A stretch of 64,000 nt of DNA from Chryseobacterium gleum (GTDB lineage Bacteria; Bacteroidota; Bacteroidia; Flavobacteriales_D; Crocinitomicaceae). This document shows positions 1 to 64,000 of this stretch, one piece after another. The translations under genes and the position numbers were made by a program. Numbering within the stretch: the first letter of the stretch is position 1; every line of letters starts with the position of its first letter. The stretch covers positions 1-64,000 of the forward strand of contig CAMDMY010000005.1 in the NCBI GenBank assembly GCA_945902775.1, written 5' to 3'. Below the pieces are notes generated by a model. That model did no database searches. It saw nothing but the letters and a program-made list of their open reading frames with translations, and was not told the DNA's origin.

Positions 1-1058
1 CCCTTTAAAGTAAAGGCGAGTTGAAAAATAACAATCGTTAGACCGACAAAACCTAAATTAATTAAGACTTGCATAAACGTATTGTGCGTCATTTTACCAG
101 CATACGTATTCGTACTTTGAAAAGAATCAGTGTAATCTATCCGCATAAATCCAAAGCCAAATAATGGTTCTCTTGGTAATCCTTCATTTATAAGTGCAGT
201 CCAAAAAGGCAATCGTCCAGTCATACTCAAAACCTCTTCCATCCTGGAACTATCTCCATCTTTAAAGATAATTTTATTGACAGCAATTGGCATGATTACT
301 ATTAAAGCAGCAACCATCGCTATTTTAATCTTCACATTCGAAATACCTTTCATATGATAACCAATAATTAAGAATGCACCAATTAAAGATGATCGTGAAC
401 CGGTTTCATACAAGGCATAAAATAAAATTAGAATTTTAATAATGGTAAAAACGCGTTGATGTTTACGATACAAATCAAAAATTAATCCAGCTACACCTAG
501 TCCTGACAACATTCCTAACTCGTTCGGATTCATCATATACCCACCTAAACGAGCCTCTTCTCCTCCATTCGTCAAACGATAAAAAACATCCGGATTTACC
601 CACATTCCGATAACAAAAATCAACATTAAGTAAAAGACAGCATCTCCTAAAAGATTAGAATAAGTCGTTTTATGTTCTGGGAAGTACTTATCGAGTAGAA
701 AAATACTTTTGACAAAAAAATAGCAGAAGAATAAAGTTTGAGAGGTCATAAAGAGCTGAAGTGCGCTATAACCAACATCTGTACTCCAAAGCAAAGAAAC
801 AAAACCTAGTGTCAGATAACCCACATATAAAATAGGAGAAAGAATATTTTTCCATTTCAATGTATCAACTGCACCGTATTCTAAAATTCGATTATAAATA
901 GCATATGTTGCAAATAATACACCTACCCTTCCAACAACCTTGATACCCCTTGTAATAACGATATTTTCACTCCATGTAAAAAAACACCCCGTCATTAAAA
1001 ACAGAACAATAAATAATTGCCAATTGATTTTTTTTAAAAACGCAGTATTATCTGTCAT
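1..1058 (-). CDS. Wzy-like O-antigen ligase/polymerase, 3' end outside the window
   Basis: Integral membrane protein of the O-antigen ligase/polymerase superfamily, expected to join polysaccharide repeat units at the outer face of the inner membrane. The frame opens at an ATG at 1058 (MTDNTAFLKK) and stays open to base 1, so about 352 residues are visible and the C-terminus is missing. It contains many hydrophobic segments, and a Wzy_C-type signature (HNTFMQVLINLGFVG) lies near residue 330, following the usual large periplasmic loop. It starts 2 nt after the glycosyltransferase stop and is the last visible gene of the operon that begins with the receiver gene at 6794. Whether it is polymerase or ligase cannot be decided from sequence; the flippase and Wza/Wzc neighbours favour polymerase. 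Confidence 0.75.
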   Translation of the reverse strand, partial: MTDNTAFLKKINWQLFIVLFLMTGCFFTWSENIVITRGIKVVGRVGVLFATYAIYNRILEYGAVDTLKWKNILSPILYVGYLTLGFVSLLWSTDVGYSALQLFMTSQTLFFCYFFVKSIFLLDKYFPEHKTTYSNLLGDAVFYLMLIFVIGMWVNPDVFYRLTNGGEEARLGGYMMNPNELGMLSGLGVAGLIFDLYRKHQRVFTIIKILILFYALYETGSRSSLIGAFLIIGYHMKGISNVKIKIAMVAALIVIMPIAVNKIIFKDGDSSRMEEVLSMTGRLPFWTALINEGLPREPLFGFGFMRIDYTDSFQSTNTYAGKMTHNTFMQVLINLGFVGLTIVIFQLAFTLK

Positions 1059-1060
1059 AT

Positions 1061-2170
1061 TTATATTTTATAAAGGATATCAAAATTTTCGACTACCTTT
1101 TTCCAATTAAAAGCTTCTTTTACCATTTTTTGAGCATTCAATTGAATTTCAGTTATTTCATTCTTTTGCCAAAAATCATATAATTTCTCAAAAGCATCTG
1201 TCAATTCTGAAACATTTTCATCTTTAATTGAAATTCCTGAGTTAAATTTATTGACATAAGAAGTAACATTCGTCGCATTTGTCACAACACAAGGCACACC
1301 AAAACTTGCAGCTTCAAGAACAGCGGTCGGTAAACCCTCGTTGCGAGAACAATGAACAAAAATAGACATCTGCTGAATTAATTCATTTTTCTCATCGGCA
1401 AATTTACTCCCAAAAAGAACTACTTCATTTTCAATATGTTTCTCTTTTATTATTGATTCTAGTTTACTTTTCTCTTCACTATCGCCAATAATCCAGAGTT
1501 TCGTATTGTTAACTTTTGCTTTAAATTGTCCAAAAGCTTCTACTAGCAAATCCAATCCTTTGGTGTAAATATCCAAACGCCCAACAAATCCAATAATAAA
1601 GTCTGCAGATTTACTATCCTTATTTAACTCAAAATCAACACTTTCAAATCCATATGGAATTAAAAAAGATTTTGTATTCGGGAAAACACAATTCAATCCT
1701 TCAATTTCGCTTTCTCCTAACGAATGAATTTTAGAAACTTTTTGAAGCATCTTTTTTTCGAAAAACTGAAAATACAACTTTTTCATTTTTCCATTTCTAT
1801 TCATAGCAATCGTATTATACGCTCCATGTGGAGTTAATACAAAAGGTATAGAATGTTTATATAAAAAAGTCGCAAGAGTACTATAAATAGGAACCCAACC
1901 TCCGTGAATATGAATAATCGCCTTTCCTTTTATCGATTTTAAATCATCTTTTAACTTTTTATCAATTTTAAAAGGATTTCTAAAGGCTTGAAATAAACGT
2001 GTTTCAAAATTACGTTCACCATAATTATGTTCAGTATTTTTGGAAATTCCCCAAATTGAAACTTTTCTTCCGGCAATAGCTTGTTGGGTCGTTAATTGAT
2101 AAACAACTTTATTCACCCCGTTCATTCTGTCGGGATTCGCCTTTCCAAGTATCAAGTGAATTATTTCCAT
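1061..2170 (-). CDS. Glycosyltransferase family 4 protein
   Basis: Cytoplasmic GT-B fold glycosyltransferase (369 aa), probably adding a sugar to the lipid-linked repeat unit. The N-terminal half has a HIHGGW segment and TPHGAY, typical of the acceptor side. The C-terminal half carries GFVGRLDIYTKGLDLL and the nucleotide-sugar site EGLPTAVLEAASFGVPCV, the EX7E-type motif of GT4 enzymes. Its start overlaps the flippase gene end by 10 bp and the Wzy-like gene follows after 2 nt, so it is translationally coupled in the polysaccharide operon. The donor and acceptor sugars cannot be inferred. Confidence 0.88.
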   Translation of the reverse strand: MEIIHLILGKANPDRMNGVNKVVYQLTTQQAIAGRKVSIWGISKNTEHNYGERNFETRLFQAFRNPFKIDKKLKDDLKSIKGKAIIHIHGGWVPIYSTLATFLYKHSIPFVLTPHGAYNTIAMNRNGKMKKLYFQFFEKKMLQKVSKIHSLGESEIEGLNCVFPNTKSFLIPYGFESVDFELNKDSKSADFIIGFVGRLDIYTKGLDLLVEAFGQFKAKVNNTKLWIIGDSEEKSKLESIIKEKHIENEVVLFGSKFADEKNELIQQMSIFVHCSRNEGLPTAVLEAASFGVPCVVTNATNVTSYVNKFNSGISIKDENVSELTDAFEKLYDFWQKNEITEIQLNAQKMVKEAFNWKKVVENFDILYKI

Positions 2171-3393
2171 AATACAAATTTATGCTTAATCAAAATAATT
2201 TGCCAATAGGTTAAAACTATTAATTGTGAGACGATTAAACCAGCAACTGCACCATTTATTCCCCAATTTTTTAATAAATAATCAAAAGAAAAAAGACTAA
2301 AGAAAAACGATAATAAGGATCCTACAAAAAACACTCGATTTAAAATAAGTAATCGAATCGAAAGTCGAATCGGATACCCAATAAAAATGAAAGCATACAA
2401 AATAACCATTCCCTTAACAATATAGGAATAACTCAAGTACTTTTCACCTCCCGATAAACGCATGACTTGTTCAGAAAAAACAAATAAAACAAGTAAGACT
2501 ACCCCAAAAAGAAAACCTGATTTTTTTGTAATTGAATTTAAATACAATTTTGCTTTAGTTGCTGATTCATTATATTTTACTGAAGCTTGAGGTAAAACAT
2601 AATTCTCAAATGTTTGTAAAACAAGATTTAAAATTCCAAATAAAGATTGTACCAATCTGAAAGCTCCTAAAGCTGCAACACCTAAATATACACCTGAAGT
2701 TACAATAAATAAATTACTCGCCCACCACTGCGTTAATGTTGTTAATAATAACCACTTACCCTGTTCTAAATGAAGTTTTAAATAATCGGCCCAACGATTT
2801 ATATTATTAAAATTTGGTCGTAATAAAAAAACAGAAATTAATAAACTTGGCAAATAAGAAAGTCCAAAAAGTAACACAATAGTATTCAATGAATTAACAG
2901 AAGTATACCAAGCAAATGCTAAGATCGAAAGATGCAATGAAGTAGTTACAAAATCAATTAAAAAACTTAAAATAACAGTTCCTTTTGCTAGAAATAACTT
3001 ACGAGAATAATCGTGCATAATAAATCCAACAAAAAACAAAAGTGCATTTTCACTTAAGTGTTTAATAGAGGATAAAAATTTAAAATCTGCTTTAATTGTA
3101 ATTAATAAAAGGAATGTAATGAGGGTAACCAAAACGATTTGACTCCAGACATTAAAAGAAACATACCCTTTTTTATCTTCCATTTTTTCTAATGAAACTT
3201 GGAAAGGTTGAATAATGACAGAATTTAACAAACTTACAACCGCATAATTAAATAAGGCGAAAGAAGAAAAAACACCAAAGTCAAAGGGAGATAAAATAAA
3301 ACGTGCAAGAATAATTGTGATTAAAAAACTACCACCACTAAAAACCGCTTGATCAAGAAGAACAATTGCATTTTTATTAAGTAATCTTTTCAT
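2161..3393 (-). CDS. Polysaccharide flippase (Wzx-like, MOP superfamily)
   Basis: Membrane protein of 410 aa with about twelve predicted hydrophobic segments, resembling Wzx/RfbX flippases that move lipid-linked repeat units across the inner membrane. The N-terminus (LDQAVFSGGSFLITIILARF) looks like the first helix of polysaccharide biosynthesis proteins, and FGVFSSFALFNY follows as in the family. Its start overlaps the Wzc-like gene by 17 bp and its end overlaps the glycosyltransferase start by 10 bp. The class is clear; the transported substrate is not known. Confidence 0.82.
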   Translation of the reverse strand: MKRLLNKNAIVLLDQAVFSGGSFLITIILARFILSPFDFGVFSSFALFNYAVVSLLNSVIIQPFQVSLEKMEDKKGYVSFNVWSQIVLVTLITFLLLITIKADFKFLSSIKHLSENALLFFVGFIMHDYSRKLFLAKGTVILSFLIDFVTTSLHLSILAFAWYTSVNSLNTIVLLFGLSYLPSLLISVFLLRPNFNNINRWADYLKLHLEQGKWLLLTTLTQWWASNLFIVTSGVYLGVAALGAFRLVQSLFGILNLVLQTFENYVLPQASVKYNESATKAKLYLNSITKKSGFLFGVVLLVLFVFSEQVMRLSGGEKYLSYSYIVKGMVILYAFIFIGYPIRLSIRLLILNRVFFVGSLLSFFFSLFSFDYLLKNWGINGAVAGLIVSQLIVLTYWQIILIKHKFVLWK

Positions 3394-5614
3394 TTGAAAG
3401 TTTTATTTTCTTTAAAAAGTTAAGAACATATTGAAAATACTTACTTTTTTTATTTGTAATTAAGGCAAATTCTTTCAATAAACTTGGTGTATAATCAAAA
3501 CGATTTAATACATAAAACATAGATGGAAATTTATATTCCTCTTTCATTATTTCTAATTCTCCTACTCGTTTTTTAGGTGTTATTCTAGAGTCTAAAACAA
3601 TCAAATTAACATCAACCATTGTCATCAATAATTTTGCCTTTGATTCTGTTATCAGACTCTCATTTAACATAATAACTAAATCATATTCCTTTCTCAATTC
3701 ATCGAAATAATCCTTCATTTTAGTCGATGTAAATCTATTAAACGAAGAATGTGAAAGTGTTTTAATTTCAAGATTATCGACAACTATTGCATCTTTCATT
3801 TCAGATTCTTTGAAATACTTGAATTGGTTGTCTACGTCTAAAAGTAATACTTTACGTTCTTGAGAAGCAAAAGCTTGCGCTAAATAAAAGGCATTAAAAT
3901 AAGCTCCATCCATAAATTCAAATGATGTAAAACCTAAAATTGTATTATCTTTCGCTAAACCTTTAATATCTAATTCTATAGCTTCTTTCAAAAAATGTTT
4001 TGCTCTCTCATTTCTATTTTGCAATTTCGGAGTTAAAAGTGCTACTGGTATTGTTGAACTCGATTCAATAGTATACACATCATTCACTTTCGCTTTCAAT
4101 GAGTGAATTATAAAAATCAAAAAGATTGCCGAAAACATTCCCAACATTGCTGCAACAATTGTTATAATAGTTCTATTAGGAGAAACAGGATCTTGCGGAA
4201 TTTCACCAGGTGAAATTATTTTATGAAAAGCTATTTTTGCGGCGGCAGCAATTTCAGCTTCAATTTTCTTTTCATTTAAGAAATTATAGGTTTGTTGATA
4301 TATGTTAAATTCTCTATTTAAATCGCTTAAAACTCTTTCTTTCTCTGGAACACCAATAAATACAGATTCCGCTGTGGCAATTTCGCGTGCTAATTTTAGA
4401 CTTTTAGTTTCAAGATTTTTACGTGTATTATTGATACTTTCTAATAAATAAGCTTTCAAATCATCAATTTTTGCATCAATGATTTTTACACGCTCATCAT
4501 TTTTTGTAAAAACTAATAATAAATCTTTTTTAGTTGACTGTAAATCCTTTATTTTTTTGATGATTTCTGTCGAAAGAAGATCTGTAAAAGCCTCAAAATT
4601 AGGTGCTAAATCAAGGAAGTGATCTTTTCCTTCTTTTAAATACTTATTCAATTCTCGAATCGCTTCTAAACTCATTTTCAAGTTTGTTTGCTGAATTTTC
4701 AACTCAGAAACTTTTCTTAAATCCGTTTCAGTTTCTTGAACAATATTCGTAATACGCATTGTATCACGGTATGTTTGAATATGATCTTCTGATTTTGCAA
4801 TTTTTGTAATCGTTTGATCTATTTGTCCTTCAAGAAATCTAACAGTTAAATGGGCTGCCTTATATTTCGTTTCGATGTAATCTTCAATATATGCTTCTGC
4901 AATTTTATTTACGATTCTAGAAACTTTCTTTGGGTTGGAATTTTTATAAGTGATCCGAATAACTGGTACATCTTTATCAACAGGAGTAATAGTTAAATTT
5001 TTAGAAATGTTTTTATATATTCTTTGGGGACTATAAAATGAAAATTTATATCTATCCTCGATCTTTAAGTTAGGATTTGCTCTACAAATTGAATCGTTTA
5101 GAGAAATGAAAAATGTTCCTATTTCAGTCCGAACAATATCTCCTAATTCACCTTTAATCTTCTTCTTTGTAGTTGGTAAAGTAAACTCAAACTGTTTTTT
5201 GTTTAGTAAATAAATCTCAAAATCTTTATCATACGCTTCATCCTTCAAATTATAAAACTTAACATTAAAAGGAGAGTTATCATATAATTCCACTGATTTA
5301 ATTTTTCCAACCCTATATATTTCAACATTAAAATCTAATTCTTGTACAACTTTATCAATAAGTACTTGCGATTTTAGCACTTCAATTTCAGCTGCAATTT
5401 TATTTGCACTAGAAAAAACATCTAACTCTTTGAATAAGTTATTACTAGGTACTCCCTCATCTAAATCAGCTAATTTTAATTTCGAAGTACTTTCATACAT
5501 GGCTGTAGTGTAATTCAAATAAATTTTAGCCAAAAAGACACTTATTATCATAAAAAAAATGATAATTGGTAATCCTCTCCAATAAGGCCTTAATGATCTA
5601 AAACTATCGTGCAT
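3377..5614 (-). CDS. Wzc-like polysaccharide co-polymerase with degenerate kinase domain
   Basis: Inner-membrane chain-length/export protein of 745 aa. TM1 lies near residues 15-33, a long periplasmic coiled-coil region near 230-460, then a proline-rich SPGEIPQDPVSPNR segment and TM2 (481-503), and finally a cytoplasmic domain (about 520-745) shaped like a BY-kinase. The nucleotide site is ruined. Where a GEGKS/T P-loop is expected after GFTS, residues 565-573 read FEFMDGAYF with no lysine. The Walker B-like YDLVIML (644-650) has lost its acidic residue, while Walker A'-like VLLLDVDN (589-596) remains. There is no C-terminal tyrosine cluster. It most likely acts as a structural partner of the Wza-like protein, whose gene ends 5 nt upstream. 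Confidence 0.85.
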   Translation of the reverse strand: MHDSFRSLRPYWRGLPIIIFFMIISVFLAKIYLNYTTAMYESTSKLKLADLDEGVPSNNLFKELDVFSSANKIAAEIEVLKSQVLIDKVVQELDFNVEIYRVGKIKSVELYDNSPFNVKFYNLKDEAYDKDFEIYLLNKKQFEFTLPTTKKKIKGELGDIVRTEIGTFFISLNDSICRANPNLKIEDRYKFSFYSPQRIYKNISKNLTITPVDKDVPVIRITYKNSNPKKVSRIVNKIAEAYIEDYIETKYKAAHLTVRFLEGQIDQTITKIAKSEDHIQTYRDTMRITNIVQETETDLRKVSELKIQQTNLKMSLEAIRELNKYLKEGKDHFLDLAPNFEAFTDLLSTEIIKKIKDLQSTKKDLLLVFTKNDERVKIIDAKIDDLKAYLLESINNTRKNLETKSLKLAREIATAESVFIGVPEKERVLSDLNREFNIYQQTYNFLNEKKIEAEIAAAAKIAFHKIISPGEIPQDPVSPNRTIITIVAAMLGMFSAIFLIFIIHSLKAKVNDVYTIESSSTIPVALLTPKLQNRNERAKHFLKEAIELDIKGLAKDNTILGFTSFEFMDGAYFNAFYLAQAFASQERKVLLLDVDNQFKYFKESEMKDAIVVDNLEIKTLSHSSFNRFTSTKMKDYFDELRKEYDLVIMLNESLITESKAKLLMTMVDVNLIVLDSRITPKKRVGELEIMKEEYKFPSMFYVLNRFDYTPSLLKEFALITNKKSKYFQYVLNFLKKIKLSNEKIT

Positions 5615-5619
5615 TTACA

Positions 5620-6369
5620 TTATTTTTTCAGCAAACCAAACAATACCGCGATACTTGAAACAGTAGAAGTAAATGGTACAATTGTAGAAATTCGCTTATC
5701 AAATTCTTTATTACGTTTTGAAGGAACAATAACTATATCGCCTGGATATAATTGAATATTTTTACTTATTAAATCTCCAGAATTTTTAAGATTAATATTT
5801 TCAACTAAAACAGAGTCTCCAAAAGGACGAAGTACTTTAACATATTTTAAATTAGCATAAAATTCAAATCCACCTGCTCTAGAAATTACTTCTAACAAAT
5901 TGTTTTTTTCTTTATCTACAATCATTGTTTGAGGAGTTCTTACTTCACCCATAACCGTAATTTCTTTGTTCAATACTTTTACATCAACGATTGGATTCAA
6001 TACCCAAACACCAAAATAAGATTTCAATGTGTCTTTCAATTGAATTAATGATAATCCCTCAACTTTTTTTGTTCCAATTTTCGGAATCTCAACATTACCA
6101 TTTGCATCAACCAAAAGCCATTTTCCATAAACTTCATTTGAACTATAAACTCCATAAATTGAACCAACAGAAAGTTCATCTTGTCCCCAAACACTTATGT
6201 TTAATTTATCATTCTTACGAATCAAATATTGATACTCTTTTTTGTAAGCAAATGCAGAATCTAATGATAGGATACTCGCTTTTCTATCTGCCTTGGGCTC
6301 CATAAAAAGATTAGATGTTTTACAGGCAAGTAAAACAAAAAAAATAGATATAAAGAAAAATAACTTCAT
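5620..6369 (-). CDS. Wza-like polysaccharide export lipoprotein
   Basis: Outer-membrane polysaccharide export protein (249 aa). A lipoprotein signal ends in the lipobox LLAC near residue 16. A Poly_export domain follows (about 50-135, RKNDKLNISVWGQDELSVG at its start) and then an SLBB-like domain (about 150-220, including VMGEVRTPQTM and LYPGDIVIVPSKRN). A hydrophobic stretch at the C-terminus (VSSIAVLFGLL) fits the membrane-spanning end seen in Bacteroidota homologues. The start overlaps the receiver gene stop by 4 bp, and the Wzc-like gene follows 5 nt downstream. Confidence 0.9.
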   Translation of the reverse strand: MKLFFFISIFFVLLACKTSNLFMEPKADRKASILSLDSAFAYKKEYQYLIRKNDKLNISVWGQDELSVGSIYGVYSSNEVYGKWLLVDANGNVEIPKIGTKKVEGLSLIQLKDTLKSYFGVWVLNPIVDVKVLNKEITVMGEVRTPQTMIVDKEKNNLLEVISRAGGFEFYANLKYVKVLRPFGDSVLVENINLKNSGDLISKNIQLYPGDIVIVPSKRNKEFDKRISTIVPFTSTVSSIAVLFGLLKK

Positions 6370-6794
6370 TGGATTCTTTTAAAAATACGTTGAAAAAATC
6401 CTGGCTTTGTAGCTTCCGTCAATTCTTTTATTTGAATAATTTTCTTCAAAACTTCTTCAACGTTTTTCATATCATCTTCTCCTTTTTTCAGATAATCAAA
6501 CCCTCCATCTTTTAAGAAATCTACTGCTGTCTGAACTTCTTCTTGTCCTGATATCATAACAACAAAAATATTTGGATCAAAGCGTTTAATTTTATTTAAA
6601 ACTTCGCTTCCATTCAAAGAATCCATATAATAATCAAGAAAAATGATATTTGGCCTTAAACTCAAATCCGTTAAACATGCTTCACCATTTTCATAAGTAG
6701 ATACATCTTCACAGCCAATGCTTAATAGATATTTTTTTAAAAGATTAAGATAAACGATATTATCCTCAACCACAAAAATCTTTAAATCATTCAT
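6366..6794 (-). CDS. Single-domain response regulator (receiver only)
   Basis: CheY-like receiver of 142 aa with no output domain. The acidic pocket (E10, D11), phosphoacceptor Asp54 (IIFLDYYMDS), Ser82 (VMISGQ) and the lysine in FDYLKKG are all present, so it should be phosphorylatable. The last 30 residues are basic and probably helical (GFFQRIFKRIQ). It is the first gene of the polysaccharide operon and overlaps the wza-like start by 4 bp, which points to control of polysaccharide assembly by protein contact rather than DNA binding. No histidine kinase is encoded nearby. Confidence 0.88.
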   Translation of the reverse strand: MNDLKIFVVEDNIVYLNLLKKYLLSIGCEDVSTYENGEACLTDLSLRPNIIFLDYYMDSLNGSEVLNKIKRFDPNIFVVMISGQEEVQTAVDFLKDGGFDYLKKGEDDMKNVEEVLKKIIQIKELTEATKPGFFQRIFKRIQ

Positions 6795-6874
6795 TTTAAA
6801 ACAAATAGTAATAGTAGGGATTTTAAACTTTTTTAATTTGCCCCAATAACAAATATATTAAAATTATTCCAAAT

Positions 6875-8107
6875 CTATCCAATCCAACCTTGAGAACCTT
6901 TCGACATCAAAAAGTGAATAAAAAAATAAACCTGAAAAATGAAATTGATTGATATAAAAGAAATTAGATAAAATCGACTCCATTTTTTGTTTCTAATCTT
7001 GATTAAAAAGAACAATAATAAATAAATTGAAACCAAAACATACTTTAAAAAAGCTTGAATATGAACGTATGATCCAAATAATAACCAATAAAACAAAAAC
7101 AAAATAAAAATAAAGAGTATTTGTTTTGATGAAAAATAAAATGATCCTTCTAAATAATATTTTACTACTAGAAATATAAATGGCACTGCAAACACAAACC
7201 GATTTAAACTGAACAAACTTCCACCTCTAAAAATTAAAACCATAAACGTTATCCCTCCCAAATAAGACAACGAAAGAACTATCTCTCTAGGCAAAACAAT
7301 GTTTTTATATTTTTTAAATTTAAGTAATATAAAAAGCAAAAATAGTCCAGAAAGAAGTCCGAAAATCAATGCAATTCCATCAAAGCGGACGATCATATTT
7401 CCTCCCCAAGATGTCAGTGGTAATTTGGGGAATTGCAATTCATTTCCCCAACCTTGCTGCACACTGAAAAATTCAAACCAATTACCTGTGAATTGATATT
7501 GATAGAATGCTACTAGAATTATTCCTAATAAACACACAGAAATATAACCTACCAATCGAGATAAAAAATATTTTAAATCTTTGTAATCGTACATTTCAAG
7601 AATCAATAAAGAAGGTAATAAAACGGTAAATGAAGGTCTAGAAAGTGTACATAAAAGTAAACCTACAAGCACTTGGTAAAACTTTTCATTTTTAACACCT
7701 AAAATCAATAGTGTTGAACTCAAAAAAAACAGTGATTCAGAATAAGGCAAATAATAAAAAACAGCGCTTGGAACACTTAAATAAAGAGCTAATTCTAAAC
7801 TAGTTAACTTCATTTTCGAAATTAAAAAATAAACTGAAGAAAAATAAAGGAGTGCATTTAAAATTACAATTCCAAAAACATTCAAATGTGTGAGTTTCCA
7901 AACTAAAGGAAATAATGGAAAAAAAGCAACTAAAAAACCTTGATACCCCTCATTTTTAATTGTGAAATAATGCGCTGCATCCCAATTTAAAAAATGTCTT
8001 TCAGAAAATAAATCAGGAAAAAAAGTAAACTTCAAAATAAATAAAACAACTAGAAATCCTAGAATATAAATCCCAATTACTGTATTTTCTTTCAATTTTA
8101 ATTTCAT
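6875..8107 (-). CDS. PIG-V-like membrane glycosyltransferase
   Basis: Polytopic membrane protein (410 aa, roughly ten to twelve hydrophobic segments) resembling GT-C glycosyltransferases of the PIG-V/mannosyltransferase group. Supporting motifs are WDAAHYFTIKNEGY after TM1, FFPLFPLVW, YSESLFFLSS and LSRPSF. Such enzymes take sugar from a polyprenyl-phosphate donor and act on the periplasmic side. It lies 80 bp upstream of the receiver gene on the same strand and could extend the polysaccharide locus, but the gap may hold a separate promoter. Sugar and acceptor are unknown. Confidence 0.7.
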   Translation of the reverse strand: MKLKLKENTVIGIYILGFLVVLFILKFTFFPDLFSERHFLNWDAAHYFTIKNEGYQGFLVAFFPLFPLVWKLTHLNVFGIVILNALLYFSSVYFLISKMKLTSLELALYLSVPSAVFYYLPYSESLFFLSSTLLILGVKNEKFYQVLVGLLLCTLSRPSFTVLLPSLLILEMYDYKDLKYFLSRLVGYISVCLLGIILVAFYQYQFTGNWFEFFSVQQGWGNELQFPKLPLTSWGGNMIVRFDGIALIFGLLSGLFLLFILLKFKKYKNIVLPREIVLSLSYLGGITFMVLIFRGGSLFSLNRFVFAVPFIFLVVKYYLEGSFYFSSKQILFIFILFLFYWLLFGSYVHIQAFLKYVLVSIYLLLFFLIKIRNKKWSRFYLISFISINFIFQVYFFIHFLMSKGSQGWIG

Positions 8108-8210
8108 TTTTTCACTTTAGAATTAAAAATTAACAAGTATGTAAATTAGCTTGAAATATTAATTTTAAATTTTAACAAAACTAAACTAAATTTATAAATA
8201 AAAAATAATC

Positions 8211-8218
8211 TATATTTG
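8211..8218 (+). promoter_or_regulatory. Candidate -7 promoter element of the M1 peptidase gene
   Basis: TATATTTG matches the Bacteroidota -7 consensus TAnnTTTG and ends 20 bp before the ATG at 8239. No clear TTG element is visible at -33, so support rests on the -7 match and position. Confidence 0.4.
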
Positions 8219-8238
8219 GATACAAACATTCAGTTAAA

Positions 8239-10200
8239 ATGAAAAATATTGTAGTACCTATACTTGTTATTTTAGTATCATTTAACTCTTTCTCTCAAAA
8301 AGAATGCTCCTCACTTAAATCAAATCATGTTTTTTTAAAAAGTAATACACTTTCTATTGATTTAATTAAAGAAACAGAGAAATACGATGTCCATTTTTAT
8401 AATCTAGATCTTTCGTTAACAAACCTAAACACTCTCATTTCTGGAACTGTTGAATTTCATGCGACTACAACTCAACCTTTGGATTCTATTTTATTTGAAT
8501 TATTCAATACCCTAACAATTACAGAAATCAGACTGAATGGACTACCTACTAATTTTAAAAGAAAAGATAGCTATGTAAAAGTTGTTGCTAATTTAAACGC
8601 AAACAATTCTTTCATCCTTTCTATAGACTACAATGGACTGCCCCCAACAAACGCAACCAATCCGATGGGGGGAGCAGGATTAACGAGCAAAATAGAAACA
8701 AATTACAACACACAAGTAACTGCTTCTTTATCAGAACCTTTTTCTGCTTACGAATGGTGGCCTTGTAAACAATCATTAACAGATAAAGCAGATAGTTGTG
8801 AAATAAAAATTACAGTTCCTTCTAACTGTAAAGCTGGATCAAATGGAATTCTAAAAAACACAATAGATCTCGGCAATGGAAAAACGAGGTATGAATGGAA
8901 ACACAATCATCCTATTGACTATTATTTAATATCTGTTGCAGTTGCTGAATATGTTGATTATTCAATTTATACAAAACCGATTGGTTCAGCTGGTCCTATT
9001 TTAATTCAAAATTACATTTATAATGATCCAAAATGCTTAACAGACAACAAATCAAACATTGATGCTACTGCCGATTACATCGAATTGTTTTCAGATTTAT
9101 TTAGTCTTTATCCGTTTCATAATGAAAAATATGGACATTGTTTAGCACCAATTGGAGGTGGGATGGAGCATCAAACCATGACAACACAAAGTAATTTCAA
9201 CAAAAATCTGACAGCTCATGAACTTGGTCATCAGTGGTTTGGAAATAATGTCACGTGTGGATCTTGGGCAGACATATGGGTAAATGAAGGGTTTGCAACA
9301 TATGCTCAATATTTAATGCTCGAAAATTTACATCCAAATGAAAGAAAATATCAAATGGAAGAATATCACAGCAAAGTTCTAGAAGACATTATTGGCAGAG
9401 TTTATTTAAACAAGGACACATTAAATCCCAATCGAATATTTGATTATCGATTAACCTATGCTAAAGGCGCTTCTATAATTCATACCTTCAGATTTATTAT
9501 GAATAATGATTCGCTTTTCTTTAAAGCATTGCAAAATTATCAAAATCAATTTAGAGGAAAAACAGCTACTGGATTAGATGTGAAAAAATGCTTCGAAGAT
9601 GTTTCTGGAATTGATTTTACAAATGCATTTAATGAATGGTACTTTGGAGAAGGATACCCCTCATATAAGATTAAATGGAATATAATAAACAACGATTTAT
9701 CACTCGAAATAGATCAGTATCCCTCATACTTGTATACCACTCCTAAATTTACTAATCCATTAGAAATAAGCTTTTATAGAAAGAACCAAAGCGACACAAC
9801 TATTCGATTCAATATCAATGAATTACAAAACTATTATTTACTACCTAACATTGGAAAAGTAACTGATGTTAAACAAATTGACCCGAATAATTGGATAGTA
9901 AATAAAAATGATACAATTATTTACGAACCTTGGTTTGAAGTTTTTCCACCTAACTATTCATCTGAAGATAATTTAATTAAAATATCGCCTAATCCAACTT
10001 CTGGATTGGTAAACATTATTGCTAAAAGTCCTGGACTTCATCATTTAATTTTAAACGATTCTAAAGGTAAAATAATCTACGAAAATGACTTTATCAAAGA
10101 TATTGATCTAGATATTTCTAAAATGGCAGCTGGAATATATTTTGCATTTATTAAATCTGAATATGGAATAACACAATGTAGAAAAATAGTGAAAGATTAA
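8239..10200 (+). CDS. Secreted M1 family zinc aminopeptidase with T9SS sorting domain
   Basis: Exported gluzincin peptidase of 653 aa. A signal peptide covers about residues 1-19 (ending SFNSFSQ). An N-terminal beta domain follows, then GGGMEHQ (306-312), the catalytic H327-ELG-H331 and the third zinc ligand Glu350 in WVNEGFATY, exactly the HEXXH-X18-E spacing of the M1 family. The last ~75 residues (from about 575, ISPNPTSG and ending YFAFIKSEYG...KIVKD) form a type A T9SS C-terminal domain, so the enzyme is expected on the cell surface or secreted. It is transcribed alone and is convergent with the VanX-like gene. Confidence 0.92.
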   Translation: MKNIVVPILVILVSFNSFSQKECSSLKSNHVFLKSNTLSIDLIKETEKYDVHFYNLDLSLTNLNTLISGTVEFHATTTQPLDSILFELFNTLTITEIRLNGLPTNFKRKDSYVKVVANLNANNSFILSIDYNGLPPTNATNPMGGAGLTSKIETNYNTQVTASLSEPFSAYEWWPCKQSLTDKADSCEIKITVPSNCKAGSNGILKNTIDLGNGKTRYEWKHNHPIDYYLISVAVAEYVDYSIYTKPIGSAGPILIQNYIYNDPKCLTDNKSNIDATADYIELFSDLFSLYPFHNEKYGHCLAPIGGGMEHQTMTTQSNFNKNLTAHELGHQWFGNNVTCGSWADIWVNEGFATYAQYLMLENLHPNERKYQMEEYHSKVLEDIIGRVYLNKDTLNPNRIFDYRLTYAKGASIIHTFRFIMNNDSLFFKALQNYQNQFRGKTATGLDVKKCFEDVSGIDFTNAFNEWYFGEGYPSYKIKWNIINNDLSLEIDQYPSYLYTTPKFTNPLEISFYRKNQSDTTIRFNINELQNYYLLPNIGKVTDVKQIDPNNWIVNKNDTIIYEPWFEVFPPNYSSEDNLIKISPNPTSGLVNIIAKSPGLHHLILNDSKGKIIYENDFIKDIDLDISKMAAGIYFAFIKSEYGITQCRKIVKD

Positions 10201-10234
10201 CTATTTATGATTAACCAACTCAAACAATTTAAAA

Positions 10235-11011
10235 TCATTCGGTCAATAAAATAGTATACTTTTGTCTAGCTTCATTCCTCGAGCAAGCATTAAAATGCCA
10301 CCATTCTGTAGTTATATTTTTAAATCCTTGCGATTCCATAACTTTTCTCAATAGTTTACGATTTTCAATTTGGTCGATAGTTAATTCTCCACTTGCTAAA
10401 AATTGTTCTTCCAATCTTGGATAGGCAATTTGTCGAATATCATCGTAACCAGCCCCCATATCCAAAGGATTCCCATTTACATCACTAATTGTTAAATCAA
10501 CAGCAGCACCGTAATTATGAATACTGCCACTCACTGGATTTGAAACAAATTTGGTTCGCTCTTCAAAAGGAATCGAATCCAATGCATCCCACATTTTTTG
10601 TTGAATACTTAACGGTCGAACAGCATCATATATTAACAGATGTAATTTAGGATTTTGCTTTGACAAAAATGATTGGCATTTACTCAATTTTTCAGCTATA
10701 TCCTTTTGAAGAAAGGCGGATTTTAATCGATTATATAATTTAATATGCATAAAATTGTCAGTCGTAGCATATTTCAAATCCACTAAAATAGTCGAATTCA
10801 ATTCTTTGATGTCTATTAAATTTGACTGTTTTAATAATGAATCTTTTAATTTATGGTTTTGTTTCTTACCTTCAATTTCTTGCAAAGAATCAAGTAAATC
10901 TAAATTATCATCGTTGCACTTTGAACAATATTTGGGTGTATTATTTTCACAAGAACTTAAAGTGAGAATAAAGTATGAAAATACTAAAAGTGAAATAAAA
11001 CCTCTAAACAT
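10235..11011 (-). CDS. VanX/DdpX-like D-Ala-D-Ala dipeptidase, lipoprotein
   Basis: Zinc dipeptidase of the M15D family (258 aa). A lipoprotein signal ends in LSSC (Cys21), placing it in the periplasm on a membrane. The expected catalytic residues are present: Arg132 in DAVRP, His165 and Asp172 in SIHNYGAAVDLT, and Glu236 and His239 in TEWWHF. A periplasmic enzyme of this family normally recycles or degrades D-Ala-D-Ala from peptidoglycan. No van genes are nearby, so vancomycin resistance is not implied. Confidence 0.88.
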   Translation of the reverse strand: MFRGFISLLVFSYFILTLSSCENNTPKYCSKCNDDNLDLLDSLQEIEGKKQNHKLKDSLLKQSNLIDIKELNSTILVDLKYATTDNFMHIKLYNRLKSAFLQKDIAEKLSKCQSFLSKQNPKLHLLIYDAVRPLSIQQKMWDALDSIPFEERTKFVSNPVSGSIHNYGAAVDLTISDVNGNPLDMGAGYDDIRQIAYPRLEEQFLASGELTIDQIENRKLLRKVMESQGFKNITTEWWHFNACSRNEARQKYTILLTE

Positions 11012-11217
11012 TTTTATTGAATAACCTTTACAAAAATAGTATTAATCAATCGTTTGATACTTTTTTTTAATATAATAATGAACATACAATTAACGGAAGA
11101 AGATAATAATTGGCTAAATAATAAGATTTCATTATTGATTATGAAGCCTTAATAAATCTATTTATCAACCTAGAAGGTTTATTTCTAACAATTCATTTAA
11201 AATTCAAACTTTATCCA

Positions 11218-11225
11218 TAAATTTG
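11218..11225 (+). promoter_or_regulatory. Candidate -7 promoter element of the aminotransferase gene
   Basis: TAAATTTG fits TAnnTTTG and ends 18 bp before the ATG at 11244. No convincing -33 TTG is visible. The rest of the 11012-11243 gap shows nothing else that can be supported. Confidence 0.4.
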
Positions 11226-11243
11226 AATCAAAATTAAATTTAT

Positions 11244-12470
11244 ATGCCAAAAATTTCTCAAAAAGCAATTGATATGCCTGCTTCACCGATTCGTAAATTG
11301 GTACCTTATGCAGAAACAGCAAAAAAACAAGGTAAAATTGTTTACCATTTAAATATTGGTCAACCAGATATAGAATCTCCTCAAGTAGCACTTGATGCGA
11401 TTAAAAATATGGATAGAAAAGTGATTGAATATAGTCACTCTGCTGGTTTTGAGTCTTATAGAACAAACTTAGCTGCTTACTACCAAAAAACTGGAATCAA
11501 TGTAAACGCTGAAGATATTTTGATCACAACAGGTGGTTCTGAAGCTTTGATTTTTGGTTTTATGACTACTTGTAACATTGGTGATGAAGTAATTATTCCT
11601 GAGCCTTTCTATGCTAATTATAACGGTTTTGCTGTAACTGCTGGAATCAATGTTGTTCCTGTAACAGCTACAATTGAATCAGGTTTTGCATTACCTCCAG
11701 TTGAAGAAATTGAGAAAAAAATCACTTCTAAAACGAGAGCAATCGTTATTTGTAACCCAGGAAATCCTACAGGTTATTTATATTCAAAAGCTGAATTAGA
11801 GCAATTACGTGATTTAGTTAAAAAACACGATTTATTCTTATTCGCTGACGAAGTTTACCGTGAATTCTGTTATGATGGAGCTATTCCATTTTCAGTAATG
11901 AATTTAGAAGGTATTGACGAAAACGTTATTATGATTGATTCTGTTTCTAAACGTTATTCAATGTGTGGAGCTAGAATTGGTGCATTAATTACTAAGAACA
12001 AAGAAGTAATGGCTGCCGCTTTAAAATTCGGTCAAGCTCGTTTATCACCTCCTACTATAGATCAAATCGCTTCTGAAGCTGCATTAAATACTCCTCAATC
12101 ATATTTCGATAATGTTGTTGCTGAATATGTTGAAAGAAGAAACATTATGGTTCAAGGTTTAAACAGTATTCCTGGTGTTTATTGTCCAAATCCTAGTGGA
12201 GCTTTCTATTGTGTTGCTAAATTTCCAGTGGATGATGCTGAAAAATTCTGTCAATGGTTATTAGAAGATTTCGAATTTGAAGGTCAAACAGTTATGATGG
12301 CACCTGCAAATGGTTTCTACTCAACTAAAGGAGCTGGAAAACAAGAAGCACGTATTGCTTATGTATTGAACCAAGATTCATTGAAAAAAGCAGTTATTTG
12401 TTTAGGTGAAGCGTTAAAAGTATATCCTGGACGTACTGTTGATGCAGAAATTTTGTCATCTAGTAACTAA
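11244..12470 (+). CDS. Class I/II PLP-dependent aminotransferase (AspC-like)
   Basis: Cytosolic fold-type I aminotransferase of 408 aa. The PLP lysine is Lys236 in DSVSKRYSMCGARIGA. The pyridine-binding pair lies in NPGNPTG (171-177) and Asp202 of FADEVYRE, and the phosphate-binding region is TTGGSEAL (95-102). It resembles the aspartate/aromatic aminotransferase group of Bacteroidota; the amino-acid substrate cannot be fixed. It is a single-gene unit with a promoter element at 11218 and a strong terminator at 12541. Confidence 0.9.
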   Translation: MPKISQKAIDMPASPIRKLVPYAETAKKQGKIVYHLNIGQPDIESPQVALDAIKNMDRKVIEYSHSAGFESYRTNLAAYYQKTGINVNAEDILITTGGSEALIFGFMTTCNIGDEVIIPEPFYANYNGFAVTAGINVVPVTATIESGFALPPVEEIEKKITSKTRAIVICNPGNPTGYLYSKAELEQLRDLVKKHDLFLFADEVYREFCYDGAIPFSVMNLEGIDENVIMIDSVSKRYSMCGARIGALITKNKEVMAAALKFGQARLSPPTIDQIASEAALNTPQSYFDNVVAEYVERRNIMVQGLNSIPGVYCPNPSGAFYCVAKFPVDDAEKFCQWLLEDFEFEGQTVMMAPANGFYSTKGAGKQEARIAYVLNQDSLKKAVICLGEALKVYPGRTVDAEILSSSN

Positions 12471-12512
12471 AATACGGCAAGGCAAGGCAAGGCAGAGCAG
12501 AGCAGACAAAGG

Positions 12513-12532
12513 AGACGTGATGAATCACGTCT
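12513..12532. repeat. Short palindrome, REP-like
   Basis: Arms AGACGTGAT and ATCACGTCT are separated by 2 nt and followed by TTACA. It is preceded at 12475-12506 by a run of GGCAA and GAGCA words. The outline (GAC..., an inner palindrome, GTC, TACA) is the same as in the perfect palindrome at 54150-54197, suggesting the same dispersed repeat type. It lies just before the aminotransferase terminator. Confidence 0.6.
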
Positions 12533-12540
12533 TTACAAAA

Positions 12541-12571
12541 CGCCATTCGATTTTCGGATGGTGTTTTTTTT
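12541..12571 (+). terminator. Rho-independent terminator after the aminotransferase gene
   Basis: Nine-base-pair stem CGCCATTCG / CGGATGGTG (two G-U pairs), loop ATTTT, then eight T residues. Confidence 0.8.
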
Positions 12572-12743
12572 GTTTCATTATTTTATTTCGTTTTTAAAAA
12601 ACGAATACCAAAAAAGAAAAAACCCACCTAAACTACCTATCTTATAGGACTTTACGAAATAATAATATTTTTAACTTTCTGAAACAAATGTTACTTAAGA
12701 AACAAATTAAAAAGCCTAATTTCACATTATAAACAAACAAATA

Positions 12744-13547
12744 ATGGAACTTTTAGGATTTTTAACTGCAATTATAATCGGGATTATTCTCGGTATTTTA
12801 GGCGGGGGTGGTTCTATTTTAAGTGTTCCTATTCTAGTATATTTATTTAACATAGAACCAACTAAAGCTACAGCCTACTCTCTATTTATTGTTGGAGTTA
12901 GTAGTTTAATTGGCGTTATTCCAAAATACAAAAGGGGACTTGTTCATATAAAAACGGCACTTGTATTTGGAACTCCAGCACTTATTTCCGTATTTATAAC
13001 TCGAAGTTTTTTAATTCCATCAATACCAAATGAAATTATTACAATATCAAGTTTTGTAATCACAAAAGCATTTTTAATAATGATTGTTTTTGCTTTACTG
13101 ATGATTGCCGCCTCGTTCTCTATGATTCGAAAATCCGTCGATTATTCTTTAAAAATAGAAGATATTACCATAACCAATTACTCCTCGATTGTTATTCAAG
13201 GAATTTTACTAGGTTTATTAACTGGTTTTGTAGGTGCAGGAGGTGGTTTTTTAATAATACCAGCATTGGTATTTAGATGTAAATTACCTATGAAAATGGC
13301 TGTAGGTACATCTTTATTAATTATTGCTGCTAATTCAATAATTGGTTTCGTGGGTGATTTATCTATTTCTAGTCAACTTATAAATTGGAAACTTTTAATT
13401 ATCTTTACAACACTTGCTATTTCTGGTATTTTCATAGGAAACTATCTTACAAAATTTATCGATAGCAACAAATTAAAAAAAGGATTTGGTTGGTTTATTT
13501 TAATTGTAGGGTCGTATATAATTATTCATGAATTAACTACTATTTAA
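12744..13547 (+). CDS. TauE/SafE family sulfite/anion exporter
   Basis: Inner-membrane permease of 267 aa with about eight hydrophobic segments in two inverted halves. Each half starts with a glycine-rich signature (GIILGILGGGGSILSVPILV near residue 14 and LTGFVGAGGGFLIIPALV near 158), as in the TauE/SafE (formerly DUF81) family that exports sulfite or sulfonate-derived anions. The metallo-beta-lactamase/rhodanese gene begins 11 nt downstream, so the two form a sulfur-handling operon. An AT-rich 170 bp upstream gap shows no clear promoter. Confidence 0.88.
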   Translation: MELLGFLTAIIIGIILGILGGGGSILSVPILVYLFNIEPTKATAYSLFIVGVSSLIGVIPKYKRGLVHIKTALVFGTPALISVFITRSFLIPSIPNEIITISSFVITKAFLIMIVFALLMIAASFSMIRKSVDYSLKIEDITITNYSSIVIQGILLGLLTGFVGAGGGFLIIPALVFRCKLPMKMAVGTSLLIIAANSIIGFVGDLSISSQLINWKLLIIFTTLAISGIFIGNYLTKFIDSNKLKKGFGWFILIVGSYIIIHELTTI

Positions 13548-13558
13548 AAAAAAACGAA

Positions 13559-14971
13559 ATGAAAGTAGAACAAATATATACAGGTTGTTTAGCACAAGGT
13601 GCTTATTTCATTCAATCTGAAGGAGAAGCAATTGTTATTGATCCATTAAGAGAAATTCAACCATATATCCAAAAAGCAAAAAACGAAAATGTTAAAATAA
13701 AATACGTTTTAGAAACACATTTTCATGCTGATTTCGTTAGTGGTCACATCGATTTAGCAAAAGAAACGGGAGCTAAAATCGTTTTTGGTCCAAATGCGAA
13801 AACTAATTTTGAAGCGCACATTGCACAAGATGGTGAAATTCTAAAAATTGGAAATGTAAGAATTAAAGTCTTACATACTCCTGGTCATACAATGGAGTCA
13901 ACATCGTATTTATTATTCGACGAAAACGGAAAAGAATATGCCCTTTTCAGTGGGGATACTTTGTTTATAGGAGATGTTGGTCGACCTGATTTAGCTGCAA
14001 AATCACATTTAACGATTGAAGATTTAGCCGGACATTTATACGATTCATTAAGAACTAAAATAATGAGCTTACCAAATGATGTTTTGGTCTATCCTGCTCA
14101 TGGTGCTGGTTCTGCTTGTGGAAAAAATATGAGTAAAGAAACTTTTGATACACTTGGACATCAAAAAGAAGTGAATTATGCGCTTCGAAGTGATATGTCA
14201 AAACAAGAGTTTATTTTAGAAGTAACGAATGGATTATTACCTCCTCCCTCCTACTTCCCTAAAAATGTTCTGATGAACAGAGAAGGGTATAATAATATTG
14301 AAGAAGTCATCAAAAAAGGTACAAAAGCACTTTCACCAGCTGAATTTGAAATCGTTGCAAATGAAACAAACGCATTGATTTTAGATGTCAGAAATCAAGC
14401 AGATTTTGCTAAAGGGTTTATTCCAAATTCTATTAACATTGGAATTGATGGTAGCTTTGCTCCTTGGGTAGGTTCTTTGATTACTGACATTAAACAAGAA
14501 ATTTTACTAGTAACAGATGAAGGACGCGAAGAAGAAACAGTAATTCGTTTAGCTCGAGTTGGATACGATTTTGCTATTGGATATTTAAAAGGAGGATTTG
14601 AAGTTTGGAAATCTGAAAATAGAGAGATAGATACAATCAACTCGATTCCTGCTACAGAATTCATTGATATATATAAAAAAGACAGCAATGTTTCGATTTT
14701 AGACGTTAGAAAAACAGGAGAATTTCTATCTGAACATATCGTAGATGCAATCAATTTACCGTTAGATTATATCAACGATGGAATTGCTTCAATCGACAAA
14801 AACAAAACATATTATGTTCATTGTGCAGGAGGCTATCGTTCAATGATTTACCTTTCAATTCTTAAATCAAGAGGATATGAAAATTTAATCAATATTGAAA
14901 GTGGATACAAAACAATCGTTTCTGATGAAGATGTGAAACGAACAGAATATGTTTGTCCAAGTACATTGTAA
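13559..14971 (+). CDS. MBL-fold persulfide-dioxygenase-like protein with two rhodanese domains
   Basis: Cytosolic 470-aa fusion. The N-terminal glyoxalase-II/ETHE1-type domain has metal ligands His54, His56 and Asp58 (THFHADFVSGH), His110, Asp133 (FSGDTLF) and His181. Two rhodanese domains follow. In the first (about 260-355) the active-site loop reads TDEGREEE without cysteine and is probably non-catalytic. The second (about 365-465) has the loop HCAGGYRS with Cys422. Persulfide oxidation to sulfite, coupled to sulfur transfer, is the likely role, and the sulfite could leave by the adjacent TauE-like exporter. Confidence 0.87.
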   Translation: MKVEQIYTGCLAQGAYFIQSEGEAIVIDPLREIQPYIQKAKNENVKIKYVLETHFHADFVSGHIDLAKETGAKIVFGPNAKTNFEAHIAQDGEILKIGNVRIKVLHTPGHTMESTSYLLFDENGKEYALFSGDTLFIGDVGRPDLAAKSHLTIEDLAGHLYDSLRTKIMSLPNDVLVYPAHGAGSACGKNMSKETFDTLGHQKEVNYALRSDMSKQEFILEVTNGLLPPPSYFPKNVLMNREGYNNIEEVIKKGTKALSPAEFEIVANETNALILDVRNQADFAKGFIPNSINIGIDGSFAPWVGSLITDIKQEILLVTDEGREEETVIRLARVGYDFAIGYLKGGFEVWKSENREIDTINSIPATEFIDIYKKDSNVSILDVRKTGEFLSEHIVDAINLPLDYINDGIASIDKNKTYYVHCAGGYRSMIYLSILKSRGYENLINIESGYKTIVSDEDVKRTEYVCPSTL

Positions 14972-14991
14972 TTAACAAAACTCAACTTTAT

Positions 14992-15024
14992 AAAATGCTT
15001 TCAATTCTTGAAGGCATTTTTTTT
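14992..15024 (+). terminator. Rho-independent terminator after the MBL/rhodanese gene
   Basis: Stem AAAATGCTTTCAA / TTGAAGGCATTTT with one G-U pair, loop TTC, continuing into a run of T to 15024. Confidence 0.82.
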
Positions 15025-15154
15025 GTAGTCTAAATTCAGGCAAAACCAAAAAGTAACCGTACATTTATAAAAAGTTGATTTCATCTTACTAAATGTAGAT
15101 TTATCTATCTCTGTGACTTTTATCAATTTAATTATTCATTAAAAATTAATTCAA

Positions 15155-15259
15155 ATGGCAAAGAGTCAAAATGCACAAAAGAATGCAAAGAAAGAACCTG
15201 TGAAAACAACAAAAGAAAAAAAAGCTGAGAAAAAATTAAAAAAACCGAAATACGAATAA
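15155..15259 (+). CDS. 34-residue lysine-rich small protein
   Basis: ATG at 15155, TAA at 15257-15259. The product is extremely basic (about 14 lysines), beginning MAKSQNAQKNAKK and ending KKPKYE, with no hydrophobic segment. It resembles the small lysine-rich MAKSQN-type proteins I recall from other Bacteroidota, but I cannot confirm this here. It sits in the 415-bp gap between the rhodanese terminator and fabV and is preceded by an AT-rich leader without a Shine-Dalgarno sequence. Nucleic-acid or ribosome binding is only a guess from charge. Confidence 0.55.
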   Translation: MAKSQNAQKNAKKEPVKTTKEKKAEKKLKKPKYE

Positions 15260-15314
15260 GGTAAACTAACCCTCTTTTCTAGTCGCTTTATTTCTCAAAT
15301 AAAAACATTATAAT

Positions 15315-15369
15315 TAAATTTGCCCCGTTAAAATGGAAAACATTTATTTTTTTTCCATTACTAAATTTG
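15315..15369 (+). promoter_or_regulatory. fabV promoter region with inverted repeat
   Basis: Two copies of TAAATTTG (15315-15322 and 15362-15369), both matching TAnnTTTG, flank a perfect 9-bp inverted repeat, AATGGAAAA (15332-15340) and TTTTCCATT (15351-15359), with a 10-nt spacer. The second TAAATTTG ends 18 bp before the fabV ATG. The repeat could be an operator or a leader hairpin. Confidence 0.45.
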
Positions 15370-15387
15370 AAATTAAAATTATAAAAT

Positions 15388-16578
15388 ATGATAATTGAAC
15401 CAAGAATGCGTGGATTTATTTGCTTAACATCTCATCCTAAAGGATGTGAGCAAAACGTAATCAATCAAATTGAATATGTAAAATCGAAAGGGAAAATCGA
15501 CGGACCTAAAAAAGTGTTAGTAATTGGTGCTTCAACAGGTTTTGGTCTTTCTTCTAGAATTACAAGTGCTTTTGGTTCAGATGCAGCTACAATTGGGGTT
15601 TTCTTCGAAAAAGCTCCTCAACCAGGAAAACCAGCTTCTCCAGGATTTTACAATAGTGCAGCATTTCAAAATCAAGCAGAAAAAGCAGGTCTTTATGCTA
15701 AGAGCATTAATGGCGATGCATTTTCAAATGAAATTAAAGAGAAAACGATTGAATTAATTAAAGCTGATTTAGGTCAAGTTGATTTAGTAATTTATAGTTT
15801 AGCTTCACCGGTAAGAACAAATCCTAATACAGGAATTCTTCACCGTTCTTCTTTAAAACCAATCGGTGGAAACTTTACAAATAAAACAGTAGATTTTCAT
15901 ACAGGAATAGTAACAAATGTTTCTATCGACCCAGCAAATGAAGAAGATATTGAAAATACAGTTGCTGTAATGGGTGGTGAAGATTGGGAAATGTGGATTG
16001 ACGCTTTATTAAAAGCAGATGCACTTTCTGATAATGCTAAGACAATTGCTTATTCTTATATCGGACCTGCATTAACTGAGCCAGTTTACAGAAAAGGTAC
16101 AATTGGAAGAGCAAAAGATGATTTAGAAGCGACTGCATTTACAATTACAGATAAATTGAAAGCTAAAAATGGAACTGCCTATGTTTCTGTAAATAAAGCG
16201 TTAGTTACTCAAGCGAGTTCAGCTATTCCTGTAATTCCATTGTACATTTCTTTACTTTACAAAACAATGAAAGCGAAAGGAATTCACGAAGGATGCATCG
16301 AACAAATTCAACGTTTATTTGCTGATAGAGTTTATACTGGTAAAGCGATTCCAACGGACGAAAAAGGAAGAATTCGTATCGATGATTGGGAAATGAGAGA
16401 AGATGTACAAGCTGAAGTTGATGCTTTATGGCAAAAATCTACTACAGAAACACTTCCAGAATTAGGAGATTTAAATGGTTATAAATCAGACTTCTTAAAC
16501 TTATTCGGATTTGGATTCGAAGGAGTTGATTATTTAGCTGATGTAAACGAAAATATCGAAATCGAAGGTTTAGTTTAA
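15388..16578 (+). CDS. fabV: Trans-2-enoyl-ACP/CoA reductase FabV
   Basis: NADH-dependent enoyl reductase (396 aa), last step of each fatty-acid elongation round. The start (MIIEPRMRGFICLTSHPKGC) is the conserved FabV N-terminus. The nucleotide-binding site reads VLVIGASTGFGLSSR (43-57). The catalytic pair Tyr234-X8-Lys243 (YRKGTIGRAK) has the spacing special to FabV rather than the X6 of FabI. Length equals the family norm of about 400. FabV enzymes are typically insensitive to triclosan. Monocistronic, with a hairpin terminator right after the stop. Confidence 0.95.
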   Translation: MIIEPRMRGFICLTSHPKGCEQNVINQIEYVKSKGKIDGPKKVLVIGASTGFGLSSRITSAFGSDAATIGVFFEKAPQPGKPASPGFYNSAAFQNQAEKAGLYAKSINGDAFSNEIKEKTIELIKADLGQVDLVIYSLASPVRTNPNTGILHRSSLKPIGGNFTNKTVDFHTGIVTNVSIDPANEEDIENTVAVMGGEDWEMWIDALLKADALSDNAKTIAYSYIGPALTEPVYRKGTIGRAKDDLEATAFTITDKLKAKNGTAYVSVNKALVTQASSAIPVIPLYISLLYKTMKAKGIHEGCIEQIQRLFADRVYTGKAIPTDEKGRIRIDDWEMREDVQAEVDALWQKSTTETLPELGDLNGYKSDFLNLFGFGFEGVDYLADVNENIEIEGLV

Positions 16579-16601
16579 TTAAACATTCAACAAATTTTAA
16601 G

Positions 16602-16639
16602 AGCTGTAAGTAATGTAAAAATTATTTACAGCTTTTTTT
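16602..16639 (+). terminator. Terminator after fabV
   Basis: Stem AGCTGTAA (16602-16609) / TTACAGCT (16626-16633) with an AT-rich loop and a T run to 16639. Confidence 0.75.
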
Positions 16640-16687
16640 ATTTATAACCTCTTTAATACTAAATTTCTACCTTTTATTTGTATTAAT

Positions 16688-16720
16688 AAAAAAGAGGTTA
16701 CCCTAATGGATAACCTCTTT
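16688..16720 (-). terminator. Terminator of the first M43 protease gene (minus strand)
   Basis: Stem AAAGAGGTTA (16691-16700) / TAACCTCTTT (16711-16720), 10-nt loop; the A run at 16688-16693 reads as a T tail on the minus strand. A further copy of TAACCTCTTT occurs at 16645-16654. Confidence 0.75.
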
Positions 16721-16740
16721 GAAAATTATTTATTTGAATT

Positions 16741-19700
16741 TTATTTTCTAACTACAAATTTTGAATTAATCATTTTTGACGCTGAACTTATTTGAATAGT
16801 ATATAGTCCATCTGCAAAATTTCCAACTTCGAGTTTAACATTTAATGAAGAAGGTTTTGATTCAAATATAATTCTTCCTGCATTATCAATAATTTTCAAA
16901 TCCTCAATTGATTCATTTGAAGAAATAATATTCAATTCATCTTTTGTTGGATTAGGATATATTTCAAATTTCACTCCTTGCACCTCATCTAAACCTGCAC
17001 ACTCACTTATCGAAATAGTAGATTGAACCGAATTAGTACAACCATTTTGGGTAATAGCATAACTAAAAGTTACATTACCAACACCCACACCAAGTATTGA
17101 ACCAGTTGGAGAAATAGCAGCAATCAAAGGAGAAGAACTAGACCATACGCCAGAGGGAGAAGAATTAGTAAGAGTAGTTCCGGTATTAAGACATATTGAA
17201 TTAACTCCAACAATTGGATTTACAACTGGCTGAGCAACAACATTTACAACTTTTGTTTGTGAGTTTGAACAACCATTTGAAGTTACCAAGTAATTAATTG
17301 AAGTAGAACCTATTGACAAACCTATTGCTTTTCCAATTTGATTAATTGAAATTATTGTTGGATCCAAACTTGACCACTGTCCAACAGAATTATTTCCAGA
17401 AAGTACCGTAGAGTTAAGATATGATTGATTTGTATTTAAACAAATTGTATTTACACCATTTATTGGTGATACAACCGGAAGAGGATTAACAATCAATAAA
17501 TTAGTTTTAGTCAATGTGTTTGAGCCTGAAGTATTTGTTGCAATCAAAGTAACAGAATATGTTCCTGCTGTTAAATAAGTAACAACCGGATTTGCTATTG
17601 TAGATGTAGATGGACTTCCTCCTGGAAAACTCCAAGAATAAGAAGTTGGATTTCCATTAGAAGTACTTGTATATGTTACCGTTTGTCCTAGGCAAATAGT
17701 TGCAACGCTTGCTGTGAAATTTGCCACAACCGCTGCATTTACAGTACCTGTAGCAGTACCTTTCAAAAGAAAATTATAAGTCCCTTCATCACAATCATTG
17801 TTTACAAATGATAAAGTTTCACTAAATGTTCCTACTGAAGTCGGATTAAAAGAAATAATAAAAGTTGTTGTTGTTCCTGAAGCAACAGTTGAAGAACCAA
17901 AAGAAGTATTTACTGAAAAAGCAGTTCCTGTTAATGAAATAGGATTTGTCAATGTTAAACTTGAACTTCCTGTATTTTTAACAGTAAAAGTGATATTTGT
18001 AGATGTTCCTGACGCAATTGTACTAAATGTATAAGCACCTTCATCCAAAATTTCATTTGTTGATTGTAAAACACTAATTTCTGAAGGAGAAGTTGCATTA
18101 AATTTAAAATTATCAATGTAAATATTATTGCCATTCGCGGCAACAGCTCTAAATCTAAATTTCACATTTTTTGAATATGTTGTAACAAAAGGCATTAAAT
18201 CAATTGTTTCTGTTCTCCAATCTGAAGCACCTAAAGGAATATATTCTGAACCTAAAACCGTAGTTAAAACTTGTAATGCTGTTCCTAATTTATCATAAAT
18301 TGGTGTAGCTGTCCATGTTGCACCACAATCTTGAGAGATGTCTACATATAATCGCTCATAATTTGAAGTTATTGAATTCCTTCTTCTATAAGCTACATCA
18401 AATTGGACATTAGCTGCTGAGGCATTACAAGGTAAAATAAAAATAGGCGAAATTAAATTTTCGGAACCTGCAGATGTATTTCGGAAAGATGGCATTTGAG
18501 CTGCTTTATTTATTGTAACACCTGAAATTGAAGTCGCTGAAGCACCTAACCATTCAAAACAATCATTATTAGGGTTGTTTACAGCCCATTTTAAATCTGG
18601 AGGAAAAACATTTGTTTCAAAAGTTTGAACATATGGAGCTGTTAATCCATTAGAAACAACAAACTGCAATGAAACAGTATCATTAAAAGAAGTTGGATCA
18701 GTTAAACCGTTTGGTAAAGTTGAATACGATTTTATTGTATGCGTTCCTGCAAAAGTTGAAAATGAGGGTAGATTCACATTAACAGTTCCGCCAGGAACAA
18801 TATTTCCAGTATAAGAAAATGTAGTTAAAGATCCATTATCAATTGAATAAGAAATTATAGCTGAAGTTAAATTACTAGAACCTCTATTTTTCAATACTAC
18901 CGATGGCGTAATTGAACCAATACAATTATCACCAGTTGGGTTAACAATATTTACAATTGAAGCATCATTTGGATTTGGAGGAGTACAAGCGTCTGAATTG
19001 ATTAAATTAAATCTCAATGGGCTGTTTTCTAAAACGATTCTCATTCTTGTTTTTTGATCATTTGTAAATGTACTCATACACTTATCATCTGTATAATCCA
19101 TGTAGTTTTCAATCATATCATTACCAGGAAACGATGTACATGAATTTGTTCCAGTTGGGCAACCATAATTTGCTTTCGCAGCTATTGGTGTATCATTACA
19201 AAAATCATCCAATCCACATGTACCGTTTGCATCTCCCCAAATATGTCTTAACCCTAACCAATGCCCTATTTCATGTGTTGCAGTTCTTCCTTCATTATAA
19301 GGCGCAGGATTTTTTGTAACTGAGCTTTTTCCTATAGAATTGTACATAAAAACAACTCCATCGGTTGCTGAAGACGTTGTTCCACAACCAATTCCACCTA
19401 ATGGTGATTCAGGAAACTGAGCATATCCTAAAATGCCTCCTGATAAATTGCATAACCAAATATTTAAATATTTATTTGGATTCCAACCTCTTGTTGCTGT
19501 TGCTGTTCCGTTATTATATGTGTAAGTTTTAATTGTAGCATCTACATAACTACTTGTATAAGGTGGTGCAGAAAATCCTGCTGAACTTCTATTAATTCGA
19601 TTTACTCCTGGTTGTCCAACAGTAAATGCAGAACCGTCTGGTCGTCTTTGAGCTAGACAAAATTCGATTTGAGTATCTGCACCAGCTGAATTTGTATTAT

Positions 19701-20058
19701 AACCTTTAGATCCAAGTAATTTTCTATAATCTTCTTTTAATACATCTATTTGAGACTGAATTGCCGCTTGAGAAACATTTGATCCAGTTCCAATAGCTTC
19801 ACCATTGTTAATTACATGAAAAACTACTGGTATTGTATAAACGCTACCTATGACTCTACTTTTTGTTTTTAAAGAAACTTGTGTTGACATCCACTTTTCA
19901 AAATCTTCGTGGGTTTCTAGATTTGGATTTTCAGATCGTCTGATTATTTCCATTTCATCCGTATGACATCGAATAACTTGAGCATTTATATTACCCCTAA
20001 ACATCGTTAGACATAATACAAATACCCAATAACTCAAATTGGGTAATTTGTTTTTCAT
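16741..20058 (-). CDS. Secreted M43 (pappalysin-like) metalloprotease with PKD domain and T9SS sorting domain
   Basis: Exported protein of 1105 aa. A signal peptide (1-26) precedes a propeptide with RCHTDEME, where the cysteine may act as a switch. The catalytic domain carries H262-EIG-H266-WLGLR-H272, the extended metzincin zinc site, and a Met-turn at NYMDY (Met320). Then come an adhesion-like beta region (about 360-480), a MAM/jelly-roll-like part (480-665), a choice-of-anchor-like Ig domain (about 665-775), a PKD domain (about 780-865, SYSWSFPGGSPSTST) and two Ig-like repeats (866-1020). A T9SS type A tail begins FEIYPNPTKDE near 1036. A secreted protein-degrading enzyme is expected. The next upstream gene is a paralogue. 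Confidence 0.9.
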   Translation of the reverse strand: MKNKLPNLSYWVFVLCLTMFRGNINAQVIRCHTDEMEIIRRSENPNLETHEDFEKWMSTQVSLKTKSRVIGSVYTIPVVFHVINNGEAIGTGSNVSQAAIQSQIDVLKEDYRKLLGSKGYNTNSAGADTQIEFCLAQRRPDGSAFTVGQPGVNRINRSSAGFSAPPYTSSYVDATIKTYTYNNGTATATRGWNPNKYLNIWLCNLSGGILGYAQFPESPLGGIGCGTTSSATDGVVFMYNSIGKSSVTKNPAPYNEGRTATHEIGHWLGLRHIWGDANGTCGLDDFCNDTPIAAKANYGCPTGTNSCTSFPGNDMIENYMDYTDDKCMSTFTNDQKTRMRIVLENSPLRFNLINSDACTPPNPNDASIVNIVNPTGDNCIGSITPSVVLKNRGSSNLTSAIISYSIDNGSLTTFSYTGNIVPGGTVNVNLPSFSTFAGTHTIKSYSTLPNGLTDPTSFNDTVSLQFVVSNGLTAPYVQTFETNVFPPDLKWAVNNPNNDCFEWLGASATSISGVTINKAAQMPSFRNTSAGSENLISPIFILPCNASAANVQFDVAYRRRNSITSNYERLYVDISQDCGATWTATPIYDKLGTALQVLTTVLGSEYIPLGASDWRTETIDLMPFVTTYSKNVKFRFRAVAANGNNIYIDNFKFNATSPSEISVLQSTNEILDEGAYTFSTIASGTSTNITFTVKNTGSSSLTLTNPISLTGTAFSVNTSFGSSTVASGTTTTFIISFNPTSVGTFSETLSFVNNDCDEGTYNFLLKGTATGTVNAAVVANFTASVATICLGQTVTYTSTSNGNPTSYSWSFPGGSPSTSTIANPVVTYLTAGTYSVTLIATNTSGSNTLTKTNLLIVNPLPVVSPINGVNTICLNTNQSYLNSTVLSGNNSVGQWSSLDPTIISINQIGKAIGLSIGSTSINYLVTSNGCSNSQTKVVNVVAQPVVNPIVGVNSICLNTGTTLTNSSPSGVWSSSSPLIAAISPTGSILGVGVGNVTFSYAITQNGCTNSVQSTISISECAGLDEVQGVKFEIYPNPTKDELNIISSNESIEDLKIIDNAGRIIFESKPSSLNVKLEVGNFADGLYTIQISSASKMINSKFVVRK

Positions 20059-20164
20059 AGTTGTTTATTGTTGTTTTAGCGATGCTAATTTAAAAATAAA
20101 AAAAAATGATTGTTAAAATAAAAACAAAAGTTATTAACATTGTTATATTTTATTTTACACAAAA

Positions 20165-20187
20165 AAAGCGATCTAATTGACCGCTTT
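20165..20187 (-). terminator. Terminator of the second M43 protease gene (minus strand)
   Basis: On the minus strand the stem AAAGCGGTC / GATCGCTTT (one G-U pair) with loop AATTA runs into seven T residues (plus-strand A run from 20161). Confidence 0.7.
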
Positions 20188-20208
20188 CTAAATAATTATT
20201 TAAAAAAT

Positions 20209-23200
20209 TTACTTGATGATTGAAAGTTTTGAGTAATACAAAGATGATTTTGTTTTTACTTGCACTAAATAAATTCCTTCTGAACAAGAATCTAATTCAA
20301 TGGAATATTTTAAATTTTCTAAATTTAAAAATTTTGATTTAACAATTTCTCCTTGATTATTATAGATCACAATATTTTGAATTTCTTCAGACATTGAATT
20401 TATATAAAATAAATTTGTTGTTGGATTTGGAAAAATTACAAATACGCTTTTATCTAATTCATCAATTCCTAAACACTGACTCACAGTTACTGAGGTTTGG
20501 GAGGATGAAGTACAATTTTTTGAATCCGTATAGGTATATGTCAAATTTGTAGAACCTATTGATAAAAGAGACGGATTCAATACGCCATTAGCTACTCCTA
20601 AACCTGAATAAACCCCACCAATTCCTGAAGGTAAACCTTGCGTTAAAGTTAACAATGGAGAATAAGTACATAAATTTGGAATAGGAGAAAAAGTAACTAC
20701 CGGTAATTGATTTATACTAACACTAACTGTTAATCTAGAAGCACTTTCACAACTGCTTAATGTTTGTGTTGCATAATATGTTCCATTGGTTAAAATTGTA
20801 TTTGTTGCTAAAGAACTTCCACCTGAAGCTACTGAATACCATTTGATTGACGAACCTGTTGCAGATAATTTTGCTACAGTAGAAGTAGCGCAAAATGTTT
20901 GAGAAGTATTTCCTGTTGGAGCTGCTGATGTATTTATAGTTAACGTAACTGCAAGTCGAGTGGCACTTTCACACGTATTTACTGTTTGTGTCGCGTAATA
21001 TGTTCCATTTGCTAATGCTGTATTAGTAGTTAAAGAACTTCCTCCTGTTGGTCCTGAATACCATTTGATTGCTGTTCCAGTAGCTGATAAATTCGCCACT
21101 GTTCCACTATTACAAACTGACTGTGTTGCACTTCCAGTTGGAACTGATGGTGAACCTGATGTAACTACTACAGCTAAACGATTTGAACTTTCGCAACTAT
21201 TTAATGTTTGAGTTGCATAATATGTCCCACTGGTTAAAGTTGTATTTGTTGCTAAAGAACTTCCACCTGAAACTGTTGAATACCATTTAATTGAATTACC
21301 AGTTGCAGATAAATTGGCCACGGTTGAAGTTGTACAAAATGCTTGAGGACTTGTACCTGAGGGAGTTGCTGTATTTTGTAATGAACATGTTACAGCTAAT
21401 CTAGAAGCACTTTCACAACTGCTTAATGTTTGAGTTGCATAATATGTTCCATTTGTTAGAGTTGTATTTGTTGCTAAAGAACTTCCTCCTGTTGGTCCTG
21501 AATACCATTTGATTGATGAACCTGTTGGAGATAAATTTGCTACAGTTGATGATGCACATAAAGTTTGAGAAGCATTTCCTGTTGGTGCTGACGTTGTATT
21601 TATTGTTAATGCAACTGCTAATCGAGAGCCGCTTTCACACGTATTTACTGTTTGTGTCGCATAATATGTTCCATTTGTTAATGCTGTATTGGTTGCTAGA
21701 GAACTTCCTCCTGATGATGCCGAATACCATTTGAGTGCTGTTCCTGTAGCAGTTAAATTAGCCACTGTTCCACTATTACAAACGGATTGGGCTGCACTTC
21801 CAGTTGGTGCTGCTGTTGTTTTTACTGCAGTTGTTATTGAATTAGAAGTTGCTGGACTAGCAGTAACCCCAACTAAATTTGAAGTCATTACACAAGTAAC
21901 TATTTGATTATTTGTCAAACCAGTTGTAGTATAAGTTGTACTATTCGAACCAACAACATTACCGTCTAATTTCCATTGATAAACAGGTGCTGCTCCGCCA
22001 TTATTAGCTACAGCCGTAAATGTTACAGAAGTACCCGTACAAATTGAATTATCTAAATCACTTGAGGTAATTGCAACAGAAGCAGCAGGTGAGCTACTTA
22101 AAACTAACACTGTATAATCCTCTGTTTGACCATAAACTGAAGTATGACAAGGGCCACTTACACTTGTGATATCCGAAATCACTCTTAATCTTAAAGATGT
22201 ATTCTGAACAGCAGTCAATGGTATAGTTATATTTTGAGTTACTTGTGCGCCGCTCGTACTTGTCAATCCACCAGTAGTTGTTAGTTCTTCACCAGTATCT
22301 GTAAACACCCCATTATTATTATAATCTATGAAAGCTTTAACTTTTTGAGTGTTAAAAAACGTTGTAATTTTTAAAGGATAGGTTTGCCCTGCAGTTACTG
22401 TAGCAACATTTAAACAAGAAGTAGTGAAATCCATATAACCATTCGTAGGATTATCGTCTTTCGTACTTGATGAAGTTTTTATTAAATTATTTAATACAAC
22501 TTCAGTAATTCCTGCATATCTACCTATTAATCCGTCACCAGTTGTAATTGACGCACATGCTGTTTTAGGCTGGGTGTATGCTCCACTAGGAACAACTAGC
22601 CCTAAAGATTTTGTCAAACTTAAACGTGAAGTAGCTAATGAAGCTTGAATCCTAGTTGCTTGACCAGCAGTAAAACGATCAGGACAAGATGTGTAATTCA
22701 TAATATTATGCATTACTTGATCTAAATTTCCAGTAGAGCAAGTATTAGCCGTCCCTATTGGGCAATTGAAATATATGGTATTATTATTATAATTTAAATA
22801 ATTCATTATTGGAGGTGTATCACAAACCTTATCCCCTTGTGTAGAGCAATTTGTCTCATTTGGTGGGCAAACTCCAGAACTTCCTCCCTGAAACGGATGA
22901 TATAGGTCTAAAAAATGTCCAACTTCATGAGTAACAGTCGAGTTATCGTTATTGAATGACATGTTGAATAATGTACCCGTTGGGTCATATCCAAAAACAC
23001 TTGCCATCATTACAGCTCCATTATATTCATCTATTGCAACTGGTAAATTTGCATAACCCTGAATTCCAGAACCTCCATTATTTCCATCAATTTCTGATAC
23101 AATCCAAAAATTCATATATTGATCTGTAGGCCATTTACTTAAATCTTTTAGAACTGTTTCATCAGCTCCATTCGTATTACTACTATTAACTCCATTTTGA

Positions 23201-23664
23201 GAATAACCTGGAACACCACTCGCATTTACTCTAACAATTCCAGTAGTAGAATTACAATTTGGATCCCGTTTAGCTAATTGAAATTGAACACCTAAATCAA
23301 CACTTACAGAAGAATTAACTTTATTTCCATAAACATCATTCAAATTAGTTATTGCACTTTGTATTTGTGCATCAGAAATATTTGAACCAACACCAATAGC
23401 TTCTCCTTTGTGAATAATATGAACTACTACTGGTATTTGAATTGTTGATTTTGATCTAGAGGGATTGTGTTTTATGTAGTCATCTATCATTAAATTATGA
23501 TCATCATATAACTTTTTGAAAGTAGTGTCTTTCAATTTTTCTTGATACATTTTATCGAATGCACATGGTTCTTCTATGGTTTGGGAATGAAATAAATTAA
23601 ATGAATAAAATAGTACAAAAAACAATGTAACATTAATTTTAATCAAAAAAGTAGTTTTTTTCAT
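20209..23664 (-). CDS. Secreted M43 metalloprotease with GEVED domain, five 74-aa repeats and T9SS sorting domain
   Basis: Exported protein of 1151 aa. A signal peptide covers 1-27. The zinc site is H246-EVG-H250-FLDLY-H256 and the Met-turn NIMNYTSC (Met322). A GEVED domain (about 385-522) follows with the FIDYNNNGVFTDTGEE calcium-like loop, then an Ig-like domain (525-614). Residues 619-988 hold five consecutive units of exactly 74 aa, each with IKWYS, GGSSLATNT, GTYYATQT and CES.RL. The T9SS type A tail starts near 1070 (FVIFPNPTTN). It is paralogous to the downstream M43 protease in its first ~350 residues only. The gap of 150 bp to that gene contains a terminator, so the two are probably transcribed separately. 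Confidence 0.9.
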   Translation of the reverse strand: MKKTTFLIKINVTLFFVLFYSFNLFHSQTIEEPCAFDKMYQEKLKDTTFKKLYDDHNLMIDDYIKHNPSRSKSTIQIPVVVHIIHKGEAIGVGSNISDAQIQSAITNLNDVYGNKVNSSVSVDLGVQFQLAKRDPNCNSTTGIVRVNASGVPGYSQNGVNSSNTNGADETVLKDLSKWPTDQYMNFWIVSEIDGNNGGSGIQGYANLPVAIDEYNGAVMMASVFGYDPTGTLFNMSFNNDNSTVTHEVGHFLDLYHPFQGGSSGVCPPNETNCSTQGDKVCDTPPIMNYLNYNNNTIYFNCPIGTANTCSTGNLDQVMHNIMNYTSCPDRFTAGQATRIQASLATSRLSLTKSLGLVVPSGAYTQPKTACASITTGDGLIGRYAGITEVVLNNLIKTSSSTKDDNPTNGYMDFTTSCLNVATVTAGQTYPLKITTFFNTQKVKAFIDYNNNGVFTDTGEELTTTGGLTSTSGAQVTQNITIPLTAVQNTSLRLRVISDITSVSGPCHTSVYGQTEDYTVLVLSSSPAASVAITSSDLDNSICTGTSVTFTAVANNGGAAPVYQWKLDGNVVGSNSTTYTTTGLTNNQIVTCVMTSNLVGVTASPATSNSITTAVKTTAAPTGSAAQSVCNSGTVANLTATGTALKWYSASSGGSSLATNTALTNGTYYATQTVNTCESGSRLAVALTINTTSAPTGNASQTLCASSTVANLSPTGSSIKWYSGPTGGSSLATNTTLTNGTYYATQTLSSCESASRLAVTCSLQNTATPSGTSPQAFCTTSTVANLSATGNSIKWYSTVSGGSSLATNTTLTSGTYYATQTLNSCESSNRLAVVVTSGSPSVPTGSATQSVCNSGTVANLSATGTAIKWYSGPTGGSSLTTNTALANGTYYATQTVNTCESATRLAVTLTINTSAAPTGNTSQTFCATSTVAKLSATGSSIKWYSVASGGSSLATNTILTNGTYYATQTLSSCESASRLTVSVSINQLPVVTFSPIPNLCTYSPLLTLTQGLPSGIGGVYSGLGVANGVLNPSLLSIGSTNLTYTYTDSKNCTSSSQTSVTVSQCLGIDELDKSVFVIFPNPTTNLFYINSMSEEIQNIVIYNNQGEIVKSKFLNLENLKYSIELDSCSEGIYLVQVKTKSSLYYSKLSIIK
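20701..21810 (-). repeat. Five tandem 222-bp coding repeats
   Basis: Units start at protein residues 619, 693, 767, 841 and 915, giving an exact 74-codon period inside the second M43 protease. Stretches such as those encoding TNGTYYATQT and GGSSLATNT are nearly identical at the DNA level, so copy number may vary by slippage or recombination and short-read assemblies may collapse here. Confidence 0.9.
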
Positions 23665-23781
23665 AGTTTCATATTTTTTTAGTAGCCTAAATTTAGCGGC
23701 CTAAACTTATAAAAAAATAAAACTAAATCCTATTAAAAACTAAACTAATAATTACTTTTAGTTTTAATGAAAATTAGCGAA

Positions 23782-24735
23782 CTAAGAAAAAAGTGAATCA
23801 ACAAATTCAGATTTATTGAAAACCTGTAAATCATCTATTCCTTCACCTACACCAATATATTTAACAGGTATCTTCATCTGATCTGATATACCAATAACAA
23901 CACCACCTTTAGCAGTTCCATCCAACTTTGTTATCGCTAAAGCATTTATATCTGTTGCTAATGAAAATTGTTTCGCCTGCTCATACGCATTTTGTCCTGT
24001 TGAACCATCAAGAACTAACAATATTTCATGAGGAGCACCTGGTACAACTTTTTCCATTACACGTTTAATTTTACTTAATTCATTCATTAAGTTAATCTTG
24101 TTATGTAATCTTCCTGCTGTATCTATAATTACAACGTCCGCTTTTTGAGCTGTAGCTGATTGTAAAGTATCAAAAGCTACCGCAGCAGGATCAGCTCCCA
24201 TTCCCTGGTGAACAATCTCAACTCCAACTCTTTCTGCCCAAATTATTAATTGATCAACAGCTGCTGCTCTAAATGTATCTGCCGCGCCAAGAACAACCTT
24301 CTTATTTATTTTCTTAAATTGATGAGCTAATTTTCCAATTGTAGTAGTTTTACCAACACCATTCACTCCTACAACCATTATTACATGGGGATAATCAGTA
24401 TGTTTTGGGACTTCAAATTCAACAGAATCGCTTGCATTATTCTCAGTTAAAAGAACTCCTATTTCTTCTCTCAAAACTGAATTCAATTCATCTGTTCCTA
24501 ACACTTTATCTTGAGCTACTCTCGCTTCAATTCTTTCTATAATTTTTAACGTTGTTTCTACTCCAACATCTGAAGAGATTAATATCTCTTCCAAATTATC
24601 TAATACATCAGAATCAACCTTTGACTTTCCAACGATTGAACGTGCTATTTTAGAAAAAAAACTCTGTTTCGTTTTTTCCAACCCCTTATCAAGAGTTTCC
24701 TTTTTTTCTTTTGAAAATAATCCGAAAAATGCCAT
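23782..24735 (-). CDS. ftsY: Signal recognition particle receptor FtsY
   Basis: SRP-type GTPase (317 aa) that docks ribosome-SRP complexes to the inner membrane. A short N-terminal segment precedes the helical N domain (about 20-95) and the G domain. The G1 motif is GVNGVGKTTTIGKL, followed by DTFRAAA, the G3 DTAGR, G4 TKLDG and the closing GVGEGIDDLQVF. It lacks the long acidic A domain of E. coli FtsY, as is usual in Bacteroidota. Genes for L28, L33 and DUF4295 lie upstream on the same strand, separated by a terminator-like hairpin at 24755-24780. Confidence 0.96.
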   Translation of the reverse strand: MAFFGLFSKEKKETLDKGLEKTKQSFFSKIARSIVGKSKVDSDVLDNLEEILISSDVGVETTLKIIERIEARVAQDKVLGTDELNSVLREEIGVLLTENNASDSVEFEVPKHTDYPHVIMVVGVNGVGKTTTIGKLAHQFKKINKKVVLGAADTFRAAAVDQLIIWAERVGVEIVHQGMGADPAAVAFDTLQSATAQKADVVIIDTAGRLHNKINLMNELSKIKRVMEKVVPGAPHEILLVLDGSTGQNAYEQAKQFSLATDINALAITKLDGTAKGGVVIGISDQMKIPVKYIGVGEGIDDLQVFNKSEFVDSLFS

Positions 24736-24743
24736 AATACTAT

Positions 24744-24780
24744 AAAAAAATAAAAGCTTCCTCTACGAATAAAGGAAGCT
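24744..24780 (-). terminator. Terminator after the rpmB-rpmG-DUF4295 genes (minus strand)
   Basis: Arms AGCTTCCT (24755-24762) and AGGAAGCT (24773-24780) with a 10-nt loop; the plus-strand A-rich tract 24744-24755 gives a T tail on the minus strand. ftsY begins right after it. Confidence 0.65.
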
Positions 24781-24806
24781 CAAAAATATAATGAAGGTCA
24801 AAAGAA

Positions 24807-24962
24807 TTAGTTTTTAGCGAACCACTCTTTTACTTTGTCGTTATGAACAATTTCTTCTTTGAATGAGTAAGAACCTGTTTTATCAGATTTCACCATTCTA
24901 ATAACTTTTGAATGCTCTTTACCACCACCTTTTTGTAACGATGCTACTACTTTCTTTGCCAT
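24807..24962 (-). CDS. DUF4295 small basic protein
   Basis: A 51-aa protein starting MAKKVVASLQKGGGKEH and ending KEWFAKN, the characteristic DUF4295 pattern, a family known only from Bacteroidota and found next to L28/L33 genes. It begins 3 nt after the rpmG stop, so it is cotranscribed with ribosomal proteins and may be a ribosome-associated or structural component. Its biochemical role is unknown. Length and start match the family. Confidence 0.85.
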   Translation of the reverse strand: MAKKVVASLQKGGGKEHSKVIRMVKSDKTGSYSFKEEIVHNDKVKEWFAKN

Positions 24963-24965
24963 CTC

Positions 24966-25154
24966 TTATTTAATTTCTTTGTGAATAGTATATCTTCTCA
25001 AAATCGGATTGAATTTTTTAATCTCCATTCTTTCCGGCGTATTCTTTCTGTTTTTCGTTGTAATATAACGAGAAGTTCCAGGTTTACCTGAATCTTTGTG
25101 CTCAGTGCACTCAAGAATCACTTGGATTCTATTTCCTTTACTTTTCTTAGCCAT
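24966..25154 (-). CDS. rpmG: 50S ribosomal protein L33
   Basis: Large-subunit protein of 62 aa: [16 protein letters not shown] then [19 protein letters not shown] and the usual basic end [10 protein letters not shown]. It lacks the paired CxxC zinc motif, so it is the zinc-independent (C-minus) form. Located 45 nt after rpmB and 3 nt before the DUF4295 gene in one transcription unit. Confidence 0.95.
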
Positions 25155-25199
25155 TTCTAAAAAATTTTTAATCTACCATTTCACAATGGACGAAAGTAT

Positions 25200-25436
25200 T
25201 TATTTTAAGTATCCTTTCTCACGAGCCTCTTTAAGACAAGCAGAAATACCTTTTTTATTTATATTTCTCAATGCAGAAGTTGAAATTTTCAACGTAATGT
25301 ATTGGTTTTCTTCCACTAGGAAGAATGTTTTCGAAATTAAATTCGGTAAGAATTTTCTTTTCGTTTTGCGGTTTGAGTGAGAAACATTGTTTCCAACCAT
25401 TACCGACTTACCTGTTAATTGACAAACTCGTGACAT
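25200..25436 (-). CDS. rpmB: 50S ribosomal protein L28
   Basis: Large-subunit protein of 78 aa with the family start MSRVCQLTGKSVMVGNNVSHSNRKTKR in two overlapping segments, then KFLPNL and the C-terminal GISACLKEAREKGYLK. First gene of the rpmB-rpmG-DUF4295 unit. The upstream gap (25437-25512) is AT rich and presumably holds the promoter; a weak -7-like CAAAGAAA (minus strand TTTCTTTG) is at 25475-25482. Confidence 0.95.
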   Translation of the reverse strand: MSRVCQLTGKSVMVGNNVSHSNRKTKRKFLPNLISKTFFLVEENQYITLKISTSALRNINKKGISACLKEAREKGYLK

Positions 25437-25512
25437 TTCTTATATTTTTTTTAGCTTAATTCAAAAAGCGAGTGCAAAGAAAGTAATTTTAAAACTAATT
25501 ACCAAGTCTTTT

Positions 25513-26766
25513 CTATTTAATTTTCAACTTAATTTCTAAAATTGCGCATCTCAACAAATTTAAAGCAGATAAAACCGTCATTTGTATATTTCTTTCTCGA
25601 TTATTTCCAAATTGATATTTAACAGCAAATGAAGTTTTTGCTGTTGCAACAGCTATCCAAACTGTACCTACAGGTTTATCAATAGTCCCTCCTTCAGGTC
25701 CTGCAACACCAGATATAGAAATGCAATAATCTACTTCTAATTTCACCCTACCTCTTTCAGCCATTTGAATTACCACTTCTTCGCTCACTGCTCCAAATTT
25801 ATTTAAAACCGACTCTTCCACATCAACTAATTTAGTCTTTAAACTATTTGAATAAGTTAAAAAACCACCTTTAAAATAATCAGAAGAACCTGCTATTGAA
25901 ACAAATGATGCAGCCAAAGCACCACCAGTACAACTTTCAACTGTACCGACTGTGCTATTACTTTTTCTTAATAAATCTCCAACAACCTCACTTAATGAAT
26001 CATCTCCCCTACCAAATACATTTATAGGCAAGCTTGTTTCTATTTCATTAAAAAATGAATCTATTTTTTCTGCATCTTGCTCCCCATTTGGTGAAGTAAT
26101 TCTTAATTTCAATGCCCCTACAGAAGGTAAATAAGCTAAACCTAATCCATTTGAGTGAATTCTTTCTTCCCAATCCTTCATTTTTTCCGCCAAAAATGAC
26201 TCTCCAATTCCTTGTAATAGAACTGTTTTATGAAATATTGATGAAACCTTGAACTGATCTTTCAGCTTTGGAAAGACCTGATCTTCCATGATACTTTTCA
26301 TTTCATATGGAACACCCGGCAAACTAATCAATATAGAGTTGTTTCTTTCAAACCACATACCGGAAGCTGTTCCTTGTAAATTATCTAAAACAATACAACT
26401 CTTAGGAAGTGCTGCTTGTTGTATATTTACGTCTAACATTTCTCTTCCTCTATCAGTGAAAAATTTTGTAACTCGGGCTAACACTTCTTGATTCATTTCT
26501 AACTCTGTATCAAAGTATTCACACAAAGTATGTTTCGTAATATCATCTTTTGTTGGACCTAACCCTCCAGTTACAAAAACTATTTTCGATCTTTTTATAG
26601 CCTTATCAATTGTCTCTAAAATTTCACTTTTATTATCCGAAATAGTTGTGCATCTTTTCACAGAGATACCTAATTGGGATAACTCTTTTCCCATCCACGA
26701 AGCATTCGTATTAACAGTTTGACCTATTAATAATTCATCGCCAATAGATATTATTTCTGCTTGCAT
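25513..26766 (-). CDS. CinA-like protein / nicotinamide-nucleotide amidase
   Basis: Two-domain CinA family protein (417 aa from this start). The N-terminal MoaB/MogA-like domain begins MQAEIISIGDELLIGQT and contains VTGGLGPTKDD. The C-terminal amidase domain (about 255-415) contains TVESCTGGALAASFVSIAGS and SGVAGPEGGT. The family deamidates NMN to NaMN in pyridine-nucleotide recycling. The ATG at 26766 fits the family start; a TTG three codons upstream is less likely and would overlap the preceding gene. It follows the CPBP protease stop by 1 nt, so the two are coupled. Confidence 0.92.
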   Translation of the reverse strand: MQAEIISIGDELLIGQTVNTNASWMGKELSQLGISVKRCTTISDNKSEILETIDKAIKRSKIVFVTGGLGPTKDDITKHTLCEYFDTELEMNQEVLARVTKFFTDRGREMLDVNIQQAALPKSCIVLDNLQGTASGMWFERNNSILISLPGVPYEMKSIMEDQVFPKLKDQFKVSSIFHKTVLLQGIGESFLAEKMKDWEERIHSNGLGLAYLPSVGALKLRITSPNGEQDAEKIDSFFNEIETSLPINVFGRGDDSLSEVVGDLLRKSNSTVGTVESCTGGALAASFVSIAGSSDYFKGGFLTYSNSLKTKLVDVEESVLNKFGAVSEEVVIQMAERGRVKLEVDYCISISGVAGPEGGTIDKPVGTVWIAVATAKTSFAVKYQFGNNRERNIQMTVLSALNLLRCAILEIKLKIK

Positions 26767-26767
26767 T

Positions 26768-27682
26768 TCAATCAATTTTAGTACTATTAAACAATCTTTT
26801 TTTCCAATTTGACCACTTGTATTTTTTATAAAAAATATATAAAAACAATGGCTGAATAACTAACAATGTAAGTATATTTTCCAATCCAAATTGAGGAGGT
26901 GTTTTATCTAAAAATAAAGCATCAGTATGAAATGCTTGCCAATCATTTGTAACAACAAGCGCTGCGAAAATATTATTTATAGCGTGGTAGCCCATTGATA
27001 GTTCTAAACCATCATCCATTAATACTATCAATCCTAAAAAAATTCCATTCAAAATATAGAACACCAATAATACATTGCCAATTTTTTCTACTTCTGGATT
27101 TGAACCATGCATCAATCCAAACAAAACACCTGTAATTAAAACAGTTACCCATCCTTTCTTAAAAAGCAAACCTAAACTTTGAAATAAATACCCTCTAAAA
27201 AAAAGTTCTTCAAATGTTGTTTGAAGCGGTAAAATGAAAAGTGAAATTAATACTAATGGAATAAACGTAGCAGGATTAAAATTGAACTCAATTGGATAAC
27301 CAATTAGAAAAGAAAATAGAAAAAACAGAAACATCACTCCGCCCCATAAACAAAAACTAAAAAAGAATCGTTTCCAATCAAATGAATTTCTAGATGTAAA
27401 AACAGTTAGAATTTTTCGTCTATGAATCCAATTAACACAAAATAAAAGTGAAATAAAACCAGTAATAAACGGAAATAATAGAAATACGAAATAACCATTT
27501 AATCCAAAATATTTTTGTAAATCCGACACATCAGTTATAACAATTCCCTGATTTGATAAATAATTTAAAGCTAGTGAAATAGGTATATAACCTACAACAG
27601 CAAAAGATGCTACAACAAGCCCTAATGAAAAGAAAAAATGAGAAACATCTTTTCTCCCTTTTTCTCCTAAAAACAAAAACAT
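26768..27682 (-). CDS. CPBP family intramembrane metalloprotease
   Basis: Membrane protein of 304 aa with about eight hydrophobic segments. It has the Abi/CAAX-like protease motifs: EE-x3-R (Glu158/Glu159 with Arg163 in FEELFFRGYLF), FGLMHG with His192, and a third motif HAINN near residue 234. These residues form the active site of Rce1-like glutamate proteases. The substrate is unknown. It is directly upstream of cinA and downstream of the dnaJ terminator. Confidence 0.85.
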   Translation of the reverse strand: MFLFLGEKGRKDVSHFFFSLGLVVASFAVVGYIPISLALNYLSNQGIVITDVSDLQKYFGLNGYFVFLLFPFITGFISLLFCVNWIHRRKILTVFTSRNSFDWKRFFFSFCLWGGVMFLFFLFSFLIGYPIEFNFNPATFIPLVLISLFILPLQTTFEELFFRGYLFQSLGLLFKKGWVTVLITGVLFGLMHGSNPEVEKIGNVLLVFYILNGIFLGLIVLMDDGLELSMGYHAINNIFAALVVTNDWQAFHTDALFLDKTPPQFGLENILTLLVIQPLFLYIFYKKYKWSNWKKRLFNSTKID

Positions 27683-27707
27683 ATCAATTATTTTAAAACA
27701 AGATTAC

Positions 27708-27739
27708 AAAAAAAGGCTTTGCGAATAACACAAAGCCTT
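27708..27739 (-). terminator. Terminator after dnaJ (minus strand)
   Basis: Arms AAGGCTTTG (27713-27721) and CAAAGCCTT (27731-27739), 9-nt loop; plus-strand A run 27708-27714 forms the T tail on the minus strand. Confidence 0.82.
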
Positions 27740-27760
27740 AAAAATGTAGTTAATTATTTT

Positions 27761-28873
27761 TTATTGAAACATATCTTTTACCTTTTGAAAAAAGCCTTTT
27801 TCATCTCCATCAGGATTTGGAATAAAATTTTCACTTGTTTTTAATTTCTCAAGAATTTCTCTTTCTTCTTTAGAAACTTTTTTAGGTGTCCAAACATTTA
27901 TATGAATTAATAAATCCCCATGCCCATGTCTCTGTAAAATCGGCAATCCCTTACCTCTTAAACGCAACATCTTTCCACCTTGTGTTCCTGGCTCAATTTT
28001 AATCTTAGCTTTTCCATTTACAGTAGGAACTTCAATAGACTCTCCTAAAACCGCATCTACAAAATTAACAAATGCTTCATAATGTAAGTTTTCACCTTCA
28101 CGTCTTAATTCATCGTGTGCAACTTCTTCAATTACCACTATTAAATCTCCAGGAATACCATTAAAAGGTCCTGCATTTCCTTTTCCTGAAACACTTAATT
28201 GCATTCCATCCTCAACACCCGCAGGAATCTTAACCTCAATAACTTCCTCTTGACGTTTTAATCCTTGTGCATCTGAATCAGACGGACGATGATCAATCAT
28301 TTTTCCAGCGCCTTGACAAACATGACAAGTTGACTGAGTTTGCATTGCTCCTAAAAAAGTTTGAGCTACTCTAGTTACCCTTCCTGAACCATTACAAGTT
28401 GAACATGATTTATAAGTTACTCCGTCAGCATTCACTAACTTATTTACTTTAATCTTTTTAGTAACACCTTCAGCTATTTCTTCAAGTGTCATTTTCATTT
28501 TCACTCTAAGATTTGTCCCTCTAGCTCGTTGAGTTCCGCCTCGGCTTCCACCAAAACTTCCACCACCAAATGCACCGCCAAAAACATCTCCAAATTGAGA
28601 GAAAATATCATCCATATCCATACCGCCTCGACCTCCGCTTGCGCCACCCATTCCTGCGTGACCAAAACGATCATAACGTGCACGTTTATCAGAATCACTC
28701 AACACCTCGTATGCTTCTGCAGCCTCTTTAAATTTATCTTCTGAAGCTTTATCATCTGGATTTTTATCAGGATGATACTTCAAAGCTAATTTACGATATG
28801 CTTTTTTTATTTCAGATTCATTAGCGCTCCTAGAAACACCCAATACTTCATAAAAATCTCTTTTCTGACTCAT
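27761..28873 (-). CDS. dnaJ: Chaperone DnaJ (two zinc motifs)
   Basis: Hsp40 co-chaperone (370 aa) that delivers substrates to DnaK. The J domain (4-70) carries the HPD tripeptide in YHPDKNP, followed by a Gly/Phe-rich linker (about 75-115). The cysteine-rich region holds only two CxxCxGxG motifs (CSTCNGSG and CHVCQGAG) instead of four; where the fourth would lie the sequence is [10 protein letters not shown]. As I recall, this reduced zinc finger is usual in flavobacterial DnaJ. C-terminal domains I and II follow. It begins 18 nt after grpE in the same operon. Confidence 0.95.
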
Positions 28874-28891
28874 TTTATCTTATTTAAAGTC

Positions 28892-29452
28892 TTATTGACC
28901 TACTACAACCTTAGCAAAACGAACAACTTTGTCATTCAATAAATATCCTTTCTCAACATCATCCACTACTTTTCCAACTAATTTTTTATGTGGAGCAGGA
29001 ATATTTGCTATCGCTTCATGAACTTCACTATCAAATGGCTCTCCTTTTGCCTTCAACTGTTTCAATCCCTTTCCTTCAAGAATTGCTCTAAATTTTGTAG
29101 AAACTAAAACGAACCCCTCCTTTACAGCAGTAATGTCATCTGATTTCTCATTATTTGCTAACGCACGATCAAAATCATCTAAAATTGGAATCATATCTTT
29201 AATAACTCCTGCACTTGCTGAACCGATTAATTCAATTCGTTCTTTATTCGTTCTTCTGCGATAGTTATCAAACTCTGCATACAAACGAATAAATTTATCG
29301 TTCATTTCTTCATATTTATCTTCCCAAGTCAATTCCACAGGAGCCTCTTCTGTAGTTGCTTCAGTTGAATCAACTGTTGTTTCTTCTGTTTTTACTTCTG
29401 TTTCATTCACAGGAAGTTCTTGCTCTTGATTTATTTCTTTTTCCTCAGACAT
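28892..29452 (-). CDS. grpE: Nucleotide exchange factor GrpE
   Basis: DnaK nucleotide exchange factor (186 aa from this start). An acidic, disordered N-terminus rich in E, T and V (about 1-50) leads to the long coiled-coil helix (LYAEFDNYRRRTNKERIEL), and the beta domain ends in VVGQ after GYLLNDKVVRFAKV. ATG at 29452 is chosen over an upstream TTG at 29497 because the longer frame would overlap the likely -7 promoter element and add residues untypical for the family. Operon grpE-dnaJ. Confidence 0.94.
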   Translation of the reverse strand: MSEEKEINQEQELPVNETEVKTEETTVDSTEATTEEAPVELTWEDKYEEMNDKFIRLYAEFDNYRRRTNKERIELIGSASAGVIKDMIPILDDFDRALANNEKSDDITAVKEGFVLVSTKFRAILEGKGLKQLKAKGEPFDSEVHEAIANIPAPHKKLVGKVVDDVEKGYLLNDKVVRFAKVVVGQ

Positions 29453-29482
29453 TTTATTTGAATTTTGATAAATTCCTCTAAT

Positions 29483-29520
29483 CAAAGATTTTGCCAATTG
29501 CCTAACTCAGACAGTCTGTC
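29483..29520 (-). promoter_or_regulatory. grpE-dnaJ promoter region with inverted repeat
   Basis: On the minus strand AATCTTTG (29483-29490) resembles the -7 element. About 19 bp upstream lies an 11-bp inverted repeat GACAG-A-CTGTC (29510-29520) at the -33 position. A heat-shock operator is possible, but it is not the CIRCE element. Confidence 0.4.
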
Positions 29521-29590
29521 AGTAATTATAGTGATTCACATGAAATATTGACACATGAATCAAAAATAAATAATTTTGTTTAACATTTTG

Positions 29591-29634
29591 TTGTAAATAG
29601 TAAACAGAAAGTATATATTTGTAAAACATACTTT
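29591..29634 (+). promoter_or_regulatory. Carotenoid operon promoter and candidate MerR operator
   Basis: TTG (29591-29593), 20-bp spacer, then TATATTTG (29614-29621), a perfect TAnnTTTG. A 7-bp inverted repeat, AAAGTAT (29608-29614) and ATACTTT (29628-29634) with a 13-nt spacer, covers the -7 element, the place where a repressor would block RNA polymerase. The operon encodes a MerR/CarH-like protein that could bind here. The leader to the crtB ATG is about 70 nt. Confidence 0.5.
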
Positions 29635-29699
29635 TAATTTAAAATAGTTATTTAGTATTTAAAAGATATAAAAATCTTTAATAAATGAATTAAAAAAAT

Positions 29700-30536
29700 A
29701 TGAAAAAGATCTACGACGACTTAGCGTTTAAAATAGCAAAACAAACTACTAATGATTATAGCACTTCTTTTTCATTAGGAATAAGTTTGTTGAGTCTTGA
29801 AATCAAAAATTCAATTTTCGGTATTTACGGATTTGTAAGATTAGCAGATGAAATTGTTGATTCATTTCATGGTTTTAATCAATCTGAAATGTTGGAAAAT
29901 CTAAAAAAAGATACTTTTAAAGCAATTGATGAACAAATAAGTACAAATCCTTTGCTTCACGCTTTCCAACATGTTGTCAATCAATATTCAATTCCATTAG
30001 AACTAATTGAACAATTTTTACATTCTATGAAAATGGATTTAGAACCTCAAACTTACGACAAGGATAAATATGAAGAATACATTTTAGGAAGCGCTGAGGT
30101 AGTAGGTTTGATGTGTTTAAAAGTTTTTGTTTATGGCGATAATGAATCCTATTTAAAACTAAAGCCATACGCCATGAAACTGGGAAGTGCTTTTCAAAAA
30201 GTAAATTTCTTAAGAGATTTAAAAGACGATTATACCATACTTGGAAGAACTTATTTCCCTGAAATAAACATGATTAATTTCAACAATAAAACAAAAAAAG
30301 AAATCGAAAAAGATATTGAAGATGATTTTTCTATTGGATTCGAAGGTATAAAAAAACTACCTTACACTACAAGATTTGGTGTATATATTGCATTTATCTA
30401 CTATTCAGGACTACTTAAAAAAATTAAGAAATTAGATGCTAAAGTAATTCTGAATGAAAGGGTTAGAATTCCAAACGTTAAAAAATATGGACTATTCTTT
30501 AGAGGTTATATTAAACATTCATTCAACTTCTTGTAA
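29700..30536 (+). CDS. crtB: Phytoene synthase
   Basis: Condenses two geranylgeranyl diphosphates to phytoene (278 aa). The two aspartate-rich, magnesium-binding regions are present: DEIVDSFHG near residues 57-65 and FLRDLKDDY near 171-179. The start YSTSFSLG is also typical (the substrate-binding S-F-S/YYA region). First gene of a tight seven-gene operon; the next gene begins 8 nt after its stop. Confidence 0.93.
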   Translation: MKKIYDDLAFKIAKQTTNDYSTSFSLGISLLSLEIKNSIFGIYGFVRLADEIVDSFHGFNQSEMLENLKKDTFKAIDEQISTNPLLHAFQHVVNQYSIPLELIEQFLHSMKMDLEPQTYDKDKYEEYILGSAEVVGLMCLKVFVYGDNESYLKLKPYAMKLGSAFQKVNFLRDLKDDYTILGRTYFPEINMINFNNKTKKEIEKDIEDDFSIGFEGIKKLPYTTRFGVYIAFIYYSGLLKKIKKLDAKVILNERVRIPNVKKYGLFFRGYIKHSFNFL

Positions 30537-30544
30537 ATTAAATA

Positions 30545-31177
30545 ATGAGTAAGGAAACTAAAATAGTGAGTTTTATCTTTTTGTTATTTCTAACAGTTGG
30601 ATTAATTGGTCTTTTGAGCCCTTTAGAAGCTTCTATTAAAAAACTTTCTTTTTACAATTTATTTTTAACCTTTGGCTTAGTAACATTGTCATTTAAAAAT
30701 GAACTCAAAAAATTCGGAATATCGTTTATAATCGTTTTTTCGATAGGATTCATTGCTGAATTAATAGGTGTTCATACAGGTTATGTTTTTGGAAACTATA
30801 GTTATTCAAATAAATTAGGAATTTCTATTTTAGAAGTACCTTTAATTATTGGTGTTAATTGGGCGATATTAAGTATTGGTGCATGGAATCTCTGTAAAAA
30901 CATAACTAATTATAAATCAATCAACATATTAATCGCTTGTTTATTAATGGTTCTATTTGATTTATGTATGGAGCCAGCAGCAATTTACCTTGACTTTTGG
31001 AAATGGGACAATCAAGTCATCCCACTTTACAATTATATTTCTTGGTTTTTCATCAGTTTACCCGCAATTTATTTCATTAGCAAAAATCAAACTATCAATA
31101 GCGGAATATCAAAACTAGTATTCTGTTCGCAATTACTTTTTTTCATCATTTTAAGTAGTAAAACATTATGGTTTTAG
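30545..31177 (+). CDS. CruF-like carotenoid hydratase family membrane protein
   Basis: Membrane protein of 210 aa with about six to seven hydrophobic segments, of the carotenoid biosynthesis (DUF422) family that includes CruF, the carotenoid 1',2'-hydratase. Diagnostic parts are IGVHTGYVFGNYSYSNKLG, VPLIIGVNWAIL, and LFDLCMEPAAI with the conserved acidic residue, followed by DFWKWDN. It would hydrate the acyclic end of a monocyclic carotene. Overlaps the crtZ start by 10 bp. Confidence 0.8.
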   Translation: MSKETKIVSFIFLLFLTVGLIGLLSPLEASIKKLSFYNLFLTFGLVTLSFKNELKKFGISFIIVFSIGFIAELIGVHTGYVFGNYSYSNKLGISILEVPLIIGVNWAILSIGAWNLCKNITNYKSINILIACLLMVLFDLCMEPAAIYLDFWKWDNQVIPLYNYISWFFISLPAIYFISKNQTINSGISKLVFCSQLLFFIILSSKTLWF

Positions 31178-31632
31178 CAATTACAGTTATCGCGATAACA
31201 TTTTTCGGTATGGAGGGAATGGCCTGGCTTTCACATAAATACATTATGCATGGAATAGGCTGGGCTTTACACAAAGACCATCACGAACCTCACCAAAAGA
31301 AAACTGAAAAAAATGACTTGTTTTTCATGATTTTTGCAATTCCAAGTTGGCTTTGTATAATGCTTGGTATGATTTATCAAAATGACATTAGCACATTTGT
31401 GGGTGTTGGGATTTTAGTCTATGGTATTTGTTATGTAATAGTTCACGACATTTTTATTCATCAGAGAATTAAAATTTTAAGAAAAGCAGACCGACCTTAT
31501 TTTAAAGCAATACGTTTTGCACATAAAATACACCATAAAAATATTGGAAAAGAAGATGGTGAATGTTTTGGGATGTTGTTTGTCCCGAGAAAATATTACA
31601 TAAAAGCTAAAAAAGAAAACGCACTAAAATGA
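31168..31632 (+). CDS. crtZ: Beta-carotene 3-hydroxylase CrtZ
   Basis: Di-iron membrane hydroxylase (154 aa) adding a 3-hydroxyl to beta rings. The histidine clusters are HKYIMHG, HKDHHEPHQ, HDIFIHQR and HKIHHKN, the full set for the iron pair. Four hydrophobic segments are visible, as usual. Starts inside the end of the CruF-like gene and overlaps the cyclase gene by 4 bp. Confidence 0.93.
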   Translation: MVLAITVIAITFFGMEGMAWLSHKYIMHGIGWALHKDHHEPHQKKTEKNDLFFMIFAIPSWLCIMLGMIYQNDISTFVGVGILVYGICYVIVHDIFIHQRIKILRKADRPYFKAIRFAHKIHHKNIGKEDGECFGMLFVPRKYYIKAKKENALK

Positions 31633-32315
31633 ATCTGTATCTCTGGTTAAATATATTTACAATGGGAACATTGTTTCTTTCTTTTGACAAGAAAGTTGGC
31701 TTTTATAAATACTTCAAGTCACTATTTCTTGCGATTACAATTGTCATGCTTGTATTTATACCTTGGGATATCTATTTTACAAAACACAATTACTGGGGTT
31801 TTACAACAGAATACTTGTTTGGAAAATTCCTCTTTCATCTCCCTTTAGAAGAATGGTTATTTTTCATCTCAGTTCCTTTTTCCTGTACATTTATCCATTA
31901 TGTAATTAAAGCATATTTTAAAAACCCATTTAAAATTAATTTCACAAAATATTTTTGGTATATTCTAGCGAGTACTTTATTAATTATTGGAATTTTCAAT
32001 ATAGATCAACCATATACATTCTGGTCTTTTATTCTCTGTGGAATAAGCTTAATTTCAATTAATTATATAAATTCATTTTTTATGACTGAATTTCTATTTA
32101 CTTATTTAGTTTGTCTTATACCTTTTTTCATCGTAAACAGTATACTTACTGGAAGCTTTACCAAATCGCCAATTGTTTTTTATAACGAAAACTGCTTTTC
32201 AGGTATTCGTATTGGAACGATTCCTTTTGAAGATTTATTTTACAATATGATATTGATACTGTTATCAACCTATTTCACTGAATTATTTTATCATTTAAAA
32301 ACAAAGAAACAATGA
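31629..32315 (+). CDS. Lycopene cyclase (CrtYc/CrtYd-type fused domains)
   Basis: Membrane protein of 228 aa with about seven hydrophobic segments, made of two repeats of the lycopene cyclase domain found in CrtYc/CrtYd and in the N-half of fungal CarRP. Each half has the PxE signature: LPLEEWLFFISVP (about 73-85) and IPFEDLFYN (about 199-207). The preceding WDIYFTKHNYWGF is also typical. It forms beta rings on lycopene. Overlaps the MerR-type gene by 4 bp. Confidence 0.85.
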   Translation: MNLYLWLNIFTMGTLFLSFDKKVGFYKYFKSLFLAITIVMLVFIPWDIYFTKHNYWGFTTEYLFGKFLFHLPLEEWLFFISVPFSCTFIHYVIKAYFKNPFKINFTKYFWYILASTLLIIGIFNIDQPYTFWSFILCGISLISINYINSFFMTEFLFTYLVCLIPFFIVNSILTGSFTKSPIVFYNENCFSGIRIGTIPFEDLFYNMILILLSTYFTELFYHLKTKKQ

Positions 32316-33202
32316 GAACTTATTCCATCAAAGAACTTGAAAATTATTCAGGCACTAAAGCTCATACAATTCGAATTTGGGAACAACGCTATAATTTATT
32401 TAGCCCCCAAAGAACGGATACTGGAATAAGATTTTATAATGATGCTGATTTAAAGAAAATTCTATCAACTTCAGTTTTATTGAAAAGTGGTTTTAAAATA
32501 TCTAAAATCGCTAAACTAAATGATGATGAATTGAGAGAAGAACTTTCAAAAATAGATGGGACAGACGATTTAAAATCTAATACTAAAATTGAACTACACA
32601 TCTCCAATTTATTATCAGCTGGATTAGATTTCGATGAAATAAAAATGAATAAAGAATTTAATAAATTAAACGAAAGCTTTGATACCTATTCTATATTTAT
32701 TTCAATAGTTTATCCTTTACTTAATCGAATTGGTGTATTATGGAGTAAAAATGATATAGACCCATTACAAGAACATTTTATTTCAAATGCAATAAAAAAA
32801 CAACTGAATATCGCAACTGACAAATTGCCGAATCAGGATAATAACGATGATGAAATTATACTTTTCCTTCCTGAAAATGAAACGCATGACATTGGATTAT
32901 TATTTGCAAATTTCTTATTAAAACAAGCAAATATTAAAACTATATATTTAGGTCAACAAGTTCCAACAACAAGTTTGATTAAGTTAATAAAAGATAGAAA
33001 TATAAAAAAAGCATTAGGATTTATTTTCTTTTCACCTGGGAAAGAAAAATTATTAAAAGCAGTTAATAGTTTAGCTTCTGCTTGTGAAACAACTGAATTT
33101 TATTGGTCAGGTAACATAGATACGTTAGAATTACTTAAACCTCAAAAAAATCAAATTATATTATACTCCTTAGAAGATTTTCATCAAAAATTAATTCATT
33201 AA
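32312..33202 (+). CDS. MerR-type regulator with B12-binding domain (CarH-like)
   Basis: DNA-binding regulator of 296 aa. An N-terminal MerR winged helix (1-70, with RIWEQRYNLFSPQRTDTGIRFY) is followed by a four-helix bundle and a Rossmann-like cobalamin domain. The residues that hold adenosylcobalamin in Thermus CarH have direct counterparts: Trp144 with Glu154-His155 ten residues later, and E-x-H-x-x-G with His192 as lower ligand (190-195). It is therefore predicted to be a light-responsive repressor, released from DNA when light breaks the Co-C bond. Embedded in the carotenoid operon with a 4-bp overlap upstream and 4 nt to crtI downstream. Confidence 0.85.
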   Translation: MRTYSIKELENYSGTKAHTIRIWEQRYNLFSPQRTDTGIRFYNDADLKKILSTSVLLKSGFKISKIAKLNDDELREELSKIDGTDDLKSNTKIELHISNLLSAGLDFDEIKMNKEFNKLNESFDTYSIFISIVYPLLNRIGVLWSKNDIDPLQEHFISNAIKKQLNIATDKLPNQDNNDDEIILFLPENETHDIGLLFANFLLKQANIKTIYLGQQVPTTSLIKLIKDRNIKKALGFIFFSPGKEKLLKAVNSLASACETTEFYWSGNIDTLELLKPQKNQIILYSLEDFHQKLIH

Positions 33203-33206
33203 AAAC

Positions 33207-34676
33207 ATGAAAAAGGTTGCAATTATTGGAGGAGGGTTTTCAGGTTTGGCTTCGGCTAGTTATTTAGCTAAAGAAGGTTTTGAAGTAACACTTTTTGAAA
33301 AAAACAGTTCGGTTGGTGGTCGAAATAGAAAATTCACTGAACAAGGATATACTTTCGAAATGGGCCCAAGTTGGTATTGGATGCCTGAAGTTTTCGATGG
33401 ATATTTTGAAAATTTCAATAAAAAAAGAAGTGACTATTATGGTCTAACAAAATTAAATCCATCTTTTTCAATTGTTTATAAAGAGGGTGAGAAAATTGAC
33501 ATCCCTTCTGAGCATAAAGAATTAATTGAGTTTTTTGAAGGAATTGAAAAAGGAGCTGGACACCGATTTGAATTATTTATGGACGATGCCAAATTCAAAT
33601 ACGAAACCAGTATGAATAGTTTAATCTATACTCCTGGAAAATCAATTTTGGAATTTGCTAAATGGGAAGTTGTTAAAGGAGTTTTTAAATTGAATTTATT
33701 TTCAAATTTTAAAAAGTTTGTTCGTAAATCTTTCAAAGATGAAAAATTAACAGCCTTAATGGACTTTCCTGTACTGTTTTTAGGTTCTGCTCCTGAAAAT
33801 ACTCCTGCACTCTATAGTTTAATGAATTACGCAGGTTTAATGCTTGGTACATGGTATCCTGAAAATGGTATGTATCGCATTATCGAATCAATGGAAGAAT
33901 TAGCAATCGAATTAGGTGTAAAAATTCAAACCAATGCCGAAGTTTCAAAAATTAATGTAAGCGACAAAAAAGCTACTAGTTTAGTTGTAAATAATGAAGT
34001 CGTTGAATTTGATGCAATAATAGCAGCTGGAGATTACAACCATATGGAATCTTTACTTCCAAAAGAGGCTAAGAATTACACAGATGAATATTGGGATTCT
34101 AGAACGTTAGCTCCATCTTCTTTAATATTCTTTTTAGGTGTAAATAAACCGTTGAGTTCGTTAGATCATCACACATTGTTTTTTGACGAAAGTCTCGATG
34201 ATCATTCAAATGAAATTTACAACGATCCTCAATGGCCTAAAAAACCACTCTTCTATGTTTGTAATCCATCAAAGACCGATAAATCAATTGCTCCAGAAGG
34301 ATGTGAAAATATTTTTGTTTTAATTCCGATTGCTCCTGATCTTGAAGATACTGAAGAAATAAGAGAGAAATATTATAAAATAATCATGGAACGATTAGAG
34401 CAACAAGTAAATGAAAATATTTCTGAACACGTTATTTTCAAACGCTCTTATTGTATAAATGATTTTAAATCAGACTATCACAGCTATAAAGGAAATGCAT
34501 ACGGTTTAGCGAATACACTTCGTCAAACGGCTATTTTAAAACCAAAATTGAACAACAAACAACTTAAAAACATGGTGTATGCTGGACAATTAACTGTTCC
34601 TGGTCCTGGTATGCCTCCTGCTTTAATAAGTGGCAAATTAGCTGCAGATGAAATAATTAACTATTTCAAAAAATGA
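33207..34676 (+). CDS. crtI: Phytoene desaturase
   Basis: FAD-dependent desaturase (489 aa) turning phytoene into lycopene. The N-terminal dinucleotide motif is VAIIGGGFSGLASASYLAKE, followed by FEKNSSVGGRNRKF. The family C-terminal signature appears as QLTVPGPGMPPALISGKLAA. It follows the MerR-type gene by 4 nt and overlaps the DUF2141 gene by 4 bp. It could also carry out the 3',4'-desaturation often done by CrtD, since no separate crtD is visible. Confidence 0.93.
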   Translation: MKKVAIIGGGFSGLASASYLAKEGFEVTLFEKNSSVGGRNRKFTEQGYTFEMGPSWYWMPEVFDGYFENFNKKRSDYYGLTKLNPSFSIVYKEGEKIDIPSEHKELIEFFEGIEKGAGHRFELFMDDAKFKYETSMNSLIYTPGKSILEFAKWEVVKGVFKLNLFSNFKKFVRKSFKDEKLTALMDFPVLFLGSAPENTPALYSLMNYAGLMLGTWYPENGMYRIIESMEELAIELGVKIQTNAEVSKINVSDKKATSLVVNNEVVEFDAIIAAGDYNHMESLLPKEAKNYTDEYWDSRTLAPSSLIFFLGVNKPLSSLDHHTLFFDESLDDHSNEIYNDPQWPKKPLFYVCNPSKTDKSIAPEGCENIFVLIPIAPDLEDTEEIREKYYKIIMERLEQQVNENISEHVIFKRSYCINDFKSDYHSYKGNAYGLANTLRQTAILKPKLNNKQLKNMVYAGQLTVPGPGMPPALISGKLAADEIINYFKK

Positions 34677-35098
34677 AAAATATTGTATTCTTTTTACTCT
34701 TAATGACAAGCTTTTCATTTACTGATTCTGCTAGTACTGAACTTATTATTGAAGTAGTAGGACTAGATAGTGCAAAAAAAGGAAATTTAAGAATTGGGAT
34801 ATTTAAAAAAGAAGGATTTTTAAAACCTGACAAAGCAGTAGATGGTAAAATTGTACCTGTTACAAATTCGAATATGCAAATTTCATTTAAAAATCTACCA
34901 AGTGGAACTTACGGAGTTGCGGTTGTTCACGACCAAGATAAAAACGGAAAACTTTCTACCAATTTAGTTGGTTATCCAACAGAACCTTACGGTTTTTCAA
35001 ACAATAAATTTGGAAATTTTGGTCCACCGAGTTTCAGTGATGCTGCTATAAAAGTGGATGAAGGAAAAACAACTGAAATTAAGATAAAATTGAAGTAG
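34673..35098 (+). CDS. DUF2141 exported protein
   Basis: Periplasmic protein of 141 aa with a signal peptide (1-18) and a single beta-sandwich DUF2141 domain. Typical segments are KGNLRIGIFKKEGFL, LPSGTYGVAVVHDQDKNGKL and YPTEPYGFSNN. Its function is unknown. It overlaps crtI by 4 bp, so it is made together with the carotenoid enzymes; a role in holding or placing the pigment in the envelope is a guess. The 155-bp gap that follows shows no clear terminator. Confidence 0.8.
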   Translation: MKNIVFFLLLMTSFSFTDSASTELIIEVVGLDSAKKGNLRIGIFKKEGFLKPDKAVDGKIVPVTNSNMQISFKNLPSGTYGVAVVHDQDKNGKLSTNLVGYPTEPYGFSNNKFGNFGPPSFSDAAIKVDEGKTTEIKIKLK

Positions 35099-35253
35099 GT
35101 TGAATCTGAATTTAGAGATTTGTTTTTAATATTTACTTGCTTATAAAAGTATGTTATTTATAACAGAAATATATACAAGATCTATATTGAAATTTATTTA
35201 GCGTCCATTTTTGATATTTTTATAGTAATAGAACTTCCTATCAATATTGTCAA

Positions 35254-35682
35254 TCAACTTAATAACCAAAGCCAATAACCTAATTTTAATTCTGTCACTT
35301 TAATATAATGCCCCGCCTCATTATCTATCACCTTGTCAAACATTAAAAAAACTAAAATTAATATTGTCGAAGATATACTCAATGTAAATGCAGTCTTTTT
35401 ACTATATTTAAAAATGATTAAGGAAAATAGAATAATGGGATTTGCTAACCAAGTAAATGTAGCACCTAACTCACAATCTATTGAGTTAGGGTAACCATTA
35501 ATTTTGTCCATTATGAAACTTGTAATTGCACCTATTTCTGTCAGAACACCTAAAAATCCTACAAATAAACCCATTATGGAACTCTTGCAGTCGTTAGTAC
35601 AATAAGCAGTCTGAGTTAATGAAATAATATAAAAAGTTAACGATAGTATAATAGTCAATTTCTTTACGTTACCTTCATTCAT
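35254..35682 (-). CDS. Hypothetical membrane protein
   Basis: Unrecognised 142-aa protein with four hydrophobic segments (roughly 8-28, 38-58, 78-92 and 98-115) and cysteines in YCTNDCKSS and SIDCELG that could form disulfides. It overlaps the DUF2007-like gene upstream by 4 bp, so the two are coupled. Confidence 0.6.
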   Translation of the reverse strand: MNEGNVKKLTIILSLTFYIISLTQTAYCTNDCKSSIMGLFVGFLGVLTEIGAITSFIMDKINGYPNSIDCELGATFTWLANPIILFSLIIFKYSKKTAFTLSISSTILILVFLMFDKVIDNEAGHYIKVTELKLGYWLWLLS

Positions 35683-36101
35683 ATTTTAGACTTTTTTGAA
35701 AATTCATTGTCACAATTTTTACATCGAAAGACTTCTTTATAATATAGGGGGAAAACAGAAAATAGAAACGAAACAATTATAGATAAAAAACCTTTAATAT
35801 TCTTCACAGACTTAAATCCTGAAACTAAATTTGTGGAATCACATTTAGGACATTTAATTAACTCATCATTTGAATCTTTAAATGGAGTTTCTTCTATTAA
35901 TTTGAGTATTTCAATAGCTCTTTCTAAATCGACTTCTAAAACTTTTAATTTAATTCCACCAACAGTAAAATTTAATAAAGGATAAATAGAAACAATATTA
36001 TCATCTACTAAAAAACATTCAATGCCCTCATCTTCTAGTCGAGCCATCAAAATATGCGCATCGATAGAGTTATCAAAAGTTTTAATAGTAATTTGATTCA
36101 T
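35679..36101 (-). CDS. DUF2007-type protein with zinc ribbon and membrane segment
   Basis: 140 aa. The N-terminal ~70 residues match DUF2007 (DAHILMARLEDEGIECFLVDD, then GGIKLKVLEVDLERAIEIL). Two CxxC pairs follow (CPKCDS near 84 and CKNCDNEF near 131), separated by a hydrophobic stretch (about 108-125), making a split zinc ribbon flanking a membrane segment. The role is unknown; DUF2007 proteins are thought to be small regulatory domains. Confidence 0.7.
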   Translation of the reverse strand: MNQITIKTFDNSIDAHILMARLEDEGIECFLVDDNIVSIYPLLNFTVGGIKLKVLEVDLERAIEILKLIEETPFKDSNDELIKCPKCDSTNLVSGFKSVKNIKGFLSIIVSFLFSVFPLYYKEVFRCKNCDNEFSKKSKI

Positions 36102-36126
36102 AGAAAATGATAATTTAAAATTTGCA

Positions 36127-36627
36127 TTACTTCTTAAGCAATTCGTCTAAAGTAATATGAAGACCTAAACCTCTTAATTGTTGACCTTTGGCTACTATTT
36201 TTTGTTCTCCATCAATTAAAACACCAAATGGAATTGAAGTAGCTCCATAAGAACTTGAAGCAATACCATCTTTATCCAATGCGTGATTTTTCCATACTAA
36301 TTTATCATCGGCAATTGCTTTTATCCAAGGTTCTTGAGTTCTATCAAGTGAAACGCTAAAAACTTCAAAACCTTTTCCGTTCTTAAATTTAAGTTTATTG
36401 TACTTACCGTAAGCTTCTACAACATTTGGATTTTCATTTCTACATGGTCCACACCAAGAAGCCCAAAAATCGATAAGTACCATTTTACCTTTCAAACTAG
36501 AAAGTTTAATCGTTTTTCCTCCAGGATTTACCAACTCAATTTCAGGAGCTACATCACCTGTTTGCAACGAAACACTCGAAGTAAATGAAAAACAAATGAT
36601 AATTAATAATAAAGCTATGTACTTCAT
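36127..36627 (-). CDS. TlpA/ResA-like thiol-disulfide oxidoreductase
   Basis: Exported thioredoxin-fold protein (166 aa from this start). A signal peptide MKYIALLLIIICFSF precedes the AhpC/TSA-like part and the active site WASWCGPCRNE; the cis-proline region is TSIPFGVLID. It would reduce or isomerise periplasmic disulfides or serve cytochrome maturation. The ATG at 36627 directly precedes the hydrophobic signal core; an ATG at 36645 is also possible, while longer frames run through a low-complexity GGTTGAG repeat and murA. Same strand as murA upstream. Confidence 0.85.
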   Translation of the reverse strand: MKYIALLLIIICFSFTSSVSLQTGDVAPEIELVNPGGKTIKLSSLKGKMVLIDFWASWCGPCRNENPNVVEAYGKYNKLKFKNGKGFEVFSVSLDRTQEPWIKAIADDKLVWKNHALDKDGIASSSYGATSIPFGVLIDGEQKIVAKGQQLRGLGLHITLDELLKK

Positions 36628-36640
36628 ATTTGTTAATTTA

Positions 36641-36673
36641 CTCATTCTCAACCTGATTCTTATTCTCAACCTT
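36641..36673. repeat. GGTTGAG word repeat
   Basis: Minus strand shows two copies of GGTTGAGAATAAG/GGTTGAGAATGAG separated by AATCA, between the murA stop and the thioredoxin-like gene. The same word family recurs at 53128-53165. Confidence 0.5.
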
Positions 36674-36676
36674 AAT

Positions 36677-37984
36677 TTACTTGATTCTTCTAATATCAGC
36701 TCCAAGATTTTTTAAACGGATGTCGATATCTTGATACCCTCTATCGATTTGTTCGATGTTATGAATTGTACTTTTACCTTTTGCTGAAAGAGCTGCAATC
36801 AACAAAGACACTCCAGCACGAATATCAGGAGAAGTCATGGATATACCTTTTAAAGTATGTTCATTATTTAATCCAATAACAGTAGCTCTATGAGGGTCAC
36901 ACAAAATAATTTGAGCTCCCATATCGATTAATTTATCAACGAAGAATAAACGAGATTCAAACATTTTTTGATGAATCAATACACTTCCTTTCGCTTGAGT
37001 AGCTACTACTAAAATAATTGATAATAAATCAGGAGTAAAACCAGGCCAAGGCGCATCAGCTATCGTTAAAATAGAACCATCAATAAACGTATCTATTTCA
37101 TAAGAATCTTGAGCAGGAACAAAAATATCATCCCCTCTTCTTTCTAACTTAATCCCTAATTTTCTAAACACATCTGGAATAATTCCTAAATTATCCCAAC
37201 TAACATCTTTAATTGTAATTTCAGATTTAGTCATTGCTGCCAAACCGATGAAACTACCTATTTCAATCATATCAGGAAGAACTCTATGAAAACAACCTTT
37301 TAATTCTTTAACTCCTTGAATGATCAACATATTTGAAGCGATTCCACTAATATTCGCTCCCATTGAATTTAACATTTTACACAGCTGCTGTAAATAAGGT
37401 TCACAAGCAGCATTATAAATAGTCGTTTCTCCTTCTGCTAAAACGGCAGCCATTAATATATTTGCCGTACCGGTTACTGAAGCTTCATCTAAATGAATAT
37501 AATTCCCCGTAAGTTTCTCTGCATCAACACTATAAAAGTGTTCTCCTGCATCATAATTAAATACCGCACCTAGTTTTACAAATCCTTCAAAATGAGTATC
37601 TAATCTTCTACGTCCAATTTTATCTCCTCCTGGCTTTGGAATAAATCCTCTTCCGAAACGAGCTAATAATGGCCCAACAATCATTATAGAACCTCTTAAA
37701 GAACCTGCTCTTTTTTTAAAATCGTCTGATTCTAAATAAGGTAAATCAATGTCTTTCGCTTGAAAAATATAGGTCCCCTTTTCTACTTTTTCAACCTTCA
37801 CTCCCATTGTTTGTAACAAACTAATTAATTTGTTAACATCAATGATATCAGGTATATTTGAAATTGTAACTTTTTCAGGAGTTAATAAAACTGCACATAA
37901 AATTTGTAAAGCTTCATTTTTCGCCCCTTGAGGGATCAATTCACCTTTTAATGGTTTACCTCCATAAATTTCAAAAGACGCCAT
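36677..37984 (-). CDS. murA: UDP-N-acetylglucosamine 1-carboxyvinyltransferase MurA (Asp type)
   Basis: First committed enzyme of peptidoglycan precursor synthesis (435 aa), using PEP and UDP-GlcNAc. The start region GGKPLKGELIPQGAKNEAL with the catalytic lysine Lys22 (KNE) and the end of the fold (SPDIRAGVSLLIAALSAKG) are typical. The loop that normally carries Cys115 reads KPGGDKIGRRRLD, with Asp121 in the cysteine position. Enzymes with Asp there are active but not alkylated by fosfomycin. It starts 6 nt after the DUF4290 gene. Confidence 0.95.
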   Translation of the reverse strand: MASFEIYGGKPLKGELIPQGAKNEALQILCAVLLTPEKVTISNIPDIIDVNKLISLLQTMGVKVEKVEKGTYIFQAKDIDLPYLESDDFKKRAGSLRGSIMIVGPLLARFGRGFIPKPGGDKIGRRRLDTHFEGFVKLGAVFNYDAGEHFYSVDAEKLTGNYIHLDEASVTGTANILMAAVLAEGETTIYNAACEPYLQQLCKMLNSMGANISGIASNMLIIQGVKELKGCFHRVLPDMIEIGSFIGLAAMTKSEITIKDVSWDNLGIIPDVFRKLGIKLERRGDDIFVPAQDSYEIDTFIDGSILTIADAPWPGFTPDLLSIILVVATQAKGSVLIHQKMFESRLFFVDKLIDMGAQIILCDPHRATVIGLNNEHTLKGISMTSPDIRAGVSLLIAALSAKGKSTIHNIEQIDRGYQDIDIRLKNLGADIRRIK

Positions 37985-37990
37985 GATTTA

Positions 37991-38617
37991 TTATTTTTTA
38001 AATTTCTTTTTCGGTTGTTGTTTCTTCGAATTATTTTTATTTTGATTCGCTTGAATTCCATATGATTTTAAAATAGCATTAGTAGATAATAAATCATCTG
38101 GATTTTCAAGAACCAATTCTTTCTTAGACAATTCTGCCATCTGATTAGCAATCACATTATTTTCAACAGCATCATTATTAAAAACCAAAAATTGTTTCTT
38201 CATAAAATTAGCCATTGTGCGTGTCAAATAACCTTTTTCTTTTTCGTCTTCTATTTCTGTAGATTGTTCAAGAATTTTTTGAGTATATTTTCCATAATGT
38301 CCATACCGAATTTTACTAGTAGGATATTCAACTCTTTCGGGTTTAGCTGCTAACTCTTCAGGTTTAGGTAACTCATAAGGAGAATCTGCCTCTAATTTAA
38401 AATCAGACATCACAAATAAATGCGTCCATAATTTATGACGATAGTCATCAACATCTCTTAAATGTGGATTTAGCTGTCCCATCACCTCTATTATTGCTTG
38501 CGCAGCGCGATTTCGTTCAGTTCTATCTTCAATTTCTATTGCATGAACAATCATGTTCTGAACATTTCTACCATATTCAGGCAACATCAATTTCGGACGT
38601 GTTGTATTGTATTCCAT
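37991..38617 (-). CDS. DUF4290 protein
   Basis: 208-aa cytosolic protein of the Bacteroidota-specific DUF4290 family: MEYNTTRPKLMLPEYGRNVQ, then NPHLRDVDDYRHKLWTHLF. A lysine-rich C-terminal tail (KQQPKKKFKK) follows. No known function. It sits immediately upstream of murA, the arrangement I associate with this family, and so may relate to cell-wall or cell-division control. Confidence 0.85.
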   Translation of the reverse strand: MEYNTTRPKLMLPEYGRNVQNMIVHAIEIEDRTERNRAAQAIIEVMGQLNPHLRDVDDYRHKLWTHLFVMSDFKLEADSPYELPKPEELAAKPERVEYPTSKIRYGHYGKYTQKILEQSTEIEDEKEKGYLTRTMANFMKKQFLVFNNDAVENNVIANQMAELSKKELVLENPDDLLSTNAILKSYGIQANQNKNNSKKQQPKKKFKK

Positions 38618-38629
38618 TTTATAATATTT

Positions 38630-38709
38630 AAGACTTTAGATTTTAGACAATAGACGTTAGACTTAATATCATCTAGTCTAATGTCTAACTTCTATAAATC
38701 TAGTGTCTA
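38630..38709. repeat. TAGAC-type imperfect inverted repeat
   Basis: Left arm built from words such as GACTTTAGATTTTAGAC, right arm from their complement (AGTCTAATGTCTAAC...GTGTCTAAA), separated by about 12 nt. It fills the gap between purL and the DUF4290 gene. The same architecture is seen at 43596 and 63731. Confidence 0.6.
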
Positions 38710-38719
38710 AAAAAAATTT

Positions 38720-40957
38720 CTATTTTTCTAATTTCTTTCCTAATGCATTATTGAATAACTCTTTCGCTTCAGCTATGAAACCAAAATGTTCATCATCAAC
38801 CATCAATTTACCTTTTGTAACGTGACCAAGTAGAGTAAAGTTAACATTTGAACCCATCATAAATTCAATAAAATCTTCTTCAGTCTCTTCACTAACTGAA
38901 ACTACTACTCTACCTTGACCTTCTCCAAACAAGAAAGCATCTTCTCTAATTTCAGCATCTGTAACTATATCGAAACCTAAATCTCTTGGCATTGCCATTT
39001 CAGTTAATGATATAAATAAACCTCCATCAGAAACATCGTGGGCAGCATTGATTAATTCATTTATAATTAATCCCTTGATTGTATCTTGAACTTCATATTC
39101 TTTTTGTAAATCAAAGTATGGTGCAGGAGAAGCTTTAATTCCATGGAAAGAAGCTAAATATTCTGAAGAAGAAATATCATCATGAGATTCACCAATAATG
39201 AAAATCAAATCACCCTTTTGTTTGAAATCTAATGACATTGCTCTACTCTTATCTTCCAAGATTCCAATCATACCAATTGTTGGTGTTGGGAATACGGGTG
39301 TTTCTACTCCGTTTATAGATGTTTGATTGTAAAAAGAAACATTTCCTCCTGTTACTGGAGTTTCAAATTTTAAACAAGCAGCTGACATTCCTTTGATTGC
39401 TCCAACAAATTGCCAGTATGATTCTGGATTGTAAGGATTTCCAAAATTTAAACAATTTGTAATTGCACTTGGAATACCTCCTGAACAAACAATATTTCTA
39501 GCCGCTTCAGAAACTGCTATCATTGTTCCAACTTCAGGGTCAGCGTTTACATATCTAGAATTACAATCAACTGTCATTGCAATCGCTTTGTCAGTTCCTT
39601 TAACATTTACAATTGCAGCGTCAGATGGACGATTAGTTGTCATGTTTTTTGTTCCAACCATTGAGTCATATTGCTCATAAACCCAACGTTTAGAAGCTAT
39701 GTTTGGATGTTGTAACAAAAAGAATGCTACTTCTTTTAAATCTTCTGGTTGTTGAACATCTTCAATTTTGAATTTTTTATACTCTTGGAAATAAGCCGGT
39801 TCAGAGTATTCTCTTTGATATTGAGGAGCTCCCCCACCTAAAACCAAAGATTCAGCAGGAACATCTCCAACCAATTCTCCATTCATGAAATAACGAACAC
39901 GATCCGAATCAGTAACAACACCAATTTCTTCTGCATGTAAATCCCATTTATCAAAAATAGATTTTACTACTTCTTCTTCTCCTTTTTTCACAACCACTAA
40001 CATACGTTCTTGTGATTCAGAAAGAAGGATCTCATATGGTAACATATTTTCTTGACGTGTTGGAACTTTATCCAAATGAATATCCATTCCTACATTTCCT
40101 CCAGCACTCATTTCACAAGAAGAACAAGTGATACCTGCTGCACCCATATCTTGCATCCCTACAACTGCATCTGTATCTAAAAGTTCCATTGTTGCTTCTA
40201 AAAGTAATTTCTCCATAAATGGATCACCTACTTGAACAGATGGTAAATCGTCTGCTGACTCTTCAGTCATATCTTTTGAAGCAAATGCTGCTCCAGCAAT
40301 TCCATCTTTCCCTGTTGCCGAACCAACTATGAATACTGGATTACCTGGACCTTTCGCTTTTGCTGAAATAATTTTTTTAGCATCCATCACACCTGCTGAA
40401 AAAGCATTTACTAATGGATTTGTATTATATGACTCATCAAAGAAAACTTCACCTCCAACAATCGGAATACCGAAAGCATTTCCATAATCTCCAATTCCTT
40501 TCACCACTCCTTTCACTAACCATTTTGTACGATCTAATTCGATATTTCCAAAACGTAATGAATTTAATTGTGCAACAGGTCTTGCTCCCATTGTAAAGAT
40601 ATCTCTATTGATTCCTCCAACACCAGTAGCAGCTCCTTGGTATGGTTCTAATGCACTTGGGTGATTATGTGACTCAATTTTAAAAACACATCCTAATCCA
40701 CCACCAATATCAACCATACCAGCATTTTCTTCACCTGCTTTTACCAACATATGAGGTCCATCTTTTGGTAATTGTTTCAACCAATAGATTGAATTTTTAT
40801 ATGAACAATGTTCTGACCACATTACTGAATACACACTTGTTTCAGTAAAATTAGGTGTACGACCCAATATCCCTTTAATCATTTCAAATTCATCGGGACG
40901 TAATCCAAGCTCTACTGCTTGTTCTAAAGTTGCTTCTTGGTTTAAAGTGCTTTCCAT
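38720..40957 (-). CDS. purL: Phosphoribosylformylglycinamidine synthase subunit PurL
   Basis: Purine biosynthesis step 4 (745 aa from this start), the small-type PurL that works with PurS and PurQ. Typical segments are [58 protein letters not shown] and the second-half [10 protein letters not shown]. The ATG at 40957 (MESTLNQEA) is preferred to a TTG seven codons upstream. Transcribed alone; no other pur genes are in the window. Confidence 0.95.
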
Positions 40958-41108
40958 AAAATCTATAATGTATAACAAAAGTAATTATAAAATTTGAGAA
41001 CAAATACCAATTTAAAAATTGCATTTTGAAAATAATAAAAAATCAAAGTAATATCTTTAAAAATTGTAATTTCAAAACTTCAAAACCATAATTTCCAATT
41101 ACTTTTAT

Positions 41109-41116
41109 TAAGTTTG
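41109..41116 (+). promoter_or_regulatory. Candidate -7 element for the terC-like gene
   Basis: TAAGTTTG fits TAnnTTTG and ends 22 bp before the ATG at 41139. No convincing -33 element is seen in the AT-rich sequence upstream. Confidence 0.4.
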
Positions 41117-41138
41117 CAAAATAAAAAAAATAACACAA

Positions 41139-41894
41139 ATGGATTTTTCAGTATTATTTTCAGGTACAGGTATTTTTTACCTTATAATGCTTACTTTATT
41201 AGAAATCGTTTTAGGAATTGATAATATTATATTCATTTCAATAGTAACCGACAAATTAGACCCCAAAAATCAAAAATATGCTAGGAGAGTTGGTTTAGGA
41301 TTAGCATTAATAGTGAGGCTAGTTTTGTTGACGCTTGCAGCTTGGATAATGGGAATGACTGAAAACTTATTTTCTATCGCTGGCAAAGGATTTAGTGGGC
41401 AAAGTTTAGTTTTATTTATAGGTGGGCTTTTCCTTGTTTATAAAAGTAGTGTTGAAATGCATGAAAATATTAAAGGTCACACCCCTACTTTAAAAGAAGG
41501 AAAAGATAGATTAAAGTCAGTTATTTTTCAAATAATAATGATTGATATCGTTTTCAGTTTTGACTCAATTATAACGGCTATTGGATTAACAAAAAGTATT
41601 AAACAAGAAACTGGAGGGGACCCAATGATTATAATCTACTGTGCGGTTATTATTTCTATGGTAATTATGTTGATTTTCGCAAAACAAGTAAGCGATTTCA
41701 TAAACAAACGTCCGACAATCAAAATGATTGCACTAGCGTTTTTGGTAACAATTGGAGCTGTTTTAATTGCTGAAGCCTTTGGTGAAGAGGTACCGAAAGG
41801 ATACATTTATTTCGCAATGTTTTACGCATTAATTGTTGAATTTTTAAATCTTAAAATGAGAAAAAATGAGACAAAAAATTTACATAAACATTAA
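41139..41894 (+). CDS. TerC family membrane protein
   Basis: Integral membrane protein (251 aa, about seven hydrophobic segments) of the TerC/Alx family, linked to metal-ion (manganese) export and tellurite resistance. Hallmarks are LEIVLGIDNIIFISI near residues 21-35 and IDIVFSFDSIITAIG near 135-149, each with the paired acidic metal residues, and a conserved GGLFLVYKS between them. Three small genes follow at short spacing. Confidence 0.9.
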   Translation: MDFSVLFSGTGIFYLIMLTLLEIVLGIDNIIFISIVTDKLDPKNQKYARRVGLGLALIVRLVLLTLAAWIMGMTENLFSIAGKGFSGQSLVLFIGGLFLVYKSSVEMHENIKGHTPTLKEGKDRLKSVIFQIIMIDIVFSFDSIITAIGLTKSIKQETGGDPMIIIYCAVIISMVIMLIFAKQVSDFINKRPTIKMIALAFLVTIGAVLIAEAFGEEVPKGYIYFAMFYALIVEFLNLKMRKNETKNLHKH

Positions 41895-41902
41895 TTTTAT
41901 TA

Positions 41903-42478
41903 ATGACAAATAAGGAGGCTCTGCTTTTTTTTCCTCTTACTAAAGAGAACGAAATTGAAGATTTATATGAAGAACTACTTTTTGAATACAAACAATTTTT
42001 CATAAACAAATTTCCATTAAAAAAAGTTTTCGAGGCAAAAGAAAAAAAAATGCTTCAAATGCAAAAAGCATATATCCATTTAGGTGGAAAATATTCATCC
42101 TTTCTTTCTAATTTTATAGTCACAAATTACAATTTCCCTTTTTCAATTAAAGAAAGCTTTCAACTTTATCAAAAAGAACGAAACATTTTAAAAAACAACA
42201 TCCTTAAATCAATATCTACAATTGAATTAAGTTTTTTCATACACAAACTACTCAATCTTCAAGAATCATATACAAAAAAATGGCTAATTGTGTCAAACTT
42301 ACCTGACACAGAAATTCAAATTTCAAATGAACCTGACCCAATGTCATTATTATTAGCTATTAATGAATTTAATTCTAAAGGCGGCATTACTTTTGACGAA
42401 TTGAATAGTAAAAGAAACATTTTACCAGATTTGATACTCAACGAAGCGAAACGATTATCTTTGTCTACAAAATATTAA
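41903..42478 (+). CDS. Hypothetical protein
   Basis: Unrecognised 191-aa protein, mostly alpha-helical in appearance and rich in K, E, F and L, without signal peptide or membrane segment. Notable stretches are LTKENEIEDLYEELLFEYKQ and LQESYTKKWLIVSNLP. It lies 8 nt after the terC-like gene and 10 nt before the DUF493-like gene, so all are probably cotranscribed. Confidence 0.6.
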   Translation: MTNKEALLFFPLTKENEIEDLYEELLFEYKQFFINKFPLKKVFEAKEKKMLQMQKAYIHLGGKYSSFLSNFIVTNYNFPFSIKESFQLYQKERNILKNNILKSISTIELSFFIHKLLNLQESYTKKWLIVSNLPDTEIQISNEPDPMSLLLAINEFNSKGGITFDELNSKRNILPDLILNEAKRLSLSTKY

Positions 42479-42488
42479 TTTTACACAA

Positions 42489-42755
42489 ATGGAAGATCCA
42501 TATTTAAGTCTAAGAAAACAACTTGATCAGGAGGAATGGCCAAATGTTTACATGTTTAAATTCATTGTTCCGAACACCTCTGAAAAAGTAGCATTAACAA
42601 TGGAACTATTTAATAATGAAAGTGATATAACTATGCACGAATCAAGCACTGGGAAATTCATTAGTATTACTGCTAAAGAATTAATGCTAGATGTTGATTC
42701 AATTATCAAAATATATGAAGAATCAACAAAAATTAAAGGTTTAATGGCTTTATGA
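42489..42755 (+). CDS. DUF493-like small protein
   Basis: 88 aa, resembling the YbeD/DUF493 family in its Bacteroidota form: PNVYMFKFIVPNTSEKV, then ESSTGKFISITAKELML and VDSIIKIYEESTKIKGLMAL. The fold is a small ferredoxin-like regulatory domain with no proven role. It overlaps the next gene by 4 bp. Confidence 0.7.
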   Translation: MEDPYLSLRKQLDQEEWPNVYMFKFIVPNTSEKVALTMELFNNESDITMHESSTGKFISITAKELMLDVDSIIKIYEESTKIKGLMAL

Positions 42756-43150
42756 TGATACTAATGGGATTCACAATCGGACGCGTATTAATGGGAGCTC
42801 TTTCAGTTTCTTTAGCTGTCCTTTTACTTACAATTGCATACAGGAAATTACTTAAATACCTTGGAAAAGGAACTCCTGTTAAAGAAGACTATTGTGTTTT
42901 ATATGGATTAGAAACTCATCCTGCTGCTGGCGAAATTGAATTTTATTTCACAACAAACTCTAAAAGAGATATTACATTAGAATTATTAAATGATAACTTA
43001 TCTTTTCGTTCGATTGTTTCTGAAAAAAATGTAACTGAAGGGGGACATATTATTCGTTTTGACACAAAAACACTTCCGAATGGAACATACTTCTATCAAT
43101 TACGAACTGAAAATCAAAAAACAATGAAACGTTTTTCAGTACAAAATTAA
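42752..43150 (+). CDS. Membrane-anchored protein with sorting-domain-like beta sandwich
   Basis: 132 aa. One N-terminal membrane segment (about 8-30) is followed by a small beta domain: GEIEFYFTTNSKRDITLELL, then HIIRFDTKTLPNGTYFYQLR and KRFSVQN. The second half looks like the end of a T9SS type A sorting domain (the LPxGxYfy turn and final strand), yet the PNP start motif is absent and the protein has a membrane anchor rather than a cleavable signal. Function unknown. Overlaps the DUF493-like gene by 4 bp. Confidence 0.6.
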   Translation: MMILMGFTIGRVLMGALSVSLAVLLLTIAYRKLLKYLGKGTPVKEDYCVLYGLETHPAAGEIEFYFTTNSKRDITLELLNDNLSFRSIVSEKNVTEGGHIIRFDTKTLPNGTYFYQLRTENQKTMKRFSVQN

Positions 43151-43265
43151 ATTTTGACAATATGACAGACTTTTTTTATTGGCAAAATAATTGATTAAAC
43201 CGAACTCAAGAATTAATTTTACAAAATAAAAATTCGAATAAATAACTTAATAAATAATAGAAATT

Positions 43266-43586
43266 ATGGCAGTTGAAATTACAGATGCAAACTTCGAAGA
43301 AATAGTTTTAAATTCTTCAATCCCAGTTTTAGTTGATTTTTGGGCTGAATGGTGTGGACCTTGCCGTATGGTTGGGCCAGTAGTTGATGAATTACACAAA
43401 GAATACGAAGGAAGAGCAATCGTAGGAAAAGTAAACGTTGATGAAAATCCTGGTATTTCTGCGAAATTCGGAGTTAGAAACATACCAACTATTCTTTTCA
43501 TTAAAGGTGGTGAAGTTGCTGACAAATCAGTAGGTGCAGTTCCAAAAGCACAATTAGCTTCGAAATTGGATGCTATTTTAAATTAA
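43266..43586 (+). CDS. trxA: Thioredoxin
   Basis: Cytosolic thioredoxin of standard length (106 aa). The active site is FWAEWCGPCRMVGP, the cis-proline loop is RNIPTILFIKGGE, and the N-terminal EITDANFEEIV is typical. Monocistronic and followed by a strong terminator at 43631. Confidence 0.95.
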   Translation: MAVEITDANFEEIVLNSSIPVLVDFWAEWCGPCRMVGPVVDELHKEYEGRAIVGKVNVDENPGISAKFGVRNIPTILFIKGGEVADKSVGAVPKAQLASKLDAILN

Positions 43587-43595
43587 TCTTTTTTC

Positions 43596-43729
43596 TAGAA
43601 ATTAGATTTTTGTACGCTAAATATTAGACTAAAAGGTTGTTAACGCAACCTTTTTTTTATGTCTAAATTTTTAAGTCATCAAAAAAGTCTAACGTCTAAT
43701 TTCTAAAAATCTAATGTCTAAATTATATC
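43596..43729. repeat. TAGAC-type imperfect inverted repeat around the trxA terminator
   Basis: Left words (TCTAGAAATTAGATTTTT, ATTAGACT) are mirrored on the right by AAGTCTAACGTCTAATTTC and AATCTAATGTCTAAAT. The trxA terminator hairpin sits within the left half. Same architecture as 38630-38709 and 63731-63828. Confidence 0.6.
43631..43659 (+). terminator. Terminator after trxA
   Basis: Stem AAAAGGTTG / CAACCTTTT, loop TTAACG, followed by further T residues. Confidence 0.85.
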
Positions 43730-43756
43730 TATCTTTACACTTCAAAAACATTAAAA

Positions 43757-44458
43757 ATGGATTCGATTTTTCGCAGATTAAAATATTACGGAATTGGCTT
43801 TGGAGCTGGTCTTGTGTTTGTTATTTTCTTTTTCCAAAACAGAGGCTGCAGTTGGCTACCTGACAATAGAGTCAAAAACAGTATTTTAGATAGGGTACTA
43901 GTTTTACCTGAAACGGAGTCTGTTCAAATGAAAAAGTACGGTTTAACAAAAAAAGATTTAACATTGGTCCTTAACGATGGGGAAGTACTTTTCGAAGAAA
44001 GTAAGAAAAGTGGAAATCCAAAAGTCTACGTAGTCGAAAAAGAAATTGAAAACAAAGGTAAAATGAAATTCTTCTTCACTCTTGCTGATGAAAGTTTTAT
44101 TTCTGAAATTCACTTTTCTCAAAAAAACGCTAAGAATACTCGAAATACGAAAACAGGATTTGGTGATTTGATTTACTTTCCGATGGATGATAATTTAGTT
44201 TTTCCAGACTCAAGTGCTAGAGTTACTTGTCAGCAAGATGAATTAAATTTAATTAGCTCATTAGAAATACTGAAAAATCTAAAGAAAAGTGGAAAAATAG
44301 ATTATTCTAAATCACATTTATTAGCATCACCAAAACCTGAACATCACCTTGTGTTTAAAGATAATAAAAACAGAGAAATAGGATGTGATGTAATTTGGTA
44401 CAAAAACAAACTTAACATAACTAACTTTTACTCCCCTACCCTTTCAAATTGCAAATGA
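43757..44458 (+). CDS. Membrane-anchored protein, possibly DUF4258-like
   Basis: 233 aa with one N-terminal membrane helix (about 10-27) followed by RGCSWLPDNRVKNSIL. This layout (anchor, then C-x-W/Y-x-P-x-x-R-V) resembles Bacteroidota DUF4258 proteins. The ~85-residue C-terminal part ends in CDVIWYKNKLNITNF. No catalytic motif is visible. A 13-bp inverted repeat (44468-44498) follows the stop. Confidence 0.55.
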   Translation: MDSIFRRLKYYGIGFGAGLVFVIFFFQNRGCSWLPDNRVKNSILDRVLVLPETESVQMKKYGLTKKDLTLVLNDGEVLFEESKKSGNPKVYVVEKEIENKGKMKFFFTLADESFISEIHFSQKNAKNTRNTKTGFGDLIYFPMDDNLVFPDSSARVTCQQDELNLISSLEILKNLKKSGKIDYSKSHLLASPKPEHHLVFKDNKNREIGCDVIWYKNKLNITNFYSPTLSNCK

Positions 44459-44467
44459 CTATAAACT

Positions 44468-44498
44468 AGCGTTTTGATTTATACAAAATCAAAATGCT
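44468..44498. repeat. Strong hairpin after the DUF4258-like gene
   Basis: Arms AGCGTTTTGATTT and AAATCAAAATGCT (13 bp, one G-U) with a 5-nt loop. No T run follows on the plus strand, so it may be a weak terminator or an RNA-stabilising hairpin. The rest of the gap to lpxD shows only an AT-rich tract. Confidence 0.5.
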
Positions 44499-44644
44499 AA
44501 AACTTAAATAGGAAAATCAACACGAAATAGTTCCTTTTCACCTCTGAAAACAGCAATAAATCATCTTACTTTCTAAACATTCATTGTTGATAAATCTACA
44601 AGTGGTAGAGAATTATAGAGGGTAGTTTTATATATTTTTGTAAT

Positions 44645-45685
44645 ATGGAGTTTTCAGCAGAACAAATAGCAGGTATACTCAACGGTGAAGTCGTTGGGGA
44701 CGCAGACATCACTGTAAGAGGATTGTCAAAAATTGAAGAAGGAACAGAAGGTACTTTATCATTCTTATCTAATCCTAAATACGAAGAATACATTTACACG
44801 ACTGGTGCTTCAATTTGCATAGTAAACAATAGTTTTACTCCTTCAAAATCAATTCCTTCAACTTTAACAATGATCAAAGTTGAAGACGCTTATTCTTGTT
44901 TCGCAAAGTTGTTAGAATTTTACGATCAGATGCGAAAAAAAGAACCTAAAATTGAATTACCTTCTTTTATAGCGGAATCAGCAACAATTGGTTCAGATTT
45001 ATATCTTGGAGCTTTTGGTTACATTGGAGAAAATTCGATAATCGGAAATAATGTTGTGATTTATCCCAATGTATATATCGGAGAAAATGTAACGATTGGT
45101 GATAATTGTATTTTACACCCCGGTTCTACCGTTTATGTTGATTGTGTGATTGGAAATAATTGTACAATTCATGCAGGAACAATAATTGGCGCTGATGGGT
45201 TTGGATTTGCACCAAATGAAAATGGTGAATTTCAAAAAATACCTCAAATTGGAAATGTTATAATTGAAGACGATGTTGAAATTGGATCTAATTGCACAAT
45301 TGACAGAGCCACAATGGGTTCAACAGTTATAAAAAAAGGTGTTAAATTAGATAACTTAGTTCAAATCGCTCACAATGTAGAGATTGGTCAGAATACTGTT
45401 ATGGCTGCTCAAGTTGGTATCGCTGGATCTACTAAAATTGGAAATAACGTTATGATTGGCGGTCAAGCTGGCATAGGTGGGCATATTCACGTTGCAGATG
45501 GCACTAAAATAGTAGCTCAATCAGGGATTCCAAATACGATAAGAAAAGCTGATACATTGATGGGATCTCCAGGTATACCTCTAGAAGATTTTAAAAAATC
45601 ATATTTTGGCTTCAGAAAATTGCCTCAAATCTTGAAAAGACTTCAAGAAATCGAAAATAAAATTAAAGATTTAACAAACGTATAA
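44645..45685 (+). CDS. lpxD: UDP-3-O-acylglucosamine N-acyltransferase LpxD
   Basis: Third acyl-transfer enzyme of lipid A synthesis (346 aa). The N-terminal uridine-binding domain ([29 protein letters not shown], in parts) is followed by about ten left-handed beta-helix hexapeptide turns (100-300), the catalytic His in [11 protein letters not shown], and a C-terminal helix. First gene of the lpxD-lpxC/fabZ-lpxA group, 2 nt before the next. TATTTTTG at 44633-44640 resembles a -7 element but leaves almost no leader. Confidence 0.95.
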
Positions 45686-45687
45686 CA

Positions 45688-47112
45688 ATGGCTGAAAAGC
45701 AACGCACACTTAAAGAGTCTGTTTTATTAAAAGGAATTGGACTTCATACTGGAGAGTTGGTAAATATTGAAATTTGCCCTGCTCCTGTAAATCACGGATA
45801 TAAATTCCAACGAGTTGATCTTGAAGGTCAACCAATTATAAATGCAGATGTTGATTTAGTCGTTGCCACAGATAGAGGAACAACTCTAGAATCTAAAGGA
45901 GCTCGTGTTTATACGACTGAACATGTTCTTGCTGCTTTATACGGTATGCAAGTTGATAATGCATTAATAAAAATAGATGGTCCTGAAATTCCAATTATGG
46001 ATGGAAGTTCATTATTATTTGTAAATGCTTTTGAAGAAGTAGGGTATGAAGACCAAGATGCTGATCGAGTATATTTAGAATTAGATGAAATTTTAAAATT
46101 TGAAGATTTAGCAAAAGGAACTGAATTTTTAGCTATTCCTGACTCAGCGTATAGAGTAACTGTAATGGTGGATTATAATTCACCAGTTTTAGGCACTCAA
46201 CATGCTGGTATTTATGATATTACAGATTTTAAAAAAGAAATAGCAAAATGTAGAACTTTTGTTTTCTTAAGAGAATTAGAATTTCTAGCTAAAAACAATT
46301 TAATCAAAGGTGGAAATTTAGACAATGCTATTGTTTTAGTTGAACGCACGGATGTTAAACAAGAAGAACTTGATGAATTAGCTAAATTACTAGGCAAAGA
46401 AGAATTAAAAATAAAATTGGATGGAATAGGTGTTTTAAACACGACAAAATTACAATTTGAAAATGAACCAGCTCGTCATAAATTACTAGATATAATTGGA
46501 GATTTAGCATTAATCGGAAAACCAATAAAAGCACATATTTTAGGAGCTAGACCTGGCCATGCTGGAAATGTCAAATTTGCGAAAATTATTAAAGATCATT
46601 TCAAAGCAAAAGAAAAAGCGGGAAGATTTTTTGATTTAACGAAAGAACCTTTATACAATATCAATGATATTGAAAAAATGTTACCCCACCGCTATCCTTT
46701 CTTACTAGTAGATAAAGTAATGTCTATTTCTGAAGATTCAATTATAGGCTTGAAAAACATTACTATGAACGAGCCTATTTTTACTGGGCACTTCCCTGGA
46801 AATCCAGTTTTCCCTGGAGTGCTTCAAATAGAGGCAATGGCGCAAGTAGGTGGTATTTTCGCTTTAAGTAAAATTGAAAATCCAGCGTTATATTCAACTT
46901 ACTTCCTGAAAATAGATAAAGTAAAATTCAAAGCGAAAGTTTTACCAGGTGACACACTAGTTTTTGAATTATTCTTATTATCACCTATCAGAAGAGGATT
47001 AGTTGAAATGGGGGGTAAAGCCTATGTGAATGGTCAGGTAGTTATGGAAGCTGATATGCTTGCTCAATTAGTAAAAGATAAAGTAGAAGAATATGATAAA
47101 CAACTTAGCTAG
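45688..47112 (+). CDS. Bifunctional LpxC deacetylase / FabZ dehydratase
   Basis: Fusion of 474 aa typical of Bacteroidota. The LpxC part (1-about 310) has the start ESVLLKGIGLHTGE, the zinc residues in TEHVLAALYGM and the later H..xD (DIIGDLALIG), plus a final HxxNVKFA region (HAGNVKFAK). The FabZ part (from about 325) has MLPHRYPFLLVDKV and the catalytic FTGHFPGNPVFPGVLQIEAMAQ in two overlapping segments. It couples the committed lipid A step to fatty-acid dehydration. Overlaps lpxA by 20 bp. Confidence 0.96.
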   Translation: MAEKQRTLKESVLLKGIGLHTGELVNIEICPAPVNHGYKFQRVDLEGQPIINADVDLVVATDRGTTLESKGARVYTTEHVLAALYGMQVDNALIKIDGPEIPIMDGSSLLFVNAFEEVGYEDQDADRVYLELDEILKFEDLAKGTEFLAIPDSAYRVTVMVDYNSPVLGTQHAGIYDITDFKKEIAKCRTFVFLRELEFLAKNNLIKGGNLDNAIVLVERTDVKQEELDELAKLLGKEELKIKLDGIGVLNTTKLQFENEPARHKLLDIIGDLALIGKPIKAHILGARPGHAGNVKFAKIIKDHFKAKEKAGRFFDLTKEPLYNINDIEKMLPHRYPFLLVDKVMSISEDSIIGLKNITMNEPIFTGHFPGNPVFPGVLQIEAMAQVGGIFALSKIENPALYSTYFLKIDKVKFKAKVLPGDTLVFELFLLSPIRRGLVEMGGKAYVNGQVVMEADMLAQLVKDKVEEYDKQLS

Positions 47113-47869
47113 TATTTCTGGCGATTCAACAATCGGAGAAAATGTTTTCATTGGGCCATTTACCACAATTCATGAAGATGTAGTTATTGGTGAAGGAACT
47201 AAAATTCATTCTAATGTTTCTATTTATCCAGGAACAAGAATCGGGAAAAATTGTGAAATTTTCCCTGGTGCTGTTATAGGTGTAATTCCTCAAGATTTAA
47301 AATTTGATGGTGAATATACAACAGTTGAAATTGGAGATAATACTACTATTCGTGAATGTGTAACAATTCATAGAGGTACAAAAGATAGAATGAGCACTAA
47401 AATTGGATCTAATTGTCTTTTAATGACATATGTCCATGTTGCTCATGATTGTTTAATAGGGAACAATGTAATATTAGCCAGTTATGTTGGGCTTTCTGGA
47501 CATGTTACAATTGATGATTATGCCATTTTAGAAGGTACTGTTGTTGCTCAACAATTTGTTCATGTAGGTGCTCATGCTTTTATAGGCGGGGCATCATTAA
47601 TTCGTAAAGATGTTCCACCTTACATTAAAGCTGCACGTGAACCTCTGACCTTTGCTGGAGTAAATTCTGTAGGAATAAGAAGACGTGGGTTTTCAGATGA
47701 TCAAGTTAGAGAAATAGAAGATATTTATAGAATTCTTTATGTTCAAAACAATAACGTTTCGAAAGGAAAAGTTGCCGTTTTAGATACATTACCTGAATCA
47801 ACTTTAAGAAGTCAAATCTTAGACTTTATTGATGCTTCTGATAAAGGAATAATTAGAGGATTGAATTAA
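47093..47869 (+). CDS. lpxA: Acyl-ACP--UDP-N-acetylglucosamine O-acyltransferase LpxA
   Basis: First enzyme of lipid A synthesis (258 aa): a left-handed beta helix of hexapeptide repeats (1-190), with catalytic His in YVHVAHDCLIGN, then a helical C-terminal domain from RRRGFSDDQVREIEDIYR. Length matches the family. It starts within the last 20 bp of the LpxC/FabZ gene, which implies coupled translation. Confidence 0.95.
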   Translation: MINNLASISGDSTIGENVFIGPFTTIHEDVVIGEGTKIHSNVSIYPGTRIGKNCEIFPGAVIGVIPQDLKFDGEYTTVEIGDNTTIRECVTIHRGTKDRMSTKIGSNCLLMTYVHVAHDCLIGNNVILASYVGLSGHVTIDDYAILEGTVVAQQFVHVGAHAFIGGASLIRKDVPPYIKAAREPLTFAGVNSVGIRRRGFSDDQVREIEDIYRILYVQNNNVSKGKVAVLDTLPESTLRSQILDFIDASDKGIIRGLN

Positions 47870-47891
47870 TAATTGAAAAACAATTTGGATT

Positions 47892-48311
47892 ATGCTCTCT
47901 AAAAAAACAAAATATGCCATTCATGCGTTGACTTATTTATGTCAACAAGTTCCTACACAACCTACTCTAATTGTTGAAATTTCTAAGGAAGCAAATGTAC
48001 CAAGAAAATTTTTGGAAACTATTCTTTTAGAACTTAAAAAACATGGTGTACTAGGCTCTAAAATGGGAAAAGGTGGAGGTTATTTTGCTAGAAAGAAAGC
48101 AAATGAAATTCAGTTATCGACTATTATAAGACTGTTTAATGGGCCGATAGCACTTCTTCCTTGTGCAAGTAAAAACTATTACGAGGTTTGTGATGAATGT
48201 CCTGATGAAAATGCATGTGGACTTCGATTTGTATTGGAAGAGGTTAGAGACGAAACATTAAATATTCTTGAAAATAAAACTATACAGGATATTATCGATA
48301 GAGAAAATTAA
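47892..48311 (+). CDS. Rrf2 family transcriptional regulator
   Basis: 139-aa winged-helix regulator. The N-terminal SKKTKYAIHALTYLCQQ and the recognition region VPRKFLETILLELKKHGVLGS are standard Rrf2. Cysteines in LPCASKNYYEVCDECPDENACG give the Cys cluster that can hold an iron-sulfur centre as in IscR/NsrR. It lies 22 nt after lpxA and 21 nt before rlmD, probably in the same operon. The target genes and signal are unknown. Confidence 0.88.
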   Translation: MLSKKTKYAIHALTYLCQQVPTQPTLIVEISKEANVPRKFLETILLELKKHGVLGSKMGKGGGYFARKKANEIQLSTIIRLFNGPIALLPCASKNYYEVCDECPDENACGLRFVLEEVRDETLNILENKTIQDIIDREN

Positions 48312-48332
48312 AAATAATTAAAAATATAATCC

Positions 48333-49763
48333 GTGTTTCATAGAGGAGAAGTTGTTGAATTAACCATTACAGATTATTCCTTTGGAGGAAGAGGAATTGC
48401 AAAAGTTCCAACGGAAGATGGTTTTTACGTTGTATTTGTCGATAATTCATTTCCTGGTCAAAAGATTAGAGCTAGGATTGAAAAAAAGAAAAAAAAGTTT
48501 GCAGAAGCCAAACTAATAGATATTCTTGAAAGATCTGAATTAGAGGTAATTAGTGAGTTTCAAGAAATTTCAGGAGGACCATACATCTACGTTCCAATTG
48601 AACTTCAAGAAAAGGCAAAAAAAGAAACTACCCTTGAACTTTTCCGAAGAATAGGAAATATCAAAAACATTGAAGATATTTTTGATGAATTTATTTCATC
48701 TCCCGAACATTTCTTTTATAGAAATAAAATGGAATACAGTTTCTCGTGTATCGAACATGTTCCAACTACTGGAGAAGAAATTGATGATTCTTTTGCGCTC
48801 GGATTTAAGCGAAGAGGAACCTGGTGGAAAGTTGAAAGTTTAAATAAACCAAGTGGATTATTTGACGAACAATGGGAAACTATTTTAGTCGATATTCGAA
48901 ACTATTTAAAAGACACTAACTTACCAGCTTGGCATCCACCGAAAAAAACTGGATTTTTCAGACATATCGTTGTACGAAAATCATTTTTTCAAGATCAATT
49001 ATTATTAAATTTAGTTACTTCGTCAGAAGAAGTTGAAAAATTTGATGTGAAAGCATTTTCTCAATTTTTACAAGATAAATTAGGTAATAGATTAGCTGGA
49101 TTTCAACACACTATAAATGACAATGTAGCTGATAGAGCGAAGATTGAAAATGGATCTATTCAATTATATTACGGAGAAGATAAAGTTATCGAAAAAATAG
49201 TAGATCTCTCTTTTGAAATAAGTATGGAAAGTTTCTTTCAAACCAATCCTAAATGTGCCGAACGTTTGTATACAAAAGCATTGGATTATGTATTTGAAGG
49301 TGACTTAAATTCTAGTGAGGTTGTAATGGATCTTTTTTGTGGTACTGGGACAATTGGGCAGATTTTGACTACAAGAAAAAATGATGTCCAAATAATTGGA
49401 GTTGACATTGTAGAAGAAGCTATTCTCGATGCTAGAAAAAATGCAGAAAGAAATAATATTTCAAACATCAAATTTCACGCAGCTGATGTAGGGAAATTTT
49501 TAAAAGAATTTCCTGATTACCAAGGAAAAATTGGAACCATTATTTTAGACCCCCCTAGAGCAGGAATTGCTCCAAAAACGTTGCAAAAAGTAATTGATTT
49601 AGGAGCTAAAAACATTGTTTACATATCGTGTAATCCATCAACGCAAGCTAGAGACACAGAAACTTTAATAAAATCAGGTTATCAATTAGATAAATTATCA
49701 TTGGTTGATCAATTTCCTCATACTGGTCATATTGAATCGATTGCGAAATTTGTTAAAATATAA
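48333..49763 (+). CDS. 23S rRNA (uracil-5-)-methyltransferase, RlmD/RumA family
   Basis: SAM-dependent RNA m5U methyltransferase of 476 aa. An N-terminal TRAM domain (about 1-60, GEVVELTITDYSFGGRGIAK) precedes a Rossmann domain with VMDLFCGTGTIG, then DPPRAG and the catalytic Cys in YISCNPSTQARD. The four-cysteine iron-sulfur motif of E. coli RlmD is not evident. The frame starts with GTG at 48333, seven codons before the conserved GEVVEL-like start. Likely target is U1939 or U747 of 23S rRNA. Confidence 0.88.
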   Translation: MFHRGEVVELTITDYSFGGRGIAKVPTEDGFYVVFVDNSFPGQKIRARIEKKKKKFAEAKLIDILERSELEVISEFQEISGGPYIYVPIELQEKAKKETTLELFRRIGNIKNIEDIFDEFISSPEHFFYRNKMEYSFSCIEHVPTTGEEIDDSFALGFKRRGTWWKVESLNKPSGLFDEQWETILVDIRNYLKDTNLPAWHPPKKTGFFRHIVVRKSFFQDQLLLNLVTSSEEVEKFDVKAFSQFLQDKLGNRLAGFQHTINDNVADRAKIENGSIQLYYGEDKVIEKIVDLSFEISMESFFQTNPKCAERLYTKALDYVFEGDLNSSEVVMDLFCGTGTIGQILTTRKNDVQIIGVDIVEEAILDARKNAERNNISNIKFHAADVGKFLKEFPDYQGKIGTIILDPPRAGIAPKTLQKVIDLGAKNIVYISCNPSTQARDTETLIKSGYQLDKLSLVDQFPHTGHIESIAKFVKI

Positions 49764-49813
49764 AACAACTATTTATTGTAGAATAAAATTAAAAAAACTC
49801 TAAAACTTTCATC

Positions 49814-50863
49814 ATGAGTGATATTGACAGATTAAATACAAACCTATTATTTACAGACGTTTGTAATATCATTGACAATGCACGATTGCGATTAGCTAAG
49901 GCCGCCAATTCTGAAATTACTCTATTATTTTGGAATGTTGGAAGTCGAATTAATAATGAGATCCTTGATAATCAAAGAGCTGAGTATGGTAAAGAAATTG
50001 TGTCGACACTATCTACACAATTGGTTCATCTCTATGGGAGTGATTATGAACTGAGAAAACTAAGAAGGATGTTACAATTTGCAACTGTATTTACTGATTA
50101 TGAAATTGTGTCGACGGCATCTACACAATTGAGTTGGTCTCATTTTGTTGAATTACTTCCATTAAAAGAGGATTTACAAAAAGAATTCTATCTTCAAATG
50201 TGTCTTTACGAAAGGTGGAGCGTAAAAATATTACGTGAGAAAATAGATAGCATGCTCTATGAAAGAACAGCTATTAGTGGGAAACCTGAAGAATTTATAA
50301 AACAAGAGTTATCAGATTTAAGTGAAAAAAAATCAATTTCAGCCGATTTAGTTTTTAAGAATCCATACTTTCTAAATTTCACAGGATTGAAAGGGTTTTA
50401 TAGCGAAAAGACTTTAGAAGATGTCTTAATAACCGAATTAGAACATTTTATTCTTGAACTAAGTAATGGTTTTTCATTTGTTGAACGTCAAAAAAGAATG
50501 TTAATTGATGGAGAAGATTTTTATTTAGATTTATTATTCTATCATAGAAAACTCAGAAGACTCGTTGCAATTGAATTAAAAACAGGGAAGTTTAAAGCTT
50601 ATTACAAAGGTCAAATGGAATTGTATTTACAATGGCTTGAAAAATATGAAAAACAAGAAGGAGAAGAATCTCCAATAGGTTTAATTCTTTGTCCTGAAGG
50701 AGGGAAAGAACAAATTGAACTACTACAACTAGAAAAATCAGGAATTAAAGTTGGACAATATTTCACAGAGCTACCTGACAAAAAGCTACTTGAAGAGCAA
50801 TTAAAGAAATCAATTCAAATTGCTAAAATGAGGTTTGAGGAGAATCAGAAAAATAATGATTAA
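49814..50863 (+). CDS. DUF1016/YhcG-like PDDEXK nuclease-fold protein
   Basis: 349 aa. The N-terminal helical domain (10-170) has LLFWNVGSRIN, YGKEIVSTLSTQL and LSWSHFVELLPL, typical of DUF1016. The C-terminal PDDEXK domain has Asp239 (FYLDLLFY), Glu254 and Lys256 (AIELKTG), so the nuclease residues are intact. Such proteins occur beside restriction-modification and other mobile loci, but here it stands alone between rlmD and an ABC exporter. It carries a near-perfect 30-bp direct repeat (49994-50023 and 50102-50131). Confidence 0.85.
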   Translation: MSDIDRLNTNLLFTDVCNIIDNARLRLAKAANSEITLLFWNVGSRINNEILDNQRAEYGKEIVSTLSTQLVHLYGSDYELRKLRRMLQFATVFTDYEIVSTASTQLSWSHFVELLPLKEDLQKEFYLQMCLYERWSVKILREKIDSMLYERTAISGKPEEFIKQELSDLSEKKSISADLVFKNPYFLNFTGLKGFYSEKTLEDVLITELEHFILELSNGFSFVERQKRMLIDGEDFYLDLLFYHRKLRRLVAIELKTGKFKAYYKGQMELYLQWLEKYEKQEGEESPIGLILCPEGGKEQIELLQLEKSGIKVGQYFTELPDKKLLEEQLKKSIQIAKMRFEENQKNND

Positions 50864-50869
50864 TAAAAA

Positions 50870-51802
50870 ATGTTAGAAATTCAAAATATATCAAAATCGT
50901 TTTACAAAAAAATTGCGCTTGATGATGTTTCATTAAAAATCAATCAAGGGGAAATATTTGGAATGCTGGGACCTAATGGTGCTGGTAAAACGACTTTAAT
51001 TCGAATTATTAATAAAATTATTGAACCTGAGAAAGGAGTAGTTCGTTTTAAAGGAGATTTAATGACTCAAAAGCATTTAGCTGAAATAGGTTACCTTCCT
51101 GAAGAAAGAGGCTTATACAAAAGTATGACGGTTGAAAGTCACGCTTTATTTTTGGGGCAATTAAGAGGTTTATCTAAATCTGATGTCAAAATAAAGTTGA
51201 ACTATTGGCTGGAGAAATTTAATATTCAAAACTGGAGAGATAAGCGTATTGAAGAACTTTCAAAAGGAATGGCACAAAAAGTACAATTCATATGCACCGT
51301 TCTTCATGAGCCTTCACTTTTAATTTTAGATGAACCTTTTAGTGGGTTTGATCCAATCAATGTTGAGTTAATCAAACAGGAGTTGATTGAAATGAAATCT
51401 AAAGGGAAAACAATTATTCTTTCTTCCCATAATATGGAGAGTGTTGAAGCTATTTGTGATCGTGTTGCTTTGATTCATGAGTCTAAAAAAATAATTGACG
51501 GGAAAATTTCAGAATTACAAGAAAATAGAAAAAAAGGCGAATATGCTGTTCGTTTTAGAGGAAGTATGATTGCTTTTGTAAATGCTCTTTGGACTGGTTT
51601 TGAAATCGTTGATAAAGAAATTTTAGGTGATGATAAATTTATCGTTCGTGTCAAAATGAGAGGTGAAAATCGTTTTGATGATTTATTAAAAGTATTAATC
51701 GGACAAATTAATATCGAAGCAGCTTGGGAAGTTTTACCTTCAATGCAAGAAATTTTCATCGATTTAGTTCAACCAAAACAAGAATTAGCAGATGAAAAAT
51801 AG
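50870..51802 (+). CDS. ABC transporter ATP-binding protein (DUF4162 type)
   Basis: Cytosolic ATPase of 310 aa of an ABC-2 exporter. Walker A is GPNGAGKTTLIRI, the signature is LSKGMAQKVQ, Walker B is LLILDEPFSGFDP, and the H-loop is SSHNME. The C-terminal ~80 residues match the DUF4162 accessory domain found in NatA-like subunits. The permease gene overlaps its end by 11 bp. Substrate unknown; NatAB-type sodium or drug export is the usual suggestion. Confidence 0.92.
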   Translation: MLEIQNISKSFYKKIALDDVSLKINQGEIFGMLGPNGAGKTTLIRIINKIIEPEKGVVRFKGDLMTQKHLAEIGYLPEERGLYKSMTVESHALFLGQLRGLSKSDVKIKLNYWLEKFNIQNWRDKRIEELSKGMAQKVQFICTVLHEPSLLILDEPFSGFDPINVELIKQELIEMKSKGKTIILSSHNMESVEAICDRVALIHESKKIIDGKISELQENRKKGEYAVRFRGSMIAFVNALWTGFEIVDKEILGDDKFIVRVKMRGENRFDDLLKVLIGQINIEAAWEVLPSMQEIFIDLVQPKQELADEK

Positions 51803-53126
51803 TTGGTTAATCGCACTTAGAGAATGGAAAGAACGTATAAGCGCGCGTTCATTTTTGATGTTATCTGTTGTTGGACCTTTAATGGTACTAGGATTAATCT
51901 ATATCCTTTTTGCAATTGGAGGACAATCGAAACAACATTGGAATATTTTAATAGCAGATCCTGCAGGTATAATGGAAAACAAAATATTGTCTCGTCAAGA
52001 TGACGCAGTATCTTATTCATTTGCAGATGGATATATTGAAACAAAAGAATTTGAAAAAGCGAAACAATTTCAAAAATTTGACGCTTTACTTGAAATAAAT
52101 GAGAAAGTACTTTCAAATAAATCCGCATTTGTATTCTATCGTGAGAAACCTTCTATGCGAATGCAGACTCGTATTCAATATCAAGCAGAAAGACGTTTAG
52201 AAGAGGTTTTGGTTAAACAATTTACTAAATTTTCAATTTCTGAATTTAGAAAAATAAAACAACCTTTAACAGTCGGATTTAGAAACGTTTATGATCCACT
52301 TGATGAATCTTCTGATTTAAGTGGTTGGGTAGGTTTATTTTATGGAACGGTTATTTTTATATTCATCTTCCTTTTTGGAATGACTATTTTAAGAAGTGTT
52401 TCAAGAGAAAAAAGCAATCGAATTGTAGAAGTTTTATTAGGTTCTGTAAGTCCGAAACAATTAATGTTAGGTAAAATTATAGGAATTGGTTTAGCTGCAT
52501 TTTTTCAATTTGTGATCTGGACAATTTTGATTGGAATAGGCTTGTATTTCATGAGAGAAAACTTATTTCCTGATTTATTGGATGCTTCAAAAATGAATAT
52601 AACTGAATTATCCAATGAAGTGTTAAGTCAAACATCTCAAGAGCAATTTTTCGCAAATCGTGAGTACAATGAATTTGTGGAACTTGTATATGAAAGAATA
52701 AATTTCACTTTTATGACGGGGTATTTTATTCTATTCTTTATTATCGGCTATTTTTTCTACGGAACTTTGTTTGCAGCAATTGGTGCATCATCAGGCTCAG
52801 AAAGTGATGGACAACAATTTGTTTTACCATTAATTTTCATGTTGTGTTTTGCCCTTTATAGTGGTTATTACTCAATGCAAAATCCTACTAGTTCAATGGC
52901 TATACTTTTTCATTACTTACCCTTTACCTCACCTGTTGTAGTAATGGTGAAACTTTCTCAAGGATATGAAACTGGTCATTTTTATGAATTATTTCTTTCA
53001 TTACTTGTTCTTATTTTATCTGCACTTATTGTTTTAAGCCTTGCAGGAAGAATATATGCTAATGGGATTTTACAATTTGGCCACAGGGTAAGATTAAAAC
53101 ATTTATTTCGTTGGATGAAAAATTAA
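51792..53126 (+). CDS. ABC-2 type transporter permease (NatB-like)
   Basis: Membrane subunit (444 aa). TM1 (about 25-45) is followed by a large extracytoplasmic domain (50-175), then five hydrophobic segments (about 180-425), including the family feature SREKSNRIVEVLLGSVSPKQLMLGK in two parts. It pairs with the upstream ATPase. A 110-bp gap with a GGTTGAG word repeat separates it from ppx. Confidence 0.88.
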   Translation: MKNSWLIALREWKERISARSFLMLSVVGPLMVLGLIYILFAIGGQSKQHWNILIADPAGIMENKILSRQDDAVSYSFADGYIETKEFEKAKQFQKFDALLEINEKVLSNKSAFVFYREKPSMRMQTRIQYQAERRLEEVLVKQFTKFSISEFRKIKQPLTVGFRNVYDPLDESSDLSGWVGLFYGTVIFIFIFLFGMTILRSVSREKSNRIVEVLLGSVSPKQLMLGKIIGIGLAAFFQFVIWTILIGIGLYFMRENLFPDLLDASKMNITELSNEVLSQTSQEQFFANREYNEFVELVYERINFTFMTGYFILFFIIGYFFYGTLFAAIGASSGSESDGQQFVLPLIFMLCFALYSGYYSMQNPTSSMAILFHYLPFTSPVVVMVKLSQGYETGHFYELFLSLLVLILSALIVLSLAGRIYANGILQFGHRVRLKHLFRWMKN

Positions 53127-53127
53127 A

Positions 53128-53165
53128 ATTGAGGTTGGGGATAAGATTGAGGTTGAGGTTGAGAA
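53128..53165. repeat. GGTTGAG word repeat
   Basis: TTGAGGTTGGGGATAAG followed by TTGAGGTTGAGGTTGAG. The GGTTGAG and GATAAG words are shared with the repeat at 36641-36673. Confidence 0.5.
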
Positions 53166-53236
53166 AAAAATTAAACCGATAATAATAATTACTAATTTTA
53201 AATCGTTATCCTATCTATTAATTATTACTTTTAACC

Positions 53237-54124
53237 ATGAGAACAGCTGTAATAGATTTAGGGACAAATACTTTTAATTTATTGATTGCTGATATAAATT
53301 CTAAGGGATTTACAATTGTTCACAGTGAAAAAGAAGGAGTGGCTCTTGGAATGGGTGGAATTAATAAAAACACCATTTCACCTGATGCTTTTGAAAGAGG
53401 CTTAACCACTTTAAGACATTTTAAAAATATTTGTCAACTCAATGATGTAAAAGTAATAAATGCCTTTGGTACCTCGGCTTTACGAGGCGCCAAAAATGCT
53501 ATCGATTTCGTTCAACAAATACATTCTGAATTAGGTATTTCAGTTTCAATCATTTCAGGTGAAAAAGAAGCTGAATTAATCTATAAAGGTGTGCTTTGGT
53601 CTTACGACTTTTCTAGTCCCGGAGTAATTATGGATATTGGTGGAGGAAGCACTGAATTCATTTTTGCAGATAAGAATGGAATGACCGATATTGTAAGTAT
53701 GAATATCGGTGTTTCTAGAATTTATCAAGAACTAACCTTAAATGACCCTCTCACTCCTACTGATATTAAAATAATCACAGATTGGTTGGACGAAAAATCA
53801 AATGGATTCTTTGATGGAAAATCTGCTGATTTATTAATAGGCGCTTCAGGTAGTTTTGAAACATTTTATGAATTGATACATCATGTTCCTTTTCCTGAAT
53901 TAATTCATTCAATTGAAGTTCCAATGGAGGAATTAAACGATACAATTCATTCAATTATTTCTTCGACTCAAGCAGAAAGAGATTTGAATGACTTCATTGT
54001 ACCAATCAGAAAAAAAATGGCCCCAATTGCTGCAGTTAAAGTGAAATGGGTTATCGAAAAATTAGGAATTACTTGTGCCATTATTTCTCCTTGTTCTTTG
54101 AAGGAAGGCGCTCTGAGGAATTGA
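53237..54124 (+). CDS. Ppx/GppA family phosphatase (single-module exopolyphosphatase)
   Basis: Actin-like ATPase-fold phosphatase (295 aa) acting on polyphosphate or pppGpp. Phosphate-binding motifs are AVIDLGTNTFNLLIAD (4-19) and GVIMDIGGGSTEFIFAD (about 131-147). It lacks the C-terminal helical domains of E. coli Ppx (513 aa), as is common in Bacteroidota. Its stop lies inside the GATTTTT tandem repeat preceding a perfect palindrome. Confidence 0.9.
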   Translation: MRTAVIDLGTNTFNLLIADINSKGFTIVHSEKEGVALGMGGINKNTISPDAFERGLTTLRHFKNICQLNDVKVINAFGTSALRGAKNAIDFVQQIHSELGISVSIISGEKEAELIYKGVLWSYDFSSPGVIMDIGGGSTEFIFADKNGMTDIVSMNIGVSRIYQELTLNDPLTPTDIKIITDWLDEKSNGFFDGKSADLLIGASGSFETFYELIHHVPFPELIHSIEVPMEELNDTIHSIISSTQAERDLNDFIVPIRKKMAPIAAVKVKWVIEKLGITCAIISPCSLKEGALRN

Positions 54125-54157
54125 TTTTTGATTTTTGATTTTTGATTTTTGATTTTT
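54123..54157. repeat. GATTTTT tandem repeat
   Basis: Five consecutive exact copies of GATTTTT begin within the ppx stop codon and run into the palindrome at 54150-54197. Confidence 0.85.
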
Positions 54158-54197
54158 TTGTAGGGACAAGGCATGCCTTGTCCCTACAAAAAAATCA
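54150..54197. terminator. 48-bp perfect palindrome, bidirectional terminator
   Basis: The sequence is self-complementary over 48 bp, centred between 54173 and 54174 (core GGGACAAGGCATGCCTTGTC). Seven T residues precede and seven A residues follow the GC-rich stem, so it ends transcripts on both strands between convergent ppx and menD. The menD stop codon is its last three bases. The core resembles REP-type palindromes. Confidence 0.85.
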
Positions 54198-55889
54198 TTT
54201 CGTTTTTTCGAAAAAATCGTCAAGAACTATATGATTCAAGTCACTTGGTGTAAATACCTCCATTAATTTTGGTCGACCATCTTCTTCGTACGTGTAAAAT
54301 GATTCCATTTGATTTTCAATGTCTTCAATTGAATTTGCTTGAAAATAATCGACATTAAATGCTTTACAAATATATTCTGCTGAAAAAGTTTGTTCTGCTA
54401 CAAAATATTTATTCAATTGTTCAGTCGAGGCTGGACCAGGAATAATTTTAAAAATACCTCCTCCACTATTGTTAATCATAAAGATTCTAATATTTGGAGT
54501 TAAGTGGTTGTTCCATAAAGCATTGCTATCATAGAAAAAAGAAACATCTCCTGTTATTAAGGTATTCCAATCTTCTTTTTTCACAAATGCTGCACCACAA
54601 GCTGAACTTGTACTTCCATCTATTCCACTCGTCCCTCTATTACTCCAGTAATTTATACTTGGAATAGGATCAAACAACTGACAATAACGAACAACTGAAC
54701 TATTCGCCATATGTAAGTTAGACATTTCTGGTAAATAGTCTAAAACTGTTTCAAAAACTTTTAAATCTGAATAAGGTATACTTTCAAAAAAAGCAGGTAA
54801 TTTATCTTGAACTAAAAAATCTTTTTGCTTCCAATTAGAACCAAACATTGAAACATTTCTTTCAACAGAAAAGTTATTTAAAATCGAAGTGAAAGCCAAT
54901 GGAGAACACTCAAACGTATGCGTTAATGTTTGATAAGTATCCATAAAAGGGAAATCATACCCAACTTTCCAGTGATAATTAGCTTTGTATTTTCTTAAAT
55001 AACTTTTAATACGTTTTGAAACTACTGCACCTCCAATTGTGATTAATAAATCAGGGGCAAAAGCTTCTAATTCGTCTTCTGAAATGGCATTTAATGTTCT
55101 ATCAATCGTATGAATAAAAGTAGAATGTACTTGATTAGATGTGTTTTCCACTAAAATAGCAACAGAAGTATCATCAGCTAATAATTTCATCTGTTCTAAA
55201 AGAGCTTTATCAATTGGTAACTGACCACAAATAATCATTTTTTTTGGAGAAATTTTCCAAATTTCTTTCAATTCATGTTCTTGAGTTGAATTTAATTGAA
55301 AAAATGGTGTTATCGTTTGAATGATTTTCCCTTTTATTGAAGTAATTTCTTCTGTTCCATACAAAGGTTCATTGAATGACATATTGATATGAATCGGACC
55401 TTTCCAAGTACCATTTCCTAGATTAAATGCAGTTGAAATTTCTCTCTCTAATTTCCAAATTTCATCATTTGTTCGACAATGTTCTGATAATGTTGTTGAA
55501 TATCGAATGTGATTTTTAAAAACTTCATGCTGAACAATTGTCTGTCCATCCCCTTGATCAACCCATTCTTCTGGTCTATCGGCAGTAATTACAACTAAAG
55601 GCAATGATTGATAATAAGCTTCAGCGACTGCAGGGTAATAATTCAAAACTGCAGAACCAGAAGTACAAATAATTCCAACAGGTTCGTTCAATTGTTGCGC
55701 CATTCCCATTGCATAAAAAGCAGCACTTCGCTCATCGTGAATGACAATACAATTAATCGATGGATGTTCATCAAAAGCAATAATAAAAGGTGCATTTCTT
55801 GAACCAGGCGAAAAAACAACATTTTTCATCCCGTGTGCTAAGCATTGTTCAACTAATAATTGAACTCCCTTTTTATTACTTGAAATCAT
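54195..55889 (-). CDS. menD: SEPHCHC synthase MenD
   Basis: Thiamine-diphosphate enzyme (564 aa) adding 2-oxoglutarate to isochorismate in menaquinone synthesis. The N-terminal half has VVFSPGSRNAPF and the catalytic Glu in GIICTSGSAVLNYYPAVAEA (split by one residue). The C-terminal half has SNRGTSGIDGSTSSA and the ThDP/Mg motif GDVSFFYDSNAL...NNSGGGIF. It is the third gene after a thioesterase and menF on the same strand, with a 106-bp gap from menF. Confidence 0.95.
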   Translation of the reverse strand: MISSNKKGVQLLVEQCLAHGMKNVVFSPGSRNAPFIIAFDEHPSINCIVIHDERSAAFYAMGMAQQLNEPVGIICTSGSAVLNYYPAVAEAYYQSLPLVVITADRPEEWVDQGDGQTIVQHEVFKNHIRYSTTLSEHCRTNDEIWKLEREISTAFNLGNGTWKGPIHINMSFNEPLYGTEEITSIKGKIIQTITPFFQLNSTQEHELKEIWKISPKKMIICGQLPIDKALLEQMKLLADDTSVAILVENTSNQVHSTFIHTIDRTLNAISEDELEAFAPDLLITIGGAVVSKRIKSYLRKYKANYHWKVGYDFPFMDTYQTLTHTFECSPLAFTSILNNFSVERNVSMFGSNWKQKDFLVQDKLPAFFESIPYSDLKVFETVLDYLPEMSNLHMANSSVVRYCQLFDPIPSINYWSNRGTSGIDGSTSSACGAAFVKKEDWNTLITGDVSFFYDSNALWNNHLTPNIRIFMINNSGGGIFKIIPGPASTEQLNKYFVAEQTFSAEYICKAFNVDYFQANSIEDIENQMESFYTYEEDGRPKLMEVFTPSDLNHIVLDDFFEKTK

Positions 55890-55909
55890 GGGGTAAAGTT
55901 AAATAAAAA

Positions 55910-55980
55910 AATGATGTTGGATGTTGAATGATGAATGTTCAATTATTGAAATTTTCAAGTCATTCGATCAAACATCAATA
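55910..55980. repeat. GATGTTG-type imperfect inverted repeat
   Basis: ATGATGTTGGATGTTGAATG and following words on the left are mirrored by CATTCGATCAAACATCAAT on the right, with an inner TTCAATTATTGAA palindrome. It fills most of the menF-menD gap. Confidence 0.5.
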
Positions 55981-55995
55981 ATTTAAAATTAAAAA

Positions 55996-56964
55996 TTAGA
56001 TATTCTCCATTACATTCAATAAAGTTCTACTTTTATTTTCTGTTTCATTCCATTCATCTAATGGATTTGAATCTTTGGTAAAACCTCCTCCAAGGTATAA
56101 ATAAGCATTCCCTTTTTGAATTTGACAACATCTCAAGTTCACGAATAAATTGGTGGCTTTTGGAGAAATTAATCCAATCATTCCAGTATAAAACTCTCTA
56201 TCGTGCGGTTCTCTAAAATTAATAATTTCAGTCGCTTCTTTTTGAGGTAAACCACAGACAGCAGGAGTTGGATGAATCGATTTGGCTAGCTCAACTACTT
56301 TTGATTGATCAATATCAAAACTAATATCTGTTTTTAAATGAATTACCGGGCCAGCTTCAACATCATATGGACCATTGATATATAACTCTTTAATACCTGA
56401 AGTCAACAGTTTATCTTGGATAAAACCTGTAACATATGCTTGCTCCAATAGTTCTTTCTCTCCCCACGGTTTATCTTTGTCTTGAATTGATTTTGTTCCT
56501 GCCAAAGACATTGTAAAACCCGAATTTGAAAAAGCGTGAATTAAAATCTCTGGAGTAGCCCCAATCCAGGTTCCAATTGATTCTCCAGAAACCAAATAGC
56601 AAAAAGCTTTCGGATAAGTATCACACAAAGAGGCAAATAATTCATTTATCTTAGATTCATCAAAAGCTATTTTTTTGACTCTTGAAAATACCGCTTTTTT
56701 AATTTTTTTTTCTTCAAAAAGGTTTATGAAATTTTTAGCATCTTTCAAATAATCTTCTTTTGAAATAACATAAGGCTCATTACAAAAAAATGTAGACTTC
56801 CCTTCAGAATTATTCGAAGATGGAATAAATTCAATCATTCTGTCTTTTAAAAAAGTAGAAATAAAAAATCCCTTCACTTCTTTCAACGATTGAATTTCTC
56901 TAAAATATCCGATTTGAGAAACGATATCAGAACCAGGAATTCTATATTTTAAAATATCAGCCAT
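55996..56964 (-). CDS. menF: Isochorismate synthase
   Basis: Chorismate-utilising enzyme (322 aa) making isochorismate for menaquinone; a siderophore role (EntC) is less likely beside menD. Chorismate-binding motifs are SRVKKIAFDESK near 99-110, IGATPEILIHAF, LAGTKSI, IHPTPAVCGLPQKEA and FYTGMIGLISP. It is shorter at the N-terminus than E. coli MenF (431 aa). The start overlaps the thioesterase gene by 8 bp. Confidence 0.92.
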   Translation of the reverse strand: MADILKYRIPGSDIVSQIGYFREIQSLKEVKGFFISTFLKDRMIEFIPSSNNSEGKSTFFCNEPYVISKEDYLKDAKNFINLFEEKKIKKAVFSRVKKIAFDESKINELFASLCDTYPKAFCYLVSGESIGTWIGATPEILIHAFSNSGFTMSLAGTKSIQDKDKPWGEKELLEQAYVTGFIQDKLLTSGIKELYINGPYDVEAGPVIHLKTDISFDIDQSKVVELAKSIHPTPAVCGLPQKEATEIINFREPHDREFYTGMIGLISPKATNLFVNLRCCQIQKGNAYLYLGGGFTKDSNPLDEWNETENKSRTLLNVMENI

Positions 56965-57385
56965 TCACTTTTGGAACTATCATTACTGTTAATCGACCTG
57001 TGCAAACTAATTTATCCGTATCTGTATCAAAAATATCAACTTGCCATAAATGAGTTCTTTTTCCGGCATGAACAATTTTCCCTATTCCTTTAACAGTTCC
57101 GCTTTTAACTCCACCAATATGATTTGCATTTATTTCAATTCCAACTGGAGCTTCTTTAGATAAATCTATCAATAAAGTTGACCCCATTGATCCAATACTT
57201 TCAATTAATGCAGCGCTTGCACCACCATGTAATAATCCCATTGGTTGGTGAGTTCTGTGATCCACTGGCATAGTAGAAACAATATAGTCATCCCCTATTT
57301 CAATGCATTTAATACCTAATACTTCCATTAAAGTATTCTTATTAAATGCATTAACCGTATCAATATCAACTTTTTTTAACTTCAT
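56957..57385 (-). CDS. PaaI-type hotdog thioesterase, probable DHNA-CoA thioesterase
   Basis: 142-aa hotdog-fold thioesterase. The motif HQPMGLLHGGASAALIESIGS (read in parts) has the HGG and catalytic Glu typical of the PaaI/MenI class, and MKLKKVDIDTVNAFNKNTLM precedes it. The 8-bp overlap with menF makes hydrolysis of 1,4-dihydroxy-2-naphthoyl-CoA in menaquinone synthesis the most likely task. Confidence 0.85.
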   Translation of the reverse strand: MKLKKVDIDTVNAFNKNTLMEVLGIKCIEIGDDYIVSTMPVDHRTHQPMGLLHGGASAALIESIGSMGSTLLIDLSKEAPVGIEINANHIGGVKSGTVKGIGKIVHAGKRTHLWQVDIFDTDTDKLVCTGRLTVMIVPKVNG

Positions 57386-57455
57386 TATTTCTAAAATGAA
57401 AAAGACTGAAAAGCGAATAAGCCAATCAGTCCTTTAAGTTATAATAAGGATTTAA

Positions 57456-58082
57456 TTATGACTTTTTATTACACAATGCTAGACCTTCAATAGCCGATGC
57501 ATCCTGTTGATACATTAAAAGTACTCTATTAAATAAAACTTTTGCTTCTTCTTTTTTACCTAAATAATAATTTGTCCAAGCACTCATTGTAATTGCATCA
57601 TAATCAAGAGGAAACAATGTCAATGTAACATCAAAATATTTAAGGGCTTCAATATAATTTTTTCTGTAGAAATAGATCATTCCTACTCTATAATTAACCA
57701 ATGAATTTTTAGGATCAAAACGAATAATTAACTTGTAATTATTTTCTAATTCAACCCATTTTTCTTGAGCAACTAAAGGATTACATAATCCCCACAGCGG
57801 TTCTGTTGCAGTTGGCATTAAAGCAATTGCTTTTTTATAGTAAATAACTGAGTTCGAATAGTCTTTGTTTAAATAATTCAACCAACCAATTCGTAAATTA
57901 ACCAAATACGATTTATCTGAATAAATTGTCTGTATTGCTTGTAAAGCTGTTTTGTAATCTCCTTGGTCTTCAGCAATAAAACTTTTAGCAAAAGCTTCTT
58001 GCATTGCTTTTGTCTCCTGTGCATTATAATTAACTGAAATAAACAGTAAAAGAGTGCAAATAATTAACTTAATTGATTTCAT
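57456..58082 (-). CDS. Exported TPR protein (paralogue B)
   Basis: 208 aa with a signal peptide (1-21, ending SVNYNAQ) and four or so tetratricopeptide-like helical pairs across residues 25-200. It is a clear tandem paralogue of the gene just upstream: FAKSF, YSDKSY, GWLNYLNKDY, YYKKAIALMP, YRKNYIEALKYFDV and AKVLFNRVLL all have close matches there. Periplasmic scaffold or adaptor expected. Last gene of the unusual 64-57 kb operon, 34 nt after its paralogue. Confidence 0.8.
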   Translation of the reverse strand: MKSIKLIICTLLLFISVNYNAQETKAMQEAFAKSFIAEDQGDYKTALQAIQTIYSDKSYLVNLRIGWLNYLNKDYSNSVIYYKKAIALMPTATEPLWGLCNPLVAQEKWVELENNYKLIIRFDPKNSLVNYRVGMIYFYRKNYIEALKYFDVTLTLFPLDYDAITMSAWTNYYLGKKEEAKVLFNRVLLMYQQDASAIEGLALCNKKS

Positions 58083-58116
58083 ACTATTTGAATTTAGAAT
58101 GTAAAAATAATCTAAT

Positions 58117-58734
58117 TTATTTAATAAGTGCTAATCCTTCCGTAGCTGAAACATCTCCCTGATATAATAACAATACCCTATTAAATAGTACTTTAGCTTC
58201 ATTTGTCTTTCCTAAAAAATAATCGGTCCAAGCGCTCATTAATAGATTATTGTAATCTAAAGGATATAAATTTAATGCAACATCAAAATACTTTTTAGCC
58301 AAGGTGTAATTCTTTCTATAATAATACATTACCCCTAGTTTATAATGAGCCGTTGCACTTTTTGGTTCTAACTTAATAATTGATAAATACGTTTTTTCAA
58401 CATCCGCCCATTTTTCATCTGCAATTTGTGGAGATAAAATAGCCCACAAAACTTCTACTGAAGCAGGCATTAATTCAATTGCTTTTTTATAATAATTGAT
58501 GGACGAAGCATAATTTTTATCTAAATAACACAACCAGCCTAAACGGGTATTAATAGAGTATGCTTTATCTGAATAAACATCCTTAATAACCTGGATAGCT
58601 TGATCATATTGATATTTAGCTTCATAAGCATAGCTTTTCGCGAATGCAGTCTGTAATACTTTACTGTCTTGTGAAAAAGAGTTCAATGAAACGATTACAC
58701 TAAGCGCTACTAGAGTTTTTCTTAAAAATTCCAT
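58117..58734 (-). CDS. Exported TPR protein (paralogue A)
   Basis: 205 aa with a signal peptide (1-22, ending SLNSFSQ) and a run of TPR motifs (YYKKAIELMP, YKLGVMYYYRKNYTLAKKYF, AWTDYFLGKTNEAKVLFN). It overlaps the outer-membrane barrel gene by 13 bp, implying coupled production. Probably a periplasmic partner of that barrel, whose own N-terminus is TPR-like. Near-duplicate of the following gene. Confidence 0.8.
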   Translation of the reverse strand: MEFLRKTLVALSVIVSLNSFSQDSKVLQTAFAKSYAYEAKYQYDQAIQVIKDVYSDKAYSINTRLGWLCYLDKNYASSINYYKKAIELMPASVEVLWAILSPQIADEKWADVEKTYLSIIKLEPKSATAHYKLGVMYYYRKNYTLAKKYFDVALNLYPLDYNNLLMSAWTDYFLGKTNEAKVLFNRVLLLYQGDVSATEGLALIK

Positions 58735-60104
58735 TTTATTGTTGTTGTTATGTTATTATTTGAATAATTATAGTTGAAATAATTTGCTGTAAAAATAGTA
58801 TTTGGAGATAATCCAGTTTGAGTATATTTAGTATAATATCCTTCTCTTGTCTGATAACTATAACTCAATATAAATTCTACTTTTTTTCCTGTTAAATGTA
58901 AATCCAATCCTGTATTTTGTAGAACTGGATCGGGAGTATTATATGAAGTAAATCCTAAACTTGACATATAATTCAAATGATTCCCTTTTGAATATTTTAC
59001 TTCTAGCCAAACATTTTTAGAAACGATAAATCCGAGTTTTTGACTGAATACATTTTGAATCGCCTCATTATTATTAATATATGCAAATGATGTAGTACCA
59101 AATAACTTCATATTCCCCAGAGGAAAATAGGATAGCGAGACTTCACCCTGATACTGATTTGTACTATATAAATTACTGTAAATTCCAGTTATTTGAGGGA
59201 AAATATATTTCATTCTTTTACCAATTGACAAAGAAACTAAATAATTAGAGTAATTAATTGATTCTGTACTATCAACAAAAACCATTCTAGTTAAATCAGC
59301 TGATTTTATGGTAGTAGACCAAAAACTAGTAGTGTTGGTTTGAAAAAATGCACCACCTAATCCAATTAATAAACCATTTTGAAATTGATATGCCAATCCT
59401 AAATTGTATTGATATTGTAAATTTGTGTATTCTTTCTCAGATTTTAAATTTCTATTTGTCGTCAAATTAAGAAAATCTTTATACGCAAATTCATATTTCG
59501 AATACACATTTGTCTTATATCCTGCTACTTTATTATAAAAATGCAATCGATTTCCAAAGGTATTCTCGACTACTAATCCACCACCACTTGTTACTCCATT
59601 GGAAATTAGATTACCTGAAGTAAAGGTTGAACCTAACAACTGACGATCTTGCCCACTTTTAATACTAGAATTCATATAGGCACCTACTGATAAAATAATG
59701 CTATCGATTTTCTTTTTCACATACCCTACTTTCTTTTGAAAATCAGCACTTAATGAAGTAGCTAAAGCATTTGCATTTTCAATTCTTCCGCTAAATAAAT
59801 AGGTATAATACAAATATTCTTGCACAACCTCATTTGCAGGGTTCATTTTGTAAGCAGCTTCGAAATGCTCCACAGAATACTCATATTTTTTTTCGTTATA
59901 GCCTAGAATAGCCAATCGCATTCTAAAATCATAGAAATCAATCCCCTCTTTTAAGGCTTTTTTCCCTGTTTCTTTAATTGCTTTAAAATCATTTCTCAAA
60001 AATTCTACATAGGAAGCGCTATCAACACTTGGGTACGATATATTCTTTTGAGAAAATAAATTTTGTAAACAAAAAAAGAAAAATAAAACGATTAATAAAC
60101 GCAT
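58722..60104 (-). CDS. TPR plus outer-membrane beta-barrel protein (YaiO-like)
   Basis: 460 aa. A signal peptide (1-18) is followed by a TPR-like region (about 25-120, with YSVEHFEAAYKMNPANEVVQ) and about 330 residues of alternating amphipathic strands rich in Tyr, Asn and Gly, ending in TTIKWNF with the terminal aromatic residue of an outer-membrane barrel. This layout resembles YaiO-type barrel proteins. The transported or bound substrate is unknown. It overlaps genes on both sides by 13 bp. Confidence 0.75.
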   Translation of the reverse strand: MRLLIVLFFFFCLQNLFSQKNISYPSVDSASYVEFLRNDFKAIKETGKKALKEGIDFYDFRMRLAILGYNEKKYEYSVEHFEAAYKMNPANEVVQEYLYYTYLFSGRIENANALATSLSADFQKKVGYVKKKIDSIILSVGAYMNSSIKSGQDRQLLGSTFTSGNLISNGVTSGGGLVVENTFGNRLHFYNKVAGYKTNVYSKYEFAYKDFLNLTTNRNLKSEKEYTNLQYQYNLGLAYQFQNGLLIGLGGAFFQTNTTSFWSTTIKSADLTRMVFVDSTESINYSNYLVSLSIGKRMKYIFPQITGIYSNLYSTNQYQGEVSLSYFPLGNMKLFGTTSFAYINNNEAIQNVFSQKLGFIVSKNVWLEVKYSKGNHLNYMSSLGFTSYNTPDPVLQNTGLDLHLTGKKVEFILSYSYQTREGYYTKYTQTGLSPNTIFTANYFNYNYSNNNITTTIKWNF

Positions 60105-62260
60105 ATAAATGTTTTTTTAACTCCGTTTTGAATAAAACAGAATGTATTAATAGTATTTTCTTTTATGTCAATTTCAAAATTTAGCTTTCTAAATTTTAAA
60201 TTTAAAAATTTAGCTTCTACTTCTGAGGCAATCGTTGCTTTTGATGGTTGGTGAATATTGTCAATATTTATGGATTTTGATCTATACTCAGCCTTTGTAA
60301 ATAAATAAAAAGGGGCTACAAAATCTTGTATCCATTGTAAAATTGGGCTATTAAAATAATTCAATGAAACAGAATCAGTTACATCAACATTCTCGTAACA
60401 GCCTAATAAAACTCTATAACAGCCTAAAAAGAAATAAAACAACAACGATTTTCTACTTCCCTCAAAGTCATAGAAATAAAACATGGTTCCATCATTCACG
60501 AAATACGCAACAGACTTCGTTTTTGGACAGAAAATATAACTTCTATTTAACTCATCTGTATGCACTTCCCACGTTACCTCATCATTCGTTTCAGAATTTT
60601 TAAAGGTGATTTTTCTTCCTGGAATAAAAGCAAAACTATCCGTTAACAATGAATGTGATTCTACGTTACTTATCAAAGTTTCCTCTTTAGGGATTTCCGA
60701 AATTCTCAATTGCTGTTTATTCTTCTCCTTTTCAATAAAATAAGCAATCGGGTATTCTAACGTTTTAGAGCCAATGATGGGTGATAATTGCAATTGAAAA
60801 TGAATATGTGGTTCTGGAGATCTTCCAGAATTCCCACAAGTAGCTAAAACAGATCCTTTCATCACATAGTCACCTATTGCGACTTTAAAAGAATCTTTTT
60901 TGATATGACTAATTTGAGTGAATAATCCATTTTGATGATTCAAAATAATTGTATTCCCCCAATTTTCAACTGTATTTACTCCTGAGATTTCATTCTCTTC
61001 AACTGTATTTATTATATCGTATACAAATCCATCTAAAGGGACTAATACAGGCTTATTGTAACAATAAAAATCTTCTTTTTCGGTCCCAGTATTATTAAAA
61101 GTTGCATTCGTTTCATCTACAATTACAAAATCTAACGCTTTCCCCCAATCTCCTAAATGAGTTATTTTTCCATCATAGCCTTGACTAACAAACCAATCTC
61201 CCCAAAATGGTAAATAAACCTTTGCTAAATGTGCGTTTTTAAAACGATGCATTGAAGTGATGTACTTATAAATCGTTTTTTCAGCTGAATAATATTGTAT
61301 CGTAATCAAATTGAAAAACCTGTGAAACCATCTGTGCTGTAAAAACAATAAAAACAAAGAAACGATTACACTGAATGAAAGTGTAAAAGATTTTAATTGA
61401 AAAACACCCATTGATTTGTTCAAGAAAAGCATTAACATCATTAAAATGGGAGTCAAACAAAAAACGGCCAAATAACTATAAATATTGGGAATTAAGTAAA
61501 AACAACCGATTCCAATTGCCATAAAAATAAAATTCGAACCAACTAAATTCAACTCTAAATCATTTACATCTGCACCAAAAGCAGTATAAAAAAGATAGGC
61601 TGAAAGAAATCCGATTAAACTCAAAGTAAAAGCAATTCTAGAAAAATACAAAATCGCAGCTGCTACTAAAATACCTGCTAATACACTCGTTTGAAAAAAA
61701 GTACCTGCTAACGTTTTAAAATAAATCAACGCAAATTTTGGAACAGAAATAGCATCAAATGAATGTACAAACTGATAAAAAGGGAATGTTTCTTGTTTCG
61801 CTAAATGATTCAATACGAACACATTATCTTCGTTCAGATAAATATTACTAAAACTACCTACTGATAAGGAAATAATTGAATAAGTTAAAATAAAAGGAAA
61901 TGCTAAAAAAGGTAGTTTATGCCTACTAAAAATTCCATGCAACCAAACAGAAATCATCAACAACATTGCAATAGCAACAAAAAATAAAAGAATAAAAGTT
62001 GCATTTACTTCGTATTGATATCCTAAAAACAACCCCAATAGTAGAGCATTGAATCCATATAACCCTTCTCCTATTAAATGTCTGTTAATACCAGTTAAAT
62101 AGGCAATTGTGTTGATTAAAATAACTGCTAAAAGTCCTGATAAACCTAAATGAGGTGTAAAAAAAGTAATTAGAACGATAACCAAAGCCAACACTTTATC
62201 AACAGAATAAAAGATCTGACTATAACTATTCAATATGGTATTGATCCAGTATTTCAGCAT
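60092..62260 (-). CDS. Urea-transporter / M23 peptidase fusion protein
   Basis: 722 aa. Residues 1 to about 310 form a urea-transporter (UT) domain with about ten hydrophobic segments and the UT signature GEGLYGFNALLLGLFLG (65-81), repeated more weakly in the second half. Residues about 360-495 form an M23 (LytM-type) domain: HLGDWGKALDF (368-378), ENWGNTIILNH, QISHIKKDS (His453) and SPEPHIHFQLQ (His485, His487). The usual first ligand pair HxxxD is altered: the residue four before Asp377 is Gly, and the nearest His is nine before. Residues 500-722 are unrecognised. Fusion suggests a periplasmic domain tied to a urea/small-amide channel. Confidence 0.82.
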   Translation of the reverse strand: MLKYWINTILNSYSQIFYSVDKVLALVIVLITFFTPHLGLSGLLAVILINTIAYLTGINRHLIGEGLYGFNALLLGLFLGYQYEVNATFILLFFVAIAMLLMISVWLHGIFSRHKLPFLAFPFILTYSIISLSVGSFSNIYLNEDNVFVLNHLAKQETFPFYQFVHSFDAISVPKFALIYFKTLAGTFFQTSVLAGILVAAAILYFSRIAFTLSLIGFLSAYLFYTAFGADVNDLELNLVGSNFIFMAIGIGCFYLIPNIYSYLAVFCLTPILMMLMLFLNKSMGVFQLKSFTLSFSVIVSLFLLFLQHRWFHRFFNLITIQYYSAEKTIYKYITSMHRFKNAHLAKVYLPFWGDWFVSQGYDGKITHLGDWGKALDFVIVDETNATFNNTGTEKEDFYCYNKPVLVPLDGFVYDIINTVEENEISGVNTVENWGNTIILNHQNGLFTQISHIKKDSFKVAIGDYVMKGSVLATCGNSGRSPEPHIHFQLQLSPIIGSKTLEYPIAYFIEKEKNKQQLRISEIPKEETLISNVESHSLLTDSFAFIPGRKITFKNSETNDEVTWEVHTDELNRSYIFCPKTKSVAYFVNDGTMFYFYDFEGSRKSLLFYFFLGCYRVLLGCYENVDVTDSVSLNYFNSPILQWIQDFVAPFYLFTKAEYRSKSINIDNIHQPSKATIASEVEAKFLNLKFRKLNFEIDIKENTINTFCFIQNGVKKTFICVY

Positions 62261-62271
62261 GCGTTTTTATT

Positions 62272-62340
62272 TATTAGTTAATAGTTATTAGCAATTAGTA
62301 GATAGCAAAAACTAACTACTAATCACTAAAATCTAGTAAA
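62272..62340. repeat. TTAGTA-type imperfect inverted repeat
   Basis: TTAGTTAATAGTTATTAGC and AATTAGTAGATAG on the left are mirrored by AACTAACTACTAATCAC and AAAATCTAGT on the right. It occupies nearly the entire gap between the decarboxylase-fold gene and the UT-M23 gene. Confidence 0.5.
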
Positions 62341-62341
62341 A

Positions 62342-63697
62342 CTACTGTATATTTTTCAAATGCTCAGGCATTCTTTCTAATTCCATCATTGTATCTAATG
62401 ATTCGTTTTCACGAAGAATATGAGATTTTCCTTCCATATCGATCATTACAATTTTTGGTCTCATTTGTATGAATTGCATCCACTGTGTCATGTTGTAAGC
62501 TCCCACTTTGTGAACAACAACTTGATCTCCTTTATTCAACAATGGTAAATTTATGCTTTCTCTGATACAATCGATATTCATGCACAATGGACCATAAATT
62601 ACCATATCTTCAGTATGGTGAGTAAATTCTTGCGCTGGAGAAATTTTGTAATCGTACCAGAAAGCATTAAATAATAAGTTTACACCAAAATCCATTATTG
62701 TTGCTCTTCTATCGTCACTCAATCTTTTCGTTGCAACTACCGAACCAATCAACCAAGCCGCATCGTCAATTAATGCTCTACCTGATTCTAAAATGATTGT
62801 TGGTAATTCATCTTGAGCGAAATTTGAATTTAGAATAGCCGAAGTAATTACTTCTGCATAATCATCGATCGTTGGAACGATATCTGCACCTTGTAAATAC
62901 GAACCTTTCAGCGTGTTAGTTGAAGCAAATCCTCCACCTAAATCTAAGTATTGAATTGGTTTACCTGTTTTCAATTTCACATTCGTTGCTAAATCACATA
63001 ACTTATAAGCAGCTGTTGCATAAGCACTTGTAGACAACATAAAAGTACCAATGTGACTATGTAAACCAACTAATTCTAATTCTTTGTGAGCTAAAATTTT
63101 GATAATTGCATTCCAAGCCTGACCATTCTCATAATTGAATCCGAAACGATCCCACATTGGGTAGATACCAGTATCCATATTTACACGAATCGCAACTCTT
63201 GCTTTTTTCCCTGTACCGTCCAATAGTCCAACTAATGAATATAATTCGTCGAAGTGATCAATGTGAATTAAAGAGTTGTTTTCAACTGCTAATGCTAAAT
63301 CTTCTTCTGTTTTATCTGGACCATTGAAAATGATTTTATTTCCTTCAACACCATTTAACAAAGCTTTTTTGTATTCATAAATTGATACAACTTCTGCCCA
63401 TGAACCTTCTTGGTGAAATACATTACAAACTGCACTCAAATAGTTTGTTTTGTAACTCCAAGCAAATTGAATTTTTGGGTATCTTGTTTTGAACGCTCTG
63501 TTCGCATTTTGAACATTTTTACGGATTTGTCTTTCCGAAATAACGAAACAAGGTGAACCGTAATCTTCAATTAATTTACTAACTCTTACACCGTCTAAAT
63601 GTGTTACTGGAGCAAATTCTGTTTTTGTTCCAAATTTGTTCATTGAACCTGTATTCAATTTTTGAATAAATGGTCTCTCGTATGATAACTTACTCAT
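62342..63697 (-). CDS. Type III PLP-dependent decarboxylase-fold enzyme (LysA-like)
   Basis: 451 aa of the alanine-racemase-fold decarboxylase class (diaminopimelate, arginine, ornithine and carboxynorspermidine decarboxylases). The PLP lysine is Lys83 in FAWSYKTNYLSAV. Other class marks are VGLHSHIGT (210-218), the phosphate loop DLGGGFAST, ESGRALIDD (304-312) and the second-subunit cysteine in GPLCMNID. Which amino acid it uses cannot be settled; the neighbours argue against ordinary lysine synthesis. Preceded by the ATP-grasp-like gene and followed by UT-M23. Confidence 0.82.
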   Translation of the reverse strand: MSKLSYERPFIQKLNTGSMNKFGTKTEFAPVTHLDGVRVSKLIEDYGSPCFVISERQIRKNVQNANRAFKTRYPKIQFAWSYKTNYLSAVCNVFHQEGSWAEVVSIYEYKKALLNGVEGNKIIFNGPDKTEEDLALAVENNSLIHIDHFDELYSLVGLLDGTGKKARVAIRVNMDTGIYPMWDRFGFNYENGQAWNAIIKILAHKELELVGLHSHIGTFMLSTSAYATAAYKLCDLATNVKLKTGKPIQYLDLGGGFASTNTLKGSYLQGADIVPTIDDYAEVITSAILNSNFAQDELPTIILESGRALIDDAAWLIGSVVATKRLSDDRRATIMDFGVNLLFNAFWYDYKISPAQEFTHHTEDMVIYGPLCMNIDCIRESINLPLLNKGDQVVVHKVGAYNMTQWMQFIQMRPKIVMIDMEGKSHILRENESLDTMMELERMPEHLKNIQ

Positions 63698-63730
63698 AAT
63701 GTTTTAATTTTATAATGTTGTTTTATTTTT

Positions 63731-63828
63731 GACTTTAGACATTAGATGTTAGACTTTAGACTGATTATCAACAAAGTAAAACTCATTTGTCTAATGTCTA
63801 TTGTCTAAAAATCTATAGTCTCTTGTCA
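63731..63828. repeat. TAGAC-type imperfect inverted repeat
   Basis: GACTTTAGACATTAGATG and TTAGACTTTAGACTG on the left, TTGTCTAATGTCTATTGTC and CTATAGTC on the right, with a loop of about 25 nt. It lies between the ATP-grasp-like stop and the decarboxylase-fold start. Confidence 0.6.
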
Positions 63829-63831
63829 ATT

Positions 63832-64000
63832 TTATAATTCTCCTAATGTTGAAATTTTTTCGTAATCCTTAATATCTACTATTTGATCGAATGAAAAACG
63901 GACAAATAATTTTCCTACATCATACGATTCAAATGGTTTCACTTCTTCACCTAAAGCCATTTTTACTAAAGCTTCTGGATGATTTTGACCACAACCTTTA
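63832..64000 (-). CDS. ATP-grasp-like protein, C-terminal end only
   Basis: An open minus-strand frame enters from the window edge and stops at 63832-63834; 55 residues are visible, containing GCGQNHPEALVKMALGEEV and ending STLGEL. The NHPEAL-x-KMALG pattern resembles the C-terminal end of carbamoyl-phosphate-synthase-like ATP-grasp enzymes, but so little is visible that the family is only suggested. It is the visible first member of the operon leading to the decarboxylase-fold and UT-M23 genes. Confidence 0.5.
   Translation of the reverse strand, partial: KGCGQNHPEALVKMALGEEVKPFESYDVGKLFVRFSFDQIVDIKDYEKISTLGEL

Follow-up and report, generated by a model that had tools for sequence, protein, structure and literature searches.

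A conserved and apparently undescribed gene cassette of Bacteroidota that combines a PqqD-like protein, an ATP-grasp ligase and a fold III decarboxylase with a urea-transporter-fold/M23 fusion and a TPR-barrel

What brings together, on a single strand of a Bacteroidota genome, the genes for a ligase and a PLP decarboxylase and those for a channel-like protein fused to a peptidase domain and a predicted outer-membrane barrel? The question is raised by the right end of the window, i.e. the whole 64,000-bp stretch analysed, which corresponds to bases 1-64000 of a 68,754-bp contig in a 3.1-Mb draft genome. The window contains five complete genes of the cassette and the 3' end of the ATP-grasp gene, all on the minus strand, and the remainder of the ATP-grasp gene, a PqqD-like gene and the gene for a LytTR response regulator lie beyond its edge, as follows:

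63832..64000, minus strand: 3' end of the ATP-grasp ligase gene (full gene C5:63832-64881, 349 aa; CPS-like/ATPgrasp_Ter)
62342..63697, minus strand: fold III PLP decarboxylase (DecIII), 451 aa (PF02784/PF00278; nearest to the N-citrylornithine decarboxylase FigC/FslC)
60092..62260, minus strand: UT-M23 fusion (PF03253, E 3e-41; PF01551, E 2e-12)
58722..60104, minus strand: TPR-barrel outer-membrane protein, 460 aa (signal sequence, N-terminal TPR helices and a modelled 14-stranded beta-barrel)
58117..58734, minus strand: secreted TPR protein, 205 aa, the conserved TPR member
57456..58082, minus strand: second secreted TPR protein, 208 aa, a paralogue of the 205-aa protein present in some lineages only
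C5:64874-65122, outside the window: PqqD-like (RRE-type) protein, 82 aa, PF05402, encoded by the first gene of the operon
C5:65294-65992, outside the window: LytTR response regulator, preceding the PqqD-like gene

Overlaps of 13 nt were found at each of two junctions, UT-M23/barrel and barrel/TPR, and one of 8 nt, outside the window, between the PqqD-like and ATP-grasp genes, with spacings of 134 nt between the ATP-grasp and decarboxylase genes, 81 nt between the decarboxylase and UT-M23 genes, and 34 nt between the two TPR genes. The open reading frames and Pfam matches bore out the genes and domains that an earlier note had assigned to this part of the minus strand. All members of its six-gene set are real, but the set did not include the start of the operon, the PqqD-like gene past the window edge, and of its two TPR partners one is conserved but the other falls outside the core. 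Directly downstream on the same strand (window 54195-57385) are MenD-like (by eye), chorismate-binding (PF00425) and thioesterase (PF03061) genes, which are ordinary and outside the cassette. On the other side, past the regulator and outside the window, L002:9171-11754 (contig 66171-68754) contains genes for an SDR oxidoreductase and, by eye, an AAA-type ATPase, and the start of an integrase-like gene, also recognised by eye, lies at the contig end.

Searching 299 genomes of the order, we found 17 full-length UT-M23 proteins, the window's included, plus one M23-only match; a scan of the collection gave seven loci, one being a duplicate of a genome from the order search. Wherever the contig allowed, the genes at these loci ran from PqqD-like through ATP-grasp, decarboxylase, UT-M23 and TPR-barrel to TPR. 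In a phylum search with the ATP-grasp ligase, the cassette enzyme was present in 34 of 395 Bacteroidota genomes, and the run of PqqD-like, ATP-grasp, decarboxylase and UT-M23 genes was retained in all 34; the TPR gene was recognised in nearly all of them, the TPR/barrel genes were kept in most, and UT-M23 was split or shortened in a few. Conserved co-occurrence, on which the earlier note had staked its grouping, was thus strongly upheld. Its recurrence in genomes across the phylum puts the cassette far beyond chance, and the four core proteins are correlated in their pairwise identities (r 0.75-0.88). It is nearly certain that the cassette genes are conserved as one unit and form one functional unit.

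Several loci depart from this layout. For example, L105 has an FG-GAP gene inserted after PqqD; PqqD and ATP-grasp are separated by the gene for a T9SS-tailed multicopper oxidase in L037 (L037:4358-6061) and at the equivalent place in L038; UT-M23 is spread over two frames in L029; and in one class (L086 onward) a protein of ~270-300 aa, presumed to be a barrel and encoded after the TPR gene, takes the place of the 440-460-aa TPR-barrel. In L028, no barrel was seen and the TPR gene is placed ahead of PqqD; this locus carries the label Victivallaceae and shares 72-85% identity with a Bacteroidales MAG, which reflects either transfer or misbinning. Two short contigs of the window's own assembly, G000, namely C154 and C156 (L111 and L112), carry PqqD and ATP-grasp genes that are 76-79% identical to the main copy and adjoin a gene for a divergent 720-aa LRR-type protein, representing either extra copies or contamination (assembly contamination, 4%). 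The plasmid search returned only M23-domain matches. No publication on this gene combination was found in the open-access literature searched, and the cassette looks like an apparently undescribed Bacteroidota pathway.

At the window's locus, a 21-nt-phased direct repeat is located 85 and 64 nt ahead of the PqqD start codon, and between the regulator and PqqD an inverted repeat followed by A/T-rich sequence was seen by eye, likely a terminator. Because LytTR-type 21-nt direct repeats upstream of PqqD exceeded mononucleotide shuffles only in L002, L024, L031, L033, L034 and L043, control of the cassette by the neighbouring regulator can be called suggestive. In L040 and other loci with AraC-type neighbours, an inverted repeat, TTACACA...TGTGTAA, was noted by eye near the operon start.

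The PqqD-like protein matched PF05402 with an E of 4e-10 and 40.2 bits, above the gathering cut-off of 23.4. Within its family only G13, F14, F16, G21 and N27 are conserved at 97% or more, the C-terminus is variable and there is no invariant nucleophile, so that a role as covalent carrier is unlikely; the covalent attachment residue of a butirosin-type carrier is absent from these proteins. In the butirosin side-chain module, the helper in the BtrI/BtrJ logic is an acyl carrier protein. The cassette resembles BtrI/BtrJ/BtrK in combining a small helper, an ATP-grasp ligase and a fold III PLP decarboxylase for a conjugated amino acid, but its helper is PqqD-like and no acyl carrier protein, it has no aminoglycoside genes, and its envelope half has no butirosin counterpart. 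In the ATP-grasp ligase, the 17 binding/catalytic-motif positions tested were invariant in 54 homologues, with the motif E269, E282, N284 and R286 kept in 54/54; its profile matches were CPS-like, with weak matches to D-Ala-D-Ala ligase models and no graspetide-type model among them.

In DecIII, K83 (PLP lysine), R171, H215 (PLP-stacking), C372 (catalytic) and M373 were invariant in 54/54 sequences, the first four aligning with FigC K63, R151, H198 and C354, respectively, and the lysine, stacking histidine, arginine near PLP and cysteine of fold III (AR-fold) PLP decarboxylases are thus all present. The best solved match was N-citrylornithine decarboxylase (7kh2, E 1e-54), and BtrK (2j66, 7ru7) was also matched. 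In ODC, ADC and DAPDC, an acidic residue after the catalytic Cys binds the side-chain amine of the substrate (PMC7857480). Both DecIII and N-citrylornithine decarboxylase have Met at that position, where the residue characteristic of LysA is acidic. Since Met replaces the amine-binding residue, the substrate of DecIII would lack a free basic side chain and is probably an amino acid conjugated at its side chain. Of LysA, SpeA and CANSDC, with which the earlier note had suggested comparing the active site, none is as good a parallel as the enzymes for conjugated amino acids. Against the LysA model TIGR01048, the cassette enzymes scored 210-244 bits, always under the curated cut-off of 297.9. That DecIII is simply the genome's LysA was rejected, as 11 of the 18 cassette genomes checked carry a separate LysA above cut-off as well. 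G000 and some relatives have no recognisable LysA, and the same holds for cassette-free members of the family; G000 has a DAP epimerase, and a weak LysA match on C68 is SpeA-like by eye.

The UT-M23 protein comprises a urea-transporter-fold domain (aa 6-306), an M23/LytM metallopeptidase domain (about 350-495) and a C-terminal beta-rich domain (about 505-722). It matched PF03253 with 141.8 bits against a cut-off of 25, the AlphaFold2 model of its UT domain gave a TM of 0.82 to dvUT (3me1), and the M23 fold was recovered in a model that was built on eight sequences and has a moderate whole-protein mean pLDDT of 67. The C-terminal domain (window 60092-60748) was modelled with good local confidence; neither Pfam nor NCBIfam has a family matching it, nor was there a fold match for it among the 50 listed. 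The M23 site has its full H/D and HxH ligands and catalytic His, with H368, D377 and H452 kept in 55/55 sequences and H485 and H487 in 54/55 (one sequence being gapped). The roles of E187, T130 and T294 in the urea filter of the UT pore have been described (PMC4357013). In the cassette proteins, the acid/amide of the E187 position is lost (A/L/S/G/M/F in the 52 listed of 55 sequences), Ser takes the place of T130 in 50/55 and T294 is mixed (S/V/T/A), while the aromatic slots are kept, and the set of Glu or Gln with T130 and T294 that would indicate urea transport is therefore not retained. The yut model score was 82 bits against a cut-off of 275, and only one of the 37 cassette genomes has urease. 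Because the filter acid/amide is lost and the other 36 genomes are without urease, plain urea transport is unlikely, and plain urea uptake was ruled out on these grounds. The urea-family channel fused to a LytM-type domain, as earlier described, therefore stands with respect to fold and fusion but not to urea function. With bacterial urea transporters such as dvUT the protein shares the fold and the PF03253 match, but it differs from them in the fused M23 and C-terminal domains, in these filter positions and in the near absence of urease.

The AlphaFold2 model of the TPR-barrel (pLDDT 76) has seven TPR-type helices at the N-terminus followed by 14 strands, supporting the earlier suggestion of an outer-membrane barrel with TPR. 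BcsC, which like PgaA is a TPR-barrel polysaccharide exporter, was among the fold matches of the model. The two are alike in that a periplasmic TPR part feeds an outer-membrane barrel; however, the cassette protein has a short TPR domain and 14 strands, and no polysaccharide synthase is present in the cassette.

Considering these components together, we tentatively propose, as a possibility rather short of an even chance, a conserved and regulated pathway in which a small conjugate would be built in the cytoplasm and delivered across both membranes, with reaction order, export and product all putative. The ATP-grasp ligase and its PqqD-like partner would link an amino acid, via its side chain, through an amide or comparable bond, and DecIII would strip the alpha-carboxylate off the conjugate to give an amine-tailed product. 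This product would exit via the urea-transporter-fold channel, the filter of which no longer suits urea; the fused zinc M23 domain may trim it or open the cell wall, and the TPR proteins and TPR-barrel would carry it through the outer membrane. In one class, guessed to be Ignavibacteria-like, a T9SS-exported partner protein may work with the product outside. The most economical mechanism is one of ligation and decarboxylation, after which an amine-tailed product crosses both membranes, and the layout from cytoplasm through inner membrane and periplasm to outer membrane, together with the idea of a small amine or amide, is still the best reading, as in the earlier note, although product and transport direction are inferred. 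Three points count against this proposal. UT proteins conduct very small solutes passively, and a conjugate of citryl or peptide size would be too large for a urea pore; the usual role of M23 domains is to cleave peptidoglycan, an activity with no evident use in small-amine export; and the PqqD-like protein suggests a peptide substrate. The sequence is compatible with export or import alike, and it is export that we infer.

A peptide substrate would imply a different role, in which the PqqD-like protein, as a RiPP recognition element, presents a ribosomal substrate, perhaps a T9SS-exported partner, the ATP-grasp ligase and DecIII attach and decarboxylate an amino acid, and the envelope genes mature or place the product. 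We regard such peptide or protein modification as rather unlikely. The PF05402 match and the overlap of PqqD with ATP-grasp argue for it, and a discrete PF05402 protein adjoins an ATP-grasp ligase in PqqD/RRE-dependent RiPP systems too, including graspetides; however, the cassette ligase is CPS-like and matches no graspetide-type model, no small ORF within 600 nt of the cassette is shared beyond close relatives (an unlinked precursor being possible), and we know of no PLP decarboxylase or UT-M23 in such systems. A precursor peptide inside the operon, as expected of a RiPP cluster, was looked for and not found. T9SS-tailed proteins beside or inside the cassette also favour modification, namely the multicopper oxidase of L037 and L038 and, in the G480 class, a protein of 280 aa that combines an FG-GAP-like domain with a T9SS sorting tail. 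The gene of the latter is close to PqqD in twelve loci, ten of which have it directly upstream, and is present in 13 of 149 genomes of the class, all 13 being within the 24 that have the cassette ATP-grasp. In seven of these 13 genomes the gene and the cassette are apart, at a great distance on one contig in G420 and G717 and on different contigs of the draft in the other five; the probability of such nesting by chance, with shared ancestry ignored, is about 1.5e-12, or 3e-8 by genus. Against this, T9SS proteins are common in the G480 class, which we guess to be Ignavibacteria-like from the NYPNPFNP tail motif, and the N-terminal domain of the 280-aa protein is absent from the window's lineage, where the full-length profile, mostly catching T9SS tails, is uninformative; extending the link to that lineage is thus unsupported. 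It is doubtful, though conceivable, that an amine-tailed compound reaches the surface via UT-M23 and the TPR-barrel and is attached to, or used by, T9SS-exported proteins.

Import of cell-wall fragments, which we also consider unlikely, would give the peptidase its usual task: M23 would cut peptidoglycan peptides, the fragments would enter via barrel and channel, and the ATP-grasp ligase and DecIII would rework them in the cytoplasm, for example by decarboxylation of the free D-centre of a DAP residue acylated at its L-centre. LysA, to which DecIII is related, acts on the D-centre of meso-DAP, the M23 site is intact across the family, and the ATP-grasp ligase weakly matches D-Ala-D-Ala ligase models. 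However, Met in DecIII replaces the distal-amine residue of DAPDC, no murein-recycling genes recur beside the cassette, and the distribution is patchy (34/395) in a phylum where nearly all members are expected to have DAP peptidoglycan.

A rhizoferrin-type pathway to a siderophore or metal ligand is highly improbable. FslC/FigC is the closest solved decarboxylase and shares the Cys-Met and GAYN motifs with DecIII, two genomes have a multicopper oxidase within the cassette, and one has a TonB receptor upstream, but DecIII scores 220 bits against the cut-off of 500 of the FslC/FigC model NF041039, His357 of FigC is replaced by Ile375, and the cassette has neither a NIS synthetase nor a conserved TonB receptor. 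That a genuine urea transporter, an extra LysA and unrelated TPR genes merely adjoin by chance, a view for which it can be said that each protein has a distant named family, is refuted by the conservation data and has practically no probability left, given the fixed order in every ATP-grasp genome, the separate LysA, the missing urease and the lost filter residues. Anti-phage defence was also rejected, there being no PADLOC match for the six cassette proteins.

The cassette predicts a definite product class, a decarboxylated conjugate, and assigns a urea-transporter fold a likely non-urea role, tied to a cell-wall peptidase and an outer-membrane barrel. A set that is co-conserved in many Bacteroidota families, with intact enzymes and often with its own regulators, implies a seemingly undescribed function that is worth keeping.
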